From the NCBI RefSeq assembly GCF_900128445.1, contig NZ_LT671417.1, forward strand, positions 1,164,769 to 1,228,768: DNA of 64,000 nucleotides, in the 5' to 3' direction. Below are positions 1 to 64,000 of this stretch, piece by piece (position 1 is the first letter of the stretch; each line of letters begins with the position of its first letter). The translations under genes were made by a program, and so were the position numbers. Source of the DNA: Thermophilibacter provencensis. GTDB lineage: Bacteria > Actinomycetota > Coriobacteriia > Coriobacteriales > Atopobiaceae. Below the pieces are notes generated by a model that saw nothing but the letters and a program-made list of their open reading frames with translations, was not told the DNA's origin and made no database searches.

Positions 1-593
1 GCTGGTGGATCAACTACAACCACCGCTCCCAGAGCGTCTCGGTGGCGAGCCTGCGCGACTTCTCCGTCAACCTGCGCCCGGCGAGCCTGCAGGCGTCCCC
101 CTTCGACCTTCCCAACCGCAGCTCCCGCACCAACCAGCTCTTTGGCATCGGCGAGGAGTCGACCCTGCACTTCGACGCCATAGCGGCCGAGCTCGTCGCG
201 GCCAACGTCGACGCGTACGCCGCGTGCGAGGGGTGGAGCTCCGAGTACGAGGCCGCTTGGGAGGAGGACCTCGAGAAGGTTGACGCGCTCGAGACCGACA
301 TGGCCACGCGCGTGTCGATGATGAACCCGCTCTTCTGGCTGAGCGGCCACTATGCGGGCTACGGCCAGGCGTCCGTCGCCCCGCACTGGCGCGTCAATGA
401 GGGCCTCTTCGACACCGACGCCCCGCTCGGGACCGCCGCTAACATCGTCTTCGCGCTGCGCATGTACGACGGTGTCGCCGACGTCTCCTACACTCCCGTC
501 TGGGGCCAGGGGCACGTCCTCGCCGAGAGGGCGGGCTCTGCGACGTCCAACCTCGTCGAGTGGGTCGTCTCCTGCTGCACGGCAGCGCAGTGA
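1..593 (+). CDS. C-terminal part of an alpha/beta-hydrolase-type esterase (partial)
   Basis: The open frame runs in from the left edge (codons in phase with base 3) and stops at 591-593, so the N-terminus lies outside the window. About 196 residues are visible. The tail contains a WGQGH segment about 25 residues from the end, consistent with the catalytic-His loop of tannase- or feruloyl-esterase-like alpha/beta hydrolases. The nucleophile region is not in view. The stop overlaps the next start (TGATG), so it is probably co-transcribed with brnQ. That it is a hydrolase is an inference from the His region and general layout; the substrate is unknown. Confidence 0.5.
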   Translation, partial: WWINYNHRSQSVSVASLRDFSVNLRPASLQASPFDLPNRSSRTNQLFGIGEESTLHFDAIAAELVAANVDAYAACEGWSSEYEAAWEEDLEKVDALETDMATRVSMMNPLFWLSGHYAGYGQASVAPHWRVNEGLFDTDAPLGTAANIVFALRMYDGVADVSYTPVWGQGHVLAERAGSATSNLVEWVVSCCTAAQ

Positions 594-2024
594 TGGCACA
601 GGACTCGCAGGTGGCCTCCACGCCTGTCGTCGCGCGGGGCGAGAGGGACGGTCTGCCCGTTCGCTCGCTTGCCCCGCGTCAGACCCTGTCCGTGGGCATC
701 ACGCTCTTCTCGATGTTCTTCGGTGCCGGCAACCTCATCCTGCCGCCGCTCCTCGGTGTCCAGGCGGGCTCGGAGGGGCTGCCGGCGATTCTCGGCTTCT
801 TCGTCACGGGCGTGGGCCTCCCGGTGCTCGGCATCGTTGCCGTCGCGCTCTCCGGCACCCTGCGCGACCTCGCGACACGGGTTCACCCGACCTTCGCCCG
901 GGTCTTCGTCGCCCTCGTCTACCTTTCCATCGGCCCCTGCCTCGCCATCCCGCGCACGGCGTCGACGGCCTTCGAGATGCTCGCCCCGCTGCTTCCCGAG
1001 GGGGCGTCGCCAGAGCTTGCCCGCCTGGCGTTCTCCGTGGCGTTCTTCGCCGTCGCGTACGTGCTCGCCCTGCGCCCCGGACGGCTGACGCGCCTGCTCG
1101 GGCGCGTCACCGGGCCCGCGCTGATCGCGCTGATCGTCGTGGTGGTGGCAGGTGGCGCAGACGTTCCTGACCTGCGTGTTGCAGATCGGGCAGACCACGA
1201 AGTCGCGGTCGATGGGGGCGCCGCACTTGGGGCAGATGCCGTAGTGGGAGAGCTGGTGCGCCCCGGCCGTGGCGGGCTTCCTCACGGGCTACCAGACGAT
1301 GGACCTTCTCGCCTCGCTCACCTTCGGCATCGTGATAGCGACGAACGTCCGCGCCCTCGGCGTCAGCGCACCTCGCGACGTCACGCGAGCGGTGTGCGGC
1401 GCCGGTGTGATAGCTGGCGTCCTCATGATGGCGGTCTACGGAGGTCTCTGCGTGGTGGGATACGAGCTCTCCGCCGATCTCGCGACGGTCACGAACGGCG
1501 CCGTCGTCATCACCGCCTCGGCCTCGGCGCACTTTGGCATCGCGGGGACTGCGATCGTGGCGGCCATCTTCCTGCTCGCGTGCCTGAACGTCTGCATTGG
1601 CCTCATCAGCTGCTGCGGCTCCTACTTCGCCGAGGAGCTTCCGAGCGTCTCGTACCGGGCGTGCGCGCTCGCCTTCGCGGTCTTCTCGTGCGCGGTCTCA
1701 AACCTTGGGCTCGACGCGATCATCTCGTTCTCCGCCACCCTGCTCGGCGCGCTCTACCCGCCCGCCATCGTGCTCGTGGCCATGGGGCTGCTGCGCCGCC
1801 GCTGTGACGCCGTGCCGGCGGTCTGGCCCTGGACGGTCGGCGTTACGGTGGCGGTGAGCGTGGCCGAGGCCCTGCGCGACGCCCTCGCGCCTGCCCTCGC
1901 GCTTCCGCTCGACGCGCTGCCGCTCGCGGGCATGGGCCTGGGGTGGGTGCTTCCCGCCCTGCTTGCGGCCGCGCTCTCGTCCGCGCTGTCCGTCCTGCTC
2001 CGGCGTCGCCATGCGCGCGCCTGA
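593..2024 (+). pseudogene. brnQ: Branched-chain amino acid carrier BrnQ, disrupted
   Basis: LIVCS-family sodium-coupled importer of Leu/Ile/Val in the inner membrane. The N-terminal half (593 to about 1142) has the family's LFSMFFGAGNLILPP segment and several membrane helices. The C-terminal half (about 1264-2024) resumes in another frame with GFLTGYQTMDLLASL. Between them about 120 bp unrelated to BrnQ replaces the expected 35-45 residues and shifts the frame. Read on the other strand, the insert encodes part of a zinc-ribbon protein. No single frame spans the gene, so the transporter cannot be made as one chain. Start chosen at 593 because it overlaps the upstream stop. Confidence 0.85.
1148..1265 (-). 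other. Zinc-ribbon coding fragment embedded in brnQ
   Basis: The complement of this stretch reads as an intact peptide with three CxxC knuckles in about 30 residues: CPKC, then CPIC, then CATC. It has no start, stop or ribosome-binding site of its own and is flanked on both sides by BrnQ coding sequence. It looks like a piece of a double zinc-ribbon gene moved here in inverse orientation by recombination, or joined by an assembly error. I find no second copy of this fragment in the window. Confidence 0.7.
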
Positions 2025-2049
2025 CCCGGTCCCTCGTGAAAGGCTGACC

Positions 2050-2751
2050 ATGACAAGACCAAGAAGATGCGTCCCCGTCCTTCTCGCCCTCGTCGCCGCG
2101 CTTGCGGTCTGTGCGCTCGTGCTGCTGCCCGGCTGCTCGTCGGGGGACTCCCCCGCGGGGGAGGGAGCCTCCGAGGCCCAGGGCTCAGCCAGCCAGGGGG
2201 CCGCAGGCCAGGACGACGCCTCCTCCGACCTCGATCCCGATGACCCCTACGCGACGGGCGTCCATCATGCCACCATCGAAGTCGAGGGCTACGGCACCAT
2301 AGAGGTCGCCCTCAACGCCAACGTTGCGCCCATCACGGTATCCAACTTCTGCCACCTGGCGGAGCAGGGCTTCTATGACGGGCTCACGTTCCATCGCATC
2401 ATTGAGGGCTTCATGATCCAGGGAGGCGACCCGTCGGGCGACGGCACGGGCGGCTCCGACGAGACCATCAAGGGCGAGTTCTCGGCCAATGGGGTGGGCA
2501 ACAACATCCCGCACGTCCGCGGCACCATCTCTATGGCCCGCTCGTCCGACTACGACTCGGCGAGCTCACAGTTCTTCATCGTCCAGGACACCTCAGACTC
2601 GCTTGACGGGCAGTATGCCGCCTTCGGCAACGTGACCTCGGGCATGGAGGTCGTCGACGCCATCTGCGCGAACACGCCCGTGGAGGACTCGAACGGGACC
2701 GTCGCCCCTGAGAACCAGCCCAAGATCGCCAAGATCTCCATCGTCGACTAG
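2050..2751 (+). CDS. Cyclophilin-type peptidyl-prolyl isomerase lipoprotein
   Basis: A 233-residue secreted lipoprotein. Residues 1-25 are a basic N-region and hydrophobic core ending in the lipobox LLPGC, so the mature protein should be lipid-anchored outside the membrane. A Ser/Gly/Asp-rich linker follows, then a cyclophilin domain from about residue 75. Visible signatures are FHRIIEGFMIQGGDP, SMARS and SSQFFIV. It catalyses cis-trans isomerisation at Xaa-Pro bonds and probably helps fold exported proteins. It starts 25 bp after brnQ, with an AGGCTGACC region before the ATG. Family assignment is secure; client proteins are unknown. Confidence 0.93.
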   Translation: MTRPRRCVPVLLALVAALAVCALVLLPGCSSGDSPAGEGASEAQGSASQGAAGQDDASSDLDPDDPYATGVHHATIEVEGYGTIEVALNANVAPITVSNFCHLAEQGFYDGLTFHRIIEGFMIQGGDPSGDGTGGSDETIKGEFSANGVGNNIPHVRGTISMARSSDYDSASSQFFIVQDTSDSLDGQYAAFGNVTSGMEVVDAICANTPVEDSNGTVAPENQPKIAKISIVD

Positions 2752-2764
2752 GCAGGTCGTGCCT

Positions 2765-2828
2765 GGGCGGCGGGCTGTGGGCAGATGATGGCCAACAGGG
2801 CCGTTTATCTGGCTAAAGCCCGCCGCCC
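2765..2828 (+). terminator. Nested hairpin after the cyclophilin gene
   Basis: A perfect 12-bp outer stem (2765-2776 with 2817-2828) encloses a CAGAT/ATCTG stem (2782-2786, 2807-2811) and an inner GGCC/GGCC stem (2790-2793, 2799-2802). No clear T-tract follows, only a pyrimidine-rich run. It probably ends the cyclophilin transcript. The three stacked stems are more elaborate than a simple terminator. Confidence 0.5.
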
Positions 2829-2960
2829 TCGCTCTTCTCACGCCGTCTATTCCGAGCATAGGCCTCCGGTAAGGAGAGTGTAAAAAATAAACTAATCTAC
2901 TGATATATACGTAGTAATGCAATAGTATTTCCGCAAACGGTACAAAAAAGCATCTTTTCG

Positions 2961-2988
2961 TGCTATACTCCTAAGAACACGAAAGGAG
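2961..2988 (+). promoter_or_regulatory. Extended -10 promoter and Shine-Dalgarno of carD
   Basis: TATACT at 2964-2969 is preceded by TG at 2961-2962, an extended -10 arrangement; no good -35 is visible at the proper distance. The surrounding 2880-2990 is strikingly AT-rich for this genome. AAAGGAG at 2982-2988 is 7 nt from the ATG at 2996 but only 1 nt from the ATG at 2990, which decides the start. Confidence 0.6.
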
Positions 2989-2995
2989 CATGCAT

Positions 2996-3496
2996 ATGTA
3001 TGCCGTTGGAGACTACATCGTTCATCCCGGTCAGGGCGTCTGTCAGGTGAAGGATGTGACGGAGAGTCCCAATGCGCTCTACCAGCTGCTGCCTATCGGA
3101 CAGCGGCATCCCGTCCACATCAGCTTCCCCGTGGCGAGCGAGGACCGTCTGCGCCCGGTGCTCACGCGCGACGAGGCGGAGAAGATCATCGACGACTATC
3201 CCCGCATGCAGCTCGATGACTTTGCCGCCCGCAGCATATCCCTCGAGGAGGAGCATTTCAGAAACGAGATTCGCACCGGGACGTGCCGTGACTCGGTGAG
3301 GATCGTGAAGACCTTCCGCGCGCGGATCGAGGGCCTCTCGCAGCGCAACAAGAAGCCCCCTGTGGCCTATGAGCGCATTCTCAAGCAGGCGGAGGAGCGC
3401 TCCCGACTGGAGATGTCCGTGGCGCTCGGGTGCGCGCCCGAGGACGTTGCCGCCCTCTTCGAGCGTCGCTCGGAGGACGTCGCGGCTCAGAACTAG
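2996..3496 (+). CDS. carD: CarD-family transcriptional regulator
   Basis: A 166-residue protein opening with the CarD/TRCF RNA-polymerase-interaction fold (VGDYIVHPGQGVC), followed by a helical, charged C-terminal domain. CarD binds the RNA polymerase beta subunit and the -10 upstream edge, stabilising open complexes at rRNA and other promoters. The start at 2996 is preferred over 2990 because of Shine-Dalgarno spacing. The gene is monocistronic-looking, with its own AT-rich promoter. Confidence 0.9.
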   Translation: MYAVGDYIVHPGQGVCQVKDVTESPNALYQLLPIGQRHPVHISFPVASEDRLRPVLTRDEAEKIIDDYPRMQLDDFAARSISLEEEHFRNEIRTGTCRDSVRIVKTFRARIEGLSQRNKKPPVAYERILKQAEERSRLEMSVALGCAPEDVAALFERRSEDVAAQN

Positions 3497-3635
3497 CCCG
3501 CCGGTCGCGGCCCGCCCTTCTCGCCGCGCGCCGCCGCGGAGCGTTTCCGTTTGCGGTCAACCTCATGTGTTCGCTGTGAGGTCCCATGAGTCGCTCCTAC
3601 AATGAGAGGACGCAACGACGTCTCGAGGAGGACAC

Positions 3636-3938
3636 ATGACGACTGACAGCACCGCGACCGACCAGGCCGTCGGTGGGCGCGCCATCATCACCGTTCTTGG
3701 CAGCGACCGTCCGGGCATCGTCGCGGCCGTGGCGGGCGCGCTCTCCGAGCGTGAGGCGAACATCTTGGACATCTCGCAGACGATCCTCCAGGGGACCTTC
3801 ACGATGACGATGCTTGTCGACCTTGCCGGCGCGGAGTTCTCGGAGCTCAAGTCGACCCTCGACGCCCTTGCGGAGCGCCTTGGCGTCCAGATCAACCTCC
3901 AGCGCGAGGAGGTCTTCAAGTTCATGTACCGCCTGTAG
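3636..3938 (+). CDS. ACT-domain protein (UPF0237 type)
   Basis: A 100-residue single ACT-like domain: the VLGSDRPGIVAAVAGALSE stretch is the typical ligand-binding turn, followed by a central strand (TFTMTMLVDL) and a second helix. Stand-alone ACT proteins of this type are presumed small-molecule sensors, and in many genomes they precede a UPF0210/PFL gene. Here citrate synthase follows instead, after 60 bp. A CGAGGAGGA Shine-Dalgarno precedes the ATG. The ligand is unknown. Confidence 0.85.
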   Translation: MTTDSTATDQAVGGRAIITVLGSDRPGIVAAVAGALSEREANILDISQTILQGTFTMTMLVDLAGAEFSELKSTLDALAERLGVQINLQREEVFKFMYRL

Positions 3939-3998
3939 CGGAAGCCGAGCTAGGGGCAGGCCCTCGTGGCCCCGGCTCACGGAAAGAGAGGTCTGCCC

Positions 3999-5453
3999 AT
4001 GATTCGCATTCCCAAGGGGGCCGGATGGCCCGTCCTCACCCCGCGCGAGACGTCCGCCTTCGAGCACGTGGCGGACGTCTACCCCATGCCGTCCGCGGGC
4101 GTGGAGCTCACACGCGACTCCGAGCGCCTCTACCACGGATACGAGTCCGTGGACGTGGTCCCCTCCGAGCTCTATGAGAAGTACGACGTCAAGCGTGGCC
4201 TGCGCAACGCTGACGGGTCGGGCGTGCTCGTGGGCCTCACGACCATTTCCAACGTGCACGGCTACAACCGGACCGACCATGGCGTCGAGCCCGATGACGG
4301 CGACCTGATCTATCGCGGCTACAGCGTGGGCGACCTCGTCGAGGCGGCGCAGCGCGAGGACCGCTTTGGCTACGAGGAAGTTGCGTACCTGCTGCTCACG
4401 GGCTCGCTGCCCACCCGTGCCGAGCTCGACGACTTCAGGGCGCGCATTGACTCGCGCAAGCAGCTCCCCGAGGGCTACCTGCACATCTTCCCGCGTGCAA
4501 CGTACAGCCACAACATCATGAACGTCCTGCAGCGCGCGACGCTGCTCCTCTACGCGTTCGACCCCAACCCGGACGACACCTCGCCCGAGCATGAGATCGA
4601 CGTCGCGCTCTCGCTGCTCGGTCGTTGGCCGCGCACGGCCGCCGTCGCGCACGCCGCCCATGTGGCCGAGCAGAACGACGAGCGCCTCATGGTCCCGCCC
4701 ATCCGCGAGGGCTACTCGATGGCCGAGACCGTGCTCGACGTCCTGCGCAGCGACGAGGGCTTCTCGCACGAGGAGGCCATGCTGCTCGACGTCATGCTCA
4801 TCCTGCACGCCGAGCACGGCGGCGGGAACAACTCCACCTTTACCACGCGCGTGCTCTCGTCCTCGGGGACCGACGCCTATTCCGCCTATGCGGCCGCCAT
4901 CGGCTCGCTCAAGGGTCCCAAGCACGGCGGTGCCAACTACAAGGCCGGCGACATGATCGAGGACGTTGCGGACCACGTGCGCGACTGGTCCAACGATGAC
5001 GAGGTGGCGGACTACCTCGCCAAGATCCTGCGCAAGGAGGCCTTCGACGGCGCCGGCCTGCTCTATGGCCTCGGTCACGCGGTCTACACCAAGACCGACC
5101 CGCGCGCCGAGATTATCCGCGGCTACGCGCGCCGTCTCGCGGAGGAGAAGGGGCAGGTCGAGAAGCTGGACCTCATCGCCAGCATCGAGCGCCTTGGTCC
5201 CGAGGTCATGCGTGACGTCCGCGGCATCAACAAGCCCATCAGCACCAACATCGACATGTACACGGGCTTCGTCTACTCGATGCTCGGCATTCCGCAGGAC
5301 CTCTTCACGCCGATCTTCGCGATGGCGCGTCTTGCCGGCTGGGCCGCTCACCGCATGGAGGAGCTCTACGGGGCCGGCCGCATCATCCGGCCTGCCTACA
5401 ACTCCGTCATGCCCAACTCGGGCGAGTACGTGCCGCTTGCGGAGCGCGGCTGA
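3999..5453 (+). CDS. gltA: Citrate synthase
   Basis: A 484-residue enzyme condensing oxaloacetate and acetyl-CoA to citrate in the cytoplasm. The catalytic triad is visible: His273 in HAEHGGGNNS, His309 in GPKHGGANY and Asp367 in TKTDPR, with the usual GLGHAVY segment at 357-363. The N-terminus is about 60 residues longer than minimal forms, as in the clostridial/actinobacterial type. The ATG at 3999 is favoured over an upstream GTG (3966) by AGAGAGG at 3985-3991. A strong hairpin follows the stop. In such anaerobes it probably feeds 2-oxoglutarate/glutamate synthesis through a partial cycle; that is inference. Confidence 0.95.
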   Translation: MIRIPKGAGWPVLTPRETSAFEHVADVYPMPSAGVELTRDSERLYHGYESVDVVPSELYEKYDVKRGLRNADGSGVLVGLTTISNVHGYNRTDHGVEPDDGDLIYRGYSVGDLVEAAQREDRFGYEEVAYLLLTGSLPTRAELDDFRARIDSRKQLPEGYLHIFPRATYSHNIMNVLQRATLLLYAFDPNPDDTSPEHEIDVALSLLGRWPRTAAVAHAAHVAEQNDERLMVPPIREGYSMAETVLDVLRSDEGFSHEEAMLLDVMLILHAEHGGGNNSTFTTRVLSSSGTDAYSAYAAAIGSLKGPKHGGANYKAGDMIEDVADHVRDWSNDDEVADYLAKILRKEAFDGAGLLYGLGHAVYTKTDPRAEIIRGYARRLAEEKGQVEKLDLIASIERLGPEVMRDVRGINKPISTNIDMYTGFVYSMLGIPQDLFTPIFAMARLAGWAAHRMEELYGAGRIIRPAYNSVMPNSGEYVPLAERG

Positions 5454-5475
5454 GGCCCTGGCCTTTCCGCAACAT

Positions 5476-5515
5476 GAGAAGGCCCCCGGTCTCGCTGGAG
5501 ACCGGAGGCCTTCTC
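5476..5515. terminator. Bidirectional hairpin between gltA and kup
   Basis: A 17-bp stem with one mismatch (5476-5493 with 5498-5515) and a GCTG loop, positioned between the convergent gltA and kup genes, so it can end both transcripts. Its base is GAGAAGGCC/GGCCTTCTC. Confidence 0.8.
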
Positions 5516-5554
5516 GTCAGCTCATGGGGCTGACGCGCTCGTGCCGAAGCACGC

Positions 5555-7807
5555 TCACTCAGTGCCCTCGGGCTCGTCCTCCTCCTCGTCGAGGCGAAGC
5601 GGCTTGAAGGCGGCGGTGTCGCCGCCCACGAGGGCCTTCTCGGCCTCCTCCTGAGTCGCCTCGCGGTCCTTGCGCATCTGGACGGAGAAGATGTCCTCGT
5701 CCTCGTCGCTCTCGTCGGAGTCGGGCGCGAGGACGGGCTGCTGGCCGGTGTGGCCAAGCTCGTCACGCTCGATGCGGGTGAGCCTGTGCTGGCGCTTGGT
5801 CTTGGAGAAGAGCGGCACGTGCTCGAAGATGAGGCTCGAGTTCTCGAGGCCGTACCAGCGGGCGGGAGAACCGCAGAGGCCGCGGATGAAGTACTTGAGC
5901 TCGATGCAGCCGCGGTTGATGCCGGAGAGGTCGGTCTCGGGCGAAAGGGTCTTGCGGATGAGGCAGAACTTGAAGTCGCCCACCACGCTCGGCTCGAGGT
6001 AGATCGAGTACTTGTGGTTCTGCGGAGCGAGCTGGCCGCGCTCTACGAGGTTGGCGACGATCTGGTAGAGATACGTGTTCACGCGCTGGTTGACCTTGAA
6101 GCCCAGGCGCAGCTGCACCTTGAAGAGGAAGTCGGTGCCAAAGTCGTCGACGATGTACTCGTGCGTGAAGGGCTCGTCGGTCACCTGGACGTTGAGGAAG
6201 TAGTAGGCGCGGGCGCGCTTGGGCTGCTTGTCCAGAATCGAGTAGAGGATGTCGCGGTCGAGCTTGTCAAAGGAGGAGTCGTTGGTGAGGAAGACCAGGT
6301 TGTCGGCGAGCAGCGGGTACTCGCTGTCGTGGCTGAGGTCGAAGATCTGGTCGAGGTACTTGTTCACGGGCAGGTAGACCGTCTGGGTGCGCTCGATGGC
6401 AGTGCCGCGGCGCCACACGTACATGACAAGGAAGATCGCGGCCGCGATGATCACGGTCACGTATCCGCCGTGGAAGAACTTCGTCAGGCTCGAGAAGAAG
6501 AACATGAACTCGATGGCGCCGAAGAAGACGGCAAACGGCACGGCGAGCGCCGGCTTGTGGCGGATGCGCGAGAGGTACGTGAAGAGCAGCACCGTGGTCA
6601 TGAGCATCGTTACGGTGATGGCCAGGCCGTAGGCGGCCTCCATGTGCGCGGAGGTCTGGAAGAGCAGCACGACGCAGATGCAGGCGATCCACATGACGTT
6701 GTTGACCATGGGGATGTAGATCTGGCCCTTGGTCTCGGACGGGTAGTTGATGCGCATGTGCGGCATGAGGTCGAGTCGCACCGCCTCGGAGACGATGGAG
6801 AAAGACCCCGTGATGAGGGCCTGGGAGGCGATGATCGCCGCAAACGTGGAGAGAACGATCGCGAAGACGCGGAAGTCCTCGGGGAGCATCTGGAAGAAGG
6901 GGTTGAGGTCATCGATGGCGGCAAGCTCGGCCGAGCCGTTGCTCGCGAGGATCCAGGCGCCCTGGCCCAGGTAGTTGAGGATGAGGCAGACCTTCACGAA
7001 CGGCCAGCTGGCATAGATGTTGGGCTTGCCCACGTGGCCCATGTCGGAGTAGAGGGCCTCGGCGCCGGTGGTGCAGAGGAAGACGTTGCCGAGGACCATG
7101 ACGCCGGCGGCATTGAGGTTGCCGTCAAAGAGGAACGTGATGCCGCGCACCGGGTTGAGCGCGCGCAGCACGCCGAAGTTCTCGAAGATGTGCGGCAGGC
7201 CGGCGAGCGCGAGGAACAGGAACCAGAGCGTCATGATCGGGCCGAAGGCCTTTCCGATCTTGGAGGTGCCCGCCTTCTGGAGGAAGAAGAGCACGCACAG
7301 GATGCAGATGACCACGGCAACTACGATCTGCTGGTTGTCTCCGATGATGTCATAGAAGAAGTCGACGGTCCTCAGGCCCTCGATGGCGGTGGTGACGGTC
7401 ACGGCGGGGGTGAGGATGCCGTCGGCGAGAAGTGCCGCCCCGCCGATCATGGCGGGGATGATGAGCCAGCGCCCGCAGCGCTTGACGAGGCTGTAGAGCG
7501 CGAAGATGCCGCCCTCGTTGTGGTTGTCCGCCTTCATTGCCACGAGCACGTACTTGACCGTGGTGATGAGGGTGAGCGTCCAGATGATGAGGGAGAGCGC
7601 CCCAAGGACGACGTTCTCGGACATGGTGGCGAGTCCGCCGTTGCCGGAGATGATCGCCTTAAGGGTGTACATCGGGCTCGTGCCGATGTCGCCGTAGACG
7701 ACGCCGAGGGTGACGAGCAGCATGCCGGCCGACAGGGGGATGCCGGCGCCCTTTGTCCTCTGGCGGACCGCGACTGCGGTGTCGGAAGGACTGTGCTTTG
7801 CGTTCAT
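5555..7807 (-). CDS. kup: KUP-family potassium uptake protein
   Basis: A 750-residue KUP/HAK/KT potassium-proton symporter. The N-terminal region has the family start GVVYGDIGTSPMYTLK followed by about a dozen hydrophobic helices to about residue 450. The rest is a long cytoplasmic domain ending in a very acidic tail. Residues such as the NEGGIFALYSL loop fit the family. It is convergent with gltA and shares the terminator; its start is 60 bp from the upstream flank of the S10 peptidase gene, transcribed divergently. I see no c-di-AMP riboswitch in the short leader. Confidence 0.95.
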   Translation of the reverse strand: MNAKHSPSDTAVAVRQRTKGAGIPLSAGMLLVTLGVVYGDIGTSPMYTLKAIISGNGGLATMSENVVLGALSLIIWTLTLITTVKYVLVAMKADNHNEGGIFALYSLVKRCGRWLIIPAMIGGAALLADGILTPAVTVTTAIEGLRTVDFFYDIIGDNQQIVVAVVICILCVLFFLQKAGTSKIGKAFGPIMTLWFLFLALAGLPHIFENFGVLRALNPVRGITFLFDGNLNAAGVMVLGNVFLCTTGAEALYSDMGHVGKPNIYASWPFVKVCLILNYLGQGAWILASNGSAELAAIDDLNPFFQMLPEDFRVFAIVLSTFAAIIASQALITGSFSIVSEAVRLDLMPHMRINYPSETKGQIYIPMVNNVMWIACICVVLLFQTSAHMEAAYGLAITVTMLMTTVLLFTYLSRIRHKPALAVPFAVFFGAIEFMFFFSSLTKFFHGGYVTVIIAAAIFLVMYVWRRGTAIERTQTVYLPVNKYLDQIFDLSHDSEYPLLADNLVFLTNDSSFDKLDRDILYSILDKQPKRARAYYFLNVQVTDEPFTHEYIVDDFGTDFLFKVQLRLGFKVNQRVNTYLYQIVANLVERGQLAPQNHKYSIYLEPSVVGDFKFCLIRKTLSPETDLSGINRGCIELKYFIRGLCGSPARWYGLENSSLIFEHVPLFSKTKRQHRLTRIERDELGHTGQQPVLAPDSDESDEDEDIFSVQMRKDREATQEEAEKALVGGDTAAFKPLRLDEEEDEPEGTE

Positions 7808-7921
7808 GTGACTCCAAACTCAGGGCCGATGATTCGCGGCCTCTCGGCCGTCCCCATAGTGTAGCGCTTGCCAGCGGGGCTAGAATGTCCCCGTCGGTCT
7901 ACGTTGAAGGAGATGAGGTCC

Positions 7922-9451
7922 ATGGCGGAGGAGAAGAGCGAGGCGGCTGCCCCGGAGCAGCCGACTGGTCAGGGCACGGGTTCGGTGAGGGGCGTGTACG
8001 CGAGCATCCCGGCGGACCGCGCGACGGGAGTCCCTGAGCCCGCCTCGGCGCGGCTCACCTGGACGGACGGAGAGCGGAGCATCGACTACGAGGCCCGCGC
8101 CTCCCATCTTGACGTGCGCGACGACGCGGGCGTCCTTCTCGGCAGGATGTTCTCGGTCTCCTACGTGGCAGTGGACGGTGAGGGGCGCGCGAATGCCTCG
8201 CGCCCGGTGACCTTCGCGTACAACGGTGGGCCGGGGTCGAGCTCGGTGCCCATCAACCTGGGCGGCATCGGCCCGCGTCGCGTGGCGACCGACGGCGTCT
8301 CCCACCTGCGCGCGGATGCCCCCATCGAGGACAACCCGCATACGCTGCTCGCCGAGTCCGACGTGGTGTTCCTGGACGCCCTCGGCACCGGATGGTCGGT
8401 CCTCGCGGAGGACGCCGACCCCAAGAAGGTCTTCTGCACGGACGGCGATGCCGACGCCTTCGCGCGTGCCATCTGCGCATGGCTCACGGAGAATGGCCGA
8501 TGGTCGAGCCCGCTCTATCTCTTCGGCGAGTCCTACGGCACCGTGCGCAACTCCGTCCTCATGCGCCTGCTCGGCGAGCGCGGCGTGCAGCTGACGGGCG
8601 TGGTCATGCTCTCGGCGGTCTTCAACATAGCCGGGCTCCTCAATCCGGGGGATGACCTCTACTACCTGGGCATGATGCCTACCTTCGCGGCCACCGCGCA
8701 GTTCTTTGGCAGGGCCGGTGCGGGCGTGGACGAGGATGAGTGGTTCTCCCGCGCCATGGACTTCACCGAGAGGGAGCTCGCCCCGGCGCTCCTGCGCGGC
8801 GACCGCCTCGGCGAGGCCGAGGAGCGCGCCGTGGCCGAGCGCATGGCGGCGTTCATCGGCCTGAGCGCCGAGCACATCCTCGCCCATCACCTGCGCGTCG
8901 ACCTGCTCGACTTCCGTACGCACCTGCTTGCGGACGAGGGTCGCGTCTGCGGCCGGCTGGACACGCGCTTCTCGAGCGACGCCCCCTCCCCGATGCAGTC
9001 CTATGACATGTGGCTTGCCGGCGAGGACCCCGCCGACGACGCGGTCGAGGGCGCCTGGGTGCGCGCGTTCCGCCGCCTCTGCGCGGACGACCTGGGATAC
9101 GCGGGCCCGGCGCGCTACCTCTCCAATAACTACGACAAGGTGAACGCCGGCTGGGACTGGGGTCACGAGGAGCCCGGCCTGGGCAGGGTCGCCACCCCCA
9201 ACGTCTCGCTCGACATCGCGGTGGCGATGCGGCGCAACCCCACGCTCAAGCTCGCCATTCTCGGCGGACGCTACGACGCTGCCACCACGTGGTGGAACGT
9301 CGTGCATGACATGAGCTGCCAGTTCCTCTCTCCCGCGCTCAAGAGCCGCGTGAGCTGGCACCTCTACGGGTGCGGCCACATGGCCTACGTCGACGAGCCC
9401 ACGCTTGAGGCGATGGGCCACGACCTGCACGAGTTCTACGAGAGGCGCTAG
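7922..9451 (+). CDS. S10-family serine carboxypeptidase
   Basis: A 509-residue protein with all S10 hallmarks: oxyanion loop NGGPGSSS (about residue 103), nucleophile GESYG (Ser about 204), Asp in GGRYD (about 452) and His in GCGHMAY (about 487). S10 enzymes remove C-terminal residues at acid pH. There is no signal peptide: the chain starts MAEEKSEAAAPEQP, so it is predicted cytoplasmic, or exported by another route. AAGGAG (7907-7912) is 9 nt from this ATG; an in-frame ATG at 7913 is too close to it. Confidence 0.9.
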   Translation: MAEEKSEAAAPEQPTGQGTGSVRGVYASIPADRATGVPEPASARLTWTDGERSIDYEARASHLDVRDDAGVLLGRMFSVSYVAVDGEGRANASRPVTFAYNGGPGSSSVPINLGGIGPRRVATDGVSHLRADAPIEDNPHTLLAESDVVFLDALGTGWSVLAEDADPKKVFCTDGDADAFARAICAWLTENGRWSSPLYLFGESYGTVRNSVLMRLLGERGVQLTGVVMLSAVFNIAGLLNPGDDLYYLGMMPTFAATAQFFGRAGAGVDEDEWFSRAMDFTERELAPALLRGDRLGEAEERAVAERMAAFIGLSAEHILAHHLRVDLLDFRTHLLADEGRVCGRLDTRFSSDAPSPMQSYDMWLAGEDPADDAVEGAWVRAFRRLCADDLGYAGPARYLSNNYDKVNAGWDWGHEEPGLGRVATPNVSLDIAVAMRRNPTLKLAILGGRYDAATTWWNVVHDMSCQFLSPALKSRVSWHLYGCGHMAYVDEPTLEAMGHDLHEFYERR

Positions 9452-9490
9452 GTCGTAAGGCCGCGCCGCACGCGTCCGGCGCTCGGGCAG

Positions 9491-9513
9491 CTTGCCGCCA
9501 GGGGCGCGGCAAG
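9491..9513 (+). terminator. Hairpin downstream of the S10 peptidase
   Basis: CTTGCCGC and GCGGCAAG form an 8-bp stem with a 7-nt loop, 40 bp after the stop. There is no T-tract, so it is a weak intrinsic terminator at best. Confidence 0.35.
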
Positions 9514-9606
9514 AACTCGCGGCGACGCGTGCGGCGCGGTGACCGGCGGCTTCCGCCGTAGGCCGTCAACGACGTGGGGATTGAGGCTCTTCTCGCCCCG
9601 TGCGCC

Positions 9607-9678
9607 AAATCTGGCTGCGCGCTTGGCCGTCACTGCCCCGTCCGGGGTCGAAACGGCCAATGTGCCGCAGCCAGATTT
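9607..9678. repeat. 72-nt three-tier inverted repeat upstream of rlmKL
   Basis: The outer arms AAATCTGGCTGCG (9607-9619) and its complement (9666-9678) enclose TTGGCCGT/ACGGCCAA (9623-9630, 9653-9660), which enclose CCCC/GGGG. The rest of the 313-bp gap between the S10 and rlmKL genes holds no gene I can support. The architecture resembles the nested hairpin at 2765-2828. Function unknown: extended terminator, mRNA structure or small repeat element. Confidence 0.55.
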
Positions 9679-9764
9679 GATGTGGCCGCCGCCCCATCAC
9701 CGAAGGCGGGGCGCGTTCGTGGGAAAATGGGCGGACATGATGGCGACGGGCGAGAGGTGACCCG

Positions 9765-11936
9765 ATGGAGTTTGTTGCGACGTGCCCCAAGGGCTTCGAG
9801 CGGCTGCTGGCCGATGAGCTGATTGAGCTGGGGACCCCCCAGGTCCGGCCCCTGGCGGGCCAGGTGTCCTTTGGAGGGGAGCTCGTCGACGCGTATCGCG
9901 CCTGCCTGTGGTCGCGCCTCGCGTCGCGCGTGCTGCTCGTGCTCGCGCGCGTCGGGGCGCGTGATGCGGACGAGCTCTACGAGGGCGTGTCTTCCGTCGC
10001 ATGGGAGGACCATCTCGCTCCCGGGGCCACCTTCGCGGTGGACGCCCACGGGACCAACGCCGAGCTGAGAAACACCCAGTTCGTCGCGCTTCGCGCCAAG
10101 GATGCCGTCGTCGACCGCGTGTTCGCGGCGACGAGCGCGCGCCCGCTGACCGACACGGCTCGCCCGGACCTCACGGTCTCCGTCCGCCTGGGAGGGCAGC
10201 GGGCCACCATCTCCCTTGACCTTGCGGGCGATCCGCTCTTCCGGCGCGGGTATGACTCTCGGACCGACGCGCGCGTGGCGCCCCTTCGTCCGGACTATGC
10301 CGCGGCCCTGCTTGCCGCCGGGGGGTGGGGGCGTCGCGCCCGCCGCGGGGAGGCGGCGCTCGTCGCGCTCTGGCCGGGGCAGGGGAGCGTGCTCGCGGAG
10401 GCGGCGCAGGTGGCGCCGAGCGCCGCCTGGCAGGGCCTGCTCGTCGAGGCGGACGCCCGGGCGGAGAGGGGCGAGAAGAACGCGTGCTCGCTTCTGGCCT
10501 GCGATTCCCGTCCGGGCGCGGCCGCGGCGTGCCGCCAGGTTCTCCGCGTCGCCGGCCTCCCCGTCGAGCCCACGCTCTGTTCGCCCTCCGAGGCGGCGTC
10601 GCGCTCGGGGGAGGCGCTCGTCGTCTGCGATCTCTCGTGGGTCGCGGATACGGCCCTTGCGACGGAGGCCTCGGCCCTTGCCGACCTCTCCGCGCTCGCC
10701 GGACATCCCGTCACGGTGCTCTCGCGCAGGGCCTCGGTCGATGCGGCGCTGCGCCGCGAGCCCGTGGCAGTGGCTGAGGCGATCGTCGGGCGCGACCCGG
10801 CAAGCATCCGTGCCTTCGACGTCGCGCCCGGGGTTCGGGGGCCGGCCGAGGTGGAGCTGTCGGGCGGCGAGGGTGTGCCTGTGCTCGTGCCCGCTTCGGA
10901 GCAGTTCGCGCGCCGCCTCGCGAAGGTCGCTCGGCTTCGGGCTCGATGGGCGCGGCGCGAGGACGTGACGTGCTACCGTGTCTACGACGCCGACCTGCCC
11001 GACTATGCCGTGGCGATCGAGCTCTACGAGGGATCCGAGACGCCTGGCCGGTGGCTCCAGGTATCTGAGTACGCCGCGCCTCGCGGCGTGGACCCCGAGC
11101 TCGCCCATCGCCGCCTGCTCGACGTCCTCGCGATCGCGCCCCGCGTGCTCGGCGTGGCGCCGGAGGACGTGAGCGTCCGCGTTCGAACCCGTGCCCGCGG
11201 CGGGTCGCAGTACGCCAACGAGTCGCGCCCGTCCGGGCGCGGGCCGCGGCGAGACCGTCCCTCTCGTCGGGCGGGGCGCGTGGAGCTTCCGGCGGGCTCG
11301 CACCTCGTGGACGAGGGCGGGCTTACCTTCGAGGTCAACTTCGACGCGCGCCATGACTGCGGCATCTTCCTGGACCACCGCGAGACGCGCTCGCGCATCC
11401 GCGAGATGATGAAAGAGACCAAGGGCTCCAAGCGCTTCCTCAACCTGTTCGCCTACACGGGCACCGCGACCTGCTATGCGGCGGACGGCGGCGCCAAGCA
11501 CACCACGACCGTGGACCTCTCGCGCCCCTCCCTGGACTGGGCGCGGCGCAACATGGCCCGCAACGGCTTCGAGGGGCGAGAGCACGAGTTCGTGCAGGCG
11601 GACGTGCTCGCGTGGGTGACGGAGCAGCGCCACACCAAGAACCGCTGGGACCTGATCTTCTGCGACGTGCCCACGTTCTCTAACTCGGCGCGCATGCGCA
11701 AGGCGTCCTTCGACGTGCAGCGCGATCACGCGGAGCTCATCATTGGCGTGTCGCGCCTGCTCGTCCGCGGCGGCCGGGCGATTTTCTCGTGCAACCTGCG
11801 CAACTTCAGGCCGGACCTGGAGAAGCTCGAGCGTGCGGGCGTAAGGCTCACGGACATCACCTCCGAGACCATCCCCGAGGACTTCTCGCGCAACAGGAAG
11901 GTCCATCACGCCTATCTTGTGGAGCGAGCCCAGTAG
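9765..11936 (+). CDS. rlmL: RlmKL-like 23S rRNA methyltransferase, first half degenerate
   Basis: A 723-residue protein with the layout of the bifunctional enzyme that makes m2G2445 (RlmL part) and m7G2069 (RlmK part) in 23S rRNA. Order: THUMP domain (about 50-160), RlmL methyltransferase (about 170-360), RlmK methyltransferase (about 440-723). The RlmK part keeps LNLFAYTGTATCYAADGG and the tail FSRNRKVHHAYLVERA, although its usual DPPTFSNS motif reads DVPTFSNS. In the RlmL part the SAM loop reads LWPGQGSVLAEAA instead of a DPxCGSG-type loop, and I find no NPPY motif (VVCDLSWVAD in its place). It may be functionally single-activity. No frameshift is present. Confidence 0.85.
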   Translation: MEFVATCPKGFERLLADELIELGTPQVRPLAGQVSFGGELVDAYRACLWSRLASRVLLVLARVGARDADELYEGVSSVAWEDHLAPGATFAVDAHGTNAELRNTQFVALRAKDAVVDRVFAATSARPLTDTARPDLTVSVRLGGQRATISLDLAGDPLFRRGYDSRTDARVAPLRPDYAAALLAAGGWGRRARRGEAALVALWPGQGSVLAEAAQVAPSAAWQGLLVEADARAERGEKNACSLLACDSRPGAAAACRQVLRVAGLPVEPTLCSPSEAASRSGEALVVCDLSWVADTALATEASALADLSALAGHPVTVLSRRASVDAALRREPVAVAEAIVGRDPASIRAFDVAPGVRGPAEVELSGGEGVPVLVPASEQFARRLAKVARLRARWARREDVTCYRVYDADLPDYAVAIELYEGSETPGRWLQVSEYAAPRGVDPELAHRRLLDVLAIAPRVLGVAPEDVSVRVRTRARGGSQYANESRPSGRGPRRDRPSRRAGRVELPAGSHLVDEGGLTFEVNFDARHDCGIFLDHRETRSRIREMMKETKGSKRFLNLFAYTGTATCYAADGGAKHTTTVDLSRPSLDWARRNMARNGFEGREHEFVQADVLAWVTEQRHTKNRWDLIFCDVPTFSNSARMRKASFDVQRDHAELIIGVSRLLVRGGRAIFSCNLRNFRPDLEKLERAGVRLTDITSETIPEDFSRNRKVHHAYLVERAQ

Positions 11937-12033
11937 CCCCGGGAAGCTCCGTTCGTAGTGTGTTTCATGGAGGGCACCCCAAGTATGGCCAAGGGTTAAC
12001 TTCCGCAAAAGAGCAGGTAGATGGCTCGGTTCG

Positions 12034-12076
12034 TTTGTAGTGTATTTTGCAGGTGGCTGTCCAAATACACTACAAA
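12034..12076. repeat. 14-bp inverted repeat between rlmKL and the IS
   Basis: TTTGTAGTGTATTT (12034-12047) pairs perfectly with AAATACACTACAAA (12063-12076) across a 15-nt loop. A related half-site, TTCGTAGTGTGTTT, lies at 11952-11965. It may end the rlmKL transcript or be a protein site. There is no terminal T-tract. Confidence 0.5.
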
Positions 12077-12106
12077 TCAGGCTGCAGCCACAGCACGCCT
12101 CTTTTT

Positions 12107-13498
12107 GGCTCTTCCGCGTTTCTAGTGGGTAGCACATGCCGACGCGGGCCGGGCCGAGAAATCCAGCCTCCCCAGCCTGAGGAAGATCATCGTTGTGAAG
12201 TAGCCGACGTTCCTGAAGCCCCTGGACGCCCTCTTGAGCGACTGTATGATCGAGTTCATGCCCTCCAGGAAGCCGTTCGAGGACCTCGCGGAGAACCAGT
12301 TGAGAACGCCCTCCCGCTCGTCGCGGATCGTCCGCGCCGCCGCCTTCATCAGGGGCACGTTCGAGTGCATGATCCAGGAGATCGCCCGGTCGAGCTCGGC
12401 TGCGGCCTCCTCCCTGGTCGCGCACGAGTAGACCGCGCGGACCGCCTCCACCATCGCGCAGGCGCGCGCCGTGAGCAGGTGCTCGGAGGCGAGCGACGCC
12501 CTCGTCTCGGCCTGCCGCCCGGTGAGGTTCTCCGGGCGCTTGAGCCAGACGTACTTGGTGCCCCTGAGCAGGCGCCTCTTCTCCTCGCAGCTCCTCGCCT
12601 CGGCGTTCCTGGTCCTGTCGAGGGCCCTCGTCAGCAGCTGCATGACGTGGAAGCGGTCCACGGTCTGGGCGGCGCCCGGCATGGCGTCGGCGCAGCCCAG
12701 CGAGTAGGAGCTCGCCATGTCGCGCGTCACCTCGGAGATCGCGGACCTGTCGCCGCCGCGCTCCTCGAGCTGGTCGCAGAGCCTGCCGGCCGCGCCGCGG
12801 TCCCTGCCCTCGGTGACGGCGACCACGCGCCGGCCGTCGACGTCGGCCATCACGGATATGTAGCGCTGGCCGCGGGCGCGGGCCGTGTCGTCGATGCCGA
12901 CCCTCGTCACGTCCGAGTAGTCGGCGCCGGCCCTCGCCTCGGCGACCGCGCGGCCGAGCATCGCCCATATCCTCGAGTCGGACTCGCGGACCCGGCGCGC
13001 GATCTCCGTCACGGTCGCGCCGGACATCGCCATCACGAGCACCTGCGCCTCGAACAGGGCGGTGAAGTGGGAGTTCGGGCGCACCTCCCAGGGCATGCGG
13101 ACGGTCCTGGGGCCGTGCTCGGGGCAGTCGGCCCGGGGCACGCGGCAGTGCACGACGGTGCGGAACTGCCAGATGTCGAGGTGGCGCCAGGTGCGCTCGC
13201 GGGCGTCGTAGACCCCGCAGCGGGCGCCGCACTCGGGGCACCTCACCGCCCTGCCGGGGACCCTGCCCACGCGTATGTGCAGCTCCTCGTCGCCGGACTC
13301 GGGCGACTCGAACCAGACGTCCTCGACCCGCCATTCCTCCCCGAGCCCCATCGAGTGCTCGAAGAGCCTCGCCAGCATCACCGCCTGAGCGTCCATGTGG
13401 GAGCCCCTCTCCTCCGCCCGTCGGCAGAATGGTACCGCTCGGGGTACCCGCGGTCACGGGGGACGGGGCGTGCTACCCACCAAAAGCTTCGATGAGCC
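12107..13498 (-). mobile_element. ISL3-family insertion sequence with 8-bp target duplication
   Basis: A complete 1392-bp element. The left end GGCTCTTCCGCG and the complement of the right end (GGCTCATCGAAG) are imperfect terminal inverted repeats; the match continues with GTGGGTAGCAC further in. The 8-bp direct repeat CTCTTTTT lies immediately outside both ends (12099-12106 and 13499-13506), the duplication length typical of ISL3. An intact transposase fills the element. Unmutated flanks and an open reading frame suggest a recent insertion. Confidence 0.92.
12122..13396 (-). CDS. ISL3-family transposase
   Basis: 424 residues. The N-terminus carries a zinc-finger-like cluster (CPECGARC, then a later CPEH), followed by a helix-turn-helix region and a DDE catalytic core. 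Candidate acidic residues sit in GIDDTARARGQRY and in VDRFHVMQLL, with the C-terminal Glu near NGFLEGMNSI. It mediates cut-and-paste movement of the enclosing IS. It runs from near one inverted repeat to about 100 bp from the other, leaving little room for passengers. Confidence 0.92.
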   Translation of the reverse strand: MDAQAVMLARLFEHSMGLGEEWRVEDVWFESPESGDEELHIRVGRVPGRAVRCPECGARCGVYDARERTWRHLDIWQFRTVVHCRVPRADCPEHGPRTVRMPWEVRPNSHFTALFEAQVLVMAMSGATVTEIARRVRESDSRIWAMLGRAVAEARAGADYSDVTRVGIDDTARARGQRYISVMADVDGRRVVAVTEGRDRGAAGRLCDQLEERGGDRSAISEVTRDMASSYSLGCADAMPGAAQTVDRFHVMQLLTRALDRTRNAEARSCEEKRRLLRGTKYVWLKRPENLTGRQAETRASLASEHLLTARACAMVEAVRAVYSCATREEAAAELDRAISWIMHSNVPLMKAAARTIRDEREGVLNWFSARSSNGFLEGMNSIIQSLKRASRGFRNVGYFTTMIFLRLGRLDFSARPASACATH

Positions 13499-13675
13499 CT
13501 CTTTTTGCCCATTGCGGACTCTCGGGCGGGATGCGGACGATGCCATCCGCCGCCCGTCGTCGCCCGCCCGCGTAGAGCCTCCGCATCGCACCCTCTCGCG
13601 CGAGTAGAATCTACCTACACGTGTGGGTAAGGCGCGGGTCCTTCCGCGCCCCGATCGAAAGTGGGGGAACACGCT

Positions 13676-15397
13676 ATGGACGCTAGCATCGAGGCCACGG
13701 TCAAGGCCTGGCAGGACAACGTCACCGATCCCGACCTCGCGGCCGAGCTCGCCGAGCTCGTCAAGGACGGCAACGAGGACAAGCTCTTCGACGCCTTCTA
13801 TCGCGACCTCGCCTTCGGCACGGCAGGCCTGCGCGGCACGCTCGGCGTCGGCACCAACCGCATGAACGTCTACGTGGTCGCACAGGCCACCCAGGGCGTC
13901 GCCGACTACCTGAACGCCCACTACGAGAACCCCACGCTCGCCCTCGCGCGCGACTCGCGCAACAAGGGCGAGGACTTCCAGAAGGTCGCCGCTGGCGTGC
14001 TTGCCGCCAATGGCATCCACGTCTACGTGTACCCGCGCATCGAGCCCGTCCCCACGCTGTCCTTTGCGGTGCGCCACCTCGGCACCTCTGCGGGCATCGT
14101 GCTCACGGCCTCCCACAACCCGGCGCCCTATAACGGCTACAAGGTCTACAACGACAACGGTGGCCAGATCACCGACGAGGCGGCGGCGGAGATCTCGGCA
14201 AACATCGCCAAGGCCGACCCGTTCAACGTCAAGATCATGGACTTCGACGAGGGCCTCGAGAAGGGCCTCATCGAGTGGACGCCCGAGGAGGTCCTCGACG
14301 CCTTCATCGAGAACATCAAGAAGGTCTCCGTGCCCGGCTTCAAGGCCTCCGATGACTACTCCGTGGTCTACACCCCGCTCAACGGCACTGGCATGGAGCT
14401 TGTGACCCGCATCCTCAAGGAGATCGGCGTCGAGAAGGTCTCCGTGGTGCCCGAGCAGTCCAAGCCGGACGGCAACTTCCCCACCTGCACCTATCCCAAC
14501 CCCGAGTTCCGTGAGGCGCTCGAGCTTGCCCTCAAGCTCGCCGAGGAGGTCAAGCCCAACCTCGTCGTGGCCACCGACCCCGACGCCGACCGCATGGGCA
14601 CCGCCATCCCGCACGACGGCGACTACGTCCTGCTCTCCGGCAACGAAATGGGCGTCCTGCTCATGGACTGGCTCGCCACGATGGCCAAGGACCGCGGCGA
14701 GGACGTTGCGGCCAAGGTGGCCGTGTCCACGATCGTCTCCTCCTCCATGCCTGATGCCCTTGCGCGCGACTGGGGCTTTGAGATGAGGCGGGTCCTCACT
14801 GGCTTCAAGTACATCGGCGACCAGATTGACCAGCTCAAGGACGAGGGCGAGGAGGACCGCTTCCTCATGGGCTTCGAGGAGTCCTACGGCTACCTCGTGG
14901 GCACGCACGCCCGCGACAAGGACGCCATCGTCGCCACGATGCTCTGCGTCGAGATGGCGTCCTACTACGCCGAGAAGGGCATGGACCTGTACGAGGCCAT
15001 GGACGCCCTGTACCAGAAGTATGGCTACTACCTCAACGGGACGGTCAACGCGTCCTTCCCGGGTGCGGCGGGCGCCGAGAAGATGGCTGGCATCATGGAT
15101 GGCCTGCGCACCAACCCGCCCGCCGAGATCGCCGGCTACAAGGTCATCGGCGTGACGGACTACGCCACCGGCCCCGAGATGCCGCGCGTCTCGGGCCTCC
15201 AGAAGGAGGCCGCGCAGGTGCTGCCGCCCGCAAACGTCATCGAGTTCCGCCTTGAGGACGACAACAAGGTCATCTTCCGCCCGTCCGGCACCGAGCCCAA
15301 GGTCAAGGCGTACCTCTTCTCCAAGGGCGCCACGCGTGCGGAGTCCGAGGCCGTGCGCGCTAAGCTCGAGGCCGCGTCCAAGGAGATTCTGTCGTAG
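13676..15397 (+). CDS. Phosphohexomutase (phosphoglucomutase/phosphomannomutase family)
   Basis: A 573-residue alpha-D-phosphohexomutase interconverting hexose 1- and 6-phosphates. Visible sites: phosphoserine loop TASHNPAPYNGYK (Ser about 146), metal loop DPDADR (about 301), sugar-binding GFEESYGYL, and phosphate-binding RPSGTEPK near the C-terminus. Length fits the PgcA-type phosphoglucomutases. The ATG at 13676 is favoured by GGGGGAA just upstream over an in-frame GTG at 13661. It supplies glucose 1-phosphate for glycogen or cell-surface polymers. Confidence 0.93.
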   Translation: MDASIEATVKAWQDNVTDPDLAAELAELVKDGNEDKLFDAFYRDLAFGTAGLRGTLGVGTNRMNVYVVAQATQGVADYLNAHYENPTLALARDSRNKGEDFQKVAAGVLAANGIHVYVYPRIEPVPTLSFAVRHLGTSAGIVLTASHNPAPYNGYKVYNDNGGQITDEAAAEISANIAKADPFNVKIMDFDEGLEKGLIEWTPEEVLDAFIENIKKVSVPGFKASDDYSVVYTPLNGTGMELVTRILKEIGVEKVSVVPEQSKPDGNFPTCTYPNPEFREALELALKLAEEVKPNLVVATDPDADRMGTAIPHDGDYVLLSGNEMGVLLMDWLATMAKDRGEDVAAKVAVSTIVSSSMPDALARDWGFEMRRVLTGFKYIGDQIDQLKDEGEEDRFLMGFEESYGYLVGTHARDKDAIVATMLCVEMASYYAEKGMDLYEAMDALYQKYGYYLNGTVNASFPGAAGAEKMAGIMDGLRTNPPAEIAGYKVIGVTDYATGPEMPRVSGLQKEAAQVLPPANVIEFRLEDDNKVIFRPSGTEPKVKAYLFSKGATRAESEAVRAKLEAASKEILS

Positions 15398-15421
15398 GGT
15401 CGTTACATACGCTCGTAGCCG

Positions 15422-15457
15422 AGGAGGCCCTGCCGATCAACGGAGGCGGGGCCTCCT
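15422..15457 (+). terminator. Terminator of the phosphohexomutase gene
   Basis: AGGAGGCCCTGCC (15422-15434) and GGCGGGGCCTCCT (15445-15457) form a 13-bp stem with one wobble pair. It lies 25 bp after the stop. Confidence 0.65.
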
Positions 15458-15527
15458 GCCGCTTACAGAGCCCAGGTCCACGAGTTCCTCCCGGCAGTCC
15501 TGGCCGCTCGCCTGCGTTGCGGAGATG

Positions 15528-15750
15528 AGGGTTGTGGCACTCTGACGCCTCACGGCGTTGTCAGACCCGGGGTTATGGCAGAAAAGGGAGTGCCATAACC
15601 CCCGATTCGTAAACACGGGCGAGAAGAACCCCAGCTCGCCCTTCTCGCTCATTGCCATAACCCCATATCCGACAACCACTCAAGGCGCCGGATTGTCACA
15701 ACCCTCATTTCGACAACGTCATCGAACGACAGAGCGCCACAAGCCCCGAT
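15528..15750. repeat. Cluster of six degenerate TGCCAYAACCC repeats
   Basis: Two complement copies end at 15539 and 15580; four plus-strand copies begin near 15591, 15653, 15694 and 15736. Copies within each orientation group are mostly 41-42 bp apart. Several continue with an ATTTCGACAAC-like tail. The two central copies face each other, giving a hairpin with a 12-bp stem (15569-15580 with 15591-15602) and a 10-nt loop. The rest of the 650-bp gap to 16044 holds two GGCGAGAAG motifs and the promoter region of the ECF cassette. No gene is convincing here. Confidence 0.6.
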
Positions 15751-15897
15751 TCCCCAGCTCACGCACGTACGGGGGGAGGGGCAAGGGGCGAGAAGAACAC
15801 GTGTGGGAAGAAAGGCGAAAAGGTCGCTTGCCGAGTTGTAACCGCTGGGTAAAGCCAGTAAGAGGCCGTTTTTCTCGTTGTGTCGCCCGTGGAGGGG

Positions 15898-15956
15898 TTG
15901 GAGCCGGCGAATGTCGTGATTATTTTCATGGATAGAGGATGCGAAAGCTTATTTTC
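15898..15956 (+). promoter_or_regulatory. Candidate promoter and RpiR-type operator of the ECF cassette
   Basis: TTGGAG (15898-15903), a 17-bp spacer and TATTTT (15921-15926) form a plausible sigma-70 promoter in a locally AT-rich stretch. Downstream, GAAAGCTTATTTTC (15943-15956) fits the GAAA-N6-TTTC half-site spacing often seen for MurR/RpiR repressors, and the cassette ends in an rpiR-like gene. TTATTTTCAT occurs twice (near 15920 and 15950). Inferred, not proven. Confidence 0.4.
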
Positions 15957-16044
15957 ATCTTACAGATGACTAACCGTAGCAGGGGTTTCTCCTCGTTAAT
16001 GTGCAAGGTGCCGGCGCAGACACCCATTCGAGGAGAGGAAGCCC

Positions 16045-16881
16045 ATGTCTGTCACGAGGGGAAGCTACACCCAATCCCAGAAGCTCATGACCTTTGTGCT
16101 GTCAATGTCTCTTTACGGGCTCGCTACGCTCATCTCCGAGCTCATTCCTTCCGTTCAGGTTGGTATCGTAGAGTTTTCCGTCGAGTTCTTCCTGTTCATC
16201 CCGCTCGCCATCGCTATGCTGTTCGATCCGCTCTCGGCCGCCCTCGGCGCCGCTACCGGCGAGCTCGTATTCTCGGAGATCATGCTCGGCCAGTTTGGCG
16301 GCATCGGAGAGCTCGAGAAGTTCCTCACCGTCACCATCGCCCTTTACGTCGCGGGCACTCTGGTAAAGGATCCGCGCAACATGAAGGCCGTCGCGCTCGT
16401 GTCCTTCGGCTGCACCGCGCTCCAGCTCGCCATGAGCGCCGGCGTGGATATCTGCAAGGTCGCCTTTGCCGTCGAGGAGTTCGAGGCCGTTCCGGGCCTT
16501 CCCGAGTCCGTCTACTTCACCGAGGGCTTCGCGTTTGCGAACGACCTGCTCTTTTCCGGCATCCTGTTCTGCATGCTACCGACTATGTTCCTCGTCCCGC
16601 GCCTTTACGGCAAGATTGAGCCGTTGCTCGGCATGAAGCCGCGCACCCCCGAGAATGCCCCCGCGGCTCCCTCCGCCGGGCTTGTCATCGCCGCTGTTGC
16701 GTGCTTCGCCGTGGCCGTGGCCGTGGCTTGCTTCTCCGAGGCAGGCTTCTCCCTTATCGAGTGGGAGGCCGAGTGGGCCGAGAGCGAGACGGCAATCTTC
16801 ACCGGCATTGTTGTGTCGGCGGTGGTTGCCCTTGTCGCCGCCTTCTGGGCGCACCGCAACGCTCAGCTCAGGTCCGCGTAG
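16045..16881 (+). CDS. ECF transporter S-component-like membrane protein
   Basis: A 278-residue integral membrane protein with about seven to eight hydrophobic segments, the first at about 10-35. It begins the cassette and is followed after 10 bp by the ECF ATPase gene, which identifies it as the substrate-binding S-component. It is longer than the usual 170-200 residues, with two extra C-terminal helices (about 213-235 and 250-270). I do not recognise a vitamin-specific signature (no BioY, ThiT or RibU motif). The linked PHP hydrolase and RpiR regulator suggest a phosphorylated or sugar-like substrate; that is inference. Shine-Dalgarno GAGGAAG precedes the ATG. Confidence 0.75.
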   Translation: MSVTRGSYTQSQKLMTFVLSMSLYGLATLISELIPSVQVGIVEFSVEFFLFIPLAIAMLFDPLSAALGAATGELVFSEIMLGQFGGIGELEKFLTVTIALYVAGTLVKDPRNMKAVALVSFGCTALQLAMSAGVDICKVAFAVEEFEAVPGLPESVYFTEGFAFANDLLFSGILFCMLPTMFLVPRLYGKIEPLLGMKPRTPENAPAAPSAGLVIAAVACFAVAVAVACFSEAGFSLIEWEAEWAESETAIFTGIVVSAVVALVAAFWAHRNAQLRSA

Positions 16882-16891
16882 GGGGCGTCTC

Positions 16892-18616
16892 GTGTCCGCA
16901 GTCACGCTCAGAGACGTTACCTTCACCTATCCTGGCGCGACCGCACCAACCCTCCGTCACGTCAACCTCGATGTGGCGGAGGGCGAGTTTCTTGCCATCA
17001 TGGGCGCGAACGGGTGCGGCAAGTCTACGCTGTGCAAGACCATGAACGGGCTTATCCCGCAGTTCATCGTCGGTGACCTCGAGGGGGAGGTCACGGTGGC
17101 GGGCGTCGATGCCTCCACGGCAGAGATCGGCGAGCTCGCTCAGCACATCGGCTACGTCTACCAGGACTTTGAGAACCAGCTCGTCCGGCCCATGGCCATA
17201 GACGAGGCGTCCTTCTCGTGCCTGAACTTCGCCTATGACGACTACGTCGAGCGCGGCATGCGCGCGCTCGAGCTCTGTGGCCTCGCAGACCGCGCGGAGT
17301 CCTACATCTGGCAGCTATCCGGCGGACAGAAGCACCTGCTCGCGCTCGCCGGTGCCATTGCGCTCGAGCCCGACGTCATCGTGCTTGACGAGCCGGTAGC
17401 CCAGCTCGATCCCTATCACGCCGAACAGACTTACCGGGTCCTGCGCGAGCTCAACGAGAAGTACGGCAAGACGATCATCGTCATCGAGCACCACACCGAC
17501 TTCATCGCCGAGTACTGTACGACGGCCTGCCTCATGGCTGACGGCGCTATCGCCTGGAAGCTCCCTGCGCACGAGGCGCTGCGTCGCATTGACGATCTTG
17601 CTGCGAGTGACGTCCACCCGCCGCAGATTGCCCTTGCCGCCCGCGAGCTCGTGCGCGCGGGCGCACTTTCTGCGGACATGCCGCTCCCCACTACGGTTGA
17701 CGAGGGTGCCACGGCGTTCTGGGGCATTCCGTTTGTCCCGCGCGAGCGCGAGCACGCTCCTGTCCTCGCTCCCGAGCCCGCCGTCTCCTTCCGGGGTGTC
17801 GACGTGAGCTACCGCAGCGTCAAGGGCGACCCCCACCAGGTGTTCCACGGCCTCGACTTGGACATCCACCGCGGCGAGAAGGTCGCGCTCGTGGGTGCCA
17901 ACGGCGCCGGCAAGTCTACCCTCATGAAGCTCATGTGCGGTCTTGTCAAGCCCCAGGCAGGCGAGGTCCTGCTCGAGGGCGCGCGCACGCGCGACATCGG
18001 CCCCGACGAGCTCTCCGACAGGGTCAGCCTCGTCTACCAGAACCCCGAGCAGATGTTCATCAAGGACTCAATCCGCGCGGACGTGGAGTTTGCCATGCGG
18101 GCCCGCGGCGTCGAGGACGCCGCCGAGCGTGCTGCTGCCCTGCTCGAGCGCTTTCGTCTCACCGAGTTCGCCGAGCAGGACGGTCGCCTGCTCTCGGGCG
18201 GGCAGATGCGCCGCGCATCACTCGCCGTGGGCATCGCGCTCGACCCGCCGATTCTTCTGCTCGACGAGCCCACCGCCAACCTTGACATCGGCACGCGCCA
18301 GGAGATTACGCGCCTCGTTGCGGACCTTTCCGGAGTTACGGATACCGTGGTCATCGCCACGCACGACATGCAGCTCGTCTGCCAGTTCGCTGGGCGTGTC
18401 ATCGTGCTCACCGGCGGCGAGGTCATCGGCGACGCCGCGCCTGACGAGGTCTTCATGGATGAGGACGTGGTCAAGCGCTCAGGCATCCGTCCGCCGGAGA
18501 TCTTCCAGATGGGTCGCGCGCTCGACTGCCGCGCCGCCTGCTACACACTTGACGAGTTTCTTGCCTGCTTTCCCGCGTGGTGCGAGAAGAATACGAAAGA
18601 GGTGAGGTGCGCATGA
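16892..18616 (+). CDS. Fused double ECF ATPase (EcfA-EcfA')
   Basis: 574 residues containing two complete ABC ATPases in one chain. First domain: Walker A GANGCGKST at 38-46, LSGGQ, Walker B VIVLDEP. Second domain from about 300: Walker A GANGAGKST about 335, LSGGQ, ILLLDEP. It powers the ECF module with EcfT and the S-component. The GTG start at 16892 lies 10 bp after the S gene, and the stop overlaps ecfT (ATGA), so translation is coupled. A fused ATPase pair next to a dedicated S gene suggests a group I, single-substrate ECF system. Confidence 0.93.
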   Translation: MSAVTLRDVTFTYPGATAPTLRHVNLDVAEGEFLAIMGANGCGKSTLCKTMNGLIPQFIVGDLEGEVTVAGVDASTAEIGELAQHIGYVYQDFENQLVRPMAIDEASFSCLNFAYDDYVERGMRALELCGLADRAESYIWQLSGGQKHLLALAGAIALEPDVIVLDEPVAQLDPYHAEQTYRVLRELNEKYGKTIIVIEHHTDFIAEYCTTACLMADGAIAWKLPAHEALRRIDDLAASDVHPPQIALAARELVRAGALSADMPLPTTVDEGATAFWGIPFVPREREHAPVLAPEPAVSFRGVDVSYRSVKGDPHQVFHGLDLDIHRGEKVALVGANGAGKSTLMKLMCGLVKPQAGEVLLEGARTRDIGPDELSDRVSLVYQNPEQMFIKDSIRADVEFAMRARGVEDAAERAAALLERFRLTEFAEQDGRLLSGGQMRRASLAVGIALDPPILLLDEPTANLDIGTRQEITRLVADLSGVTDTVVIATHDMQLVCQFAGRVIVLTGGEVIGDAAPDEVFMDEDVVKRSGIRPPEIFQMGRALDCRAACYTLDEFLACFPAWCEKNTKEVRCA

Positions 18617-19446
18617 TCGAGAAGATCTCCGAGAGCGTCCTGGACAAGGTCTCCGTCGACTTTCTGCGCGACCAGGTGCTCAAGAACGCATACGGTAACG
18701 ATGACACGCCCATAGCGGCGCTCGACCCGCGCGTACTGCTGCTCTGGTACCTCTTCTTCGGCATCGTCCCGTGGTTCCTGAACGACGTCATCGTCCTTCT
18801 CGGATTCTTTATCCTGACGGTTGTCACCACGCGCGTGGCCCGCGTGGCGCCACTCGTGCTCTTTGTCTTCGCGCTCGGCATCTTTTCGCAGACGGGCTAC
18901 ACGTTCATCGTGTCGCTCTTCTTTGAGGGCGATCTGGACACGCTGCTCTCGCTGCTCGTTCTGACGCTCAAGGTGGCCACATGCTCGCTCGCGAGCATCA
19001 CGGTCTTCTCTGGGCTCGACCCGGACAGGCTCTCCAATGGCCTTCTCTGGTTTGGCGTGCCCGAGCGCCTGTCCTTCTCGATTGCCTTCGCCTATCGCGT
19101 TCTGCCGATTCTCATGGAGGAGCTGCAGAACATCCTGCTGTCATATCGTCTGCGTGGACGCGCCCCGGCGCACGACACGCTTGCGGGTAAAGTCCGCTGG
19201 CTTATCTACCAGGTGAGGATTGTCATCCAGTCGTTCTACCCGCTCATGCTCAATACGGCCAAGCGCTCGCGCACCACGGTGGAGGCCCTTGAGCTCAAGG
19301 GGTACCGCTATGCGTCGACCAACCTCAAGGTGCTTAAGATCAAACTCTCCTCGTTGCACGCAGGCAGACGTGAGGCCGTCTTTGTGGCGATCTCGGTCGC
19401 CTGGGTCGTCCTTTGCTTCGTCGTTTCAAAGATTGTGGGACTCTAG
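18613..19446 (+). CDS. ECF transporter transmembrane protein EcfT
   Basis: A 277-residue CbiQ/EcfT-family protein: hydrophobic helices at about 47-105 and 110-150, then a cytosolic coupling region with SYRLRGRAP and ALELKGYR corresponding to the two coupling helices that contact the ATPases, and a last helix at the C-terminus. The start overlaps the ATPase stop by 4 nt. The stop directly abuts the PHP gene start. Confidence 0.9.
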   Translation: MIEKISESVLDKVSVDFLRDQVLKNAYGNDDTPIAALDPRVLLLWYLFFGIVPWFLNDVIVLLGFFILTVVTTRVARVAPLVLFVFALGIFSQTGYTFIVSLFFEGDLDTLLSLLVLTLKVATCSLASITVFSGLDPDRLSNGLLWFGVPERLSFSIAFAYRVLPILMEELQNILLSYRLRGRAPAHDTLAGKVRWLIYQVRIVIQSFYPLMLNTAKRSRTTVEALELKGYRYASTNLKVLKIKLSSLHAGRREAVFVAISVAWVVLCFVVSKIVGL

Positions 19447-20241
19447 ATGGACATCGACTTTCACACGCACGGCAAGCTTGCAAAGTACCTGGCCTTTTCG
19501 CCCGATTACACGGACTGGCTCTTCAGTGAGGCGATAAGCGCGGGGCTCGACGCCCTGTGCCTCACGGAGCACTTCAATACGCAGGGCTTCCACGACGTCT
19601 ACTCCGATGTTGCCCGTCGCTTCTCGCGAATTGGTGACGCCTATGACGTGAACGGGCTGCTCGTCTTCCCAGGGATGGAGATTGACGTTGCCGAGGGCGG
19701 TCACACGCTCGCCCTCGGGTCCATGGAGGAGGTTCTCAGTCTCAACGCTTGGCTCGAGCCGCACAAGGCCAAGGGGCAGTTCCTGCCCTTTGACGAGTTG
19801 GCCGATGAGGTGCACCGCCGCGGTATGCGCTTTGGCGCCGCCCACCCCTTCCGCGCGCCGGGCCACCTGCCGGAGCTCTCTGACGAGCAGCTTGCCAAGT
19901 TCGACTTCCTCGACCTCAACGGCAAGGACCTCGCGCGTGACCGAGAGCGCTCCGAGCGCCTCACCGGCGCGCTCGGCGAGCGGCTGGGCATCCCCGTGAT
20001 CTCTGGCAGCGACACGCACCAGGCCTTCCAGTACGGCTGCGTGGTCACGCGCATGGCGCGCCGCTGCACGACCTTCGACGCCCTCTTCGCACAGGTCGAG
20101 GCAGGGGAGTACCAGATCGTTCTCGCCGAGGACGCCGCCTTCCGCGTGAAGACCGCGGGCTACCTCAAGCGTGCCCTCAAGGAGATTGACCGCCTCGGCG
20201 GCGACTACGTTGCCACGATCCTTGCCGGCCAGGCGCTCTAG
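19447..20241 (+). CDS. PHP-domain metal-dependent hydrolase
   Basis: A 264-residue polymerase-and-histidinol-phosphatase domain protein. Metal-ligand motifs are visible in order: DFHTHGK at the N-terminus, LTEHFNT, FPGMEIDV, GAAHPFR and GSDTHQA. PHP enzymes hydrolyse phosphoesters or related bonds with a trinuclear metal site. The gene starts at the base after the ecfT stop, so it is in the same operon as the importer. It probably acts on the imported compound. The specific substrate cannot be read from the sequence. Confidence 0.88.
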   Translation: MDIDFHTHGKLAKYLAFSPDYTDWLFSEAISAGLDALCLTEHFNTQGFHDVYSDVARRFSRIGDAYDVNGLLVFPGMEIDVAEGGHTLALGSMEEVLSLNAWLEPHKAKGQFLPFDELADEVHRRGMRFGAAHPFRAPGHLPELSDEQLAKFDFLDLNGKDLARDRERSERLTGALGERLGIPVISGSDTHQAFQYGCVVTRMARRCTTFDALFAQVEAGEYQIVLAEDAAFRVKTAGYLKRALKEIDRLGGDYVATILAGQAL

Positions 20242-20250
20242 GGGGCGGGA

Positions 20251-21069
20251 ATGGCACCGGAGTCGCTCTTTCGACAGGATGTGAGCTACACCGAGGCAGA
20301 GCGCCTCATCATGGACTTTGTCTCGGCACGGCCTGCCGAGTTTCTCGTCATGTCAATCCAGCAGGTCTCCTCGCGCCTCAACATCTCGGACGCCACGGTG
20401 TCGCGCTTCGCGCGACACGCGGGATTCAGGGACTTCAAGGAGCTCAAGACGGCGGTGGCGTCTGCGACGCTCGGGCCTGCCGAGAAGATTCAGGCGAGTA
20501 TCGAGGAAGCCGGTTCGCCGCGTGCCTTCTTAGCGGAGCAGCGGAAGAACATCGAGCATACTGCGGAGACGCTTGACGAGGAGGCGTTCGCCGCCGCGGC
20601 AAACGCCCTTGCGTCGTCGTCGCGCGTGCTGCTCCTCGGCAAGGGGGCCGCGCGCTCGCTTGCCGAGCTTCTTAGGTTCCGTCTCGCACGCTTTGGGAAG
20701 GAGGCGGTTGTGTTGGAGGCGGGCTCGGACGTCATGGAGGGCCTTGTTCGCGCCAACGCCGAGACCGTCCTTCTCGCCTTTGGCTTCGAGCGTGTTCCGG
20801 CTGAGGTCGAGGTGGCGCTTGCGCACCTTCGTTCCGTCTCAGGGAGATCGATCCTGTTCACCGGCCGGAGCCTGCGCGAGTCAGGCGCTGACGTCGAGCT
20901 CGTGGCGTATCGTGGCGAGCCCCGCGGATATCACTCCATGGCGAGTGCGGTCGCGCTAATCGACGCGCTCGTCGTGGCGGTGGCGGGTCGCATGGGAACG
21001 GGGGCGCTTGAGCGGCTCGAGCTGCTCAAGGGCCTTAAGCGAGGAAATGAAGCGAGGCTTCCGCGCTAG
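20251..21069 (+). CDS. MurR/RpiR-family transcriptional regulator
   Basis: 272 residues: an N-terminal HTH_6 domain (about 1-80, with SSRLNISDATVSRFARHAGF) and a C-terminal SIS sugar-phosphate-binding domain (about 115-255). Such proteins usually sense phosphosugars and control adjacent catabolic genes. It closes the ECF cassette nine bases after the PHP gene, and a GAAA-N6-TTTC site lies in the cassette promoter. That it regulates the cassette is inferred from position. Confidence 0.9.
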   Translation: MAPESLFRQDVSYTEAERLIMDFVSARPAEFLVMSIQQVSSRLNISDATVSRFARHAGFRDFKELKTAVASATLGPAEKIQASIEEAGSPRAFLAEQRKNIEHTAETLDEEAFAAAANALASSSRVLLLGKGAARSLAELLRFRLARFGKEAVVLEAGSDVMEGLVRANAETVLLAFGFERVPAEVEVALAHLRSVSGRSILFTGRSLRESGADVELVAYRGEPRGYHSMASAVALIDALVVAVAGRMGTGALERLELLKGLKRGNEARLPR

Positions 21070-21080
21070 GTGCAGGACGG

Positions 21081-22238
21081 CTACTCGTCCGTGGTCGTGG
21101 CGGCGTCCTCGGCGGTGCCGTTTTCGGAGTCGGCGTCGTCATCGGACTTGGGCAGGCTCAGCGCGTGGATGGTGTCGGTGCTGGCGGCGAGGGTTGCCGC
21201 GGCCCATGGGTGGGCGCTCACGTCAGGGGAGGTGGGGTCGTAAACGGTGATGGAGCCGTCCTCGTTCTCAGAGACGAGGAGAATCCAGTGGGCAGTGCTG
21301 GTGATCGAGCCGGCCTTGGTCTCGAGGAGGACGTAGGTCCCGGCGTCAAGCGCCTGGGACAGGTTGTCGGCGTTTGACGTGTAGCTCCTGTAGGAGAGCC
21401 CGAGTCCCTCCGCGGAGCTCTCGAGGAAGCTCGCCGCCATAGCGGAGTCGCCCGTTGCGGCATTGGCTTCGCTCGCCTGCTGCGCGAGGTCGGCGGGGGA
21501 CTTGTCGTTATTGCCGGTGAGGCCCATGTAGGCCATGGAGAGCGCCGTGGGCCCGGAGCCCGTGATGGCGAGCGCGCGGCCTGCGTAGTCGACGTTGCCC
21601 CAGCGAGCGTCCCAGCACCAGAGCTGTGGCGCCTCGCCCTGCGTCACGGTGTCCCCGTAGGGCTGTGCGGTCTTTTCGGCATCGGGGTAGGCGGCAACGA
21701 AGTCGATGGCCTCGGGGACGCTGAGTGCGAGCTCGAGCAGGCCCGTGTCCGCGTAGCGGTCGGCGGTGGCGGCGATGCCGGCGAGCTTCTCGTCTCGGTT
21801 GAGCTCCGTCGCAAACTGCTGCGTGAGCTCCTCGGAGACTCCGGCGGCGACGCGCGAGTCAACCTGGTTGGCGCTCTGTGCGGGGTCAGACGAGCAGCCG
21901 CGGACGCAGCTGGATACGCCCACGATCACCAGGACGAGGAGGACCACGGCAAGCGCGCCCAGGATGAGGAGCTGGCGGTCGATGCCGAAGACGCGGTTCC
22001 TGCCGCCCTGGAAGTTGATGCTGCGGGACCTGAGCGGGTAGCCTCCTCGGCCGCCCCGGCCGCGATGCCCCGGCCCCCTCATGCCGCCCCCGCGCGAGCG
22101 GGTTCCCGTGGGGCCGTGATAGGCGGTCTGACTGGGGACGCGTGCCCTGCTGTCCCCGGCTCCGGAGTACTGGCGAGAGGAGCCGTTCATAGATGAGCCG
22201 CCCGAGCGGGGGCGGCGGTCGCGATCGGTGCGAGTCAT
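21081..22238 (-). CDS. Membrane-anchored C39-like protein with Ser in place of catalytic Cys
   Basis: 385 residues: a basic Arg/Gly-rich cytoplasmic N-terminus (1-88), one helix (89-109), then an extracytoplasmic domain of the peptidase C39_2 type. The expected GCGPT nucleophile motif reads GSGPTAL (227-233), so the active Cys is Ser228. The His in STAHW (317) and the Asp in VYDPTSP (334) are kept. It may be an inactive binding protein, a serine variant, or use nearby Cys208. The ATG at 22238 has a TGGAGGG Shine-Dalgarno. It converges with the ECF cassette with only 11 bp between stops. Confidence 0.75.
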   Translation of the reverse strand: MTRTDRDRRPRSGGSSMNGSSRQYSGAGDSRARVPSQTAYHGPTGTRSRGGGMRGPGHRGRGGRGGYPLRSRSINFQGGRNRVFGIDRQLLILGALAVVLLVLVIVGVSSCVRGCSSDPAQSANQVDSRVAAGVSEELTQQFATELNRDEKLAGIAATADRYADTGLLELALSVPEAIDFVAAYPDAEKTAQPYGDTVTQGEAPQLWCWDARWGNVDYAGRALAITGSGPTALSMAYMGLTGNNDKSPADLAQQASEANAATGDSAMAASFLESSAEGLGLSYRSYTSNADNLSQALDAGTYVLLETKAGSITSTAHWILLVSENEDGSITVYDPTSPDVSAHPWAAATLAASTDTIHALSLPKSDDDADSENGTAEDAATTTDE

Positions 22239-22411
22239 TGTCCCTCCAGGGGATGTGCGCATGAGCGAGAGTAACCCTTATCGCATGATAGGCAGGCACG
22301 GGCTGCAATCTGTATGCCGGGAGACAACAATTCGGGGAGCGGTATGTGTTACGTGCAGTTTGGTCTGACCTCAAGTTTGAGTTGAGTCGACTGGGACGAT
22401 CGACCGGGACG

Positions 22412-22440
22412 AAAAAGGGGACCGGATGGCTCCGGTCCCC
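22412..22440 (-). terminator. Intrinsic terminator of the PBP1A gene
   Basis: On the minus strand a 9-bp GC stem (GGGGACCGG/CCGGTCCCC, 22417-22440) is followed by five T residues, directly after the stop. A textbook intrinsic terminator. Confidence 0.88.
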
Positions 22441-22446
22441 TCGTGA

Positions 22447-24696
22447 TTACGCTGGCGGTTCGGGGGATACCCCGCTGCCCCCCTCGCCCGTTTCGCCTCC
22501 TCCGCCGGTCTCGCCACCGGTGCCAGAATCACCGCCGCTGCCGGAATTGCCGCCGGTGCCAGAATCGCCGCCGGTGTTAGTGTTTCCGTTTCCGGGGTTG
22601 GGATCGGGCGGGGTCGAGGGCGTGTCCGGTGTCGTGGGGACGACGGGCGTCGTGGGAGCGGTCGTCTCGCTCGACTCGTCGTAGCCGGCATCCTCCTCGT
22701 ACTCCTCTTCCTCCTCGTCCCAGTCCTCCTCGTTGGAGGCCTGGTTGGTTCCGACGAAGGTCCAGGAGCTGTTGTCCTTGTAGGTGGCGTTGTGGTCGGA
22801 GGTGGGGAACTCCTCGCGGGCCACGCCCTCGAGGACGGCGTTCATGTACGCGGTCCAGATGGGCAGCGGTAGCGTGGCGGTGGTGCCATTGGCGCCCTGA
22901 TAGCGAATCGTGCTGTTGTTGTCCTGGTGCCCGCACCAGACGACGGTCGTGAGCTGCGGGGTGTAGCCGCAGAACCAGAGGTCGCCGTAGTTCTCGGTCG
23001 TGCCGGTCTTGCCCGCCACCGGCTGGTTGAACGTCGCGTTGTTGCGCACGTAGGTGGCCGAGCCCTTGGTGACGACGCCCTCGAGGACGCCGGTCAGGTC
23101 CTCGATGATGGCGGAGTCGACGATCTGCTCGGAGCTGTCCTGGTGCTCGTAGACGACGTTGCCGTTGCGGTCCTCGATGCGCGTGATCGCGATGGCATCG
23201 CGGTGCACACCGCCGTTGGCGAAGACGGAGTAGACCTCAGCCATCTCGAGCGGGGTGACCTCCTGGGTGCCGAGCGTGAGCGCGGCCACGGGGCTGATCT
23301 GGGAGTCGATGCCGAGCATGTGCGCCGTCTCGATGATCGTGTCGTTCCCGATGGTCTGGGCGACCTGGGCGTAGCCGGTGTTGGACGAGTAGGCCGTGGC
23401 GTCGGCGAGGGTAATCGTGCCGAGCTGGTCGTTGTTGATGTTGCTTGGGGCCCAGGTCGGCGTGATCTGGATGGGGGAGTTGCAGTTGATGCGCACGGTG
23501 GGGCTCATGCCCTCGAGCATGGCGGCGCACAGGGTGATGGCCTTGAAGCTCGAGCCGGGCTGACGGGGGTTGGTGGCGAGGTTGACCGAGCTCTGGCCGG
23601 CCTCGGTGTCGTTGCCGTAGTTCTGGCCGCCGACCATGGCCACGATGTGCCCGTTGGAGTTGTCCACCGAGACGAGGGCGCCCCTCAGCTGCTCGTCCCC
23701 GGAGGAGGCGACGCGCTCGCTCACGGCCTGCTCGGCGGCCTGCTGACGGGCGGGCTCGATCGTGGTGTAGACCTTGAGGCCGCCCTGCATGATGGTCTCG
23801 GAGGAGAAGTCCTGCAGGAGAAGGTTGCGGACGTAGTCGGTGAAGTAGGGGTAGGTGCCGATGGAGTCGGTCAGCTCGCCGGGGTTCAGGACGAGCGGCT
23901 CGGCGCAGGCGGCGTCGTACTCCTCCTGGGAGATGTCGCCCGCCTCGAGCATGCGCGAGAGGACGAGGTTGCGGCGCGAGACGCAGCTGTCGGGCTTGGT
24001 GAAGGGGTCGTAGAGCGAGGGGGCGTTGGGCAGGCCCACGAGGACCGCCGCCTCGGAGAGGGTGAGCTCGCTCGCGTGCTTGTTGAAGTAGGTGATGGAC
24101 GCAGCCTCGATGCCATATGCCCCGTTGCCATAGTAGATGGTGTTGAGGTACATGTTGATGATCTGCTCTTTGGTGTACTCCTTCTCCAGCTGGATGGCGA
24201 TGTACGCCTCGCGCACCTTGCGCTTGAGCGACTGCTCGAACTGCTCGTCGGAGAGGACGGTGTTTCGGACGAGCTGCTGGGTGATCGTGGAGCCGCCGCC
24301 GGCGTCGCCAGACCCCGTGATCTGGCCCACGACGGCGCGCAGGACGCCCTGCGGGTCGACGCCGTTGTGCTCGTAGAAGCGCTTGTCCTCGGTGTCGATG
24401 AGGCCCTTGATGACGTAGTCGGAGATCTCGTCCAGCGTGACGGAGCGACGGTTCTGGAGGTAGTACGAGGCTATCTCGTTGCCGTCCGCGTCATAGACGC
24501 GCGTCGGCTCGGCGAGAAGGTAGGCGTCGGCAGAGGTGTAGTCGGGCAAGTCCTCGAGCCATGTGCTCACCACGCCACCGAGCGAGAGTGCGAGCGTCAC
24601 GCAGAGCAGCGCGATGAAGCCGAGTACGCCCGCGATGCCAAACCCCACGAAGTGCGTGCGGGAGTGCGTGCGTGCTCTTCGGGTTCTGATCCCCAT
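22447..24696 (-). CDS. Class A penicillin-binding protein (PBP1A type)
   Basis: 749 residues: a short cytoplasmic N-terminus, one helix (about 20-42), a glycosyltransferase-51 domain (EDKRFYEHNGVDPQG and GGSTITQQLVRN), and a transpeptidase domain with PGSSFK, YSSNTGY and KTGTTE. It polymerises and cross-links peptidoglycan on the outer face. The C-terminus is unusual: an acidic run (about 665-685), a Thr/Pro linker and a Gly/Ser/Asp/Thr-rich low-complexity tail of about 60 residues, probably spanning the wall. Transcribed divergently from tyrS. Confidence 0.95.
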   Translation of the reverse strand: MGIRTRRARTHSRTHFVGFGIAGVLGFIALLCVTLALSLGGVVSTWLEDLPDYTSADAYLLAEPTRVYDADGNEIASYYLQNRRSVTLDEISDYVIKGLIDTEDKRFYEHNGVDPQGVLRAVVGQITGSGDAGGGSTITQQLVRNTVLSDEQFEQSLKRKVREAYIAIQLEKEYTKEQIINMYLNTIYYGNGAYGIEAASITYFNKHASELTLSEAAVLVGLPNAPSLYDPFTKPDSCVSRRNLVLSRMLEAGDISQEEYDAACAEPLVLNPGELTDSIGTYPYFTDYVRNLLLQDFSSETIMQGGLKVYTTIEPARQQAAEQAVSERVASSGDEQLRGALVSVDNSNGHIVAMVGGQNYGNDTEAGQSSVNLATNPRQPGSSFKAITLCAAMLEGMSPTVRINCNSPIQITPTWAPSNINNDQLGTITLADATAYSSNTGYAQVAQTIGNDTIIETAHMLGIDSQISPVAALTLGTQEVTPLEMAEVYSVFANGGVHRDAIAITRIEDRNGNVVYEHQDSSEQIVDSAIIEDLTGVLEGVVTKGSATYVRNNATFNQPVAGKTGTTENYGDLWFCGYTPQLTTVVWCGHQDNNSTIRYQGANGTTATLPLPIWTAYMNAVLEGVAREEFPTSDHNATYKDNSSWTFVGTNQASNEEDWDEEEEEYEEDAGYDESSETTAPTTPVVPTTPDTPSTPPDPNPGNGNTNTGGDSGTGGNSGSGGDSGTGGETGGGGETGEGGSGVSPEPPA

Positions 24697-24941
24697 CTAG
24701 TCCTCCTGTCGGGGAGACCGGTCCATAACTGTCCAACATTATAGGAGGTTGTCGGCATAGGTCTGTCGAGGGCGTTGTTCCATCGCGCGCGAGAGCGGGC
24801 GCTCGTCGCCCTTCTCGCCGCGCCGCCCGCTCGGGGCGCCGTCAGGAAAATCGGCCCTGTCCTGCCACTTTTCTGGACCTCTGCGCTATGCTAATACCTT
24901 ATGCGGCCGTGTTGACGGCCGCTTGGTAAAGCGAAGGACCT

Positions 24942-26174
24942 ATGGAGGACAGAGATTTGCTGCCAGTTGACGAGCAACTCAAGGTGATCACCTCCGGCAC
25001 GATGCAGATCGTGCCGCTCGACGAGCTCAAGAAGAAGCTCGAGAAGGGCACCCCCCTCAACATCAAGCTGGGCGTTGACCCCACCTCGCCCGACCTGCAC
25101 CTCGGCCATGCCGTGCCGCTGCGCAAGATGCGACAGTTCCAGGACCTGGGCCACAACGTGACGCTCATCATCGGCAACGGCACCGCCCTCATCGGCGACC
25201 CGTCCGGTCGCGACTCCACCCGCCCGCCGCTCACCGAGGAGCAGGTGGAGGCAAACGCCAAGACCTACGTCGAGCAGGCCATGAAGGTGCTCGACCCCGA
25301 GAGGACCCAGATTGTCCACAACGGCGACTGGCTGAAGGGCCTCAACCTCGCCGAGATGCTCAAGCTCATGAGCCAGTTCAACGTGGCTCGCATCCTCGAG
25401 CGCGAGGACTTCCACAACCGCTACGCCGAGGGCAAGTCCATCGCTCTCCACGAGTTCATCTACCCGGTGCTGCAGGCCTACGACTCGGTTGTCGTCAAGG
25501 CCGACCTCGAGATGGGCGGCAACGACCAGATCTTCAACCTGCTCGCCGGCCGCGACCTCATGCGCGCCATGGGCATGGAGCCGCAGGTGGCCCTCACGAT
25601 GCCGCTTCTGGTGGGCACCGACGGCCACAAGAAGATGTCCAAGAGCTACGGCAACTACGTGGGCCTCACCGACGAGCCGGCGGACATGTACGGCAAGGTC
25701 ATGTCCATCACCGACGAGCTGGTGCCGCTCTACTGGCGTCTCTGCTCCACCGCGGACATGGACAAGCTCGACGCCATCGATGCCGCCTTCGCGGACGGCT
25801 CCGCCGATCCGTACGCGCTCAAGCGCGAGCTGGCCGCAAACATCGTGGACCTCTATCACGGCGAGGGCGCCGGCGCCGCCGCGAGCAACGCCTTTGATGC
25901 GCAGTTCAAGCGCGCCGAGGCCCCCGAGGACATGCCGGAGTTCCCCGTGAGCGTGGCCGAGGTCAACGACGAGGGCAAGGTCTACCTGGGCAAGCTGCTC
26001 GTCGAGGTGGGCATCGCCAAGTCCGCCGGAGAGGCGCGCCGCCTCGTGGACGGCGGCGGCGTCAAGATCAACGGCGAGGCCGTGGCGCCCAAGTGCTACA
26101 ACGTCGAGGCGTCGCTCTTCTCGGCCGGAACGACGGTCCAGTCCGGCAAGAAGCGCTGGGCGCGTCTGGTGTAG
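24942..26174 (+). CDS. tyrS: Tyrosyl-tRNA synthetase
   Basis: A 410-residue class Ic synthetase charging tRNA-Tyr. It has the HLGH version of the HIGH motif (DLHLGHAVPL, about 48), KMSKS (about 231) and a C-terminal S4 RNA-binding domain (about 345-410). The arrangement is that of the TyrZ-like subgroup. A TATGCT -10-like hexamer lies at 24887-24892. I see no T-box in the leader, as expected outside Firmicutes. An inverted repeat (24793-24800 with 24825-24832) lies in the 245-bp divergent gap to the PBP1A gene. Confidence 0.95.
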   Translation: MEDRDLLPVDEQLKVITSGTMQIVPLDELKKKLEKGTPLNIKLGVDPTSPDLHLGHAVPLRKMRQFQDLGHNVTLIIGNGTALIGDPSGRDSTRPPLTEEQVEANAKTYVEQAMKVLDPERTQIVHNGDWLKGLNLAEMLKLMSQFNVARILEREDFHNRYAEGKSIALHEFIYPVLQAYDSVVVKADLEMGGNDQIFNLLAGRDLMRAMGMEPQVALTMPLLVGTDGHKKMSKSYGNYVGLTDEPADMYGKVMSITDELVPLYWRLCSTADMDKLDAIDAAFADGSADPYALKRELAANIVDLYHGEGAGAAASNAFDAQFKRAEAPEDMPEFPVSVAEVNDEGKVYLGKLLVEVGIAKSAGEARRLVDGGGVKINGEAVAPKCYNVEASLFSAGTTVQSGKKRWARLV

Positions 26175-26238
26175 GGCCCAAGATAGGTGATGCGCGGGCG
26201 GGGTCGCGGCTGCGGCTCCGCCCGTGTCTATGAGCCCG

Positions 26239-26325
26239 GGAAAAATAATCCGCCCCCTGGGCGCGCGGGTCGGCGTTTTCCCAGTTGGCATTCTGGCGAG
26301 GGTCCCAGAGGGCGGATTAATTCTG
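26239..26325. repeat. 87-nt inverted-repeat element, copy 1
   Basis: Ends GGAAAAATAATCCGCC and GGCGGATTAATTCTG. A 16-bp stem with one mismatch joins 26246-26261 and 26304-26319; CCCAGTTG lies in the centre. A second element with nearly the same ends, the same length and the core on the other strand lies at 49811-49897. Viewed on the minus strand it ends in a T-rich run like a terminator, but both neighbours (tyrS, U32) are on the plus strand. Confidence 0.6.
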
Positions 26326-26364
26326 GCGGGTGCGGTCGAGACAACGCGCAAGGACGGGGGGACG

Positions 26365-28899
26365 ATGGCAAAGGGGACCACGTTTCTGGAGGCCCACGGC
26401 GTGCCGGAGCTGCTGGCGCCCGCCGGCGGCCCCGAGCCGTTCAACGCCGCGCTCGCCGCGGGGGCGGATGCGATCTACTGCGGACTGGGCAATGACTTCA
26501 ACGCCCGTCGTGGCGCGCACAACTTCGACGACGAGTCGTTCGCCGCAGCGTGCCGTCGGGCCCACCTCGCCGGGGCGCGCGTCTACGTGACCGTGAACGT
26601 TGCCGTTTCCACCGAGGAGATGCCGCGCGTGCTCGAGCTCGTGCGCCGCGCGTGGGGGCTCGGCGCAGACGCCTTCATCATCCAGGACTGGGGCCTCATG
26701 GCGGAGATTCGCCGCCGGTGGCCGGAGGTGGAGACCCACGTCTCCACGCAGGCAAACGTGCACGACGCGCGCGGCGTGGCGTGGTGCCGAGACGTCTGGG
26801 GGGCAGACCGCGTGACCCTCTCGCGCGAGCTCTCGCTGGCGGAGATCGCGCGTATCGCGGAGGAGGGCGTGGAGCTGGAGTGCTTCGGCCACGGCGCGCT
26901 CTGCTTCTGCTACTCGGGCGTGTGCCTCATGAGCTCGCTCAATGGCGGGCGCTCCGCCAACCGGGGCCTCTGCGCCCAGCCCTGCCGCCTGCCGTATGAC
27001 CTCATCGACGAGGACGGCGGCGTGATGGAGATCCCGGGCGTGGCCACGCAGGGCCTTCCGGAGAAGAGCCGCGGGGTGGGCGGCACGCGCCTGCTCTGCC
27101 CCAAGGACTACTGCACCGTGGACCACCTCGCCGGGATGCGCGACGCCGGCGTGGGCTCGCTCAAGGTGGAGGGTCGCATGAAGGCCCCCGACTACGTGCT
27201 CTCCGTCGTGGGGGCCTACCGTGACGCGCTCGACGCCCTGGCGGCGGGGGAGGACTCCGAGGCCGCTGCGGCCGCGCGGCATCGCCGCCTCAAGCGGGCC
27301 TTCAATCGCGACTTTACGGACAGCTACCTCTGGGGTCGCTCCGACAACGACATGATGAGCTACGAGCGATCCAACAATCGGGGCGAGGTCGTGGGCGAGG
27401 TCGTGGGCTCGCGCCAGCTCGAGGACGCGGTGGTGCGCCGCGGGGGCGGGAACGGCGGGCGCGAGCGGATGCGCCGCCTCACGCGCGCGGACGTGGAGGT
27501 GCGTCTGACGGCGCCGGTGGACGAGGGCGACCTCCTGGAGCTTCGCCCGGTGGACGACCCCACGCAGTTCCTCACCGCCCCCGCGCCCTCGGATGCCGCG
27601 GCGGGGGAGACCATCACCTGCCGCGCGGCGCGCCCCATGCCCGCGGGCTCCGTCGTGCGCCTCATCCGCTCGCAGCGCGCGCTCGACGAGGCGGCTCGCG
27701 TGGCGGACAAGGACGTGGTGCGCCGCCGCCCGGTGCGCGTCCGCGTGACGGCGCGACTCGGCGAGCCCTTCTCCGTCGAGCTCTCGTGCGCGGACGGCGC
27801 AGCCTCCGCCCGCGCGGAGGGCTTCGTCGTTGAGGCCGCCCGCACGCGCGAGGTCACCGACCAGGAGCTGGTGGAGCACGTCGGCCGTATGGGCCAGAGC
27901 CCGTTTGAGCCCGTGGAGTGGGATGTGGTGCTCGACCCCGGCTGCGGCATGTCCTTCTCAGCCGTCCACAAGGTCCGCGCCGAGGCGTGCGCTCTTCTGG
28001 AGGAGGCTCTTCTCTCGCCGTATGCGAGCAGGGCGGCGTGCAAAGGGGACAGTCACTTTTGCACGCCCGTGCCGGCGCGTGCAAAAGTGACTGTCCCCTT
28101 TGCACGCCCTTGCGTGTGCGCGCTTGTGACCACGCCGGAATGCGCCGAGGCCGCGCGCGCCGGCGGAGCCACGCGCGTCTACGCCCCCGCCGACGACCTC
28201 GCTGAGGGCGAATGGCCCGAGGGAGTCATCCCCTGGCTGGACGAGATTTGCCGCGAGGGGGACCACGCGCGCCTCGACCGATGGGTGAGGCCCGGAGACC
28301 CCGTGGCGGTGGGCAACGTCTCGGAGCTCGCGCTTGCCGCCGAGCTCGGGTCCGCGCCCGAGATCCGCTCCTGCATCCCGGTGCACAACGAGTCCTGCCT
28401 GGCGGCCCTGGAGGATGCGGGCGCAGCGGGAGTCTGGCTCTCCCCGGAGCTCACGCTCGACGAGGTCTGCGCGCTCGCCCGCGCGTCGCGCGTTCCCGTT
28501 GGCCTTTCTGTCCTCGGCCGTGAGCGTGTGATGACGAGCGAGCACTGCGTGCTTCAGGCGCTCGGGCGCTGCGTCCACGACTGCCGTCGCTGCGCGCTGC
28601 GCCGCCGCAGGCTTTCCCTGCGAGACATCGACGGCCGCGAGCTTCCCGTCCGCACGGACGTCAACGGCCGATCGCGCATCTGGTTTGGCCAGCTGCTCGA
28701 CGCGACGCCGCAGGTGGACGCTCTTCTCGCCGCCGGCGTGTCGCGCCTGCTGGTGGACGCCCAGCTCATGGATGAGGAGGAGGTCGCCACAGCCGTGCGA
28801 CGCGTCGTGCGGGCGGCGGAGGCGGCTCGCGCCGGCCGCAAGCCTGCCCGCCGTCTGCCCGGCGCCACTTCCGGGCATCTTTTCTCCGGCATTGGGTAA
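26365..28899 (+). CDS. Peptidase U32 family protein (TrhP/YegQ-like), with in-frame palindrome
   Basis: 844 residues. The N-terminal U32 domain starts PELLAPAGGPEPFNAAL, and includes ECFGHGALCFCYSGVC and GLCAQPCRLPYDL, with the conserved Cys residues of the family, then a LKVEGRMKAPDYV motif. The long form has a second barrel-like C-terminal half. Members act in tRNA hydroxylation (TrhP-like) or as collagenase-like proteases; the Cys cluster favours the RNA-modification group, not certain. Residues 558-581 are encoded by a perfect 72-bp palindrome that inserts 24 codons without a frameshift. Start chosen at the ATG with GGGGGGAC upstream. Confidence 0.85.
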   Translation: MAKGTTFLEAHGVPELLAPAGGPEPFNAALAAGADAIYCGLGNDFNARRGAHNFDDESFAAACRRAHLAGARVYVTVNVAVSTEEMPRVLELVRRAWGLGADAFIIQDWGLMAEIRRRWPEVETHVSTQANVHDARGVAWCRDVWGADRVTLSRELSLAEIARIAEEGVELECFGHGALCFCYSGVCLMSSLNGGRSANRGLCAQPCRLPYDLIDEDGGVMEIPGVATQGLPEKSRGVGGTRLLCPKDYCTVDHLAGMRDAGVGSLKVEGRMKAPDYVLSVVGAYRDALDALAAGEDSEAAAAARHRRLKRAFNRDFTDSYLWGRSDNDMMSYERSNNRGEVVGEVVGSRQLEDAVVRRGGGNGGRERMRRLTRADVEVRLTAPVDEGDLLELRPVDDPTQFLTAPAPSDAAAGETITCRAARPMPAGSVVRLIRSQRALDEAARVADKDVVRRRPVRVRVTARLGEPFSVELSCADGAASARAEGFVVEAARTREVTDQELVEHVGRMGQSPFEPVEWDVVLDPGCGMSFSAVHKVRAEACALLEEALLSPYASRAACKGDSHFCTPVPARAKVTVPFARPCVCALVTTPECAEAARAGGATRVYAPADDLAEGEWPEGVIPWLDEICREGDHARLDRWVRPGDPVAVGNVSELALAAELGSAPEIRSCIPVHNESCLAALEDAGAAGVWLSPELTLDEVCALARASRVPVGLSVLGRERVMTSEHCVLQALGRCVHDCRRCALRRRRLSLRDIDGRELPVRTDVNGRSRIWFGQLLDATPQVDALLAAGVSRLLVDAQLMDEEEVATAVRRVVRAAEAARAGRKPARRLPGATSGHLFSGIG
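28036..28107. repeat. 72-bp palindromic repeat inside the U32 coding sequence
   Basis: Two 31-bp arms (28036-28066 and 28077-28107) are perfect inverted copies around a 10-nt loop. Each arm is itself partly palindromic (GTGCAAA ... TTTGCAC) around a GGGGACAGTCAC core. The unit is 24 codons long and starts exactly on a codon boundary. Related cores occur in gaps at 34718, 36292, 40482 and 59065, so this is one copy of a dispersed REP-like family inserted in a gene. Confidence 0.85.
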
Positions 28900-28900
28900 C

Positions 28901-28960
28901 ATGGTCTTCGGACGCAAGCACAAGCTGCCTCCCGGGCCCCAGGCGCCGGGCGAGGCATGA
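28901..28960 (+). CDS. Possible 19-residue peptide between U32 and NifU-like genes
   Basis: The ATG lies one base after the U32 stop and the TGA is followed at once by the NifU-like gene's GGAAAGGA. The peptide begins MVFGRKHKLPPGPQ: basic, then Pro-rich. No separate Shine-Dalgarno is visible, so it would depend on translational coupling. It could equally be untranslated spacer. Confidence 0.25.
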   Translation: MVFGRKHKLPPGPQAPGEA

Positions 28961-28974
28961 GGAAAGGACACCCC

Positions 28975-29211
28975 ATGGCCGTTGATCGAGCCCTTCTCGA
29001 CGCAACCCTCGACGTCATCCGCCAGAGCCTCCAGGCCGACGGCGGCGACGTCGCTCTCATCGACTGTACCGACGACGGCGTGGTCACCCTGGAGATGCAG
29101 GGCGCCTGTGCCGGCTGCCCGCTCTCCTCGCTCGACATGTCCGAGGGCATCGAGCGCATCCTGCGCGAGCACGTCCCCGGCGTGACGCGCGTCCAGCCCG
29201 CCGCATTCTAG
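28975..29211 (+). CDS. NifU C-terminal domain protein (Fe-S scaffold)
   Basis: A 78-residue stand-alone NifU-like domain with the redox-active CxxC in GACAGCPLS (Cys45, Cys48). It probably carries or assembles Fe-S clusters in the cytoplasm. The U32 proteins of the RNA-modification group and Fe-S assembly often co-occur, which fits the neighbourhood. GGAAAGGA at 28961-28968 selects this ATG over an earlier in-frame one. Confidence 0.9.
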   Translation: MAVDRALLDATLDVIRQSLQADGGDVALIDCTDDGVVTLEMQGACAGCPLSSLDMSEGIERILREHVPGVTRVQPAAF

Positions 29212-29228
29212 TACGGGGCGAGAAGAAC

Positions 29229-30050
29229 GTGTTCCTGAACGACCTTTATCACATGCTGGATCCGGTGGCATTTACGCTGGGTCCGCTCACCGTTCGCTGG
29301 TACGGCATCGCGTACCTGCTCGGCTTCATCTGCGCTGGCGTCGTGATGTACCGGACGGCGCGCCGCTGGGGGCTCGGGCTCTCGGTCGATGACGTCTTCT
29401 CCATCGTGATCGGGGTGGTCTTCGGCATCATCATCGGAGCGCGCCTGTTCTACGTGATCTTCTACGTCTGGGGCGCTGGGCTCTCGCTCTCGAGCCCCCT
29501 CGAGATCTTTGCCACCTGGGAGGGCGGCATGAGCTTTCACGGCGGCCTGGTGGGCGCGGTCGTGGGTGGTGCCTTGGTGTGCCGCCACTACGGCATCTCC
29601 GTGCCGACGGTGTGCGACCTCGGCGTGATCGGCGCCCCGATCGGCCTCTTCTTCGGCCGCTGTGCCAACTTCGTGAACGGCGAGCTCTGGGGCAGGGAGA
29701 CGGACCTCCCCTGGGGCGTCATGTTCGAGACGGGCGGCGGCGTGTATCGCCACCCCTCCCAGCTCTATGAGGCTATCCTCGAGGGGCTTGTGATCTTCCT
29801 CGTGCTCTACCTGATGTCGCGCCGCATGCCGCCTCGTCCGCAGGGCACCTTCATGGGGATGTTCCTCGTCCTCTACGGCGTGTTCCGCTTCCTCGTGGAG
29901 TTCGTCCGCGTGCCCGACGCGCAGCTCGGCTACCTCTTCGGGCCCATCACGATGGGCCAGCTCCTGAGCCTTCCGCTCGTCCTTCTGGGCATCGTGGTCC
30001 TTGTTGCGGCCCATCGCCTCAACCGCCCGCAGGTGGGCTATCTGGCATAA
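29229..30050 (+). CDS. lgt: Prolipoprotein diacylglyceryl transferase
   Basis: A 273-residue membrane enzyme that transfers diacylglycerol to the lipobox Cys of prolipoproteins, such as the cyclophilin lipoprotein in this window. Signatures: FHGGLVGAVVGG and GRCANFVNGELWGR, the Lgt consensus, within about seven helices. The GTG start is preceded by GGGGCGAGAAG, where the dispersed 9-mer occupies the ribosome-binding region. An ATG at 29253 is a possible alternative. The gene begins 17 bp after the NifU-like stop. Confidence 0.95.
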   Translation: MFLNDLYHMLDPVAFTLGPLTVRWYGIAYLLGFICAGVVMYRTARRWGLGLSVDDVFSIVIGVVFGIIIGARLFYVIFYVWGAGLSLSSPLEIFATWEGGMSFHGGLVGAVVGGALVCRHYGISVPTVCDLGVIGAPIGLFFGRCANFVNGELWGRETDLPWGVMFETGGGVYRHPSQLYEAILEGLVIFLVLYLMSRRMPPRPQGTFMGMFLVLYGVFRFLVEFVRVPDAQLGYLFGPITMGQLLSLPLVLLGIVVLVAAHRLNRPQVGYLA

Positions 30051-30063
30051 GCAACACGACCTG

Positions 30064-30113
30064 ACAAAGGCGACGGGGCCGTCTGTCATGACAGACGGCC
30101 CCGTCGCCTTTGT
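30064..30113. terminator. 50-bp perfect palindrome after lgt
   Basis: The 25-nt arms (30064-30088 and 30089-30113) are exact complements with no loop. They contain ACAAAGGCGACGGGGCC, similar in style to the GGGACAG palindromes. The position between convergent lgt and the CmpB-like gene suggests a bidirectional terminator. No T-tract. Confidence 0.6.
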
Positions 30114-30140
30114 GCCTTTGTCGGGCTATCAGCGAGGAGG

Positions 30141-31346
30141 CTATGCCGCGCGGGCGCTGTTCTCCGGCGTGATCTCCATGCTCTGGAAGCGGTGCTGCAT
30201 GTAGGCGTTGTCATAGTGCTCGGCGTAGAACTCCTCCACGGGAGAGCTCGGCGCAAGGCCGCTCTCGCGCTGGTACCAGCACTCGAGGGACTGCAGCGTC
30301 ATGACGCCGTTCACCAGCATGAGAACCGCGCAGAGCGTGGTGAAGGAGTAGCGCGCCTGCCAGGGGATGAGGTTGATGAGCTTCAGGAGCCACGGCAGGC
30401 AGAACTTGATCCACACAAAGCCGAGCGCGCCCCACATGCACATGAAGAGGGTGCTCGTACGGCCGGCAAAGAGGACCGCGATGGGGTCCGGAAAGAGCCC
30501 GAAAATCGTGAAGCCCGAGTAGTCCCATGCCACGGCGCCAAATCCAACCTGCATGAACCAGGAGACCGCCGCCTCGAAGAGCCCGCCGATCACGGCGGAC
30601 ACGAGGAAGATCACGACGGGGTTGGCCTTGTAGAAGCGGTTGAGCGCGATGGTCATGAGCACGGCGCCAAACCCGTAGATGGGGGAGAAGGGCCCATAGA
30701 GCATGCCGGCGCGGTCCTGGTAGACTCCGGGGTCCACCACGACCATGTGATACACGGTCTCGATGATGAGCCCGAGCACGCAGCAGACCACGAAGACCCA
30801 GAACAGGTTGAAGAAGTCGAGCTCAATGAAGCCGCGGTCGCCCTTGGCGCGTCCGAGCGTGCCGTCCTTGGCGGCCTCCTCGGTCTCCATGTCACGGAGC
30901 TTTCGCTGCAGGCGGCGCTCGGTGATGAGCGTGGGGTCGATGGTGGCGGAGATGACGAGAAGGATCACGAGCCGCACCCCGTCGTAGATGAGGTTGTCGC
31001 CAAAGCCGTTGAGCATGATCTCGAGGATGAGGTTAACGATGCCCACGCCGATGAGCGCGTAGGCGATTTGCGCCACGTGCCGGCGCCGGTCGCGCAGCAC
31101 GAGCACGCCAAAGAGGATGTACCCCGCGGCTCCAACGGCGAGCGTCACCACCTGTATGATCGTGAGGGTCATCGTGAGCGTGACGTCGTGGCTCTCGCGG
31201 AAGAGGCTGACGCCGTACTGGGCGAGCGGGATGGCGATCAGCGCCACCAGGGCGAGCACCGCTGTCGCCGTGACGAGGCAGTAGATGCCGTAGATCTTGA
31301 GCAGCAGGGGTATCTTTCGCTTTTCCACGGGGGTGGCGTCTGGCAT
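30141..31346 (-). CDS. CmpB-type putative ABC transporter permease
   Basis: A 401-residue membrane protein. The N-terminal part (about 15-165) has four to five hydrophobic helices and resembles generic small membrane modules. From about 190 it matches the CmpB/PF06541-type permease pattern (FWVFVVCCVLGLIIETVYH, LYGPFSPIYGFGAVLM, FEAAVSWFMQVGF). No ATPase gene is adjacent, so a transport role is only the family label. Start at MPDATPV chosen because AAAGGGA lies just upstream; the upstream extension is not membrane-like. Confidence 0.75.
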   Translation of the reverse strand: MPDATPVEKRKIPLLLKIYGIYCLVTATAVLALVALIAIPLAQYGVSLFRESHDVTLTMTLTIIQVVTLAVGAAGYILFGVLVLRDRRRHVAQIAYALIGVGIVNLILEIMLNGFGDNLIYDGVRLVILLVISATIDPTLITERRLQRKLRDMETEEAAKDGTLGRAKGDRGFIELDFFNLFWVFVVCCVLGLIIETVYHMVVVDPGVYQDRAGMLYGPFSPIYGFGAVLMTIALNRFYKANPVVIFLVSAVIGGLFEAAVSWFMQVGFGAVAWDYSGFTIFGLFPDPIAVLFAGRTSTLFMCMWGALGFVWIKFCLPWLLKLINLIPWQARYSFTTLCAVLMLVNGVMTLQSLECWYQRESGLAPSSPVEEFYAEHYDNAYMQHRFQSMEITPENSARAA

Positions 31347-31429
31347 GGGGAGTCCCTTTCTGGGAGCCGGGGCGCTGCCCCGGGGCGAGTGGTGCCCACA
31401 GTCTACCCGCAGAGAGCGACAAGAAACAA

Positions 31430-31469
31430 CCGGCGAGAAGAACGCCGGGCAGGACGTTCTTCTCGCCGG
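31430..31469. terminator. Hairpin built from two inverted GGCGAGAAG motifs
   Basis: CCGGCGAGAAGAACG (31430-31444) and its exact complement (31455-31469) with a 10-nt loop give a perfect 15-bp stem, 23 bp after the ppgK stop (minus strand). Each arm contains the 9-mer dispersed through the window. Confidence 0.75.
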
Positions 31470-31491
31470 TCTGGGGCATTGTCGACGACGG

Positions 31492-32244
31492 CTACCTGCG
31501 TTCCGCAGCGAACGATGCCGCGCCGACGATGCCGGCGTCGTTGAGGAGCTTGGCGGGGTAGACGGGCGTATCGACCTCGATGTACGGGAAGTACTTCTCA
31601 TGCTTCTTGCTCACGCCGCCGCCGATGACGAAGGCCTCGGGGCTGAGGTAGAACTCGAGGAGGCGCAGGTACTTGGTGAGGCGCTTGCCCCACTTCTTCC
31701 AGCTGAGGTCCTCGCGCTGGCGGGCGGAGTCGGCCGCCAGCTTCTCGGCGTCCTCTCCGTTCTTGCCCATCGCGATGTGGCCAAGCTCGGAGTTGGGGAT
31801 GAGCTTGCCGTCCATGACGAGCGCGGTCCCGATGCCGGTGCCCAGTGTGACGGCTATGACGAGGCCCTTGCTGCCGCGCGCGGCGCCGTAGCGCGCCTCG
31901 GCGAGGCCGGCGGCGTCGGCGTCGTTGACCACGCGGACGGGACGGTGGCAGGCCTCGGAGAGCTTGGCCGTAATGTCGACGCCGATCCAGGACTTGTCGA
32001 GGTTGGCCATGTAGCCGATGGGCCTGCCGGGATGGATCGGGGCGGGGAAGGCCACGCCTACGGGGACGGACGGGTCTACACGGAAGTTGTCGAGCAGCTC
32101 GCAGCACACGCGCGCGACGGCATCGGGCGTGGATGCCTCGGGCGTGGGGATGCGCAGGCGCTCCGCCGCGAAGCAGCCCTTCTCAAGGTCGACGGGCGCG
32201 CCCTTGATTCCCGACCCGCCGATGTCAATGCCAAATGCGTCCAT
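31492..32244 (-). CDS. ppgK: Polyphosphate glucokinase (ROK family)
   Basis: 250 residues. The N-terminal phosphate loop FGIDIGGSGIKG, the catalytic Asp in VVNDADAAGLAE, and LGTGIGTALVMDGK are ROK-kinase features. The C-terminal SWKKWGKRLTKYL plus VIGGGVSKKHEKY fits the actinobacterial polyphosphate-using PpgK. It phosphorylates glucose from polyphosphate (or ATP), feeding glycolysis and the phosphohexomutase route. Confidence 0.9.
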   Translation of the reverse strand: MDAFGIDIGGSGIKGAPVDLEKGCFAAERLRIPTPEASTPDAVARVCCELLDNFRVDPSVPVGVAFPAPIHPGRPIGYMANLDKSWIGVDITAKLSEACHRPVRVVNDADAAGLAEARYGAARGSKGLVIAVTLGTGIGTALVMDGKLIPNSELGHIAMGKNGEDAEKLAADSARQREDLSWKKWGKRLTKYLRLLEFYLSPEAFVIGGGVSKKHEKYFPYIEVDTPVYPAKLLNDAGIVGAASFAAERR

Positions 32245-32390
32245 GATGTCCCCCTTTGCCGAGTTGCCAATATGAAAATGTTAGGCGTATGTAAGAGGGG
32301 GGAGGGCCAAGCGCCGGCTATGCGGCCGCATTTGCTCGGGGAGTGTGGCGGGGGCGGAGCGGTGACGACCCCTCCGCCCCCGCCAGGCTG

Positions 32391-32789
32391 CTACCAGCGG
32401 ATGACGTAGGGGTCCTTGGTAAACGAGCAGAACGTGGCGATGCCGTTCTCCAGCGCAAAGACCGCGCAGTTGCCGTCGTCGGCAGCGTACATGGGCCGCA
32501 GCTCTGGGTACTCGGCGAGCACTGCCTCGCGCGCCTCTAGGCGGTCGTCGAGCACTGCGTCGGCCTCGATGCGCAGCCACGAGCCGTCCTCGCCCATAGC
32601 GCAGATCGCCACGCGCGGGTGGGCGAGCATCTGCTCAAAGACCGGCTTCACGCGCCCGGTCTGGACGTAGAGCCTGCCCTCGAACTTGGCGATGGTGCCA
32701 AAGGGGCGCACCTGCGGGTTGCCGGCCTCGTCAACGGTTGCCAGATAGTAGGTGGAGCTTGCCTTGAGGTAGGAGAGGACGTCGTCCAT
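32391..32789 (-). CDS. Pyridoxamine 5'-phosphate oxidase-like flavoprotein
   Basis: A 132-residue single-domain split-barrel protein, with YLATVDEAGNPQVRPFG at the N-terminus and a VAICAMGEDGSWLR segment typical of small FMN- or F420-binding PNPOx-like proteins. No B6-pathway role should be assumed. The gap 32790-32989 upstream holds a short hydrophobic stretch (SRRFLALVLLAAMICRKRR on the minus strand) that could be a remnant of a membrane anchor; no intact gene is visible there. Confidence 0.8.
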   Translation of the reverse strand: MDDVLSYLKASSTYYLATVDEAGNPQVRPFGTIAKFEGRLYVQTGRVKPVFEQMLAHPRVAICAMGEDGSWLRIEADAVLDDRLEAREAVLAEYPELRPMYAADDGNCAVFALENGIATFCSFTKDPYVIRW

Positions 32790-32989
32790 GGGTGCTCCCT
32801 TCGCTGCGCGGAAACGGTCGTTGGCGCTACTTTACTCCGCTGCGGGGACGGCGAGTCGCCGCTTGCGGCAGATCATCGCGGCAAGCAGGACGAGGGCGAG
32901 AAACCGGCGTGACCGCCATGGCGGCCATGGGCTCATGGCCTGCGAGCGCCCCGACGAGAGCGGCGGCCGCAGCGAGGGCGGCGACGGGG

Positions 32990-33262
32990 CTAGGCGAGAA
33001 GCTCGGCGTGCTCCGGGTGCTTCTCGAACCAGCTCACGGCGTAGGAGCACGTGGGGCGCGCGCAGTAGCCGCTCGCGGCGATGCTCGCCACGGCGCGACG
33101 CATGAGCTGGCCCGCGAGGCCCTGCCCGCGCAGGCTCTCGTCCACGAAGGTGTGGTTGATCTCCACGATGCCGGGCTCCACCACGGGGAAGGTCACCTCG
33201 GCCAGAACGTTCCACTGCTCGTCGAGCACCTGCACGCGGTCGCGCTCCATGATCCAGTTCAT
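32990..33262 (-). CDS. Small GCN5-related N-acetyltransferase
   Basis: A 90-residue protein of the short GNAT subgroup (YidJ/CG-type): VVEPGIVEINHTFVDESLRGQGLAGQLMRR holds the acetyl-CoA loop (RGQGLAG), followed by CSYAVSWFEKHPEH near the end. The substrate is unknown. Stand-alone, minus strand. Confidence 0.85.
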   Translation of the reverse strand: MNWIMERDRVQVLDEQWNVLAEVTFPVVEPGIVEINHTFVDESLRGQGLAGQLMRRAVASIAASGYCARPTCSYAVSWFEKHPEHAELLA

Positions 33263-33359
33263 GCTTCCTCCTTCAGTTGCGGTCTACGGCCTTATTGTCT
33301 CACACGACAACGGGTAGAACCTCCAACGAGAACAGTTGGCGGCAGTGGTCGGAGGCGCA

Positions 33360-34346
33360 ATGGCACGGGCTTGGCACATCGCAAACGGGCATCTCGCGAC
33401 GGGCGAGAAGGACGGTGGGCACGTCGTCATTCTCCTGCGCCTGGAGGAGGCGCAGGCGCGCGCCCTCTCCCACACGCAGCGCGAGGTGCTCGATCAGCTC
33501 GAGCACGCCGCGATGCCGTTTCTTGAGCGCACCTCCACCGGGGCGGCGGGCCTCGTGGTCACGCCCAGCGGGCGGAGGCGCTTCGGCTTCATTCTCAACC
33601 CCGATGAGCTGGTGCTCATTGATGATGGGGACGTCTGTGCCATCGCGCTCGGACGTGCTGTGGAAGACCGGGCGCGCGTCGAGGGGCCCGCTGGGGCGTT
33701 CTGTGTGCTTCTCCGCGAGCTGCTGCGCGACCACCCCGTGCGCATCTCTCGCATGCATGAGGACTTTGAGCTCATGGAGCAGCGGGTCCTCGAGGGTCGC
33801 GAGCGCCCGGATAGGCGCAAGATGATGGCGGACTCGCGCCGCATGCTGGGGCTCGACACGTTCTACCAAGGCATGTCTGATCTCGTTGCGGAGCTTGCCG
33901 AGGACGACTCCGGTCTCGTGGCGCCCGCGGACCGCGCGAGACTCCGCTCGCTCGAGCGCCTGTTGGGTAGGCTTGCCACGCGCCTTGAGTCTCTGCAGGA
34001 CTATAGCCTGCAGGTGCACAGCCTCTACCAGGAGTCCATCGACGTGCGGCAGAACAACGTCATGCAGTGGCTCACCGTGGTGACCACGATCGTGATGCCG
34101 CTCACCTTTGTCACCGGGTGGTACGGCATGAACTTCCCGCATATGGCGCTTTTTGACGTGCCATGGGGCTACGCCGCGGCAATCATGGTGTGCGTTGTGA
34201 TCGTGGTCGTTGAAGTGGCGTTCTTCTGGCATCGCGGCTGGCTGAGCTTTGTCGAGTGGCGTCACGACGACGGCAGCCGCAGCGACCAGCGCGCTGGCCG
34301 CATCTCCCGCAGGCGGTGTCGCAAGGGCGGCGAGCAGCGGGGTTGA
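33360..34346 (+). CDS. corA: CorA-family divalent metal transporter
   Basis: 328 residues. A cytoplasmic alpha/beta N-domain and long helices are followed by two C-terminal transmembrane segments (about 242-262 and 275-297). The loop between them has YGMNF, the CorA selectivity signature. It should form a pentameric Mg2+/Co2+ channel. GGAGG 5 nt upstream supports ATG 33360 rather than the in-frame GTG at 33336. The 9-mer GGCGAGAAG lies inside codons near the N-terminus. No Mg2+ riboswitch is visible in the short leader. Confidence 0.9.
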   Translation: MARAWHIANGHLATGEKDGGHVVILLRLEEAQARALSHTQREVLDQLEHAAMPFLERTSTGAAGLVVTPSGRRRFGFILNPDELVLIDDGDVCAIALGRAVEDRARVEGPAGAFCVLLRELLRDHPVRISRMHEDFELMEQRVLEGRERPDRRKMMADSRRMLGLDTFYQGMSDLVAELAEDDSGLVAPADRARLRSLERLLGRLATRLESLQDYSLQVHSLYQESIDVRQNNVMQWLTVVTTIVMPLTFVTGWYGMNFPHMALFDVPWGYAAAIMVCVVIVVVEVAFFWHRGWLSFVEWRHDDGSRSDQRAGRISRRRCRKGGEQRG

Positions 34347-34371
34347 TAGGCGCCCGCGGGAGGGGTATACC
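34343..34371 (+). promoter_or_regulatory. Sigma-70 promoter of the DUF1648-like gene
   Basis: TTGATA (34343-34348), a 17-bp spacer and TATACC (34366-34371), both close to consensus. The -35 overlaps the corA stop. A small palindrome CACGTAACGTG (34374-34384) lies at about +5. Confidence 0.65.
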
Positions 34372-34407
34372 ATCACGTAACGTGAGGGCGCGTTCGAGGA
34401 GGCTGGC

Positions 34408-34722
34408 ATGTCTGGTCTTGACTACGCGGTGCGCGACAAGGTCCTGTGGATGGCGCTTCTCGCCCTGTGCTTGGTGAGTGCGGCCATCTACGTATTCTGG
34501 GCGCTCCCGGCGATGCCGGACACGGTGCCCGTGCACTGGGGAGTGGGCGGCGTGGCGGACGGCTGGGACAGCAAGGGCTCCACGGTCTTCATGGGCGTGG
34601 TCACGCTCGCGTCGGCGCTCTTCTCGTCCACGTACCCCGCGGTCACGTTGGTGGCGCTTCTGGGCGGCACGGCGCTCGTCGCGCTCTACAGCTTCCTCCT
34701 CTGGAAGGGTGCCATCCGCTGA
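34408..34722 (+). CDS. DUF1648-like small membrane protein
   Basis: 104 residues with helices at about 12-34, 55-75 and 78-98. Between the first two is the DUF1648 signature: LPAMPDTVPVHWGVGGVADG. Members are often fused to SdpI-type immunity proteins, but this one stands alone. Function unknown. The stop overlaps the left arm of a palindromic repeat. Confidence 0.8.
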   Translation: MSGLDYAVRDKVLWMALLALCLVSAAIYVFWALPAMPDTVPVHWGVGGVADGWDSKGSTVFMGVVTLASALFSSTYPAVTLVALLGGTALVALYSFLLWKGAIR

Positions 34723-34758
34723 CTGTTAATTGGGGACAGTCCCCAATTAACAGTCAGC
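34718..34758. repeat. Palindromic repeat with GGGGACAG core
   Basis: The 20-bp arms (34718-34737 and 34739-34758) are perfect complements around a single base. The centre reads TTGGGGACAGTCCCCAA. It lies between the convergent DUF1648 and ABC-F genes and may serve as a terminator. The text just after (34766-34775) repeats TGCCTGTCCC, another fragment of the same family. Confidence 0.75.
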
Positions 34759-34779
34759 GAGTTGGTGCCTGTCCCCAGC

Positions 34780-36282
34780 TCACAGCTCGCGGAGGCGGCC
34801 GTCGCGGATCTCCCAGGTGCGCGAGGTGCATGCGGAGAGGAACCGCCGGTCGTGGCTCACCAGCACGAGGGCGCCGGGGTAGGCGGCGAGCGCGCGCTCG
34901 AGGGCCTCGGTCGAGTGCAGGTCCAGGTGGTTGGTCGGCTCGTCCATGACGATGAGCGCGGGGTGGCGCAAGATCCCCTCGGCGAGCATGAGCTTGCGAA
35001 GCTCCCCCGGACTCGTGCGACCGCCCTCGAGGATGCGGTCCGGGTCCGAGTTGAGCTGCGCCACGCAGGAGAGCACGCGCCCGCGGTCGGCGGGCGTCAG
35101 GCTCGCCACGCGTCCCACCATGGCGTCGCGCGCCTCAGCCGGAAGCTCCTGCGGGATGTCCAGCACCTCCACGCCCTGCCCGACGTCCGCCGCCTTGGCG
35201 AGAAGAGCGCGCAGATGCGCGAGGAGCGTGGACTTTCCGGCGCCGTTGGGCCCGACGACGCCCACGTGGTCGCGGTTCCCCACCCAGAGCTCGGGAACCC
35301 GGAGCGTCCCCTCCGGTCCGCAGGGGATGGTCGTGGCGGGGACGTGCAGCACGGTGCGCCGGCGCGAGGGCTCCGCGTCCACCCAGAGGTCGCCGTCGTA
35401 GCGCTTGGCCACGCGCGCTGCGGCCAGGCGCTCCTGCGCGGCGGCCACCCGCGCGTTCATCTGGGATGAGAGGCGTCCGGCCTGCCCGTCCTTGCCGGTG
35501 AAGATGGCGAGGTCGATGCGCCCGCGCGCGTCGCGGTCGCGCGGGTCCAGGCCGCGCTTGCTGCGCCGCGCGTCGGCGCGGGCGGCCTCGCGGGCTCGCG
35601 CGTCCTTCTCGGCAGTGAGGCGCGCGAGCTCGCGCTTGGCGCTCGCCCGCTCCGCGACGGCCGTCGCGCGTTCGAGCTCCGCCTGACCGTGCGCCGCGCT
35701 GTAGCCGCCCGGTCGCACGACGACGCCGGAGGGCTCGAAGGACGCGCAGCGCTCGGCGAGAAGGTCCACGAGGTCGCGGTCGTGGCTCACGAGAATCCCG
35801 ATGCCGCGGAAGCGCGCGAGGGTGCCCGCAAGCTGCTCGCGCGCGTCGGCGTCGAGGTGGTTGGTGGGCTCGTCGGCAACGAGCACGTCCGGGCGGCCCC
35901 AGAGGGCCACGGCCACCTGCAGCTTCTTGCGCTCGCCAAAGGAGAGCTCGTCAAAGCGCCAGGGCATGTCGTCCTCTATCCGGAAGGCCTCGCGGAGCTC
36001 CCGGGCAGCTCGTCCGTAGTCGAGCGCAAAGTCCACGAGCCCCTCCGGCGGCTCGTCGGCGTCCTGCGCCACATAGGCGCAGACAAGCCCGCGCGTGACC
36101 GAGCCCGCGTCAGGCTCGATGAGTCCGCACGCAATCTTGGCCAGCGTGGTCTTGCCGCAGCCGTTGTCGCCCAGAAGCGCGGTCCAGCCGGTGGGGAAGG
36201 TGATGGTGACGTTGTCGAGAACGGCCTCGCGGGCCGCAGGGTAGGCGTAGCGCACGCCGGAGAGCACAAGCTGCATAGACAT
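34780..36282 (-). CDS. ABC-F family ATPase
   Basis: 500 residues with two ABC domains and no membrane segments: Walker A GDNGCGKT and GPNGAGKS, signature-like LSFGERKK and TSPGELRK, Walker B VLVADEPTNHLD and LIVMDEPTNHLD. A basic linker of about 80 residues (about 235-315, rich in Arg/Ala) separates them. ABC-F proteins act on the ribosomal E-site; some protect against antibiotics, others are translation factors. Which applies cannot be decided from sequence alone. GGAG 6 nt upstream supports the start at 36282. A palindromic repeat sits directly upstream of that Shine-Dalgarno. Confidence 0.88.
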   Translation of the reverse strand: MSMQLVLSGVRYAYPAAREAVLDNVTITFPTGWTALLGDNGCGKTTLAKIACGLIEPDAGSVTRGLVCAYVAQDADEPPEGLVDFALDYGRAARELREAFRIEDDMPWRFDELSFGERKKLQVAVALWGRPDVLVADEPTNHLDADAREQLAGTLARFRGIGILVSHDRDLVDLLAERCASFEPSGVVVRPGGYSAAHGQAELERATAVAERASAKRELARLTAEKDARAREAARADARRSKRGLDPRDRDARGRIDLAIFTGKDGQAGRLSSQMNARVAAAQERLAAARVAKRYDGDLWVDAEPSRRRTVLHVPATTIPCGPEGTLRVPELWVGNRDHVGVVGPNGAGKSTLLAHLRALLAKAADVGQGVEVLDIPQELPAEARDAMVGRVASLTPADRGRVLSCVAQLNSDPDRILEGGRTSPGELRKLMLAEGILRHPALIVMDEPTNHLDLHSTEALERALAAYPGALVLVSHDRRFLSACTSRTWEIRDGRLREL

Positions 36283-36291
36283 CTCTTCTCC

Positions 36292-36318
36292 GTGCAAAAG
36301 GGACAGGCACTTTTGCAC
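36292..36318. repeat. Palindromic repeat abutting the ABC-F ribosome-binding site
   Basis: GTGCAAAAG (36292-36300) and CTTTTGCAC (36310-36318) with loop GGACAGGCA. Same sequence family as the repeat in the U32 gene. In the ABC-F mRNA this hairpin ends immediately before the Shine-Dalgarno, so it could affect initiation or mRNA stability. Confidence 0.7.
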
Positions 36319-36799
36319 ATCGGGGTTTCTTGGTTGAGGATGTCTAGCGAATGCCCACGCTTCCCGTGCCTCTCTCCGGTCCGATGGCGGCGCCACCCGC
36401 GCTGCGAGGCCCATTCCCCGCTCGGCCGATGTCGCCAGTATGCGCCCGGATCGAGAGCCGGTCAAGGCCGACCTGCCATGGTGTCGTAGCGCGTCAGGGC
36501 GGCGGGGTACGGACGGGGGTACGGCCCTGCTGTCTGAACAATTCCGGAATTTGGCTGTTCGTTGGGGGTGTCTCGGAGCGTTTTCCCAGCTATTGAATTA
36601 CTTGCGGACAAAGAATCCCCCCGCTGCGCTCTCTGCACCGCACAATCTCGAGATTGTGCGGAATGGGGGGCGGGCGCGGCAGACGCGGGAAGCCGGACGA
36701 GAAGAACGAGGGGGCGAGAAGTGCCTTCCGGTCGGCGCCGCGAGGGCCGCGCGCGCTTGCCGTAAGATGTCGGGGATGGCAGCGTGGGATGGGGGTTGT
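36319..36799. promoter_or_regulatory. Structured divergent leader between ABC-F and TetM-like genes
   Basis: This stretch of about 480 bp holds no convincing gene. It contains the 12-bp palindrome AATTCCGGAATT (36540-36551), flanked by GAACA/TGTTC, and a 24-bp perfect palindrome with arms CCGCACAATCTC and GAGATTGTGCGG (36638-36661), itself flanked by CCCCCC/GGGGGG runs. Upstream of a ribosome-protection-type gene such hairpins suggest transcription attenuation; that is inference. I find no strong -35/-10 pair. A GGCGAGAAG motif is at 36713. Confidence 0.45.
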
Positions 36800-38803
36800 A
36801 TGAGGCAGGCGGTCGTGGGACTCCTTGCGCATGTGGACGCGGGCAAGACCACGCTCGCGGAGGCGATGCTTGCGGCATCGGGCGCCATCCGCGTTCCCGG
36901 GAGCGTGGACGACGGGAGTACCCACCTCGACACCGACGCGATGGAGCGCGAGCGCGGCATCACGATCTTCTCGGCGACGGCGTCGCTCGAGTGGGACGGT
37001 GCGCGCCTCATGCTCGTGGACGCGCCCGGCCACGTTGACTTCTCCGCCGAGGCCGAACGAACCGTCGCCGCGCTCGACGCCGCGATCCTGGTGGTGGGCG
37101 CGGGCGACGGCGTCCAGGGTCACACCGAGACGCTCTGGGACCTGCTCGAGCGCAACGCCGTGCCGACCTTCGTGTTCGTGAGCAAGTGCGACCTGGAGAA
37201 CCCGGGGCGAGGCGCCCTTCTCGCCGAGCTCTCGGCGCGGCTCTCGCCCGGCTGCCTTGATGCCACCGCGCTGCTCGCGGGTGACCCGTCGGTCACGGAG
37301 GAGGCTGCCGCGAGCGACGAGGCGGCGCTCGAGGAGTATCTGGCAAGCGGGGAGCTCACAACGGGGACGCTCGCTCGCCTGGTTGCCTCGCGCGCGGTCT
37401 TTCCCGTCTTCTTTGGCGCCGCGCCGCGCGGTGCGGGCGTGCCCGAGCTGCTCGACGGGCTCGCGGCGCTGCTGCCGGAGCGCTCCTGGCCCCGGGAGTT
37501 CGCTGCGCGCGTGTACCGCGTGTCGCGCTCGGCGCGTGGCGAGCGGCTCGCATGGTTGAAGGTAACGGGCGGCGTCCTGCGCGCGAAGATGCAGCTCTCC
37601 GGCAGCGACCGGGGCGTTCCGTGGCAGGAGAAGGTCAACGAGGTCCGCCTCTACCAGGGTGCGAGCTTCGAGACCGTGACCGAGGTGCCTGCGGGGCGCA
37701 TCTGCGCAGTCACCGGGCTCTCGCACGTCATCCCCGGGAGCCCCCTTGGCGCGGAGCCCGCCGCCGGGCGCCCGCTGCTCGCGCCCGTGCTCTCCTACCA
37801 GGTGGTGCCCGAGCCCGGCGCGGACGTCTCCGCCCTGGTGCGGGCGCTGCGCGAGCTCGCGGACGAGGACCCCATGCTCGGTGTGACCTGGCACGAGCGT
37901 CTCCAGGAGGTTCACGTCCAGCTCATGGGCGAGGTTCAGCAGGACGTGGTGCGCGAGCTGCTGCGCTCCCGATATGGCTTCGACGTCGGCTTCGGGCCCG
38001 GCGGCATCCTCTACAAGGAGACTCTGACGGCGCCCGCAGAGGGCGTGGGCCACTTCGAGCCGCTTCGCCACTACGCTGAGGCGCGCCTCTTGATCGATCC
38101 GCTGCCCCGCGGCGCGGGCGTGGAGTTTGGCACGCGCTGCTCCACGGACGACCTCGACCTCAACTGGCAGCGCCTCATCCTCACCAATGCGATGGAGCGT
38201 GACCACCTGGGCGTTCTTATCGGCGCCCCGCTTACCGACGTGCGCGTGACCCTGCTTGCCGGCAGGGCTCATCCCAAGCACACCGAGGGCGGGGACTTTC
38301 GCCAGGCAACCTACCGCGCCGTCCGCCAGGCGCTCATGGGCGCGCGCGAGCGCGGGGAGTGCCTGCTGCTGGAGCCGTGGTACCGCTTTCGCCTGACGGT
38401 GCCGGCCGACCGCGTGGGCCGCGCGCTCACCGACCTTACGCGCATGGCGGCGGAGTTTGGGGCTCCGGAGCCCTCGGGCGACCTGGCGAGAATAACCGGC
38501 GAGGTCCCGGCGTCCGAGGTGGGGGAGTACGCGCTCGAGGTCGCGCGCTACACCGGGGGCCGTGGGCGGATTTCGCTCGAGCTCGCCGGGTATCGGCCGT
38601 GTCATAACGCAGACGAGGTCATCGCCACCGCATCATATGACCCTGAGGCGGACCTTCCCAACACGCCCGACTCGGTGTTCTGCAGCCACGGCGCCGGTCG
38701 CACGGTCAAGTGGCCTGAGGTGCCCGCGCACGCCCACACCGTCGCGGACCCGGCGCGCCTGCGCCCGTATCGGGCCGCCGACGCCGCGTTCTTCTCACGC
38801 TGA
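36800..38803 (+). CDS. TetM/EF-G-like ribosomal protection GTPase
   Basis: 667 residues. G1 GLLAHVDAGKTT at 7-18, G2 region MERERGITIFSA, G3 DAPGHVDF, G4 as SKCDL (canonical NKxD), then EF-G-like domains II-V. Length and order match tetracycline-resistance ribosomal protection proteins and their chromosomal relatives, which lack resistance in many anaerobes. MRQAVVGLLAHVDAG is the usual family start; ATGs at 36767 and 36776 are in frame upstream. Divergent from the ABC-F gene; both products act on ribosomes. Actual tetracycline resistance cannot be claimed. Confidence 0.85.
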   Translation: MRQAVVGLLAHVDAGKTTLAEAMLAASGAIRVPGSVDDGSTHLDTDAMERERGITIFSATASLEWDGARLMLVDAPGHVDFSAEAERTVAALDAAILVVGAGDGVQGHTETLWDLLERNAVPTFVFVSKCDLENPGRGALLAELSARLSPGCLDATALLAGDPSVTEEAAASDEAALEEYLASGELTTGTLARLVASRAVFPVFFGAAPRGAGVPELLDGLAALLPERSWPREFAARVYRVSRSARGERLAWLKVTGGVLRAKMQLSGSDRGVPWQEKVNEVRLYQGASFETVTEVPAGRICAVTGLSHVIPGSPLGAEPAAGRPLLAPVLSYQVVPEPGADVSALVRALRELADEDPMLGVTWHERLQEVHVQLMGEVQQDVVRELLRSRYGFDVGFGPGGILYKETLTAPAEGVGHFEPLRHYAEARLLIDPLPRGAGVEFGTRCSTDDLDLNWQRLILTNAMERDHLGVLIGAPLTDVRVTLLAGRAHPKHTEGGDFRQATYRAVRQALMGARERGECLLLEPWYRFRLTVPADRVGRALTDLTRMAAEFGAPEPSGDLARITGEVPASEVGEYALEVARYTGGRGRISLELAGYRPCHNADEVIATASYDPEADLPNTPDSVFCSHGAGRTVKWPEVPAHAHTVADPARLRPYRAADAAFFSR

Positions 38804-38818
38804 CGAGAAAGGGGCACG

Positions 38819-39298
38819 ATGGAAGACAAGCCGCGGTTCAGGGCCGCCGTCCGTGCGGACGTGCCGCTGATCTTCACGTTCATCCGCGAGCTCGCGGACT
38901 ACGAGGGCATGCTCGACGAGGTCGTTGCTGACGAGGCGACGCTCGAGGAGTGGCTCTTCGACAGGCGCGCCGCAGAGGTGGTCTTTGCGCTGGAGGAGGG
39001 GCGCGAGGTGGGCTTTGCGCTCTTCTTCCACAACTTCTCGACCTTTCTTGGCCGCTCGGGCGTCTACCTGGAGGACCTCTACGTGCGCCCCGAGCACCGC
39101 GGCAAGGGCTACGGCAAGGCCCTGCTCAAGCGGCTCGCGCGCATCGCCCTCGAGCGCGGGTGCGGGCGGCTGGAATGGTGGTGCCTGAACTGGAACCGCC
39201 CGAGCATCGACTTCTACCTCTCGATGGGCGCCGAGCCCATGAGCGACTGGACGGTCTACCGCGTCGCGGGCGAGGCACTCGCGGAGCTTGCGCGCTGA
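38819..39298 (+). CDS. GNAT N-acetyltransferase, diamine-acetyltransferase-like
   Basis: 159 residues with a complete GNAT fold. Motif A reads LEDLYVRPEHRGKGYGKALL, and WWCLNWNRPSIDFYLSMGAE follows, the arrangement of SAT1/SAT2-type polyamine or thialysine acetyltransferases. The gene starts 15 bp after the TetM-like stop, likely in the same transcript. Substrate preference is inferred from the family resemblance only. Confidence 0.82.
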   Translation: MEDKPRFRAAVRADVPLIFTFIRELADYEGMLDEVVADEATLEEWLFDRRAAEVVFALEEGREVGFALFFHNFSTFLGRSGVYLEDLYVRPEHRGKGYGKALLKRLARIALERGCGRLEWWCLNWNRPSIDFYLSMGAEPMSDWTVYRVAGEALAELAR

Positions 39299-39367
39299 GA
39301 CCGGCGGCCGAGGCGCCCCCTGTCACGCCGCGGGCTGACGGGGCGGAGCCCGCCCCCGCCGCGATCC

Positions 39368-40363
39368 CTAGATGAGGTCGTACGGCATCTCGCGTGCGAA
39401 GAGATAGAAGAGGGCGAACGCAGGCCAGAGAATCGGGAGGAAGAAGTACGCCGCCCCGAGGGCGACGACGCGCGCCGCGTAGAACGCCGCGCGCCGCATG
39501 CCGGAGCGCTCCTGCGTCTCGGAGCTCATGCGCACGAAGGACCCTCCCGGCGTCGACCCGGCGTGCCGCCACGGCGCCACCAGCTCGACCCAGAGGAACG
39601 ACGCGTACAGCACGAGGTCCATGGCGTGGGAGCGCACGCCATCGGGGGCGCCGAGCAGCGACAGGGCGAGGCCGATCGCGCCGCCGACCACGAGCGAGAG
39701 AAGCGTCACGAGGAGCGTGTCCAGCCAGAACGCGACGCAGCGGCGGATGAAGCCGGGCTCATGCGTGACCTCGCCCTCCTCGGCGAGCGCGCCCGGCGGC
39801 AGGACCCGGGCGAGCGCCGCCGCGCAGAGCCAACCGAGCGCTGCGCCGGAGGTGTTATAGATGAGGTCGTCGACGTCGGCCGTGCGGTAGGCGTACGGGT
39901 AGATCCCGAAGAGCCCCGTGCCCTGCGCGACCTCGATGCAGAGGGAGGCGAGAAGTCCCACGACGACGGACCGCCAGAACCCCCAGCGCAGCAGGCGTCC
40001 CGCGATGAAGCCGAGCGGCATGAAGAGCACCACGTTGAAGGCGATCTGCGGAATCGTGCTGATGCCCTCACGGCGGAAGTCGCCCACAAACGCCAGCGGG
40101 TCGAGCTGCCACGCCACGCCGTAGGTGATGCCGAGGCCGCGCTCGCCGCTCGGCAGCGGCCAGAGCGTGAAGCAGCCGAGGCCGAGCACGTAGAGCACCG
40201 CGAGATAGGTGGAGACCACCGTGCCGGCGCGCAGCCGCCCGTCGCGGTGGTACACCCAGGCGAGGATCGGCAGCGTCAGCAGGAGCGACGCCAGCGGCCA
40301 CAGCGTGAGCGCCAGCAGGAAGTTCTCCGTGTAGCCGGAGAGAAAGCGTCTGATGAGGTTCAT
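39368..40363 (-). CDS. VanZ-RDD fusion membrane protein
   Basis: 331 residues. The N-terminal VanZ-like domain (about 10-185) has five helices and the pattern NVVLFMPLGFIAGRLL with a later DVDDLIYNTSGAALGW. The C-terminal RDD-like domain (about 210-330) starts RRCVAFWLDTLLVTLL and ends in a helix plus PYDLI. VanZ relatives can alter teicoplanin susceptibility; RDD proteins include ion antiporters. The combined role is unknown. GGAAG precedes the ATG. Confidence 0.82.
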   Translation of the reverse strand: MNLIRRFLSGYTENFLLALTLWPLASLLLTLPILAWVYHRDGRLRAGTVVSTYLAVLYVLGLGCFTLWPLPSGERGLGITYGVAWQLDPLAFVGDFRREGISTIPQIAFNVVLFMPLGFIAGRLLRWGFWRSVVVGLLASLCIEVAQGTGLFGIYPYAYRTADVDDLIYNTSGAALGWLCAAALARVLPPGALAEEGEVTHEPGFIRRCVAFWLDTLLVTLLSLVVGGAIGLALSLLGAPDGVRSHAMDLVLYASFLWVELVAPWRHAGSTPGGSFVRMSSETQERSGMRRAAFYAARVVALGAAYFFLPILWPAFALFYLFAREMPYDLI

Positions 40364-40481
40364 GTCTTCCGTTCTTCTCGTCTCGTCGGTCGTGCCCGGC
40401 CCATTGTGAGGGAAGGGCTCGTGTCGCGCCATCGATGCAACTAACGGTTTCGCAAGGTGCGGCGCGCAGGACGGCGGCGCG

Positions 40482-40516
40482 GACCTGACAGATTGCCCTG
40501 TCACCTTTGTCAGGTC
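40482..40516. repeat. Palindromic repeat upstream of the MFS gene
   Basis: GACCTGACA (40482-40490) pairs with TGTCAGGTC (40508-40516). The 17-nt loop contains CCCTGTCACCTTTGTC-like sequence, related to the other GGGACAG repeats. It lies in the divergent gap between VanZ-RDD and the MFS gene. Confidence 0.6.
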
Positions 40517-40535
40517 AGCGGGCGTCCCCGCTCCC

Positions 40536-40583
40536 TTGCCCGGCTCCCGAGCGATGGCTATCATGTCTTGGAAACGTTTCCAA
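40536..40583 (+). promoter_or_regulatory. Promoter with LacI/GalR-type operator upstream of the MFS gene
   Basis: TTGCCC (40536-40541), a 17-bp spacer and TATCAT (40559-40564) form the promoter. Immediately downstream is a 16-bp perfect palindrome TTGGAAACGTTTCCAA (40568-40583) with the central CG and GAAACGTTTC core of LacI-family operators, positioned to block transcription at the start point. No LacI regulator gene is in the window. Confidence 0.75.
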
Positions 40584-40614
40584 GCCGGACACGCCGAAGG
40601 GGGCGGAGCCGTCC

Positions 40615-41814
40615 ATGTCCATCGTGCTTCTCATTGTCATCTACATCGCCTTCGTGGGTCTGGGCATCCCCGACTCGCTCTTCGGCGCGGCATGGCCGGC
40701 CATGCACCCCGACCTCGGCGTCCCGGTCTCGTGGGGCAGCGCGGTCACGATGGTCACCTGCTGCGGGACCATCGTCTCCAGCCTCTCCTCCGCGGCGCTC
40801 ATCGGCCGCTTCGGCACCGGGCGCGTCACGGCGGCCTCCACGGCGCTCACCGCCGCGGCGCTCGCCGGCTTTGCCGTTGCACCGGGCTTTCCGTGGCTCT
40901 GCCTGCTGGCGATCCCCCTCGGCCTCGGCGCGGGCGCCATCGATACGGCGCTCAACAACTACGTTGCCCTGCACTACAAGGCAACGCACATGAACTTCCT
41001 CCACTGCGCCTACGGCGTGGGCATTACGGTGAGCCCGTTTCTCATGTCGCTCGCGCTCTCGGGCGGCACGTGGCGCGACGGCTACCTCGAGGCGGCGGCC
41101 GTCCAGGCTGCGATCATGGCGGCCACGATCGCGATCCTGCCGCTCTGGTCCCGCGTCGGCCATGAGGAGCCGGCGGGCGAGAAGGGCGACGACCCCGCGC
41201 CCCGCGCCGCGAGCCCGCTCGCGCTCGTCCGACGCCGCGACATTCGCCTGGCCTGCCTCGTCTTCATGGCGTCCGTCGCCATCGAGGGCGTCTGCAACAC
41301 CTGGTGCGCGAGCTATCTCGTGAGCGCGCGCGGCATGGCGGCCGGCGCCGCCGCCGGCATGGTGACGGTCTACTACGTGGGCGTGACGGCGGGGCGCTTC
41401 CTCTCCGGCGTGCTGGCCAACCGGCTTACCAGCAAGCAGCTCGTGGGGCTGGGGCAGGCGGTCACCTTCGTGGCCGTGCTCGTGCTTCTCGCCCCGCTGC
41501 CGCTGGCCGCCGCGCCGGTGGGCCTCTTCCTCGTGGGCTTTGGCAACAGCCCGCTCTACCCCAACATGCTCCACCTCACGCCCCGCCTCTTTGGGCGCGA
41601 TCTCTCGCAGGCGGCGATCGGCGTGCAGATGGCGGCCTCCTACGTGGGCTCCCTCACGCTGCCGCCGCTCTTTGGCCTTCTCGCGGAGCACGTGGGCTTC
41701 TGGCTCTTCCCGGTGGCGCTGCTCGTGCTGTCCGTGGTCGTTCTCGCCGCGTTCCTCGGCCTCATGGCGCTCAAGGGGTGGAGGCCGCGCCGGCCGGGCG
41801 ACGGGCGCGCGTAG
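40615..41814 (+). CDS. MFS transporter, FucP-like
   Basis: A 399-residue twelve-helix major facilitator. The N-terminal half opens VLLIVIYIAFVGLGIPDSLFGAAWP and includes GAGAIDTALNNYVA and MNFLHCAYGVG, features shared with fucose-permease-like and fungal-style MFS proteins. A charged loop (about 185-205) separates the halves. With a LacI-type operator directly upstream, a sugar or glycoside substrate is likely. A strong terminator follows, so it is probably monocistronic. Confidence 0.85.
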   Translation: MSIVLLIVIYIAFVGLGIPDSLFGAAWPAMHPDLGVPVSWGSAVTMVTCCGTIVSSLSSAALIGRFGTGRVTAASTALTAAALAGFAVAPGFPWLCLLAIPLGLGAGAIDTALNNYVALHYKATHMNFLHCAYGVGITVSPFLMSLALSGGTWRDGYLEAAAVQAAIMAATIAILPLWSRVGHEEPAGEKGDDPAPRAASPLALVRRRDIRLACLVFMASVAIEGVCNTWCASYLVSARGMAAGAAAGMVTVYYVGVTAGRFLSGVLANRLTSKQLVGLGQAVTFVAVLVLLAPLPLAAAPVGLFLVGFGNSPLYPNMLHLTPRLFGRDLSQAAIGVQMAASYVGSLTLPPLFGLLAEHVGFWLFPVALLVLSVVVLAAFLGLMALKGWRPRRPGDGRA

Positions 41815-41881
41815 CTGCGGGCGCCTCGCCGGGGCCTCGCTCTGCGCCGCTGATATGTAGATCAACCTGTCAAGAGGCAAG

Positions 41882-41917
41882 ACCGTCCCGGCCCGCGGAG
41901 GTGCGGGTTGGGACGGT
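41882..41917 (+). terminator. Terminator of the MFS gene
   Basis: A 15-bp stem (41882-41896 with 41903-41917) containing two G-T wobbles, followed by TTTC, 68 bp after the stop. Confidence 0.8.
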
Positions 41918-42131
41918 TTCGCTATGCTCCGATCCGGGGCGGCGGCGCGGCGGAGAGCCGGAAGGCTTCAGCGATCTCCAGTCTGACATCCGCGCGTCGT
42001 GGCGCATTCCGATCTGTCCGGCGCGGGGCACCCGCTTTCTAGGATCGCGCGTCGCCAGGGGCTGCGCATAGCGGCATCGCGGTTCTCCCCATCGCCCGCC
42101 CGGCGCCTGCGCCCCGGGGGTCGGCGGTTTG

Positions 42132-43217
42132 TCAGCCCTCGCAGTTGGCGAGGGCCCAGACGAAGCCGGCGAGCTCGCGCGCGACGGCGACGTTGGCCTT
42201 CGCGGGGCGCACGCCCCTCCTCCTCAGCCGCTCCGCCTTCGAGTGGAGCCTCCGGTTGGCCTCCGCCGCGACGCGAGCGGCCTCCGGGCCTATCCCCCGG
42301 CGCGCGGCGACCTCGGTCGGCAGCAGGGGGCTCCATCTGCGCGCGTGGTGCCAGGCGGCCTCGACGAGCAGCGTCCGGACGTGGGCGTTGCCCGTCCGCG
42401 TGATCGGCCCCCGCGCGACCGAGCCGCCCGACGAGCCCTCCGAGGGCACGAGGCCGAGGTAGGACATGAACGAGGGGGCCGTCGGGAAGCGCGAGAAGTC
42501 GCCGATCTCGGCGGCCACGGAGAAGGCGGTGACGGTGGAGATGCCGCGCACGGCCGAGAGCCGGGAGACGACGGGGCGCCACTCGTCGGTCGCGGCGAGC
42601 GCGGCGATGGCGGCGTCGAGCCGGTCGCGCCGCTGCTCGCAGGCGACGACCTGCTGCAGGTACTCCGAGAGCACGAGCCCCTCGGTCGAAAGCGGCAGCT
42701 CGATGGAGCGCAGCCAGTCGCGGTGGGCTGCGGTCCAGGCGCTCTTCCCCGGGTAGACGAGCCCCTTCCTCAGCAGCATCTTGGAGAGCCTGTGGCGTGC
42801 CGCCATGAGGTCGTCCCGGGCGTCGGCGCGGGCTCGGGCGAGGTCGCGGGCGGCCTCCTGCCCGGGCGTCGGGCACCACACCTCGACGACGTTGCCGACC
42901 GCGAGCATGCGCGCCAGGAACACGGCGTCGCGCCTGTCAGTCTTCACGCGGTCCCCGGCCGGCCGGAGCATCTTGCTCACCGCGCCCACCACGCACGGCA
43001 GACCGAGGGCGTCGAGGGAGCGCTTGAGGTCGAAGCCGGTGGGGCCGGACTCGTAGACGGCCCGCGCGGGCTGCGGCAGGGCCGCCGCCCACGCGGCGAC
43101 GGCGGCCGCGTCGTAGCCGAACGAGCTCTCCTCGACCTCCCCGGTCTCCGGGACGAAGGCCGCCGCGGCGATCGAGCGGGCGTGTACGTCGAGGCCGACG
43201 CTGGTACGATAGATCAT
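42132..43217 (-). CDS. IS110-family transposase (DEDD recombinase)
   Basis: 361 residues. The N-terminal RuvC-like DEDD domain starts VGLDVHARSIAAAAF and includes VKTDRRDAVFLARML; the C-terminal IS116/IS110/IS902 domain includes LSAVRGISTVTAFSVAAEIGD and SYLGLVPSEGSSGGS with the nucleophilic-Ser region. The intact frame suggests a functional element. IS110 elements lack classical terminal repeats, so I cannot place the ends exactly; they should lie within about 41920-43330. AGGAGG lies 8 nt upstream of the start, inside a stem. Confidence 0.92.
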   Translation of the reverse strand: MIYRTSVGLDVHARSIAAAAFVPETGEVEESSFGYDAAAVAAWAAALPQPARAVYESGPTGFDLKRSLDALGLPCVVGAVSKMLRPAGDRVKTDRRDAVFLARMLAVGNVVEVWCPTPGQEAARDLARARADARDDLMAARHRLSKMLLRKGLVYPGKSAWTAAHRDWLRSIELPLSTEGLVLSEYLQQVVACEQRRDRLDAAIAALAATDEWRPVVSRLSAVRGISTVTAFSVAAEIGDFSRFPTAPSFMSYLGLVPSEGSSGGSVARGPITRTGNAHVRTLLVEAAWHHARRWSPLLPTEVAARRGIGPEAARVAAEANRRLHSKAERLRRRGVRPAKANVAVARELAGFVWALANCEG

Positions 43218-43219
43218 GG

Positions 43220-43317
43220 CTGGGACCTCCTATGACTTGTGGCGGGCCTGTCTCACGACTCGAGCCTAACCCACGTCGCCGCTGGCGCGGCCCTTGGTTC
43301 ATAGAGAGAGGTCCCAG
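43220..43317 (-). ncRNA. Structured IS110 leader, candidate bridge RNA
   Basis: Directly upstream of the transposase start, CTGGGACCTCCTATGA (43220-43235) pairs with 43299-43317 apart from a 3-nt bulge, enclosing about 63 nt with further GC-rich pairing. On the transcribed (minus) strand the 3' side of the stem contains the transposase Shine-Dalgarno. IS110-group elements encode bridge RNAs from the non-coding end upstream of the gene; position and size fit. The guide loops cannot be assigned without the element's exact ends and target. Confidence 0.5.
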
Positions 43318-43531
43318 TCGCTCTCTACATATCTTCTAGGCCAAGACGGTCGGCGGGCTCTTCTCGAAGCCGCTTGACCGGACTCGCCCTGGTCCAAAGA
43401 ATCAAGACAATGCGCGAGCTTGCCGCATCAGTCGCGCTATGCTTCTCGTGAAGGCGGACGGCGAGAAGGACGGTGGGACATGGCCGACATGCGATGCGCT
43501 GGGCCGGGCGTCCCGTGCGAGGTGAGCTGAC

Positions 43532-43975
43532 GTGCGCATCTACAAGGGCAATCCCGAGCTTGTCTTTCGCGGGAAGGTGACGCCGTGGTACGGCGCGCTT
43601 TCTGGTCTCGTGGCCGCGGCGGCGGCGATTCTGGCGCTGCAGCCCGGGATGCCGGCCGGCGTGCCGGCGGCGCTGCTCGTCGCTGGCGCCGTCGTGCTGT
43701 GGCCGGCAGTGGTTCGCAACCGTGTGGAGCTCTATGCCGACAGACTTGAGATCGTCTTTGGCTGGGCGCGCACGATCATCCCGTACGAGCACGTGACGGG
43801 CGTGCGCCCCTACACGGGCTCGTCTGAGCAGTTCACCGGCAACAAGTGCACGGCGGCGCTCGACGGCGTCTTCATCAAGGCGCCGCGGGACGGCGACGCC
43901 GCGGTCTCGGTGATCGGCAACGACAACCTGATGGGCGAGCTGCGCCGGCGGGCGGGGCTCGGCGAGCAGCCATGA
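43532..43975 (+). CDS. Membrane-associated PH-domain-like protein
   Basis: 147 residues: two hydrophobic segments (about 18-37 and 41-60) followed by a small beta-rich domain with RVELYADRLEIVFGWARTIIPYEHVTGVRP, the pattern of bacterial PH-like (bPH) domains. The GTG start has a GAGGTGAGC upstream. The stop overlaps the ogt-yjaB start (ATGA), so translation is coupled. Function unknown. Confidence 0.65.
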   Translation: MRIYKGNPELVFRGKVTPWYGALSGLVAAAAAILALQPGMPAGVPAALLVAGAVVLWPAVVRNRVELYADRLEIVFGWARTIIPYEHVTGVRPYTGSSEQFTGNKCTAALDGVFIKAPRDGDAAVSVIGNDNLMGELRRRAGLGEQP

Positions 43976-44922
43976 GGTGCACGTCAGTCTATCGCTCCCC
44001 GCTGGGGGAGATGCTGCTTGCGAGCGACGGCTCCGCGCTCACCGGGCTCTGGTTCGAGGGGCAGCGCCGCTTCGCCGCGGGCTTGGCGCCAGACGCTCGC
44101 GCCCGCGACGGCCTGGCCGTCTTCGATGAGGCGCGCTCATGGCTGGACGCCTACTTCACGGGCGGCCGCCCCGATGCCGTGCCACCGCTCGCGCTCGTGG
44201 GCACATCGTTCCAGCGCGCCGTCTGGGACGAGCTGCGCCTCGTGGGGAGCGGCCAGACCGTCACCTACGGGGAGCTGGCGGCTCGCGTGGGCCGGCTTCT
44301 GGGCCGCGCCACCTCGCCGCGGGCGGTGGGCTCGGCGGTGGGGCGCAACCCGGTCTCTGTGATCGTGGGCTGCCATCGCGTGCTCGGCGCTCACGGCGCG
44401 CTCACCGGCTACGCGGGCGGCCTCTGGCGCAAGCGGGCCCTTCTCGCCCTGGAGCGCGAGGGCCTGGTCGTCGCCGAGGCCCCCGAGCGCCCCGCGGCCC
44501 TGGTGCGCGCGCTCGCCGACGTCTGGGAGCGCTCGGTCCGCGCGACGCACGACTTCCTTCTGCCCGGCGAGGTGGGACGGATGCGGCCCATGGTGCCCGA
44601 CGCAATCGGTCACGCGCCGCTTCTTCTCGTCGCGCGCCGGGCGGACGCGCCGATCGGGTTTCTGGGCATGGACGGGGACTTCGTGGAGATGCTCTTCGTG
44701 GACCCCGCGGAGCGTGGGAGCGGCGTGGGGCGGCTGCTCATGGAGCGGGCGGTGGAGCTGCTCGGAGCGCGCGAGGTCTCGGTGAACGAGCAGAACCCGC
44801 AGGCGGTGGGGTTCTACGAGCACCTGGGCTTCTCGGCGTATCGCCGCACGTCCACGGACGATGGCGGCCGCCCCTACCCGCTGCTCTACATGAGGCTTGC
44901 CCCAGCGGCCCGCGGGAGGTGA
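43972..44922 (+). CDS. O6-alkylguanine-DNA methyltransferase fused to YjaB-like acetyltransferase
   Basis: 316 residues. Residues 1-165 are an Ogt/MGMT: FQRAVWDELRLVGSGQTVTYGEL, then the alkyl-acceptor Cys134 in VGCHRVLG (canonical PCHR, here GCHR) and LTGYAGGLWRKRALLALE. Residues about 180-312 are a GNAT domain very like E. coli YjaB (VRATHDFL, FVDPAERGSGVGRLL, VNEQNPQAVGFYEHLGF, PYPLLYM). The first half reverses O6-alkyl lesions by suicidal transfer. The role of the second in repair is unknown. No stop or frameshift lies between the halves, so this is a true fusion. Confidence 0.9.
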   Translation: MRCTSVYRSPLGEMLLASDGSALTGLWFEGQRRFAAGLAPDARARDGLAVFDEARSWLDAYFTGGRPDAVPPLALVGTSFQRAVWDELRLVGSGQTVTYGELAARVGRLLGRATSPRAVGSAVGRNPVSVIVGCHRVLGAHGALTGYAGGLWRKRALLALEREGLVVAEAPERPAALVRALADVWERSVRATHDFLLPGEVGRMRPMVPDAIGHAPLLLVARRADAPIGFLGMDGDFVEMLFVDPAERGSGVGRLLMERAVELLGAREVSVNEQNPQAVGFYEHLGFSAYRRTSTDDGGRPYPLLYMRLAPAARGR

Positions 44923-44970
44923 GCGCTCGCGGCTCGCCTGGGCCGGGCGGCCGTCGAGAGAGGGGGCATC

Positions 44971-45534
44971 GTGGAAGAGGGACGGATGGAGACCAAGAGG
45001 CTGGTGCTCCGCCGCGTGCGCCCGGAGGACGACGCGCCGGCGCTTCTTGCCATGCTCTCCGACGAGCGGGTGACGCGCTTCCTGCCCCTGTTCTCGCTGC
45101 GAGACGAGGGCGAGGCGCGTGAGTTTGCCGACCGTCGCCTGGCCGACCCGCTGAGCCGCGTGGTCTGCCGCCGAGAAGAGCCCGACGAGGTGATCGGCTA
45201 CGTCACGCTCGCGGAGGACGACGCGCACGACCTGGGATACGCCCTGCGCCGCGACTGCTGGGGGCGTGGGTACGCGCGCGAGGCGGCGTATGCCGCGATA
45301 GGGTGCGCCCGGGCGGCGGGCCTCGCCTTCCTCACCGCGACGCACGACGAGCTCAACCCCGCGAGCGGGGCCGTCATGCGCGCGTGCGGGCTCACGTATC
45401 GCTACTCGTACCGGGAGCTCTGGCAGCCCAAGAACTACGAGGTCACGTTCAGGATGCATCAGGTGGACCTCGTGCCGGGCGCGCCCGGGTACCGTGGCTA
45501 CTGGGAGCGCCACCCGCGGCACTGGGTGGGCTGA
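44971..45534 (+). CDS. RimJ/RimL-type GNAT acetyltransferase
   Basis: 187 residues beginning with METKRLVLRRVRPED, typical of the RimJ/RimL group, with DLGYALRRDCWGRGYAREAAYAAI as the acetyl-CoA loop and LNPASGAVMRACGL toward the end. GTG 44971 has AGGGGG at good spacing; ATG 44986 is the alternative start. It lies between two alkylation-repair genes on the same strand, 48 bp after the Ogt fusion. Confidence 0.82.
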   Translation: MEEGRMETKRLVLRRVRPEDDAPALLAMLSDERVTRFLPLFSLRDEGEAREFADRRLADPLSRVVCRREEPDEVIGYVTLAEDDAHDLGYALRRDCWGRGYAREAAYAAIGCARAAGLAFLTATHDELNPASGAVMRACGLTYRYSYRELWQPKNYEVTFRMHQVDLVPGAPGYRGYWERHPRHWVG

Positions 45535-45606
45535 TCCGCGCGCGGGACCGCGCCGTCGCGTCCAGCCGTCGCGCTACCATGGGAGCATGACGAGAGAGGA
45601 GGCCCC

Positions 45607-46752
45607 ATGACCGCGCCCGCGCGACCCGACCTCACCCGCGGCGAGCTTCTCGCCGTCACGCTCGACCGCCAGCACCTCCTGCGCCGCGACGCGTCATGCG
45701 TGCAGGTGGCATCCGACCTGCTGGGCCTCCAGGCGCAGTTCTCGACCGGCCCGCGCGACGCCCTGCGCGCCCGAGCCAGCGACTTCTCGCCGCAGGGCTG
45801 GGACCGCGGCCTGGTCAAGATCTGGTCGCACCGCGGCACCATCCACGTGGTGCCCGCCCGCGAGCTGTGGCTGCACCTCTCCGCGCGCGACAACCGCGGC
45901 CCGCTCGCCGACCTCTGGGACGGCTGGGGGATCCCGGTCGGGGAGGCCGAGCGCTGGGCGGACCTCATCCGCGCCGAGGTCTCGTCCGGCCCGCGCGGAC
46001 GCGAGGAGCTCAAGGAGGCGTGCCGCGCGGCGGGCATGTCTGATTGGCTGCTGGAGCGCGTGTTCAACGGCTGGGGCGGACTGCTCAAGGAGATGTGCGA
46101 CCGCGGGATGCTCGTCTATGAGGCGGGAACGGCCAAGCGCTTCGCCGCCGTTCCGGAGGCTCCCGAGTGGCCCCCGCGCGACGAGGCGCGCGCCGAGCTC
46201 GTGCGCCGCTACTTCGAGCGCTACGGCCCCGCAACCATGCAGGACTGCGCGGCCTTCCTGGGCTACCGCGCCTCGGAGGTGGCGTCGCTCGTCCGTCGCT
46301 CGGCGCTGCCGCTGCGCGAGCTCACCTGCCGGGGCGCCACGCTCTCCTACCTCGGCGAGCTGCCCTCCCCGACGGAGGCGCGCGTGCCCGGATGCGTGCT
46401 GCTCGCCCCCTTCGACCAGCTCGTGCTCGGGTACCGCGACCGCTCGCGCCTCATCGACGCATCCGACCTGCCGCGCGTCACCAACCGGGCGGGCATCGTC
46501 TTCGCGGCGGTCCTCTACCGCGGTCGCGCCCGCGCCCGCTGGAGGAGGGAGGGGAGGCGCGTGACGGTCACGGAGTTCCGCCCGCTCTCGGACACGGCGC
46601 GCGCCGCAATCGCGGGTCGCGTGAGGAGGTTCTTCTCGCCGGAGCGTATGGAGGTTAGCTTTAGGGGCGAGAAGGACGTGCCGGCCCCGCGCCCCTTTGA
46701 CACGGACGGCCTCCCGAGCGAGCTGCGTGCGCGCGGGGGAGCGGAGGGGTAG
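45607..46752 (+). CDS. AlkZ-like winged-helix DNA glycosylase
   Basis: 381 residues of the HTH_42 family. The QxQ catalytic motif of AlkZ/AlkX glycosylases is visible as LLGLQAQFS (Gln42, Gln44). The C-terminal part has GCVLLAPFDQLVLGYRDRSRL followed by RAGIVFAAVLYRGRARARW, as in the family. Members excise alkylated bases or unhook interstrand crosslinks. Co-orientation with the Ogt fusion supports an alkylation-defence locus. The start follows GAGAGGAGGCCCC. Confidence 0.82.
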   Translation: MTAPARPDLTRGELLAVTLDRQHLLRRDASCVQVASDLLGLQAQFSTGPRDALRARASDFSPQGWDRGLVKIWSHRGTIHVVPARELWLHLSARDNRGPLADLWDGWGIPVGEAERWADLIRAEVSSGPRGREELKEACRAAGMSDWLLERVFNGWGGLLKEMCDRGMLVYEAGTAKRFAAVPEAPEWPPRDEARAELVRRYFERYGPATMQDCAAFLGYRASEVASLVRRSALPLRELTCRGATLSYLGELPSPTEARVPGCVLLAPFDQLVLGYRDRSRLIDASDLPRVTNRAGIVFAAVLYRGRARARWRREGRRVTVTEFRPLSDTARAAIAGRVRRFFSPERMEVSFRGEKDVPAPRPFDTDGLPSELRARGGAEG

Positions 46753-46756
46753 CGGC

Positions 46757-47293
46757 TCAGCCCCGCAGGTGCTCGAGCACCGGCTGCAGGTACTCGCGCC
46801 GCGTGCCGTCAAAGCCCTCGCGCATGGCGTCGAGCGCGAAGGCGACGCGCGGGTCGGTCCTGGCCGCCTTGGCCTGCATGCGGAAGAACGCCCGCATGGC
46901 CAGCCTGTCGAGCGCGCACAGGCGGTCGAAGTCAAAGCCGCCCTGGCAGTAGAAGCGCGCGAGGTCGGGGTAGCGGTCCTGCGGGAACGCCTGGTCGAAG
47001 GCGGCGTTAGTCTCGCTCTTTGGCCACTCGTCGCTCGGCATGGGGTAGGCCCCCACGCCCACGACCACGTAGCGGCGCTCGGGGCGCCCGTCCATGAGGT
47101 CGCGCAGCCAGCGCGCGCCCTTGAGCCCTCCCGCGTGGAACCAGCTGAGAAAGACGAGCGTCCCCGCGCTGTCCACGGAGGACGAGGCGCGCTCGTCGAA
47201 CGGGACGGCCCTGGTCCCGAGGGACTCCGCGAGCCAGCGCGCGTACCTCTCGGTGAACCCGGTCTGCGAGCAGTAGACGACGGCGGTGCTCAT
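46757..47293 (-). CDS. Flavodoxin-domain protein
   Basis: 178 residues. The N-terminal VVYCSQTGFTERYARWLAE is a flavodoxin FMN-phosphate loop, followed by LVFLSWFHAGGLKGARWL and VVVGVGAYP. It belongs to the flavodoxin/BilS-like group that donates electrons to small reductases. It lies 2 bp from the TetR stop, as the second gene of a TetR-flavodoxin operon. The redox partner is not in view. Confidence 0.8.
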   Translation of the reverse strand: MSTAVVYCSQTGFTERYARWLAESLGTRAVPFDERASSSVDSAGTLVFLSWFHAGGLKGARWLRDLMDGRPERRYVVVGVGAYPMPSDEWPKSETNAAFDQAFPQDRYPDLARFYCQGGFDFDRLCALDRLAMRAFFRMQAKAARTDPRVAFALDAMREGFDGTRREYLQPVLEHLRG

Positions 47294-47295
47294 GC

Positions 47296-47919
47296 TCACT
47301 CCTTCGCTCGGTGCTGGGCGAGAAACGCCTTGAGGTGCCGCTCCACGAGGCCGCGCGCCTGCGGCCAGGGCATGCCCTCGCAGAGCGCGAGGAACACAGG
47401 CCCGTGGAACTGGCGGGCCGCGAGGTCGACGTCGCAGGGGGAGAAGAGGCCTGCGTCGACGAGGCGCGAGAAGATCGCGCGCTGCAGCTCGAGCGGCCGC
47501 TCCATGAAAACGGTGCGGTAGAGCTCGTCGCAGCGGGGGTCCGCGTGGCGCGCCCCCTCGAGCACGTGGCGCAGGCACGTGATGCCGGCGTCCGCGAAGA
47601 GGGGCTCGTAGCTGGCGAGAACCACCTCGGCGAGCGCGGGCCCGTCCGCGAGGTAGGCGCTCGCGTCGTCGGTGGGGTGGGCGAGGGCGCGGCGGGAGCG
47701 CAGTGCCTGCGTCAGACGGTCGAGCTGGTGGGCCACCGCCGCGTCGAAGATGGCCTGCTTGCCGGGGAAGTGGCTGTAGAGCGAGGCCTCGCGCAGGCCT
47801 ACCGCGGCCGAGACGTCGCGCATCGTTGCCGCGGCATAGCCCTTCTCGGCAAACACCTCGAGGGCGCGCTCGCAGATGAGGCGCTTGGTATCGCGCGTTG
47901 GCCCGGACGGTCGTCCCAT
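47296..47919 (-). CDS. TetR-family repressor (flavodoxin operon)
   Basis: 207 residues: HTH at about 12-58 (ATMRDVSAAVGLREASLYSHFPGKQAIF), then an all-alpha ligand domain. GGGAGG 4 nt before ATG 47919 selects this start over an upstream in-frame TTG. It precedes the flavodoxin gene and has a palindrome overlapping its own -10, so it is probably autorepressed. The inducer is unknown. Confidence 0.9.
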   Translation of the reverse strand: MGRPSGPTRDTKRLICERALEVFAEKGYAAATMRDVSAAVGLREASLYSHFPGKQAIFDAAVAHQLDRLTQALRSRRALAHPTDDASAYLADGPALAEVVLASYEPLFADAGITCLRHVLEGARHADPRCDELYRTVFMERPLELQRAIFSRLVDAGLFSPCDVDLAARQFHGPVFLALCEGMPWPQARGLVERHLKAFLAQHRAKE

Positions 47920-47940
47920 GCTGCCTCCCGTGGTCGTCAA

Positions 47941-47973
47941 AACCTAGTATACGATAGGTTTACGAGAAGGCAA
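47941..47973 (-). promoter_or_regulatory. Promoter and operator of the TetR-flavodoxin operon
   Basis: On the minus strand TTGCCT (47968-47973), a 16-bp spacer and TATACT (47946-47951). AACCTA-N8-TAGGTT (47941-47960) is a perfect palindrome covering the -10, well placed for TetR autorepression. Confidence 0.7.
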
Positions 47974-48006
47974 GGCAACGTGACGGCAGTGACTCCGTCG
48001 AGACAT

Positions 48007-48038
48007 CTATTGACCAATGTTCAATAGAGTGCTAGACT
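48007..48038 (+). promoter_or_regulatory. Promoter and operator of the second TetR gene
   Basis: TTGACC (48010-48015), a 17-bp spacer and TAGACT (48033-48038). CTATTGA-N7-TCAATAG (48007-48027) is a perfect palindrome covering the -35. The same TTGA-N7-TCAA pattern recurs at 48709-48723 before the methyltransferase gene. Confidence 0.75.
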
Positions 48039-48060
48039 CCGAAACGAGGGGGTGGCGCGC

Positions 48061-48663
48061 ATGACAAGAACCGTGAAGGAGCCCGAGGAGCGCAGGCGCG
48101 AGCTCTTAGCCTGTGCGATGCGACTCTTCGCCGAGCAGGGCTACGACAACGTGTCCGTGCGCGCGGTGGCGCGGGCTGCGGGAGTGGCGCCCGGCCTCGC
48201 GTACCACTACTTCGACTCCAAGCAGGCGCTCTTCTCCGCCGCGATCGAGGACTACGCGCGCCGCTGCGCGGAGCGCGTGTGCGAGGCCCTTGACGAGCGG
48301 GGACCCTCGCTCGACGAGAAGCTCGGGCGTGCGCTCGAGGCGGGCGCCGCGCACGGCGGCTTCCCCTACGCCGCCTTCTTCCACGCTGAGGGCGCCGGCG
48401 CGCTGCACGACCGGCTCTCGCTCGCCATGTGCGAGGCGGTGCGGCCGCACCTGCGCGCCGCGCTCGAGCTCGACGCGGCGGAGCGGGGGGCGTCTGCCGC
48501 GGACGCGGATCAGCTCGCGGCCATCATGACCTATGGGTGCGTGGGGCTCGCGAGCGGTCCGGGCATGCCGGACGAGACCGCGCTCGCCGCAGCGCGTCGC
48601 TACCTGCGGGCGCTTCTCGCTGAGTTTCGCGCGACGGGCGCCGCCAGCACCGGCCCAAGATAG
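48061..48663 (+). CDS. TetR-family regulator
   Basis: 200 residues with an N-terminal HTH (VSVRAVARAAGVAPGLAYHYFDSKQALF) and a helical effector domain. GAGGGGG lies 9 nt before ATG 48061. The gene is followed by a terminator and then by a SAM-dependent methyltransferase with a matching operator, so the likely regulon is itself plus that methyltransferase. The effector is unknown. Confidence 0.9.
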   Translation: MTRTVKEPEERRRELLACAMRLFAEQGYDNVSVRAVARAAGVAPGLAYHYFDSKQALFSAAIEDYARRCAERVCEALDERGPSLDEKLGRALEAGAAHGGFPYAAFFHAEGAGALHDRLSLAMCEAVRPHLRAALELDAAERGASAADADQLAAIMTYGCVGLASGPGMPDETALAAARRYLRALLAEFRATGAASTGPR

Positions 48664-48670
48664 GAAAACC

Positions 48671-48690
48671 GCCCCGGCCTGGTCCGGGGC
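48671..48690 (+). terminator. Terminator after the second TetR gene
   Basis: GCCCCGG (48671-48677) and CCGGGGC (48684-48690), a 7-bp GC stem followed by TCTTTT. Because it separates the regulator from the methyltransferase, the latter needs its own promoter. Confidence 0.8.
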
Positions 48691-48708
48691 TCTTTTCGAG
48701 ACGCTGTA

Positions 48709-48723
48709 TTGAACATTGCTCAA
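48709..48723 (+). promoter_or_regulatory. Second TTGA-N7-TCAA operator
   Basis: TTGAACATTGCTCAA, 16 bp upstream of the methyltransferase start, shares its half-sites and spacing with the palindrome at 48010-48024. It probably covers the methyltransferase promoter or transcription start. Confidence 0.6.
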
Positions 48724-48738
48724 CAAGAGGAGACGGAA

Positions 48739-49380
48739 ATGGACGAGAAGAAAGCCGAGCTTCTGCGCGGCCGCTCGCGCGCCGCGTTCGACGCGCAGGC
48801 CGCGACCTACGACGAGGGCATGGAAGGCGACCATGCCCGACGTCTCTACCAGCACGTTGTTGGTGAGGTGACGTGCGCCGTGGCGGGCATGCCGGCCCCG
48901 CGCGTGCTCGACCTCGGCTGCGGAACGGGCGCCCTGGCAGCGCGCCTGCTCGACGCGATCCCGGGCTGCTCCCTCACGGGGGTGGACCTCTCGCAGCGCA
49001 TGGTCGAGGTGGCCCGCGCGCGGCTGGCGGGACGAGCCGAGGTCCTTCTCGGCGACGCGGAGCGCCTGCCCTTCCACGACGCCGCGTTTGACGTGGTGGT
49101 CTGCAACGACTCGTTCCACCACTACCCGGACCCGGAGAGGGCCGCGTTCCAGGCGTGGCGGGTGCTCGCGGCGGGAGGCGCTCTCGTGATGGGTGACGTC
49201 TGGCAGCCCGCGCCGGCCCGCGCGCTCATGAACGCGTGGATGCCGCGCTCGCGCGAGGGCGACGTCCGCATCTACTCCGAGGCAGAGCTGCGCGACGTCC
49301 TGGGCACGTGGTTCAGCCGGGTGAGCTGGCGCCGCGTGGGCGTCACCGCCTGCGTGGCGGTGGCACGCAAGGACGCGTGA
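48739..49380 (+). CDS. Class I SAM-dependent methyltransferase (UbiE/Methyltransf_11 type)
   Basis: 213 residues. The SAM-binding motif I is VLDLGCGTGALAARLL (about 57-72), followed by a motif-II-like acidic loop (LTGVDLSQRM) and the post-I motif FDVVVCNDSFHHYPDP. The C-terminal cap is short. The substrate is unknown. The preceding operator matches that of the neighbouring TetR, so it is probably induced by the same ligand, perhaps a toxic small molecule that it methylates. The 3' end overlaps an antisense antitoxin gene by 38 bp. Confidence 0.88.
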   Translation: MDEKKAELLRGRSRAAFDAQAATYDEGMEGDHARRLYQHVVGEVTCAVAGMPAPRVLDLGCGTGALAARLLDAIPGCSLTGVDLSQRMVEVARARLAGRAEVLLGDAERLPFHDAAFDVVVCNDSFHHYPDPERAAFQAWRVLAAGGALVMGDVWQPAPARALMNAWMPRSREGDVRIYSEAELRDVLGTWFSRVSWRRVGVTACVAVARKDA

Positions 49381-49591
49381 CGCGCGGGCCTAGCATCTCG
49401 GCGACGTACTCCGCCTCGGTAGGGGTGCGCTTGCGAACGGCAAAGGGGAAGCAGCTCTCCTTGGCAAGGCGCTTCGTGAAGACGGTGAGCGCCGAGGCGG
49501 GCGTGAGCCCGAGCTCCTCCGCGGGTGCGTCGAAGGCGCGCTTGAGGTTGGCATCAACGTGATTGCCAAGAGATGCGGCTGATGCTGTCAT
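49343..49591 (-). CDS. Orphan RelB/DinJ-family antitoxin
   Basis: 82 residues. NHVDANLKRAFDAPAEELGLTPASALTVF matches the ribbon-helix-helix N-domain of DinJ/RelB antitoxins (normally followed by a toxin-binding tail, here AKRTP-like and short). No RelE/YafQ/HigB-type toxin gene is adjacent on either side. The C-terminal codons overlap the methyltransferase end on the opposite strand. No good Shine-Dalgarno is visible. It could be a relic of a lost module or a trans-acting antitoxin. Confidence 0.65.
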   Translation of the reverse strand: MTASAASLGNHVDANLKRAFDAPAEELGLTPASALTVFTKRLAKESCFPFAVRKRTPTEAEYVAEMLGPRVTRPCVPPPRRR

Positions 49592-49810
49592 AATGCTTGC
49601 GATCAAATGACTTGTAAGTTGCGGGATACGGGGTGCACCGCATGCGTCCTCTGCGCAAAGCGTCTGGAGGTCGATTCTTTCGAACGCGCTGCCGGTGAGC
49701 CCCGAAGCTGCGACGTGCCCAACGGCTGGGCTGCCGCGGCGATTCCGGCTTGGTCGCGCGTCATAGTGAGCGCGCACACAGGAGCGAGATGGCTCTCATT
49801 AAGCGAGCGC

Positions 49811-49897
49811 GGAAAAATAACCCGCCCTCGGCGGCGGTCGCTCAAATCTCAACTGGGCAAACGTCGCCTTCACAAATCCAAAGGCGGATTAATGTCT
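49811..49897. repeat. 87-nt inverted-repeat element, copy 2
   Basis: Ends GGAAAAATAACCCGCC and GGCGGATTAAT as in the copy at 26239-26325, and the same 81 nt from first GG to the last TTA. The CCCAGTTG core of copy 1 appears here as CAACTGGG, on the other strand. The 49592-49963 gap around it contains no gene I can support. Confidence 0.6.
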
Positions 49898-49963
49898 GCA
49901 CTCCATGCCAAGCCCCTCCGTCACGCCAGGCCTCACAATGTCTTCAGGAAGCGCAGCGAGGGC

Positions 49964-50452
49964 ATGGACGAGGCATCAGGGGACGGCGTTCGCCACAAGG
50001 AGGCTGCGCTGACCCCAGAAGAAAGGAATGAGGGCATGGGCAAATACGAGGCGCTTAAGCGCAACGCAATCGAGGAGAACGAGCGCATGTACGGCCGCGA
50101 GGCACGAGCGCGCTACGGGGACGATGCGGTGGACGCTGCAAACGAGCGGCTGGCCTCGCTCTCCCGCGACGAGTGGGATGAGAGGGATCGGCTCGAGCAG
50201 GCCATCAAGGATCAGCTGCGCGCTGCCATGGCGACGGGTGACCCGGCGGGTGACGCTGCCCGTGAGCTTGCGCAGATGCACGAGAGCTGGATTCGCCTGC
50301 ACTGGGGAGAGGGGCATTACTCGCGCGAGGCGCATTGCGGTCTCGCGCAGATGTATCTTGCGGACGAGCGCTTCCGCGTCTACTACGACACGGCGGCGGG
50401 CGAGGGCGCGACGGAGTTCCTGGTCGCCGCGCTCGAGTCCTACCTGGCGTAG
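49964..50452 (+). CDS. TipAS-domain protein without MerR part
   Basis: 162 residues from this start. ALTPEERNEGMGKYEALKRN and the later IRLHWGEGHYSREAHCGLAQMYLADERFRVYYDTAAG are the TipAS antibiotic-recognition domain that binds thiopeptides in TipA-like activators. The usual N-terminal MerR HTH is missing; upstream sequence does not resemble it. TipAS-only proteins can sequester drugs. The start is uncertain: 49892 (inside the repeat end) and 50036 are alternatives. Confidence 0.75.
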   Translation: MDEASGDGVRHKEAALTPEERNEGMGKYEALKRNAIEENERMYGREARARYGDDAVDAANERLASLSRDEWDERDRLEQAIKDQLRAAMATGDPAGDAARELAQMHESWIRLHWGEGHYSREAHCGLAQMYLADERFRVYYDTAAGEGATEFLVAALESYLA

Positions 50453-50469
50453 CCGGCGGGAGGGGCCTC

Positions 50470-50973
50470 ATGGGCGAGAAGACTACACGTCTCGCGCTTA
50501 GGCTCGCGCCGCTCTCCTCGCGCGACGCGGCCGCGGCGGCGGAGCTCTTCCGCGAGACGGTGCACGCGGTCAACGCGCGCGACTACACGTCCGAGCAGCT
50601 GGACGCGTGGGCTCCGGGCGGGGCGGTCCCAGCGCATCGCTTGGTCGAGCTCCTGCTCAGGCAGGGCGCGCTCGGCGCCTGGGACGGCAGCGCCCTCGTG
50701 GGCCTTGGCAGCCTCGAGGGCGCGGACCTTCTCGACATGCTCTACGTGCACAAGGACTACCAGGGCCGGGGCGTGGCGCGCCTGCTCGCGGGGGCGCTCG
50801 AGCGCGAGGCGCGGGACCGCGGCGCACATGCGGTCCGAACCTTCGCGTCCATCACGGCGCGTCCGTTTTTCGAGCGCCGGAGCTACGTCGTGCTGCGCGA
50901 GAACGCCGTCGTGCGCGCGGGCATGCAACTTACGAACTTCCTCATGGTGAAGGACCTGCACCTCGAGCGATAG
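50470..50973 (+). CDS. GNAT N-acetyltransferase
   Basis: 167 residues. LDMLYVHKDYQGRGVARLLAGALE is motif A, followed by VRTFASITARPFFERRSYVV, the arrangement of the YafP/PA4866-like GNAT group. GGGAGG precedes the ATG, 17 bp after the TipAS stop, suggesting co-transcription. Substrate unknown; a role in detoxification beside a drug-binding protein is only a guess. Confidence 0.85.
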   Translation: MGEKTTRLALRLAPLSSRDAAAAAELFRETVHAVNARDYTSEQLDAWAPGGAVPAHRLVELLLRQGALGAWDGSALVGLGSLEGADLLDMLYVHKDYQGRGVARLLAGALEREARDRGAHAVRTFASITARPFFERRSYVVLRENAVVRAGMQLTNFLMVKDLHLER

Positions 50974-50994
50974 CCCGACCCGATGCTTCTCTCG

Positions 50995-51780
50995 CTACTC
51001 GTTCAGCTTGCCCGCCACGAGGATCGGCACGAAGAAGGCCGCGCAGCCGAGAAGCCCGACCGTGGCGTTGGGCAGGACGTCCCCGAGCGCAAGCTCGATC
51101 GCGGGGATCAGCACCGCCGCCGCGGCGGCCGACCAGCGGGCCGCGTGGCAGATGACGGGCCAGTTGCCGTTGTGGACGCGCATGAGGCAGCCGAGGTTCA
51201 TGCGGAAGGGGCCCTGCGTCACGAAGGAGATGCGGTTCTCGTCGTAGTATCCGGGCAGGGTCTCGTGGCAGAAGAACGAGAACCACGCCAGCGCCACGAG
51301 CATGAGGAGGCCTCCGGCGACGGCCGGGTCGGCGAGGCCCGAGAGGAGCTGGTCAAGATTGCGCGAGAAGACCACGCGCGCGGTGAGCAGGCCCCAGACG
51401 GCGACCGTCGCCGCAAAGGCGGCGCACCGCAGCGCCCGCTGCCGCCCGGTGAGCGCCGCGCGCGAGAGGTCGAGCGAGGCGGCGATGAGGCGGTCGGCCT
51501 CGGCGCGCCCCAGGCGCTCCTCGTGCGGGGCCTCCTCGCAGGCCATGAGCTCGGAGATGGAGAGGCCGAGGGCCCCGGCGAGCGGCACGAGCAGCGGAAC
51601 GCTCGGCAGGCTGAGGCCGCGCTCCCACTTGCTCACGGTCTTGTCGCTCACGTAGAGGCGCTCGGCGAGCTGTCGCTGCGTGAGGCCGCGCTCGGCGCGG
51701 ACGCGGGCGACAAACGCGCCGAGGGTGGCGGCGTCGAGCTGCGGGGCCTTTGGCTCGCGCGGTTCCGGGCTGTCTGTCAT
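50995..51780 (-). CDS. XRE regulator fused to a membrane domain
   Basis: 261 residues. HTH (about 22-75) with LTQRQLAERLYVSDKTVSKWERG, then a linker and at least four hydrophobic segments (about 118-135, 148-165, 207-225, 235-255). Such one-component membrane regulators sense envelope conditions. Convergent with the GNAT gene. Confidence 0.85.
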   Translation of the reverse strand: MTDSPEPREPKAPQLDAATLGAFVARVRAERGLTQRQLAERLYVSDKTVSKWERGLSLPSVPLLVPLAGALGLSISELMACEEAPHEERLGRAEADRLIAASLDLSRAALTGRQRALRCAAFAATVAVWGLLTARVVFSRNLDQLLSGLADPAVAGGLLMLVALAWFSFFCHETLPGYYDENRISFVTQGPFRMNLGCLMRVHNGNWPVICHAARWSAAAAAVLIPAIELALGDVLPNATVGLLGCAAFFVPILVAGKLNE

Positions 51781-51890
51781 GTGGTCTCCTTCCAGGGTCG
51801 GAACATGGCCACGATGCTGGCCCGAGGCTCGCGACGCGTCAATCGACCGTTGGGCGAGTTGGCGTCTACCTGCGAAAACGCATGCGGCAG

Positions 51891-52241
51891 CTACGAGCGC
51901 AGGATCTTCTCCATGGCGCGCCCGCGGGCGAGCTCGTCGACGAGCTTGTCAAGGTAGCGGGCGTTCTGCTCCACGGGGTTGGCGATGGCGGCAACGTCCA
52001 CGCCGCAGACCTTGCCGGTGATGAGCGCCCTGTTGGGGTTGAGCGCCGGCGCCTCCGAGAAGAACGTCTCGTAGTCCACGCCCGCGGCAATCTGGCGCTC
52101 CAGGCCGTCGGCGTCGTAGCCGGTGAGCCAGCAGGTCACCTCGTCGACCTCCTCGCGCGTGCGGCCCTTGCGCTCGGCCTTCTGGACGAGCAGCGGGTAG
52201 ACCTTGGCGAGCGACATCTTCGCAATGGGCGTGCGCGGCAT
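51891..52241 (-). CDS. DUF2200-family protein
   Basis: 116 residues. MSLAKVYPLLVQKAERKGR, VDEVTCWLTGYD and NPNRALITGKVCGV are the DUF2200 pattern. Function unknown; the family resembles small YdhG/MmcQ-like folds. Start at 52241 chosen because upstream in-frame sequence is unlike the family. The 110 bp between it and the XRE gene hold nothing clear. Confidence 0.8.
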   Translation of the reverse strand: MPRTPIAKMSLAKVYPLLVQKAERKGRTREEVDEVTCWLTGYDADGLERQIAAGVDYETFFSEAPALNPNRALITGKVCGVDVAAIANPVEQNARYLDKLVDELARGRAMEKILRS

Positions 52242-52384
52242 GGGGGACTCCTTCGCGTGGCGTGGGAGTGGGCGTGGGACCAGTGTAGCGTGCGGGCGTT
52301 GCCGCGGGGGCGGGCGGGGCCTGGAGGAGGCGCATAATTGGCTGCGCGCGGGACTGTGCATCGTCGACAGAGAGAGGTACCCCC

Positions 52385-53305
52385 ATGCCCCAGCACGTCA
52401 CCGTCGTTGACTACGACCCGTCCTGGCCGCAGCGCTTTTGGGAGGAGCGCGACCGGCTTTGCGGCGCGCTTGGCGAGGCGGCGCTCGCGATCTGGCACAT
52501 CGGGAGCACGTCGGTGCCGGGCCTTGCCGCCAAGCCGGTCGTGGACGTGCTCGTGGCGGCGCGCAGCCTCGAGGAGGTCGACGCCGTGGAGCCGCGCATG
52601 CGCGAGCTGGGCTACGAGTGCCTCGGCGAGTTCGGCATCCCGGGGCGGCGCTACTTTCGCAAGGGCGGCGACGAGCGCACGCACCAGGTCCACGTCTTTG
52701 ACGCGGGCGACCGAGAGAATATCGCCCGTCACCTTGCGCTCTGCGACTACCTGCGCTCCCACGAGGACGCGCGTGACGAGTACGCTGCCCTCAAGCGCTC
52801 CCTCGCGCGACGCTTTCCGTACGACATCGAGGGATACTGCGACGGCAAGGACCGCTTCGTGCGCGCGCTGGAGGCTCGGGCGCTCGCGTGTTACGACGAC
52901 TCCTGGGACCGCCTCTACCTTGCTGCCCGGCGCGTGCAGCGCCCCCGCGAGATCTCCCCGCTCGTGGAGGCGGGCTCCGTCGCGGCGGCGCTGCTCACGG
53001 AGGCCGGCAACGTCTACGTGGGCGTCTGCATCGACACGGCGTGCTCGCTCGGGATGTGCGCGGAGCGCTCGGCGATCGCGGCCATGGTCACGGCGGGGGA
53101 GTCGCGGATACGAAGAATCGTCGCCGTCATGCCGGGCGGAGGTGCCGGGACGCCATGCGGGGCGTGCCGAGAGCTCATGATGCAGCTCGACCCCGCGGCT
53201 CGGGAGGTCGAGGTGCTTCTCGACTACGAGTCCCGGCGCGTGGCCCGGCTCGGCGAGCTGGTGCCGGGGTGGTGGGCGGACGCGCGCATGGCGCCGGAGG
53301 CCTAG
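52385..53305 (+). CDS. GrpB/UPF0157 domain fused to a cytidine-deaminase-like domain
   Basis: 306 residues. Residues 1-170 are a GrpB-family nucleotidyltransferase-like domain (VVDYDPSWPQRF, IWHIGSTSVPGLAAKPVVDVLV, YFRKGG, HQVHVF). Residues about 190-300 are a cytidine-deaminase fold with zinc ligands and catalytic residue in CAE (225-227) and PCGAC (257-261). The CAE form, not HAE, is typical of CDA/blasticidin-S-deaminase-like enzymes. One continuous frame supports a genuine fusion. Substrate unknown. Confidence 0.88.
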   Translation: MPQHVTVVDYDPSWPQRFWEERDRLCGALGEAALAIWHIGSTSVPGLAAKPVVDVLVAARSLEEVDAVEPRMRELGYECLGEFGIPGRRYFRKGGDERTHQVHVFDAGDRENIARHLALCDYLRSHEDARDEYAALKRSLARRFPYDIEGYCDGKDRFVRALEARALACYDDSWDRLYLAARRVQRPREISPLVEAGSVAAALLTEAGNVYVGVCIDTACSLGMCAERSAIAAMVTAGESRIRRIVAVMPGGGAGTPCGACRELMMQLDPAAREVEVLLDYESRRVARLGELVPGWWADARMAPEA

Positions 53306-53838
53306 CGCCCCCGCCGCGCGACGCCCGCGACGAGCTCCGCCACCTCTCGTGGCGTGCGCCCGGTGGTGTCCACGAGCTCGGAGCCGAGCTCCCGGTAGAG
53401 CGGCAGGTAGGCGAGGGCGCGCTCCACGGCGCCCGCGTCGCGCAGCCCGGCGGTCACGTCCCTCTCGACGCGTGCGCGCAGCGCCCCCTCGCCCGCCACG
53501 AGCGACGTCCAGCGCACCCGCGCACCGCACTCGGCGAGCGGAAGGCGCCCGAGGATCGTCTCGACGATCGCGCGCTCGTGCATCACCCAGCACAGGATCA
53601 CGTTCTCGTAGGCGCTGCAGCGCAGGAAGTTGCCGAGCGCGTGACAGATGTTGTCGAGCACCACCGCCTTGGTCTCGGGCGTCACCTGAAAGGGGTCCGC
53701 CTGCCAGCACCAGTCCCCGTCGAGAAGGACCGAGCGCGGCAGCATGCGGTTGAGCTCGCGGCAGGCCGTCGACTTGCCGACGCCCATCGGCCCGCCGACG
53801 AGGTAGAGGGTCTTGCGCGCGGCGATGAGGTGGCTCAT
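53302..53838 (-). CDS. P-loop kinase-like ATPase
   Basis: 178 residues. Walker A in YLVGGPMGVGKSTACRELN, then DGDWCWQADPFQVTPETK as a lid/acceptor region. It resembles AAA_33/chloramphenicol-phosphotransferase-like small-molecule kinases. The 3' end overlaps the GrpB-deaminase gene by 4 bp on the opposite strand. Upstream neighbour is an XRE regulator on the same strand, 12 bp away, so probably one operon. Substrate unknown. Confidence 0.78.
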   Translation of the reverse strand: MSHLIAARKTLYLVGGPMGVGKSTACRELNRMLPRSVLLDGDWCWQADPFQVTPETKAVVLDNICHALGNFLRCSAYENVILCWVMHERAIVETILGRLPLAECGARVRWTSLVAGEGALRARVERDVTAGLRDAGAVERALAYLPLYRELGSELVDTTGRTPREVAELVAGVARRGR

Positions 53839-53850
53839 CTTCCGCCCGCC

Positions 53851-54300
53851 CTACGCGTCGCGCCAGCGCTCGAGGGTGGGCAGCACCGCGCCCAGAAGCG
53901 ACGCGCTCTCGTCCACGGTCCAGCCCATCGCCTCGGCCATGCGCGGCGCGCAGTCCTCGATCATCTCGTCCATCGTGGTCTCGTAGGTGTAGGCGCCGCC
54001 GTCGTAGCACCAGCGGCAGAAGTCGGGGTTCTCGGCGCCGTCCGCGTCGTGGCCGAGCTGGTCGGGGCCGGTGAACATCATGCCGCAGCTCTGGCAGTAG
54101 CGCTCGGGCATCTCCAGCAGCTCGGTCACGGGGACGCCCAGCTCGCGCGCGATGAGCTTGGTCATGTCGACCCCGGGCGTGGTCTCACCGCGCTCCCAGC
54201 GACTCACCGCCTGGCGGGTGATGTAGAGCCTGCGCGCCAGCTCCTCCTGGGTGAGCCCGCGCTCGCGGCGCAGGCGGGGCAGCACGTCCTTGATGGCCAT
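53851..54300 (-). CDS. XRE regulator with C-terminal zinc ribbon
   Basis: 149 residues. HTH_3 at about 7-60 (LTQEELARRLYITRQAVSRWERG), then a zinc-ribbon-2 domain with CQSCGMMF and FCRWCYDGG, and a helical tail. GGGAGGCCCC precedes the ATG. The gene leads the presumed operon with the P-loop kinase. The metal site suggests sensing of zinc or redox state; inference. Confidence 0.85.
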   Translation of the reverse strand: MAIKDVLPRLRRERGLTQEELARRLYITRQAVSRWERGETTPGVDMTKLIARELGVPVTELLEMPERYCQSCGMMFTGPDQLGHDADGAENPDFCRWCYDGGAYTYETTMDEMIEDCAPRMAEAMGWTVDESASLLGAVLPTLERWRDA

Positions 54301-54493
54301 GGGGCCTCCCTTCGGCTTGGTTGCTGGCACCAGTATCGCCGCACGAAGGCCCCGGTCCAAGCAACGCTCTGTTGCGCGGCGCTCGGATTTGCCTAGCCCG
54401 ATTTGCCTAGTCCGACTCCTCGCACGGAACGGGGCGCCGAAGCGTGCGAAAGGATCGGGCCAAGGCGCCCCGGGCCAAGCGCCCGCGCCAGCC

Positions 54494-55066
54494 CTACTCG
54501 AGCCCCGCGTCTCCCTCGGCTCCCGCGTGGAAGCGCACCCGGTACGAGAGCTTGATGGCGAGCAGCGCCAGCGAGAGAAACACCAGCGTCGCGGCCACGG
54601 CCGCCATCGCCTCGAAGCTCACGAGCGCACCGGCGAAGATCGCCACCACGGCGAGCGCGGGGATGGCCCGCACGAACGTCCGCGCCACCTCGCGCTCCAT
54701 GTGGGCCGTGAGCTCGTCGTTCTCGCGCGCGTAGTAGCGGCGGAGCTCCCGCTCGTCTGCGAGCGCGCGCCTGAGCGCCGCGACTTGGCGGACGCTGACG
54801 ACGCCCGCGACGCAGAAGAGGCCCATGAGGGCGCCGCTCAGAAAGCTGGACGAGAGCGTGCTGCCGCGCAGGGCGGGCAGGCTCTCGGTCACCGCGAGGA
54901 CGCTCAGGGCGACGATCGAGGCGCAGATGACGGCCGCCGAGGCGCTCTCGCGGGCCAAGCGGCGCCGCGCGTCGGCGCGCAGCGCGTCGAGGGAGCGTCC
55001 GGGCGCGGGGTCCTTCTCGCCGGGGAAGAGGTCGAGGCCGCGGCGCAGGGTGTCAAGCTTGCTCAT
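54494..55066 (-). CDS. Four-helix membrane protein of unknown function
   Basis: 190 residues with hydrophobic segments at about 43-62, 72-90, 130-150 and 152-172 and a charged middle (LRRALADERELRRYYARENDEL). It is encoded just after a small XRE repressor; this pair is common in Firmicutes and Actinobacteria, often involved in envelope or competence control. The GTG at 55075 would overlap the regulator stop; ATG 55066 is listed. Confidence 0.7.
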   Translation of the reverse strand: MSKLDTLRRGLDLFPGEKDPAPGRSLDALRADARRRLARESASAAVICASIVALSVLAVTESLPALRGSTLSSSFLSGALMGLFCVAGVVSVRQVAALRRALADERELRRYYARENDELTAHMEREVARTFVRAIPALAVVAIFAGALVSFEAMAAVAATLVFLSLALLAIKLSYRVRFHAGAEGDAGLE

Positions 55067-55071
55067 GCTGA

Positions 55072-55281
55072 TCACAACTCCTCGTCTATCTCGGAAAAGT
55101 CGAAGACCTCCTCGATGGTGAGCCCAAAGTACCGGGCTATCTTGTGGGCGAGCGGCAGCGATGCCGTGTACCTGCCCACCTCGATGGAGGTGATGGTCTG
55201 ACGCGTGGTGCCCACGGCGTCGGCAAGCTCGGCCTGGGAGAGCCTCCGCTCCCGACGCAGCTCTCTGATCCTCGTTCGCAC
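55072..55281 (-). CDS. Small XRE-family repressor
   Basis: 69 residues, essentially one Cro/C1-type HTH (ELRRERRLSQAELADAVGTTRQTITSIE). GTG 55281 is favoured by GGGAGG 8 nt upstream; the longer frame runs through the operator region. It probably represses its own operon with the membrane protein. The GCTTTGCA repeats upstream are candidate sites. Confidence 0.82.
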   Translation of the reverse strand: MRTRIRELRRERRLSQAELADAVGTTRQTITSIEVGRYTASLPLAHKIARYFGLTIEEVFDFSEIDEEL

Positions 55282-55323
55282 GGCATCGCCTCCCGGGGTC
55301 GTGGATGTGAAGATGACAAGCGC

Positions 55324-55380
55324 GCTTTGCAAATCAAGCATAGTATGCTTTGCACAAAATGACAAGTATGCTTTGCATAC
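55324..55380. promoter_or_regulatory. Three GCTTTGCA repeats with exact 23-bp period
   Basis: GCTTTGCA starts at 55324, 55347 and 55370. Two copies are parts of palindromes: AAGCATA-G-TATGCTT (55336-55350) and GTATGC-TTT-GCATAC (55366-55380). The array lies in the AT-richer gap between the divergent XRE and GyrI-like genes. Spacing near two helical turns implies cooperative binding on one face of the helix, probably by the XRE protein. Confidence 0.7.
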
Positions 55381-55477
55381 GCCGGCGAACGGTGACAAAA
55401 GCGACGCGGGCGAGAAGGACCTGCAACCCGGGGAGCTGCGCTACCATGGGGGACGACGCCCGGAAGGGGGAGGTCCC

Positions 55478-55981
55478 ATGGAGTACCGGATTCAGGAGAT
55501 GCCGGCGTTCAGGTTCGCCGGCGTGGCGGCGCGGGTGCCCATGCAGTTCGAGGGCGAGAACCCGGCGATCGCGCGGCTGGCGGGGAGCATCACGGAGGAG
55601 CAGCGCGCCGAGATGCATCGCCTCATGGACCTTGACCCGCGCGAGGTGGTGAACGTCTCGTGGGACTCCGACACTGACTTCCAGCGCGAGGAGGGCGAGC
55701 TCACGCACCTGATCGGCGTGCTCACCACGCGTCCCGCGGCCGAGGTCGGCGCGGGGCTCGCGACGCTCGAGGCGGCGGCTGGCACGTGGGCAGTCTTCCC
55801 GAGCGACGGCCCCTTCCCCGAGGCCATGCAGCAGGCGACGGCGGACATCTACGGCACGTGGCTCGCGACGGCACCTTACGAGCTCGACGGCTTCAGGATG
55901 TTCTCGTTCAGCCGCATCCGCGACGACGGCACGGCATACAGCGAGGTCTGGGTGCCCGTCAGACCCCGCTCCGGTCAGTAG
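55478..55981 (+). CDS. GyrI-like / AraC effector-binding-domain protein
   Basis: 167 residues, a single SOUL/GyrI-like domain: MEYRIQEMPAFRFAGVAARV at the start, PREVVNVSWDSDTDF, and AAAGTWAVFPSDGPFPEAM with YELDGFRMFSF later. Stand-alone GyrI-like proteins bind hydrophobic small molecules, some hydrolyse toxins. Divergent from the XRE operon; the shared array may regulate it. Confidence 0.85.
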   Translation: MEYRIQEMPAFRFAGVAARVPMQFEGENPAIARLAGSITEEQRAEMHRLMDLDPREVVNVSWDSDTDFQREEGELTHLIGVLTTRPAAEVGAGLATLEAAAGTWAVFPSDGPFPEAMQQATADIYGTWLATAPYELDGFRMFSFSRIRDDGTAYSEVWVPVRPRSGQ

Positions 55982-56037
55982 GCGAGGGGCGTAGAGCCCG
56001 TGGGCTAAACTACGGCTATCAGTGTCGGGAGGTGTCT

Positions 56038-56565
56038 ATGGTCTCCTATCAGATGGACCTGAACGACGAGCGGCGAGCCGTGGCGATCGAAGTTGCGCTG
56101 GCGAGCCCCGGCAACGTGCGCCGGCGTCGCATCGGCGGGCCCGTCCTCGTCGTCCTGGGGGCGCTGCTCGTCGCGATCGGGGCGCTGCTGCTCGGCTCGG
56201 GGTCGGACGTCCTCGGCGTCGCCTACCTCGTCCTCGGGGCCGCGGCGATCGTGCTCGGCGCGCGGGCGCGGGCGTTTCAGCGCTTCGTGCTCAGGCGCGC
56301 GGAGACGCTCGTCGACGAGGCCTTCCGCTCGGGGGAGGTTCGCTACTCCTTCGACGAGGACGGCGTGACCGTCGACTCGCAGGTCGGTCACGGCGTGAGC
56401 TACTGGCCCTCCTTCACGGAGTGGGGGACCATGGGGGACTACCTCTACCTCAGACGCGGGGACAACAAGCTGGTGCTCGTGGACGGCGGCGAGCTCGCCC
56501 CGGAGGAGCTCGAGGAGGTCAGGACGCTCGTTGAGCGCCACGTCGGGAGTCGCCGGGACGCCTGA
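56038..56565 (+). CDS. YcxB-like membrane protein
   Basis: 175 residues: two helices (about 34-53 and 57-74) and a C-terminal YcxB-like domain (YSFDEDGVTVDSQVGHGVSYW, then YLYLRRGDNKLVLVD). Shine-Dalgarno GGGAGG. Lies 56 bp after the GyrI-like gene. Function unknown. Confidence 0.8.
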   Translation: MVSYQMDLNDERRAVAIEVALASPGNVRRRRIGGPVLVVLGALLVAIGALLLGSGSDVLGVAYLVLGAAAIVLGARARAFQRFVLRRAETLVDEAFRSGEVRYSFDEDGVTVDSQVGHGVSYWPSFTEWGTMGDYLYLRRGDNKLVLVDGGELAPEELEEVRTLVERHVGSRRDA

Positions 56566-56676
56566 GGGCAACCCTTTGCGCGCTCGCCGGCAACGGTCCT
56601 TGCAGGGGGGTCGCGGGACTATAATCCTTCCACCATATTCGGCCATGGGCGCGCCCTGGAGCGAGGCGCTGTGGTT

Positions 56677-56686
56677 GGGGGGGGGG
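56677..56686 (+). repeat. Ten-G homopolymer in the ribosome-binding region
   Basis: Ten consecutive G residues end 5 nt before the ATG at 56692, so the tract itself serves as Shine-Dalgarno. Length change by slippage would alter spacing and could modulate translation. Confidence 0.6.
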
Positions 56687-56691
56687 TTGTC

Positions 56692-57381
56692 ATGGAGGGC
56701 TTCATCGGCATCGCCGTCGCGGGGATCACGGCCCTTCTCGGTGCGTACATGATCGTGACGGGGGACTGTCGCCTTCTGCATGGCTACCACTACGCCACCA
56801 CCCCCGAGTCGGAGCGGCCCCGCCTTGCGCGAGAGACGGGGGCCTGGATGGTGGTCCTGGCCGTGGCCATCGCGCTCATGATTCCGAGCGCCCTGCCGGA
56901 CTGGGCAACGGTCGTTGGTGTGGTTCTGCTCGTGGTGGGGATTGCGGGGACGCTGGTGACCATCGCCCGACACAACGGCGGTCTTGTCACCTCGGCCTCT
57001 GGGTCGGGCCTGGTCGGCCTGGGACCGCGCGCCTCGATGGCGGTCTGCGTTGCGGTGGGCGCGCTGCTCTCGCTCATGGGCGTCATACCGGGCGCGCATA
57101 TGATCGTGACCGGGGACGTGAGCCTGCTGCACGGCTACCACTACGCCAACGTGGCGCTGGCGGATGTTCCGGCGCTCGCGACCGGCGAGGGCCTGGCCAT
57201 GGTGGGCCTTGGGGCGTCGGCTCTGATCTTCATGATCGGGATAGGTGGGCGGAGTGCGCTCCGACCTGCCTCGCGCTGGGCCAAGGTGCTCATGGTCGCG
57301 GGCGGCGCGCTCTTTGCCGCGAGCATCGTGGCCATGCTGCTGCTCATCGTCCACTTCAACGGCTCGCTCATGGGAGCATAG
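56692..57381 (+). CDS. Membrane protein with duplicated TGDxxLLHGYHYA module
   Basis: 229 residues with six hydrophobic segments. Two halves repeat the same pattern: helix, then MIVTGDCRLLHGYHYA (about 19-34) and MIVTGDVSLLHGYHYA (about 137-152), then two helices. Each half resembles the small DUF3784-like envelope proteins; here two are fused in tandem. Function unknown. It follows the G tract. Confidence 0.7.
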   Translation: MEGFIGIAVAGITALLGAYMIVTGDCRLLHGYHYATTPESERPRLARETGAWMVVLAVAIALMIPSALPDWATVVGVVLLVVGIAGTLVTIARHNGGLVTSASGSGLVGLGPRASMAVCVAVGALLSLMGVIPGAHMIVTGDVSLLHGYHYANVALADVPALATGEGLAMVGLGASALIFMIGIGGRSALRPASRWAKVLMVAGGALFAASIVAMLLLIVHFNGSLMGA

Positions 57382-57484
57382 CGCGACGTGACCGCCCGCG
57401 GGAGCCTTGCGGGTGGGCGGTCCCGTCGCCCACGCCGCCCGGGCTCCCTGTGACGGCGATGCGCCTCACGTCCCTCGGCGCCCG

Positions 57485-58453
57485 CTACCTCAGCACGGAC
57501 GCCGCGATGTAGGCGGCGTAGAGCACCACGAAGATCACGCCGTTCACGCGGCTCATCTCGTGGCGCCTGCCCACGTAGCAGAAGCCCACGAGCGCAAGCG
57601 AGAACGCCGCCACGAGCGCGAGGTCCAGGTTGTATGCCGCGTCATAGGGGATGGACGAGAAGAGAGCGGGCCCGCCCATCACGAGCAGCAGGTTGGCGAT
57701 GTTGGAGCCGGTGACGTTGCCCACGGCGATGTCGGAGTTGCCGCGCAGCGCGGCCACGACGCTCGTCACGAGCTCGGGCAGGCAGGTTCCGAGCGCCACC
57801 ACGGTGATGCCGATGACGCGCTCGGAGATGCCGGCAGCGCTGGCGACGAGCGTGGCGTTGTCAACCACGAGGTCGGCGCCCACCTTGAGCATGACGGCGC
57901 CCACGACGACGAGCCACACCGCCCAGGCGACGCTCGGCTTCTTCGCGGGGGCCCCTGCCCCGGCGCCCTCCCGCGAGCCCGCGTCCTTCTCGTCCGCGCC
58001 CTCCTTCAGGCCCATCTGCGTGGTCCGCACGAGAAACGCCGCGAAGGCCAGGAGCAGCACGACTCCCTCGAACCGCGTGACCTCGCCTCCGGTGTTGGCG
58101 AGCAGCGCGAGCAGCGCGCAGGCCGCCACGCTCACCGGGATCTCGAAGCGAATGGTGCCGCGCGAGAGCGCGACGGGGGCGATGACGGCGGAGAGGCCGA
58201 GGATGAGCAGCAGGTTGGCGAGGCAGCTGCCCACAACGTTGCCGAAGGCCATGTCGGCGTGGCCCGCGGCGGCCGAGGTGATGCTCACGACGAGCTCGGG
58301 CAGGGAGGTTCCGATGGCGACGACGGTGAGCCCCGCCACGCGCTCGGGCATGCCGAAGCGCGCGGCGAGCCGGCACGCGCCGTCCACGAGGAGGTTGGCG
58401 CCGCCCACGAGCAGGCCAAAGCCGACGACAATTGCGAGAAGGCTCAGAAGCAC
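57485..58453 (-). CDS. CaCA-family Na+/Ca2+ (or H+/Ca2+) antiporter
   Basis: 322 residues of the YrbG type, in two homologous halves of five helices. Alpha-repeats: GTSLPELVVSITSA with FGNVVGSCLAN, and GTCLPELVTSVVAA with VGNVTGSNIAN. The first repeat has Cys where GSNIAN normally has Asn, a change in an ion-coordinating region. The loop between halves is hydrophilic. GTG 58453 is chosen because AAAGGA is 6 nt upstream. Confidence 0.9.
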   Translation of the reverse strand: MLLSLLAIVVGFGLLVGGANLLVDGACRLAARFGMPERVAGLTVVAIGTSLPELVVSITSAAAGHADMAFGNVVGSCLANLLLILGLSAVIAPVALSRGTIRFEIPVSVAACALLALLANTGGEVTRFEGVVLLLAFAAFLVRTTQMGLKEGADEKDAGSREGAGAGAPAKKPSVAWAVWLVVVGAVMLKVGADLVVDNATLVASAAGISERVIGITVVALGTCLPELVTSVVAALRGNSDIAVGNVTGSNIANLLLVMGGPALFSSIPYDAAYNLDLALVAAFSLALVGFCYVGRRHEMSRVNGVIFVVLYAAYIAASVLR

Positions 58454-58643
58454 GACGATCCTTTCGGGTCCGGGGATACCACATCTAGTATTCCTGAGGG
58501 AAAACCGCCCAAGATGCGGTCGCCCTCCGACTCCCAAGCGAATCCACAGATGCGCGTCTACGCGCGCTCACCCGGCGGGCACCGCCAGGCTGCGCCACCT
58601 CCACGCGCGCAGCGTGCTACACTGCCCTGTGGCCTACCGGGCC

Positions 58644-58683
58644 CCTGACGAGGGCAGCCGTACCAGGAACGCAAAGACGGCGC
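58644..58683 (+). ncRNA. Guanidine-III riboswitch
   Basis: The 40-nt sequence has the ykkC-III layout: P1 from CCTG (58644-58647) and CAGG (about 58664-58667), a conserved ACGAGG after the first strand, P2 from GCCGT (58657-58661) and ACGGC (58677-58681), and the conserved GACGGCGC 3' end. It lies 20 nt before the start of a Gdx-type exporter, which is what this riboswitch class controls. Guanidinium should stabilise the pseudoknot and free GAAGGAGG for translation. A TGCTACACT extended -10 lies at 58615-58623. Confidence 0.88.
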
Positions 58684-58703
58684 ATCTACCGAAGGAGGCT
58701 TTC

Positions 58704-59027
58704 ATGGACTGGGTCGTGCTCGTGTGCTCCGGGATGCTTGAGGCTGTGTGGGCGCTGGCGCTCGACCGCGCGGAGGGCTTCACCAGGCTCCTGCCGTCGG
58801 TCGTCTTCGTGGCGGCGCTCGTGGCGAGCATGCTCGGCCTCAGCCATGCCGTGCGCACCATCCCCATCGGGACCGCGTACGCCGTCTGGGTTGGGATCGG
58901 GGCGGCGGTCACGGTGGGCTACGGCATCGCCACCGGGGCGGAGCCCTTCTCGTGGGCCAAGGTCCTGCTGCTCGCGGGGCTCGTCGGCTGCGTGGTGGGG
59001 CTCAAGCTCGTAGGCGAGTCCCACTAG
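58704..59027 (+). CDS. gdx: Guanidinium exporter, SMR family (Gdx/SugE type)
   Basis: A 107-residue four-helix small multidrug resistance protein. Glu13, the proton/substrate site, lies in CSGMLEAVWALAL; TAYAVWVGIGAAVTVGYG is the helix 3 region of Gdx proteins. Dual-topology or antiparallel dimers exchange guanidinium for protons. The riboswitch upstream supports the Gdx over the broad-drug EmrE assignment. Confidence 0.93.
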   Translation: MDWVVLVCSGMLEAVWALALDRAEGFTRLLPSVVFVAALVASMLGLSHAVRTIPIGTAYAVWVGIGAAVTVGYGIATGAEPFSWAKVLLLAGLVGCVVGLKLVGESH

Positions 59028-59064
59028 CTCGGGCAGAGGCCCGAAGACCCTTCTCGCGCTAAAC

Positions 59065-59112
59065 TGTGACAGGGGGACGGAGGTGTGACAAACCCTCCGT
59101 CCCCCTGTCACA
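59065..59112. repeat. Palindromic repeat after gdx
   Basis: The 19-bp arms (59065-59083 and 59094-59112) are perfect complements, containing TGTGACAGGGGGACGGAGG and a 10-nt loop. Another member of the GGGACAG/GGGACGG-type palindromes; may end the gdx transcript. Confidence 0.75.
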
Positions 59113-59131
59113 ACGGGGGCGGGAGGCGCAC

Positions 59132-60046
59132 ATGGCAATCGAGAGCGTGGCGATCATCGGGCGCGGCGCGGTGGGGATGCTCTACGGCTCCATCGCCGAG
59201 AGGAACCTCGGGCCGGGCGCCGTCGAGTTCGTGATGGACGACGAGCGCTTTGCCCGTCACGCGGGGGAGGTGCCGACCGTCAACGGGGAGCCGCTGCGCG
59301 TGCACACCCTTGCCGCGAGCGAGGCCGACCCCGTCGACCTGGTGATCCTCGCCACCAAGGCGACCGGCCTCGACCGGGCGCTCGACACCATGGAGCGGCT
59401 CGTGGGCCCGCGCACGGCAATCGCCTCGCTGCTCAACGGCATCACGAGCGAGGAGCGCGTGGCGGAGCGCTTTGGCTGGGGGCGCACCGTGCTCTCTGTC
59501 GCGCAGGGCATGGACGCCGTCTTCATCGGCGGCGAGATGACCTACACGCATCCCGGCGAGATCCGCTTCGGAGCCGCCCCGGGGACGGACCCGGGCGTGG
59601 TGGACGACGTCGCGGACCTCTACGGGCGCGCCGGCATCCCGCACGTGGTCGAGGCGGGCATCCGCCGCCGCATGTGGGTGAAGCTCATGCTCAACGTCGG
59701 GATAAACCAGACCTGCATGGCCTTCGGTGGCACGTACGGGACCGCGAGCGAGCCGGGAAGCGAGCAGAACCGCTGCTTCGTCGCCGCCATGCGCGAGGCG
59801 CTGGCCGTGGCGCGCGCCGAGGGGGTCGACGTCACGGAGGCCGACCTCGTGCAGATGGCCGACCTCGTCGCGGGCCTCGAGCCCGACGGCCTGCCGTCCA
59901 TGGCGCAGGACCGCATCAACCGCAAGCCGACCGAGGTGGAGGAGTTCTCCGGCACCGTCATCCGGCTCGCCGAGAGGCACGGCATCCTCGTCCCCACCAA
60001 CCGCTGGCTCTACGGGCGCATCCACGAGATCGAGGCGGGCTTCTAG
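59132..60046 (+). CDS. Ketopantoate reductase-like protein (PanE/ApbA family)
   Basis: 304 residues. N-terminal Rossmann loop SVAIIGRGAVGMLYG, NADP site, then VILATKAT and ASLLNGITSEE; C-terminal PanE domain with MWVKLMLNVGINQTCMAFGG and the substrate-binding QDRINRKPTEVEEFSG. PanE reduces 2-dehydropantoate to pantoate in CoA biosynthesis, but many paralogues have other substrates. No other pantothenate genes are near. GGGAGG precedes the ATG. Confidence 0.88.
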   Translation: MAIESVAIIGRGAVGMLYGSIAERNLGPGAVEFVMDDERFARHAGEVPTVNGEPLRVHTLAASEADPVDLVILATKATGLDRALDTMERLVGPRTAIASLLNGITSEERVAERFGWGRTVLSVAQGMDAVFIGGEMTYTHPGEIRFGAAPGTDPGVVDDVADLYGRAGIPHVVEAGIRRRMWVKLMLNVGINQTCMAFGGTYGTASEPGSEQNRCFVAAMREALAVARAEGVDVTEADLVQMADLVAGLEPDGLPSMAQDRINRKPTEVEEFSGTVIRLAERHGILVPTNRWLYGRIHEIEAGF

Positions 60047-60314
60047 CCAGAGGGCCGCCGCGCTCTTCTCGCCAGGCGTTGGCTCGGGTGGGCAACTTCG
60101 GCGGCACCTCGAAATTAACGCACACAATTTGTTTTCGTTTCATATATATGCAGTTGGCAAAAAGGCAAAAGTCAAACTTTGCGCGTTATTTCCAGCGAGA
60201 AGAGCGAGAAGCGCGAGAAAAGCCGCGCTGCCCGCCAGGGACCCGACGTGTCGCGAAGTGGCACCGATGGGCGTCTGCGGCCCGCGCCCCGGAGGGTCCG
60301 TGCGCGGCGCCCCG
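60047..60314. other. AT-rich convergent gap without a gene
   Basis: A 268-bp gap between convergent panE-like and nitroreductase genes. 60110-60180 is markedly AT-rich (ATATATAT, several A-runs) within a GC-rich region. 60186-60225 has three GCGAGAA repeats. No ORF, hairpin or promoter stands out enough to call. Confidence 0.5.
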
Positions 60315-61043
60315 CTACCGCTCGAACGCCCAGTCACGCGAGACCGCATTGGCGCCCAGCTCGAAGTGCAGGCGGGCGATGCCGAGGTCGACCCTCCCGC
60401 AGGAGAGCGCGGGCAGCGCGCGGGCGCGCACCGTGCGTCCGTCCTCGAGCAGCTCGAAGCGGAAGCGCTGCTGGTTCAGGGCCGTCGGGGCCAGGCGGGC
60501 GGCCTCGACGCCCGCGGTGAACCACGCGGGCGCCTCGCCGCTCACGCGGCAGAGCCGCTCGACCGGCTTGACCGGGTGCGCGGAGCCCGGCTTCTCGCCG
60601 TATCCCAGCGCCACGGCCAGCGCGTACTTCTCGCCCGCCCCCACGCGAGCGGGGCTCCTCCTGCGGTCGTAGGTGAGCGCCACCCAGCAGGAGTCCACGC
60701 CCAGGGCGCGCGCCAGCAGCACGACCTTCTCTCCGGCGTAGCCCACGGCCTCGTCCAGCCCGGGGACGGCCGGGCCCACGAGGGCGAGGTGGTTGCGCAC
60801 GTTGCGGAAGCTGCCGTAGTGGGCGAGCGTGCCGTCGAAGGCGCCCGGGGCGTCGAGGCAGAGCTGCATGCTGAGACCCGCGCGCTCGTTCTCCGCCGCC
60901 ATCTGGGCCTCCAGGGCCTCGCGCACCGCGCCCTCGATCGGGCGGTCGGTGAAGGCGCGCACGGAGTGGCGGCCGCGCATGAGCTCGGCGAGGGCGCCGG
61001 CGTCGAGTGCGGCGACGCGGGCGTCAAAGGGCGTCGTGGTCAT
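60315..61043 (-). CDS. Nitroreductase-family FMN oxidoreductase
   Basis: 242 residues. The start RGRHSVRAFTDRPI is the FMN-binding beginning of nitroreductases; SFRNVRNHLALVGPAVPGLDEAVGYAGEKV lies in the middle and AARLAPTALNQQRF near the end closes the pocket. It may reduce nitro compounds, quinones or flavins. The start overlaps the ArsR end by 20 bp on the same strand, so the two are coupled. Confidence 0.88.
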   Translation of the reverse strand: MTTTPFDARVAALDAGALAELMRGRHSVRAFTDRPIEGAVREALEAQMAAENERAGLSMQLCLDAPGAFDGTLAHYGSFRNVRNHLALVGPAVPGLDEAVGYAGEKVVLLARALGVDSCWVALTYDRRRSPARVGAGEKYALAVALGYGEKPGSAHPVKPVERLCRVSGEAPAWFTAGVEAARLAPTALNQQRFRFELLEDGRTVRARALPALSCGRVDLGIARLHFELGANAVSRDWAFER

Positions 61044-61455
61044 CTGGGCGTTCCTCTCGGTCGGATACGTCTTTTCCGTCTCGGCGGGAGCATCCCTCTC
61101 CGCGCGCCTCGAGCGCCACCATGGCGCGAACGAAGCGCTCCGCGTCGCTTGTCACGCGCGCGAGCTCGCCCCAGCGGTCGAGCCGGGTGCTCGCGTGGTA
61201 GAAGCTGCGCGTCCCCACCCGGTAGCTCTCCGCCAGCCCGGCCTCGCGCAGGACCTTGAGGTGGTGGGAGGTCGCGGGGCGCGAGAGCCCCGCGCGCTCG
61301 GCGAGCTCGCCCACGCGGGCGCCGCCGAAGCTCTCGAGTAGCGCCATGAAGATGAGCTGGCGGTTCTCGTTGCCCAACGCCACAAGCAGGTCGCGGCACG
61401 AGTCAAACTCGCGCGCGAGCTCGCGCATGGAGCGGGCGATGAGCTCCTGGTCCAC
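61024..61455 (-). CDS. ArsR-family winged-helix regulator
   Basis: 143 residues. The HTH reads VGELAERAGLSRPATSHHLKVLREAGL, preceded by an N-terminal helical region. No ArsR metal-site cysteines (CxC) are visible in the usual place. It controls the downstream nitroreductase, by operon order. GTG 61455 (VDQELIARS) is favoured over TTG 61467 because GGGGGG lies a few bases upstream. Confidence 0.85.
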   Translation of the reverse strand: MDQELIARSMRELAREFDSCRDLLVALGNENRQLIFMALLESFGGARVGELAERAGLSRPATSHHLKVLREAGLAESYRVGTRSFYHASTRLDRWGELARVTSDAERFVRAMVALEARGEGCSRRDGKDVSDREERPDDHDAL

Positions 61456-61571
61456 GCTGCCCCCCAACGGCTCGCAAGGCCGAACGGATGTCGTGAGGGA
61501 TTATCCCCGCGGCCGGACCGTGCGTAACCATCGGTAAAGAAAGGCGAGACGAACGGCGCGGGGTGGCGGAC

Positions 61572-64000
61572 TCAGCGCCCTCCGCGTCTTCTGACAATCG
61601 CGATGCCGGAGGCCGCAAGCGCCGTCCCGCACGCCCCCGCGGCGAGAAGGACCGCAAGGGAGCTCGTTGCGTCGCCGGACTCGGGGAGGGGCTCGGCGTC
61701 CGTCTGGCCGTCGGTCACCTCGCCCGCGGGGGTGGGCGTCGGATCGGGCTCCGGGCCCGGCGTCGGGTCGGGGCCGGGGTCGGGCCCGGGCGCTGGCTCT
61801 GAGCCCCTCTCGCGCACGTGAACGAAGTAGGCGGCGCTCACGGCGTCCCCGCCCGCAATGGCGCCCTCGGCGGAGGTCGCCTCCCTGCCCGAGGCCACCT
61901 CCTCGGCGCTCCCCGCGTAGATGGCGTATCCGTCGGCAATGAGCGCGTCGGCGTCAACCTCGCTCACCGCGTAGGAGGCCCCCTCGGGGAGCCCGGAGAC
62001 GAGCACGCCCGAACCGCCCGTGAGCCCCTCGACGCGGGCCACGCCGTCGGTCCCTCCCCCCACGCGCGAGAACACGATTCGCTCCTCGCTGACCTGGTCT
62101 CCCGCGTGGCGCGTCGCCTCGAAGGCGAGCGCGTCCTCGTCGGGGTGCGCCGCGAAGAGGCCTCGCACGACCACTTCGAACGAGACCGCGCGGTCGGGCT
62201 CGGCGTCGTTGCCGGCCATCACGCTGGCGATCCCCAGGTCGCCCGCGCTCCACGCGTTGGTGAAGGAGGCGAGCGCCTCCCCATCAGCCTCGACCGCTCC
62301 CTCGCCGCCCGTTTGCAGGGAGAGGTAGCCGGAGCCCGAGTAGTCGTCCTCCCGCACGAGGTAGCGCGTCCCGGCGGGAAGCCCCTCGACCACGAGCTCC
62401 TGGCCGCCAGCGAGCCTTGCCGAGAAGGACCCGCCCCCGTCGAGCGCGGCCGTCGCCGCGGAGTCGCCCACGCGATAGGTGACCTGGCCGGAGAGGGGCT
62501 CCCCGTCCTCGTCCCTGAGCGTGACGGAGAAGGAGAAGCTCGCTCCCGCCGGCCCGCCGTCGACGTCCTTGCGAACGCGCAGAGACCCCGTCCTGACCCC
62601 AAGGGGCACGACGAGCGCGCCGTTGTTCCCGAGGCTCGACACGAGGTGGACGCCCCCGGACTCGGGGGCCTCCACGGAGAGGCGCTCCACGTAGGGCGCG
62701 CTCGCGGTGGCGTTGGGGTCCTTGCCCACGGACCCGAGGGCCTCCGCGGCGATGCGGCGCGGGGTCCCGGCGAGCGCGACGCACTGCCCGTCCCTGACGG
62801 CAAAGTGCCTCGGGGCGTCCTCGTCGTCGACCGCCATCACATAGGGGGCGTACGCCCGCTCGACGCGTGCCGGGACCGTGTCGTCGGGGGAGGGGAAGCT
62901 CGCCGAGTACACGGTCCTCTCGAAGTAGTACGTCCTGCCGGCCACGGGCATCGTGGTGAGCGGGACGTAGGCGTCGCCCCGGCGCTCGAACAGGGGCGTG
63001 TCCCTCGTGAAGGCGTAGTAGGGGTTGGCCTGGGACGCCCAGGCGCCTCCCGTCGCGCCCGCCTCGGCGGAGTCTCCCGACCCAGTGAACGCGCTCGCAT
63101 AGACGAGACGGCCCGCGAGCCCGTTGCTCGCTGGGCTCTCGCCGAGCGCGCCCTCGAGCTCCGCGTCGCTCACGACCTCGCCGGCCTCCATGCGCTTGAG
63201 CAGCGTCGAGAGGGCGGGCGTCGGCTCCACCTGGTAGGCGAGGCGGATCGGGGTGGTCTCGAGCGCGTGGTCGAGACTCATGGTGGCGGAGCCGTCCTCC
63301 CGCACGCTCACGTCTGCGCGCAGGGCGGGCACGGCCTCCACGGGGACGGAGAGCAGGAGCTCCTGGCGACCCGTCGCGAGGTCGGTCTCCACCATCACGA
63401 CGAAGTCGTACAGGGTGACGTCGCCGCCGTCGTACTGGCTTCGGTAGTTGCCGATATAGAAGTAGGTCTCGCAGACCGCGGCGGCACCCGCCGCCTGGGC
63501 GGCCTCGATGCGGGCGCGCACGCTCTCGGGGGCGCGATCCTTCCAGTCTCCGTCCGTCGCGGCGTCGACCTCCTCCTGCGTGGCGAAGGTGTACGAGCGG
63601 CCCTGCGAGGGGACCATCCCGTGCGCCCCGTTGACGTACCAGGAGGCGTGGTTGGAGAAGTCGTCATCGCTCGCATAGGAGAACTGCCCGTCGGCGAGGG
63701 CCTGGTAGAAGAGGTCGTATGTCTCGTTGCCCAGTCCGTAGCGCGCGTTCATGGCCTCCACGAGGTAGCTGAACTCGTGGGTGGCGTCGGGGTGGTAGGG
63801 GTCCTCCAGGCTGATCTTCACCGCCTGCGCGGCGAGCGCGCCGCTGAGCAGGTGAGAGCCGTAAACGATGCCGTCAACGCGCGCGACCCGCATGCCCGCG
63901 CCTACCCGGTCGGAGAGCTGGACGCGGCTGCCGCCCGGCATGTCCTCGTCCGGCCCTCCCGAGGCAGGAGCGGCGTACGAGATGCCGAGCGAGCGACCCA
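61572..64000 (-). CDS. LPxTG-anchored surface protein with Cna-B-like domains (partial)
   Basis: The frame runs out of the right edge, so the N-terminus is not in view. About 809 residues are seen. The C-terminus has a sorting signal LPESG, a hydrophobic helix and RRRGGR, preceded by a Pro/Gly/Asp-rich linker with repeated PGPDPGPDP units. Upstream is at least one Cna-B/SpaA-like domain (SFSFSVTLRDEDGEPLSGQ, GTRYLVRED) and a second (GVLVSGLPEGASYAVSEVDA). It is a wall-linked adhesin or pilin-like protein exposed at the surface. The domain nearest the right edge is not recognised (DPYHPDATHEFSYLVEAMNA). Confidence 0.9.
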   Translation of the reverse strand, partial: GRSLGISYAAPASGGPDEDMPGGSRVQLSDRVGAGMRVARVDGIVYGSHLLSGALAAQAVKISLEDPYHPDATHEFSYLVEAMNARYGLGNETYDLFYQALADGQFSYASDDDFSNHASWYVNGAHGMVPSQGRSYTFATQEEVDAATDGDWKDRAPESVRARIEAAQAAGAAAVCETYFYIGNYRSQYDGGDVTLYDFVVMVETDLATGRQELLLSVPVEAVPALRADVSVREDGSATMSLDHALETTPIRLAYQVEPTPALSTLLKRMEAGEVVSDAELEGALGESPASNGLAGRLVYASAFTGSGDSAEAGATGGAWASQANPYYAFTRDTPLFERRGDAYVPLTTMPVAGRTYYFERTVYSASFPSPDDTVPARVERAYAPYVMAVDDEDAPRHFAVRDGQCVALAGTPRRIAAEALGSVGKDPNATASAPYVERLSVEAPESGGVHLVSSLGNNGALVVPLGVRTGSLRVRKDVDGGPAGASFSFSVTLRDEDGEPLSGQVTYRVGDSAATAALDGGGSFSARLAGGQELVVEGLPAGTRYLVREDDYSGSGYLSLQTGGEGAVEADGEALASFTNAWSAGDLGIASVMAGNDAEPDRAVSFEVVVRGLFAAHPDEDALAFEATRHAGDQVSEERIVFSRVGGGTDGVARVEGLTGGSGVLVSGLPEGASYAVSEVDADALIADGYAIYAGSAEEVASGREATSAEGAIAGGDAVSAAYFVHVRERGSEPAPGPDPGPDPTPGPEPDPTPTPAGEVTDGQTDAEPLPESGDATSSLAVLLAAGACGTALAASGIAIVRRRGGR

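Follow-up and report, generated by a model that had tools for sequence, protein, structure and literature searches.

A coding REP site in a Thermophilibacter U32 peptidase-family gene and its probable turnover with resident REP families

How does a long, perfect palindrome come to lie in frame inside a gene, and is it an accident of the strain that carries it? The question is raised by a U32 peptidase-family gene of Thermophilibacter provencensis, located in the window, that is, the whole 64,000-nucleotide stretch of contig NZ_LT671417.1 (positions 1,164,769 to 1,228,768) that was analysed. The features concerned, numbered from the first base of the window, are as follows.

26365-28899, plus strand: U32 peptidase-family gene (PF01136) with DUF3656 (PF12392), from profile matches and ORF reading
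28024-28116, plus strand: interdomain linker codons between ...LLSPY and CALV..., recurrently occupied in orthologues
28035-28108, no strand assigned: REPIN (inverted REP doublet) with 32-nt perfect arms and a 10-nt spacer, in frame
28038-28064, plus strand: left REP of family A, GTGCAAAGGGGACAGTCACTTTTGCAC, from a motif match
28079-28105, minus strand: right REP of family A in the opposite orientation, from a motif match
34718-34758, no strand assigned: family F REP, TGTNAATTGGGGACAGTCCCC, overlapping the stop codon of ORF 34408-34722
36292-36318, no strand assigned: single family-A REP, close to the 5' edge of ORF 34780-36465 on the minus strand

A palindrome within the reading frame of a U32 gene

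The initial annotation described a 72-bp perfect inverted repeat at 28036-28107, and the repeat is indeed present and slightly longer, its two arms of 32 nt each (28035-28066 and 28077-28108) being 100% complementary. Perfect arms of this length are far beyond chance; among 550 codon-shuffled linkers, arms of at least 9 nt arose in 11, with a maximum of 10. The two halves of the element are opposed copies of a 27-bp near-palindrome, GTGCAAAGGGGACAGTCACTTTTGCAC, and the whole encodes, in frame and without a stop, the peptide ACKGDSHFCTPVPARAKVTVPFAR. On reading the ORF, the palindrome as first delimited does begin at a codon boundary, 28036, and the frame does stay open, as had been claimed, and its assignment to residues 558-581 is right provided that the gene starts at ATG 26365. 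In the window the ORF is open from GTG 26224 to the stop at 28899, and ATG 26365 is its likely start, since the matches to orthologues mostly start at about residue 48 of the long ORF.

The predicted protein scores 284 bits against Peptidase_U32 and 48.6 bits against DUF3656 in Pfam, falls short of assignment to TrhP (201.8 bits, as against an NCBIfam cut-off of 534), and gave no solved structure at E 0.001 in a PDB search with the U32 alignment. In an AlphaFold2 model a helix ends at residue 558 and a strand begins at 583, with a stretch of low pLDDT between them (below 50 at residues 561-578), and the residues encoded by the palindrome, numbered from ATG 26365, coincide with this low-pLDDT loop. 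The linker, which joins the DUF3656 domain to the C-terminal domain, is predicted to be a disordered loop. Values of dN/dS on its 3' side range from 0.10 to 0.19 in seven of eight orthologue pairs and reach 0.33, on very few changes, in the pair L041/L127; they point to purifying selection that persists in the part of the gene downstream of the linker. Because the frame is open and purifying selection continues after the linker, the U32 gene is probably translated through the palindrome, in frame.

Four other palindromes of the window had been thought to match that of the U32 gene. The match stands for 36292-36318, which has GTGCAAA ends and a GGGACAG core and belongs to the same family, and fails for the other three. 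The palindrome at 34718-34758 possesses the GGGGACAG core, yet belongs to a different family (TGTTAATTGGGGACAG), family F, which also flanks one REP-associated tyrosine transposase (RAYT) gene of this genome (L034), and those at 40482-40516 and 59065-59112 have neither the GTGCAAA ends nor the GGGGACAG core intact. These last two represent further palindrome families (CTGACAGATTGCCCTGTCACCTTTGTCAG and TGTGACAGGGGGACGGAG..., respectively), and look-alikes of the one at 59065-59112 flank other RAYTs (L161, L032). No second REP-type palindrome clearly inside a gene emerged when the window was scanned, the REP at 36292 sitting in the doubtful 5' part of ORF 34780-36465. A loop-free palindrome with perfect 25-nt arms at 30063-30114, after ORF 29229-30050 (lgt-like by eye), is possibly a terminator or another repeat family; the congeneric genome G029 has a related, longer palindrome at this place.

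REP family A and the rarity of coding insertion

In the genome to which the window belongs (G000), there are 144 family-A half-sites (17-base core, at most two mismatches; 66 forward and 78 reverse), and the reversed-pattern control gives 0 genome matches. The half-sites group into 102 elements, 41 of which are plus-minus doublets, the linker REPIN included. The genome has four Y1_Tnp genes, and the one at 216783 (L031) is bordered on both sides by family-A repeats, as are L172, L173 and L158. The L031 product has HIH at 65 and YIHNNP at 124, which we take to be the HUH and catalytic tyrosine motifs; it scores 75.2 bits against the NCBIfam model 'REP-associated tyrosine transposase' (REP_Tyr_transpos), just below the cut-off of 80, and TnpAREP (4er8) is its sole PDB match at E <=0.01. 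The initial annotation had called the palindrome REP-like and had suggested a search for a RAYT gene and a count of palindromes, and the four Y1_Tnp genes, the 144 half-sites and the family-A flanks of L031 bear that identity out.

Judged from its sequence, the linker palindrome is a REPIN of the RAYT-associated family A, a non-autonomous miniature mobile element. Family A has the features of REPs and REPINs in the broad sense, namely high copy number, inverted doublets, a mainly extragenic location, a REP-flanked cognate RAYT and the HUH and tyrosine motifs. A GTAG or CGTC tag is absent from its foot, the ends being GTGC and its complement; the best-studied REPs have a GTAG foot (PMC8266576), and family A is kept out of the GTAG superfamily because it lacks one. 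Seven of the 41 doublets clearly lie inside the outer half-arms of another copy, an eighth does so in degenerate form, and a nested REPIN with 51-nt arms is also found within the U32 gene of the congeneric genome G014 (L117). The clear nests, each a complete doublet within symmetrical outer half-REPs, are located at 347801, 575933, 1027821, 1397483, 1420604, 2264090 and 2444621 (G000:C3).

To judge how often such elements are read through, the window was used to train a codon model, which scored the coding signal in the 150 bases on either side of each element. In all, 189 elements were classified, comprising the 102 of family A in G000, 45 in G003 and 42 in G008 (families B and C), one element of these two congeners lying too near a contig end. 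Coding signal in the same frame was found on both sides of 11 elements, and reading left three, the U32 linker in each genome, with a stop at or in the element in the other eight. The 24 cases with signal on the same strand in different frames were also read: in 17 a stop at or in the element ends the upstream frame, and in the remaining seven this frame crosses the element and stops within 20 bases beyond, giving at most a C-terminal extension, while the downstream frame has a start codon after the element in at least 23 (2175813 being the remaining one). All other elements, the class with coding signal on one side or none included, were judged by score only. Thus U32 is the only gene found to read through a REP element in each of the three genomes, as far as frame and codon score can tell, and the earlier statement that coding insertion is uncommon fits the single case among the 102 family-A elements of this genome.

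Several further candidates were set aside. Six additional 'inside gene' cases were dropped because the coding signal was missing on one side, and ten of the loci at which peptide matches had suggested in-frame insertions elsewhere (L240-L249) proved to lie in gaps or at gene ends, L248 being merely a low-scoring N-terminal ORF. At L246 (1400-2875, minus strand, in G012) the final codons of a gene, lysA-like by eye (ACKGDRHFRTPTRRAKVPVPLAR...), come from a family-A REPIN, as a C-terminal extension. Among the elements that were read (family A in G000, families B and C in G003 and G008), REPs often adjoin or supply stop codons, in the form of TAG or TGA right before GTGCAAA, or of TGA within TGATTCAAAAGG and ATGATACGAAGG, and they often sit between the stop and the next start of co-directional genes.

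Linker occupancy and probable family turnover across the genus

The best 80 of 174 relatives, as named-record loci, were aligned with orthologues from 31 congeneric genomes, and linker DNA was taken between ...LL(A/S)PY and CALV.... The closest named records, by U32 protein, are of the Thermophilibacter/Olsenella kind. The 31 congeneric orthologues leave out G018, which has a U32 fragment, and count both full copies of G009, a genome with a listed contamination of 5. The linker holds a palindrome in 20 of them, 18 with perfect arms of at least 9 nt and two degenerate (L116, L136), and lacks one in 11; among 55 unique linkers of less than 79% identity (54 from outside the genus and that of G005), the arms reach a maximum of 8 nt. 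The occupied linkers fall into six palindrome families, distributed as follows.

Family A: G000, G014, G012, G029
Family B (TGATTCAAAAGGGGAC...): G008, G003, G023, one G009 copy
Family C (GWTACGAAGGGAC...): the other G009 copy, G025, G019, and a variant in G002
Family D: G001
Family E: G017, G022
Family F (CTGTCAATTGGGGAC...): G016, G021, G011, G030, G027

The implication of the initial annotation that the insertion is an accident unique to the strain is therefore wrong, since the same site is repeatedly occupied across the genus. Its further statement that the palindrome adds exactly 24 codons is too simple: linker lengths overlap, at 26-48 residues without a palindrome and 25-41 with one (31 here), so the palindrome appears to occupy the linker rather than to lengthen a short one. 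Orthologues with residues similar to 558-581 all carry a palindrome, degenerate in G029 (L116), and the same residues without one, which had been named as a counter-indication, were not found.

All 20 linker palindromes are in frame and stop-free, in three codon registers: families A, B and F are read as GGG GAC AGT, family C as GGA CAG TCC, and families D and E take the core ACA as a codon. In a translational bypassing element, ribosomes skip the insert and the frame need not be kept; the stop-free, in-frame state of all 20 palindromes speaks for translation here.

At least one RAYT copy is present in 28 of the 31 genomes, and G002, with its weak linker palindrome, has no RAYT match. The RAYT count is modestly higher where the linker is occupied, with a mean of 2.9 in 19 genomes as against 1.5 in the 11 with an empty linker (one-sided p=0.011). 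G006 has 82 family-A matches, yet a linker without a palindrome.

The linker families are interleaved on a U32 tree built with the linker removed. Parsimony requires 14 family changes, gains and losses included, or at least 11 when nodes below 90% support are opened, the deep nodes being weak (34-65% support); shuffled labels require 18.9 on average and never fewer than 13. Linker family and resident families are associated, with a statistic of 68.6 as against a maximum of 65.1 in 20,000 permutations, over 19 genome-linker pairs with each linker's own copies subtracted and with five families counted, D being left out. Among the five, the family in the linker comes first in abundance in 12 of the 19 pairs and not in the other seven, ranks that are rough, the genome-wide counts being pattern matches (reversed controls 0). 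Other families outnumber that of the linker in G017, G022, G021, G008 and G027; in G017 the linker family, E, is the rarest of the five, and E is present in three of the 31 genomes, two of which have it in the linker.

Families also differ between genomes at other sites. One chromosomal RAYT locus carries family A in G000, G029, G006 and G014 (and in G012, where one side was seen), family D in G001 and G018, and family B in G021, G028 and G022. On either side, the flanking DNA shares 82-98% identity with that of L031; for the RAYT gene itself, identity is 88-99% among family-A copies and, in partial alignments, 66-72% from one family to another, in a comparison of L031, L158, L172, L173, L148, L149, L154, L156, L159 and L162. 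Replacement of RAYT and REP at this shared locus has the sequence pattern of an 'orthoswitch'. A RAYT tree was set aside as evidence, because it used wrong ORFs at L151 and L168 and omitted six of the 33 RAYT loci.

At least 18 intergenic family-A sites of G000, including one next to the RAYT, correspond to gaps of G003 or G008 that contain a B or C element, in a comparison biased by taking in only loci fetched for their REPs. Between G000 and G008, 11 of 13 mapped sites (counted by eye, U32 omitted) are co-occupied, as against 92 of 171 gaps (p=0.022), which is modestly above the null in a weak test. Matching gaps without a REP also occur, opposite sites 2264090 and 609801 of G000 in G008, opposite 2520164 in G003, and opposite C34:107124 of G008 in the window. 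Recent clean swaps at intergenic sites are not claimed, as flanks of up to 97% identity may just reflect conserved genes.

Explanations and relation to known REP systems

The reading that we consider probable is that a family-A REPIN lies in a disordered linker of the U32 protein, at a site that predates the strain and turns over with the resident REP families; the comparisons above point to one coding REP site, common to the genus, whose occupant changes with the families of the genome. A RAYT, as an HUH/Y1 nuclease, would most likely spread the REPIN via single-stranded DNA, to judge from what is typical of its family, and the REPIN would be transcribed and translated in frame as part of the U32 protein. 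Only insertions in a stop-free register would survive, which would explain why all those observed are in frame. Most likely, turnover would begin when a new REPIN lands within or next to the existing one, whose arms are then lost, and homologous recombination between lineages may help. Landing of one REPIN in another is favoured, if not proven, by the nested REPINs of the genome and of the G014 U32 gene.

A larger part for recombination is a distinct, if unlikely, possibility. Linker swaps would then arise mainly from homologous exchange between lineages with different alleles, and RAYT insertion would be rare. The sister loci L127 and L041, about 99% identical after the linker, hold families E and B. 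Upstream they differ in tracts that are about 5-6% divergent, one at about -1504 to -868 and another from -411 up to the linker, set in sequence of about 99% identity; dS is 0.141 on the 5' side of the linker and 0.015 on its 3' side. Because this mosaic divergence reaches the linker, recombination from an unsampled lineage may have carried the L041/L127 swap, and a linker family that is not always the commonest of its genome also suits exchange. However, such exchange leaves the arrival of six families at the exact loop unexplained, cannot account for the agreement with resident families unless it is very local, and sits poorly with the 99% identity maintained 3' of the linker in L127/L041.

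A stronger form of the probable reading, which we would put forward only tentatively and think unlikely, makes the U32 linker a standing REP landing pad rewritten by RAYT-driven replacement, with many intergenic sites following the same rule. Its odds are lowered because no more than 12 of the 19 pairs have the commonest family in the linker.

It is improbable that a single ancestral REP insertion was inherited vertically and drifted in place with homogenisation, so that the families are its descendants. The families do have a GGGACAG-like core in common, A, B and F share one register, G000 and G012 have spacer letters in common, and the labels track the tree better than shuffles do (14 changes as against a mean of 18.9). 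On the other hand, family C, and families D and E, are read in other registers, the position of family B is shifted 3-4 codons downstream in L137/L140 relative to L118/L041, the near-identical sisters L127 and L041 hold E and B, and the linker families match those resident in the genome.

More improbable still is that selection keeps the palindromes for an RNA function, such as pausing at the domain boundary or an RNase III site. The predicted hairpins are very stable (-77.8 kcal/mol for the linker of G000), the palindrome lies at a domain boundary, and the arms in G012 and G029 show paired changes relative to those of G000, all of which such a function would suit; yet the palindrome is missing from 11 of the 31 congeneric orthologues and from all 54 unique outside linkers, and the 14 Rfam matches up to E 1 are all microRNA hairpins below gathering scores, the best at 49.8 bits as against 90 (E 3.6e-9), as any long hairpin might give. 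Palindromes are hard to assemble, but an assembly artefact or pseudogene is hardly credible when separate isolate assemblies agree (SW781, An290, An285 and T. provencensis, with a degenerate form in An733) and purifying selection goes on downstream.

The probable reading, turnover of REPINs at a shared coding site, combines elements that are known separately. In Pseudomonas, REPINs are inverted REP doublets of high copy number with a cognate RAYT flanked by the same REP (Bertels and Rainey 2011, PMC3116915; PMC3686654). The present system is alike in its doublets, copy number and REP-flanked RAYT, and has A, B and D at one RAYT locus, but differs in its GTGC feet and GGGGACAG core, as against a GTAG/GTGG tag. 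Different REP classes flanking syntenic RAYTs have been termed an 'orthoswitch' (Nunvar 2013, PMC3686654), in a model in which old REPs stay and decay; here, unlike that model, other families are found at corresponding sites, one coding site included. Intragenic REPs or dimers in frame are also known, with dimers or groups encoding 20-30 residues (Di Nocera 2013, PMC3733652). That survey mentions Rickettsia RPE-4/6, Opitutus and uvrA, as well as REPs that supply stop codons; in two Xanthomonas species, recB has different REPs in roughly the same position. Its cases are either numerous within a genome, with many genes affected (O. terrae, R. conorii), or scattered, in contrast to the one gene and six families found here. 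Rickettsia palindromic elements are inserted in frame in many different ORFs (PMC3733652); the in-frame coding insertion is alike, but in each of the three genomes only U32 was found, rather than many different ORFs, and a cognate RAYT is present. Perfect inverted repeats also lie inside protein genes of Nematomorpha mitochondria (PMC6649704), where the likeness consists in perfect repeats within genes, those being mitochondrial. Among the papers listed by searches of the open-access literature, none reported one coding site occupied genus-wide by several REP families, or REPs in Olsenella or Thermophilibacter. In-frame REPs and the orthoswitch are thus already known, and what is new is that families replace one another repeatedly, throughout a genus, at a single coding site.

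The value of a coding site is that the frame and the flanking protein fix its homology, which is rarely possible for intergenic REPs. The linker is accordingly a natural record of REP family turnover across the genus and a place to test REPIN replacement, about the molecular mechanism of which only speculation is possible, according to the authors of PMC3686654. It also shows that, outside Rickettsia too, a mobile palindrome can repeatedly supply the sequence of a protein loop, and here the likely mobiliser is identified. If the landing-pad form of the reading were true, a resident mobile palindrome would write part of a conserved enzyme as RAYT and REP families change.
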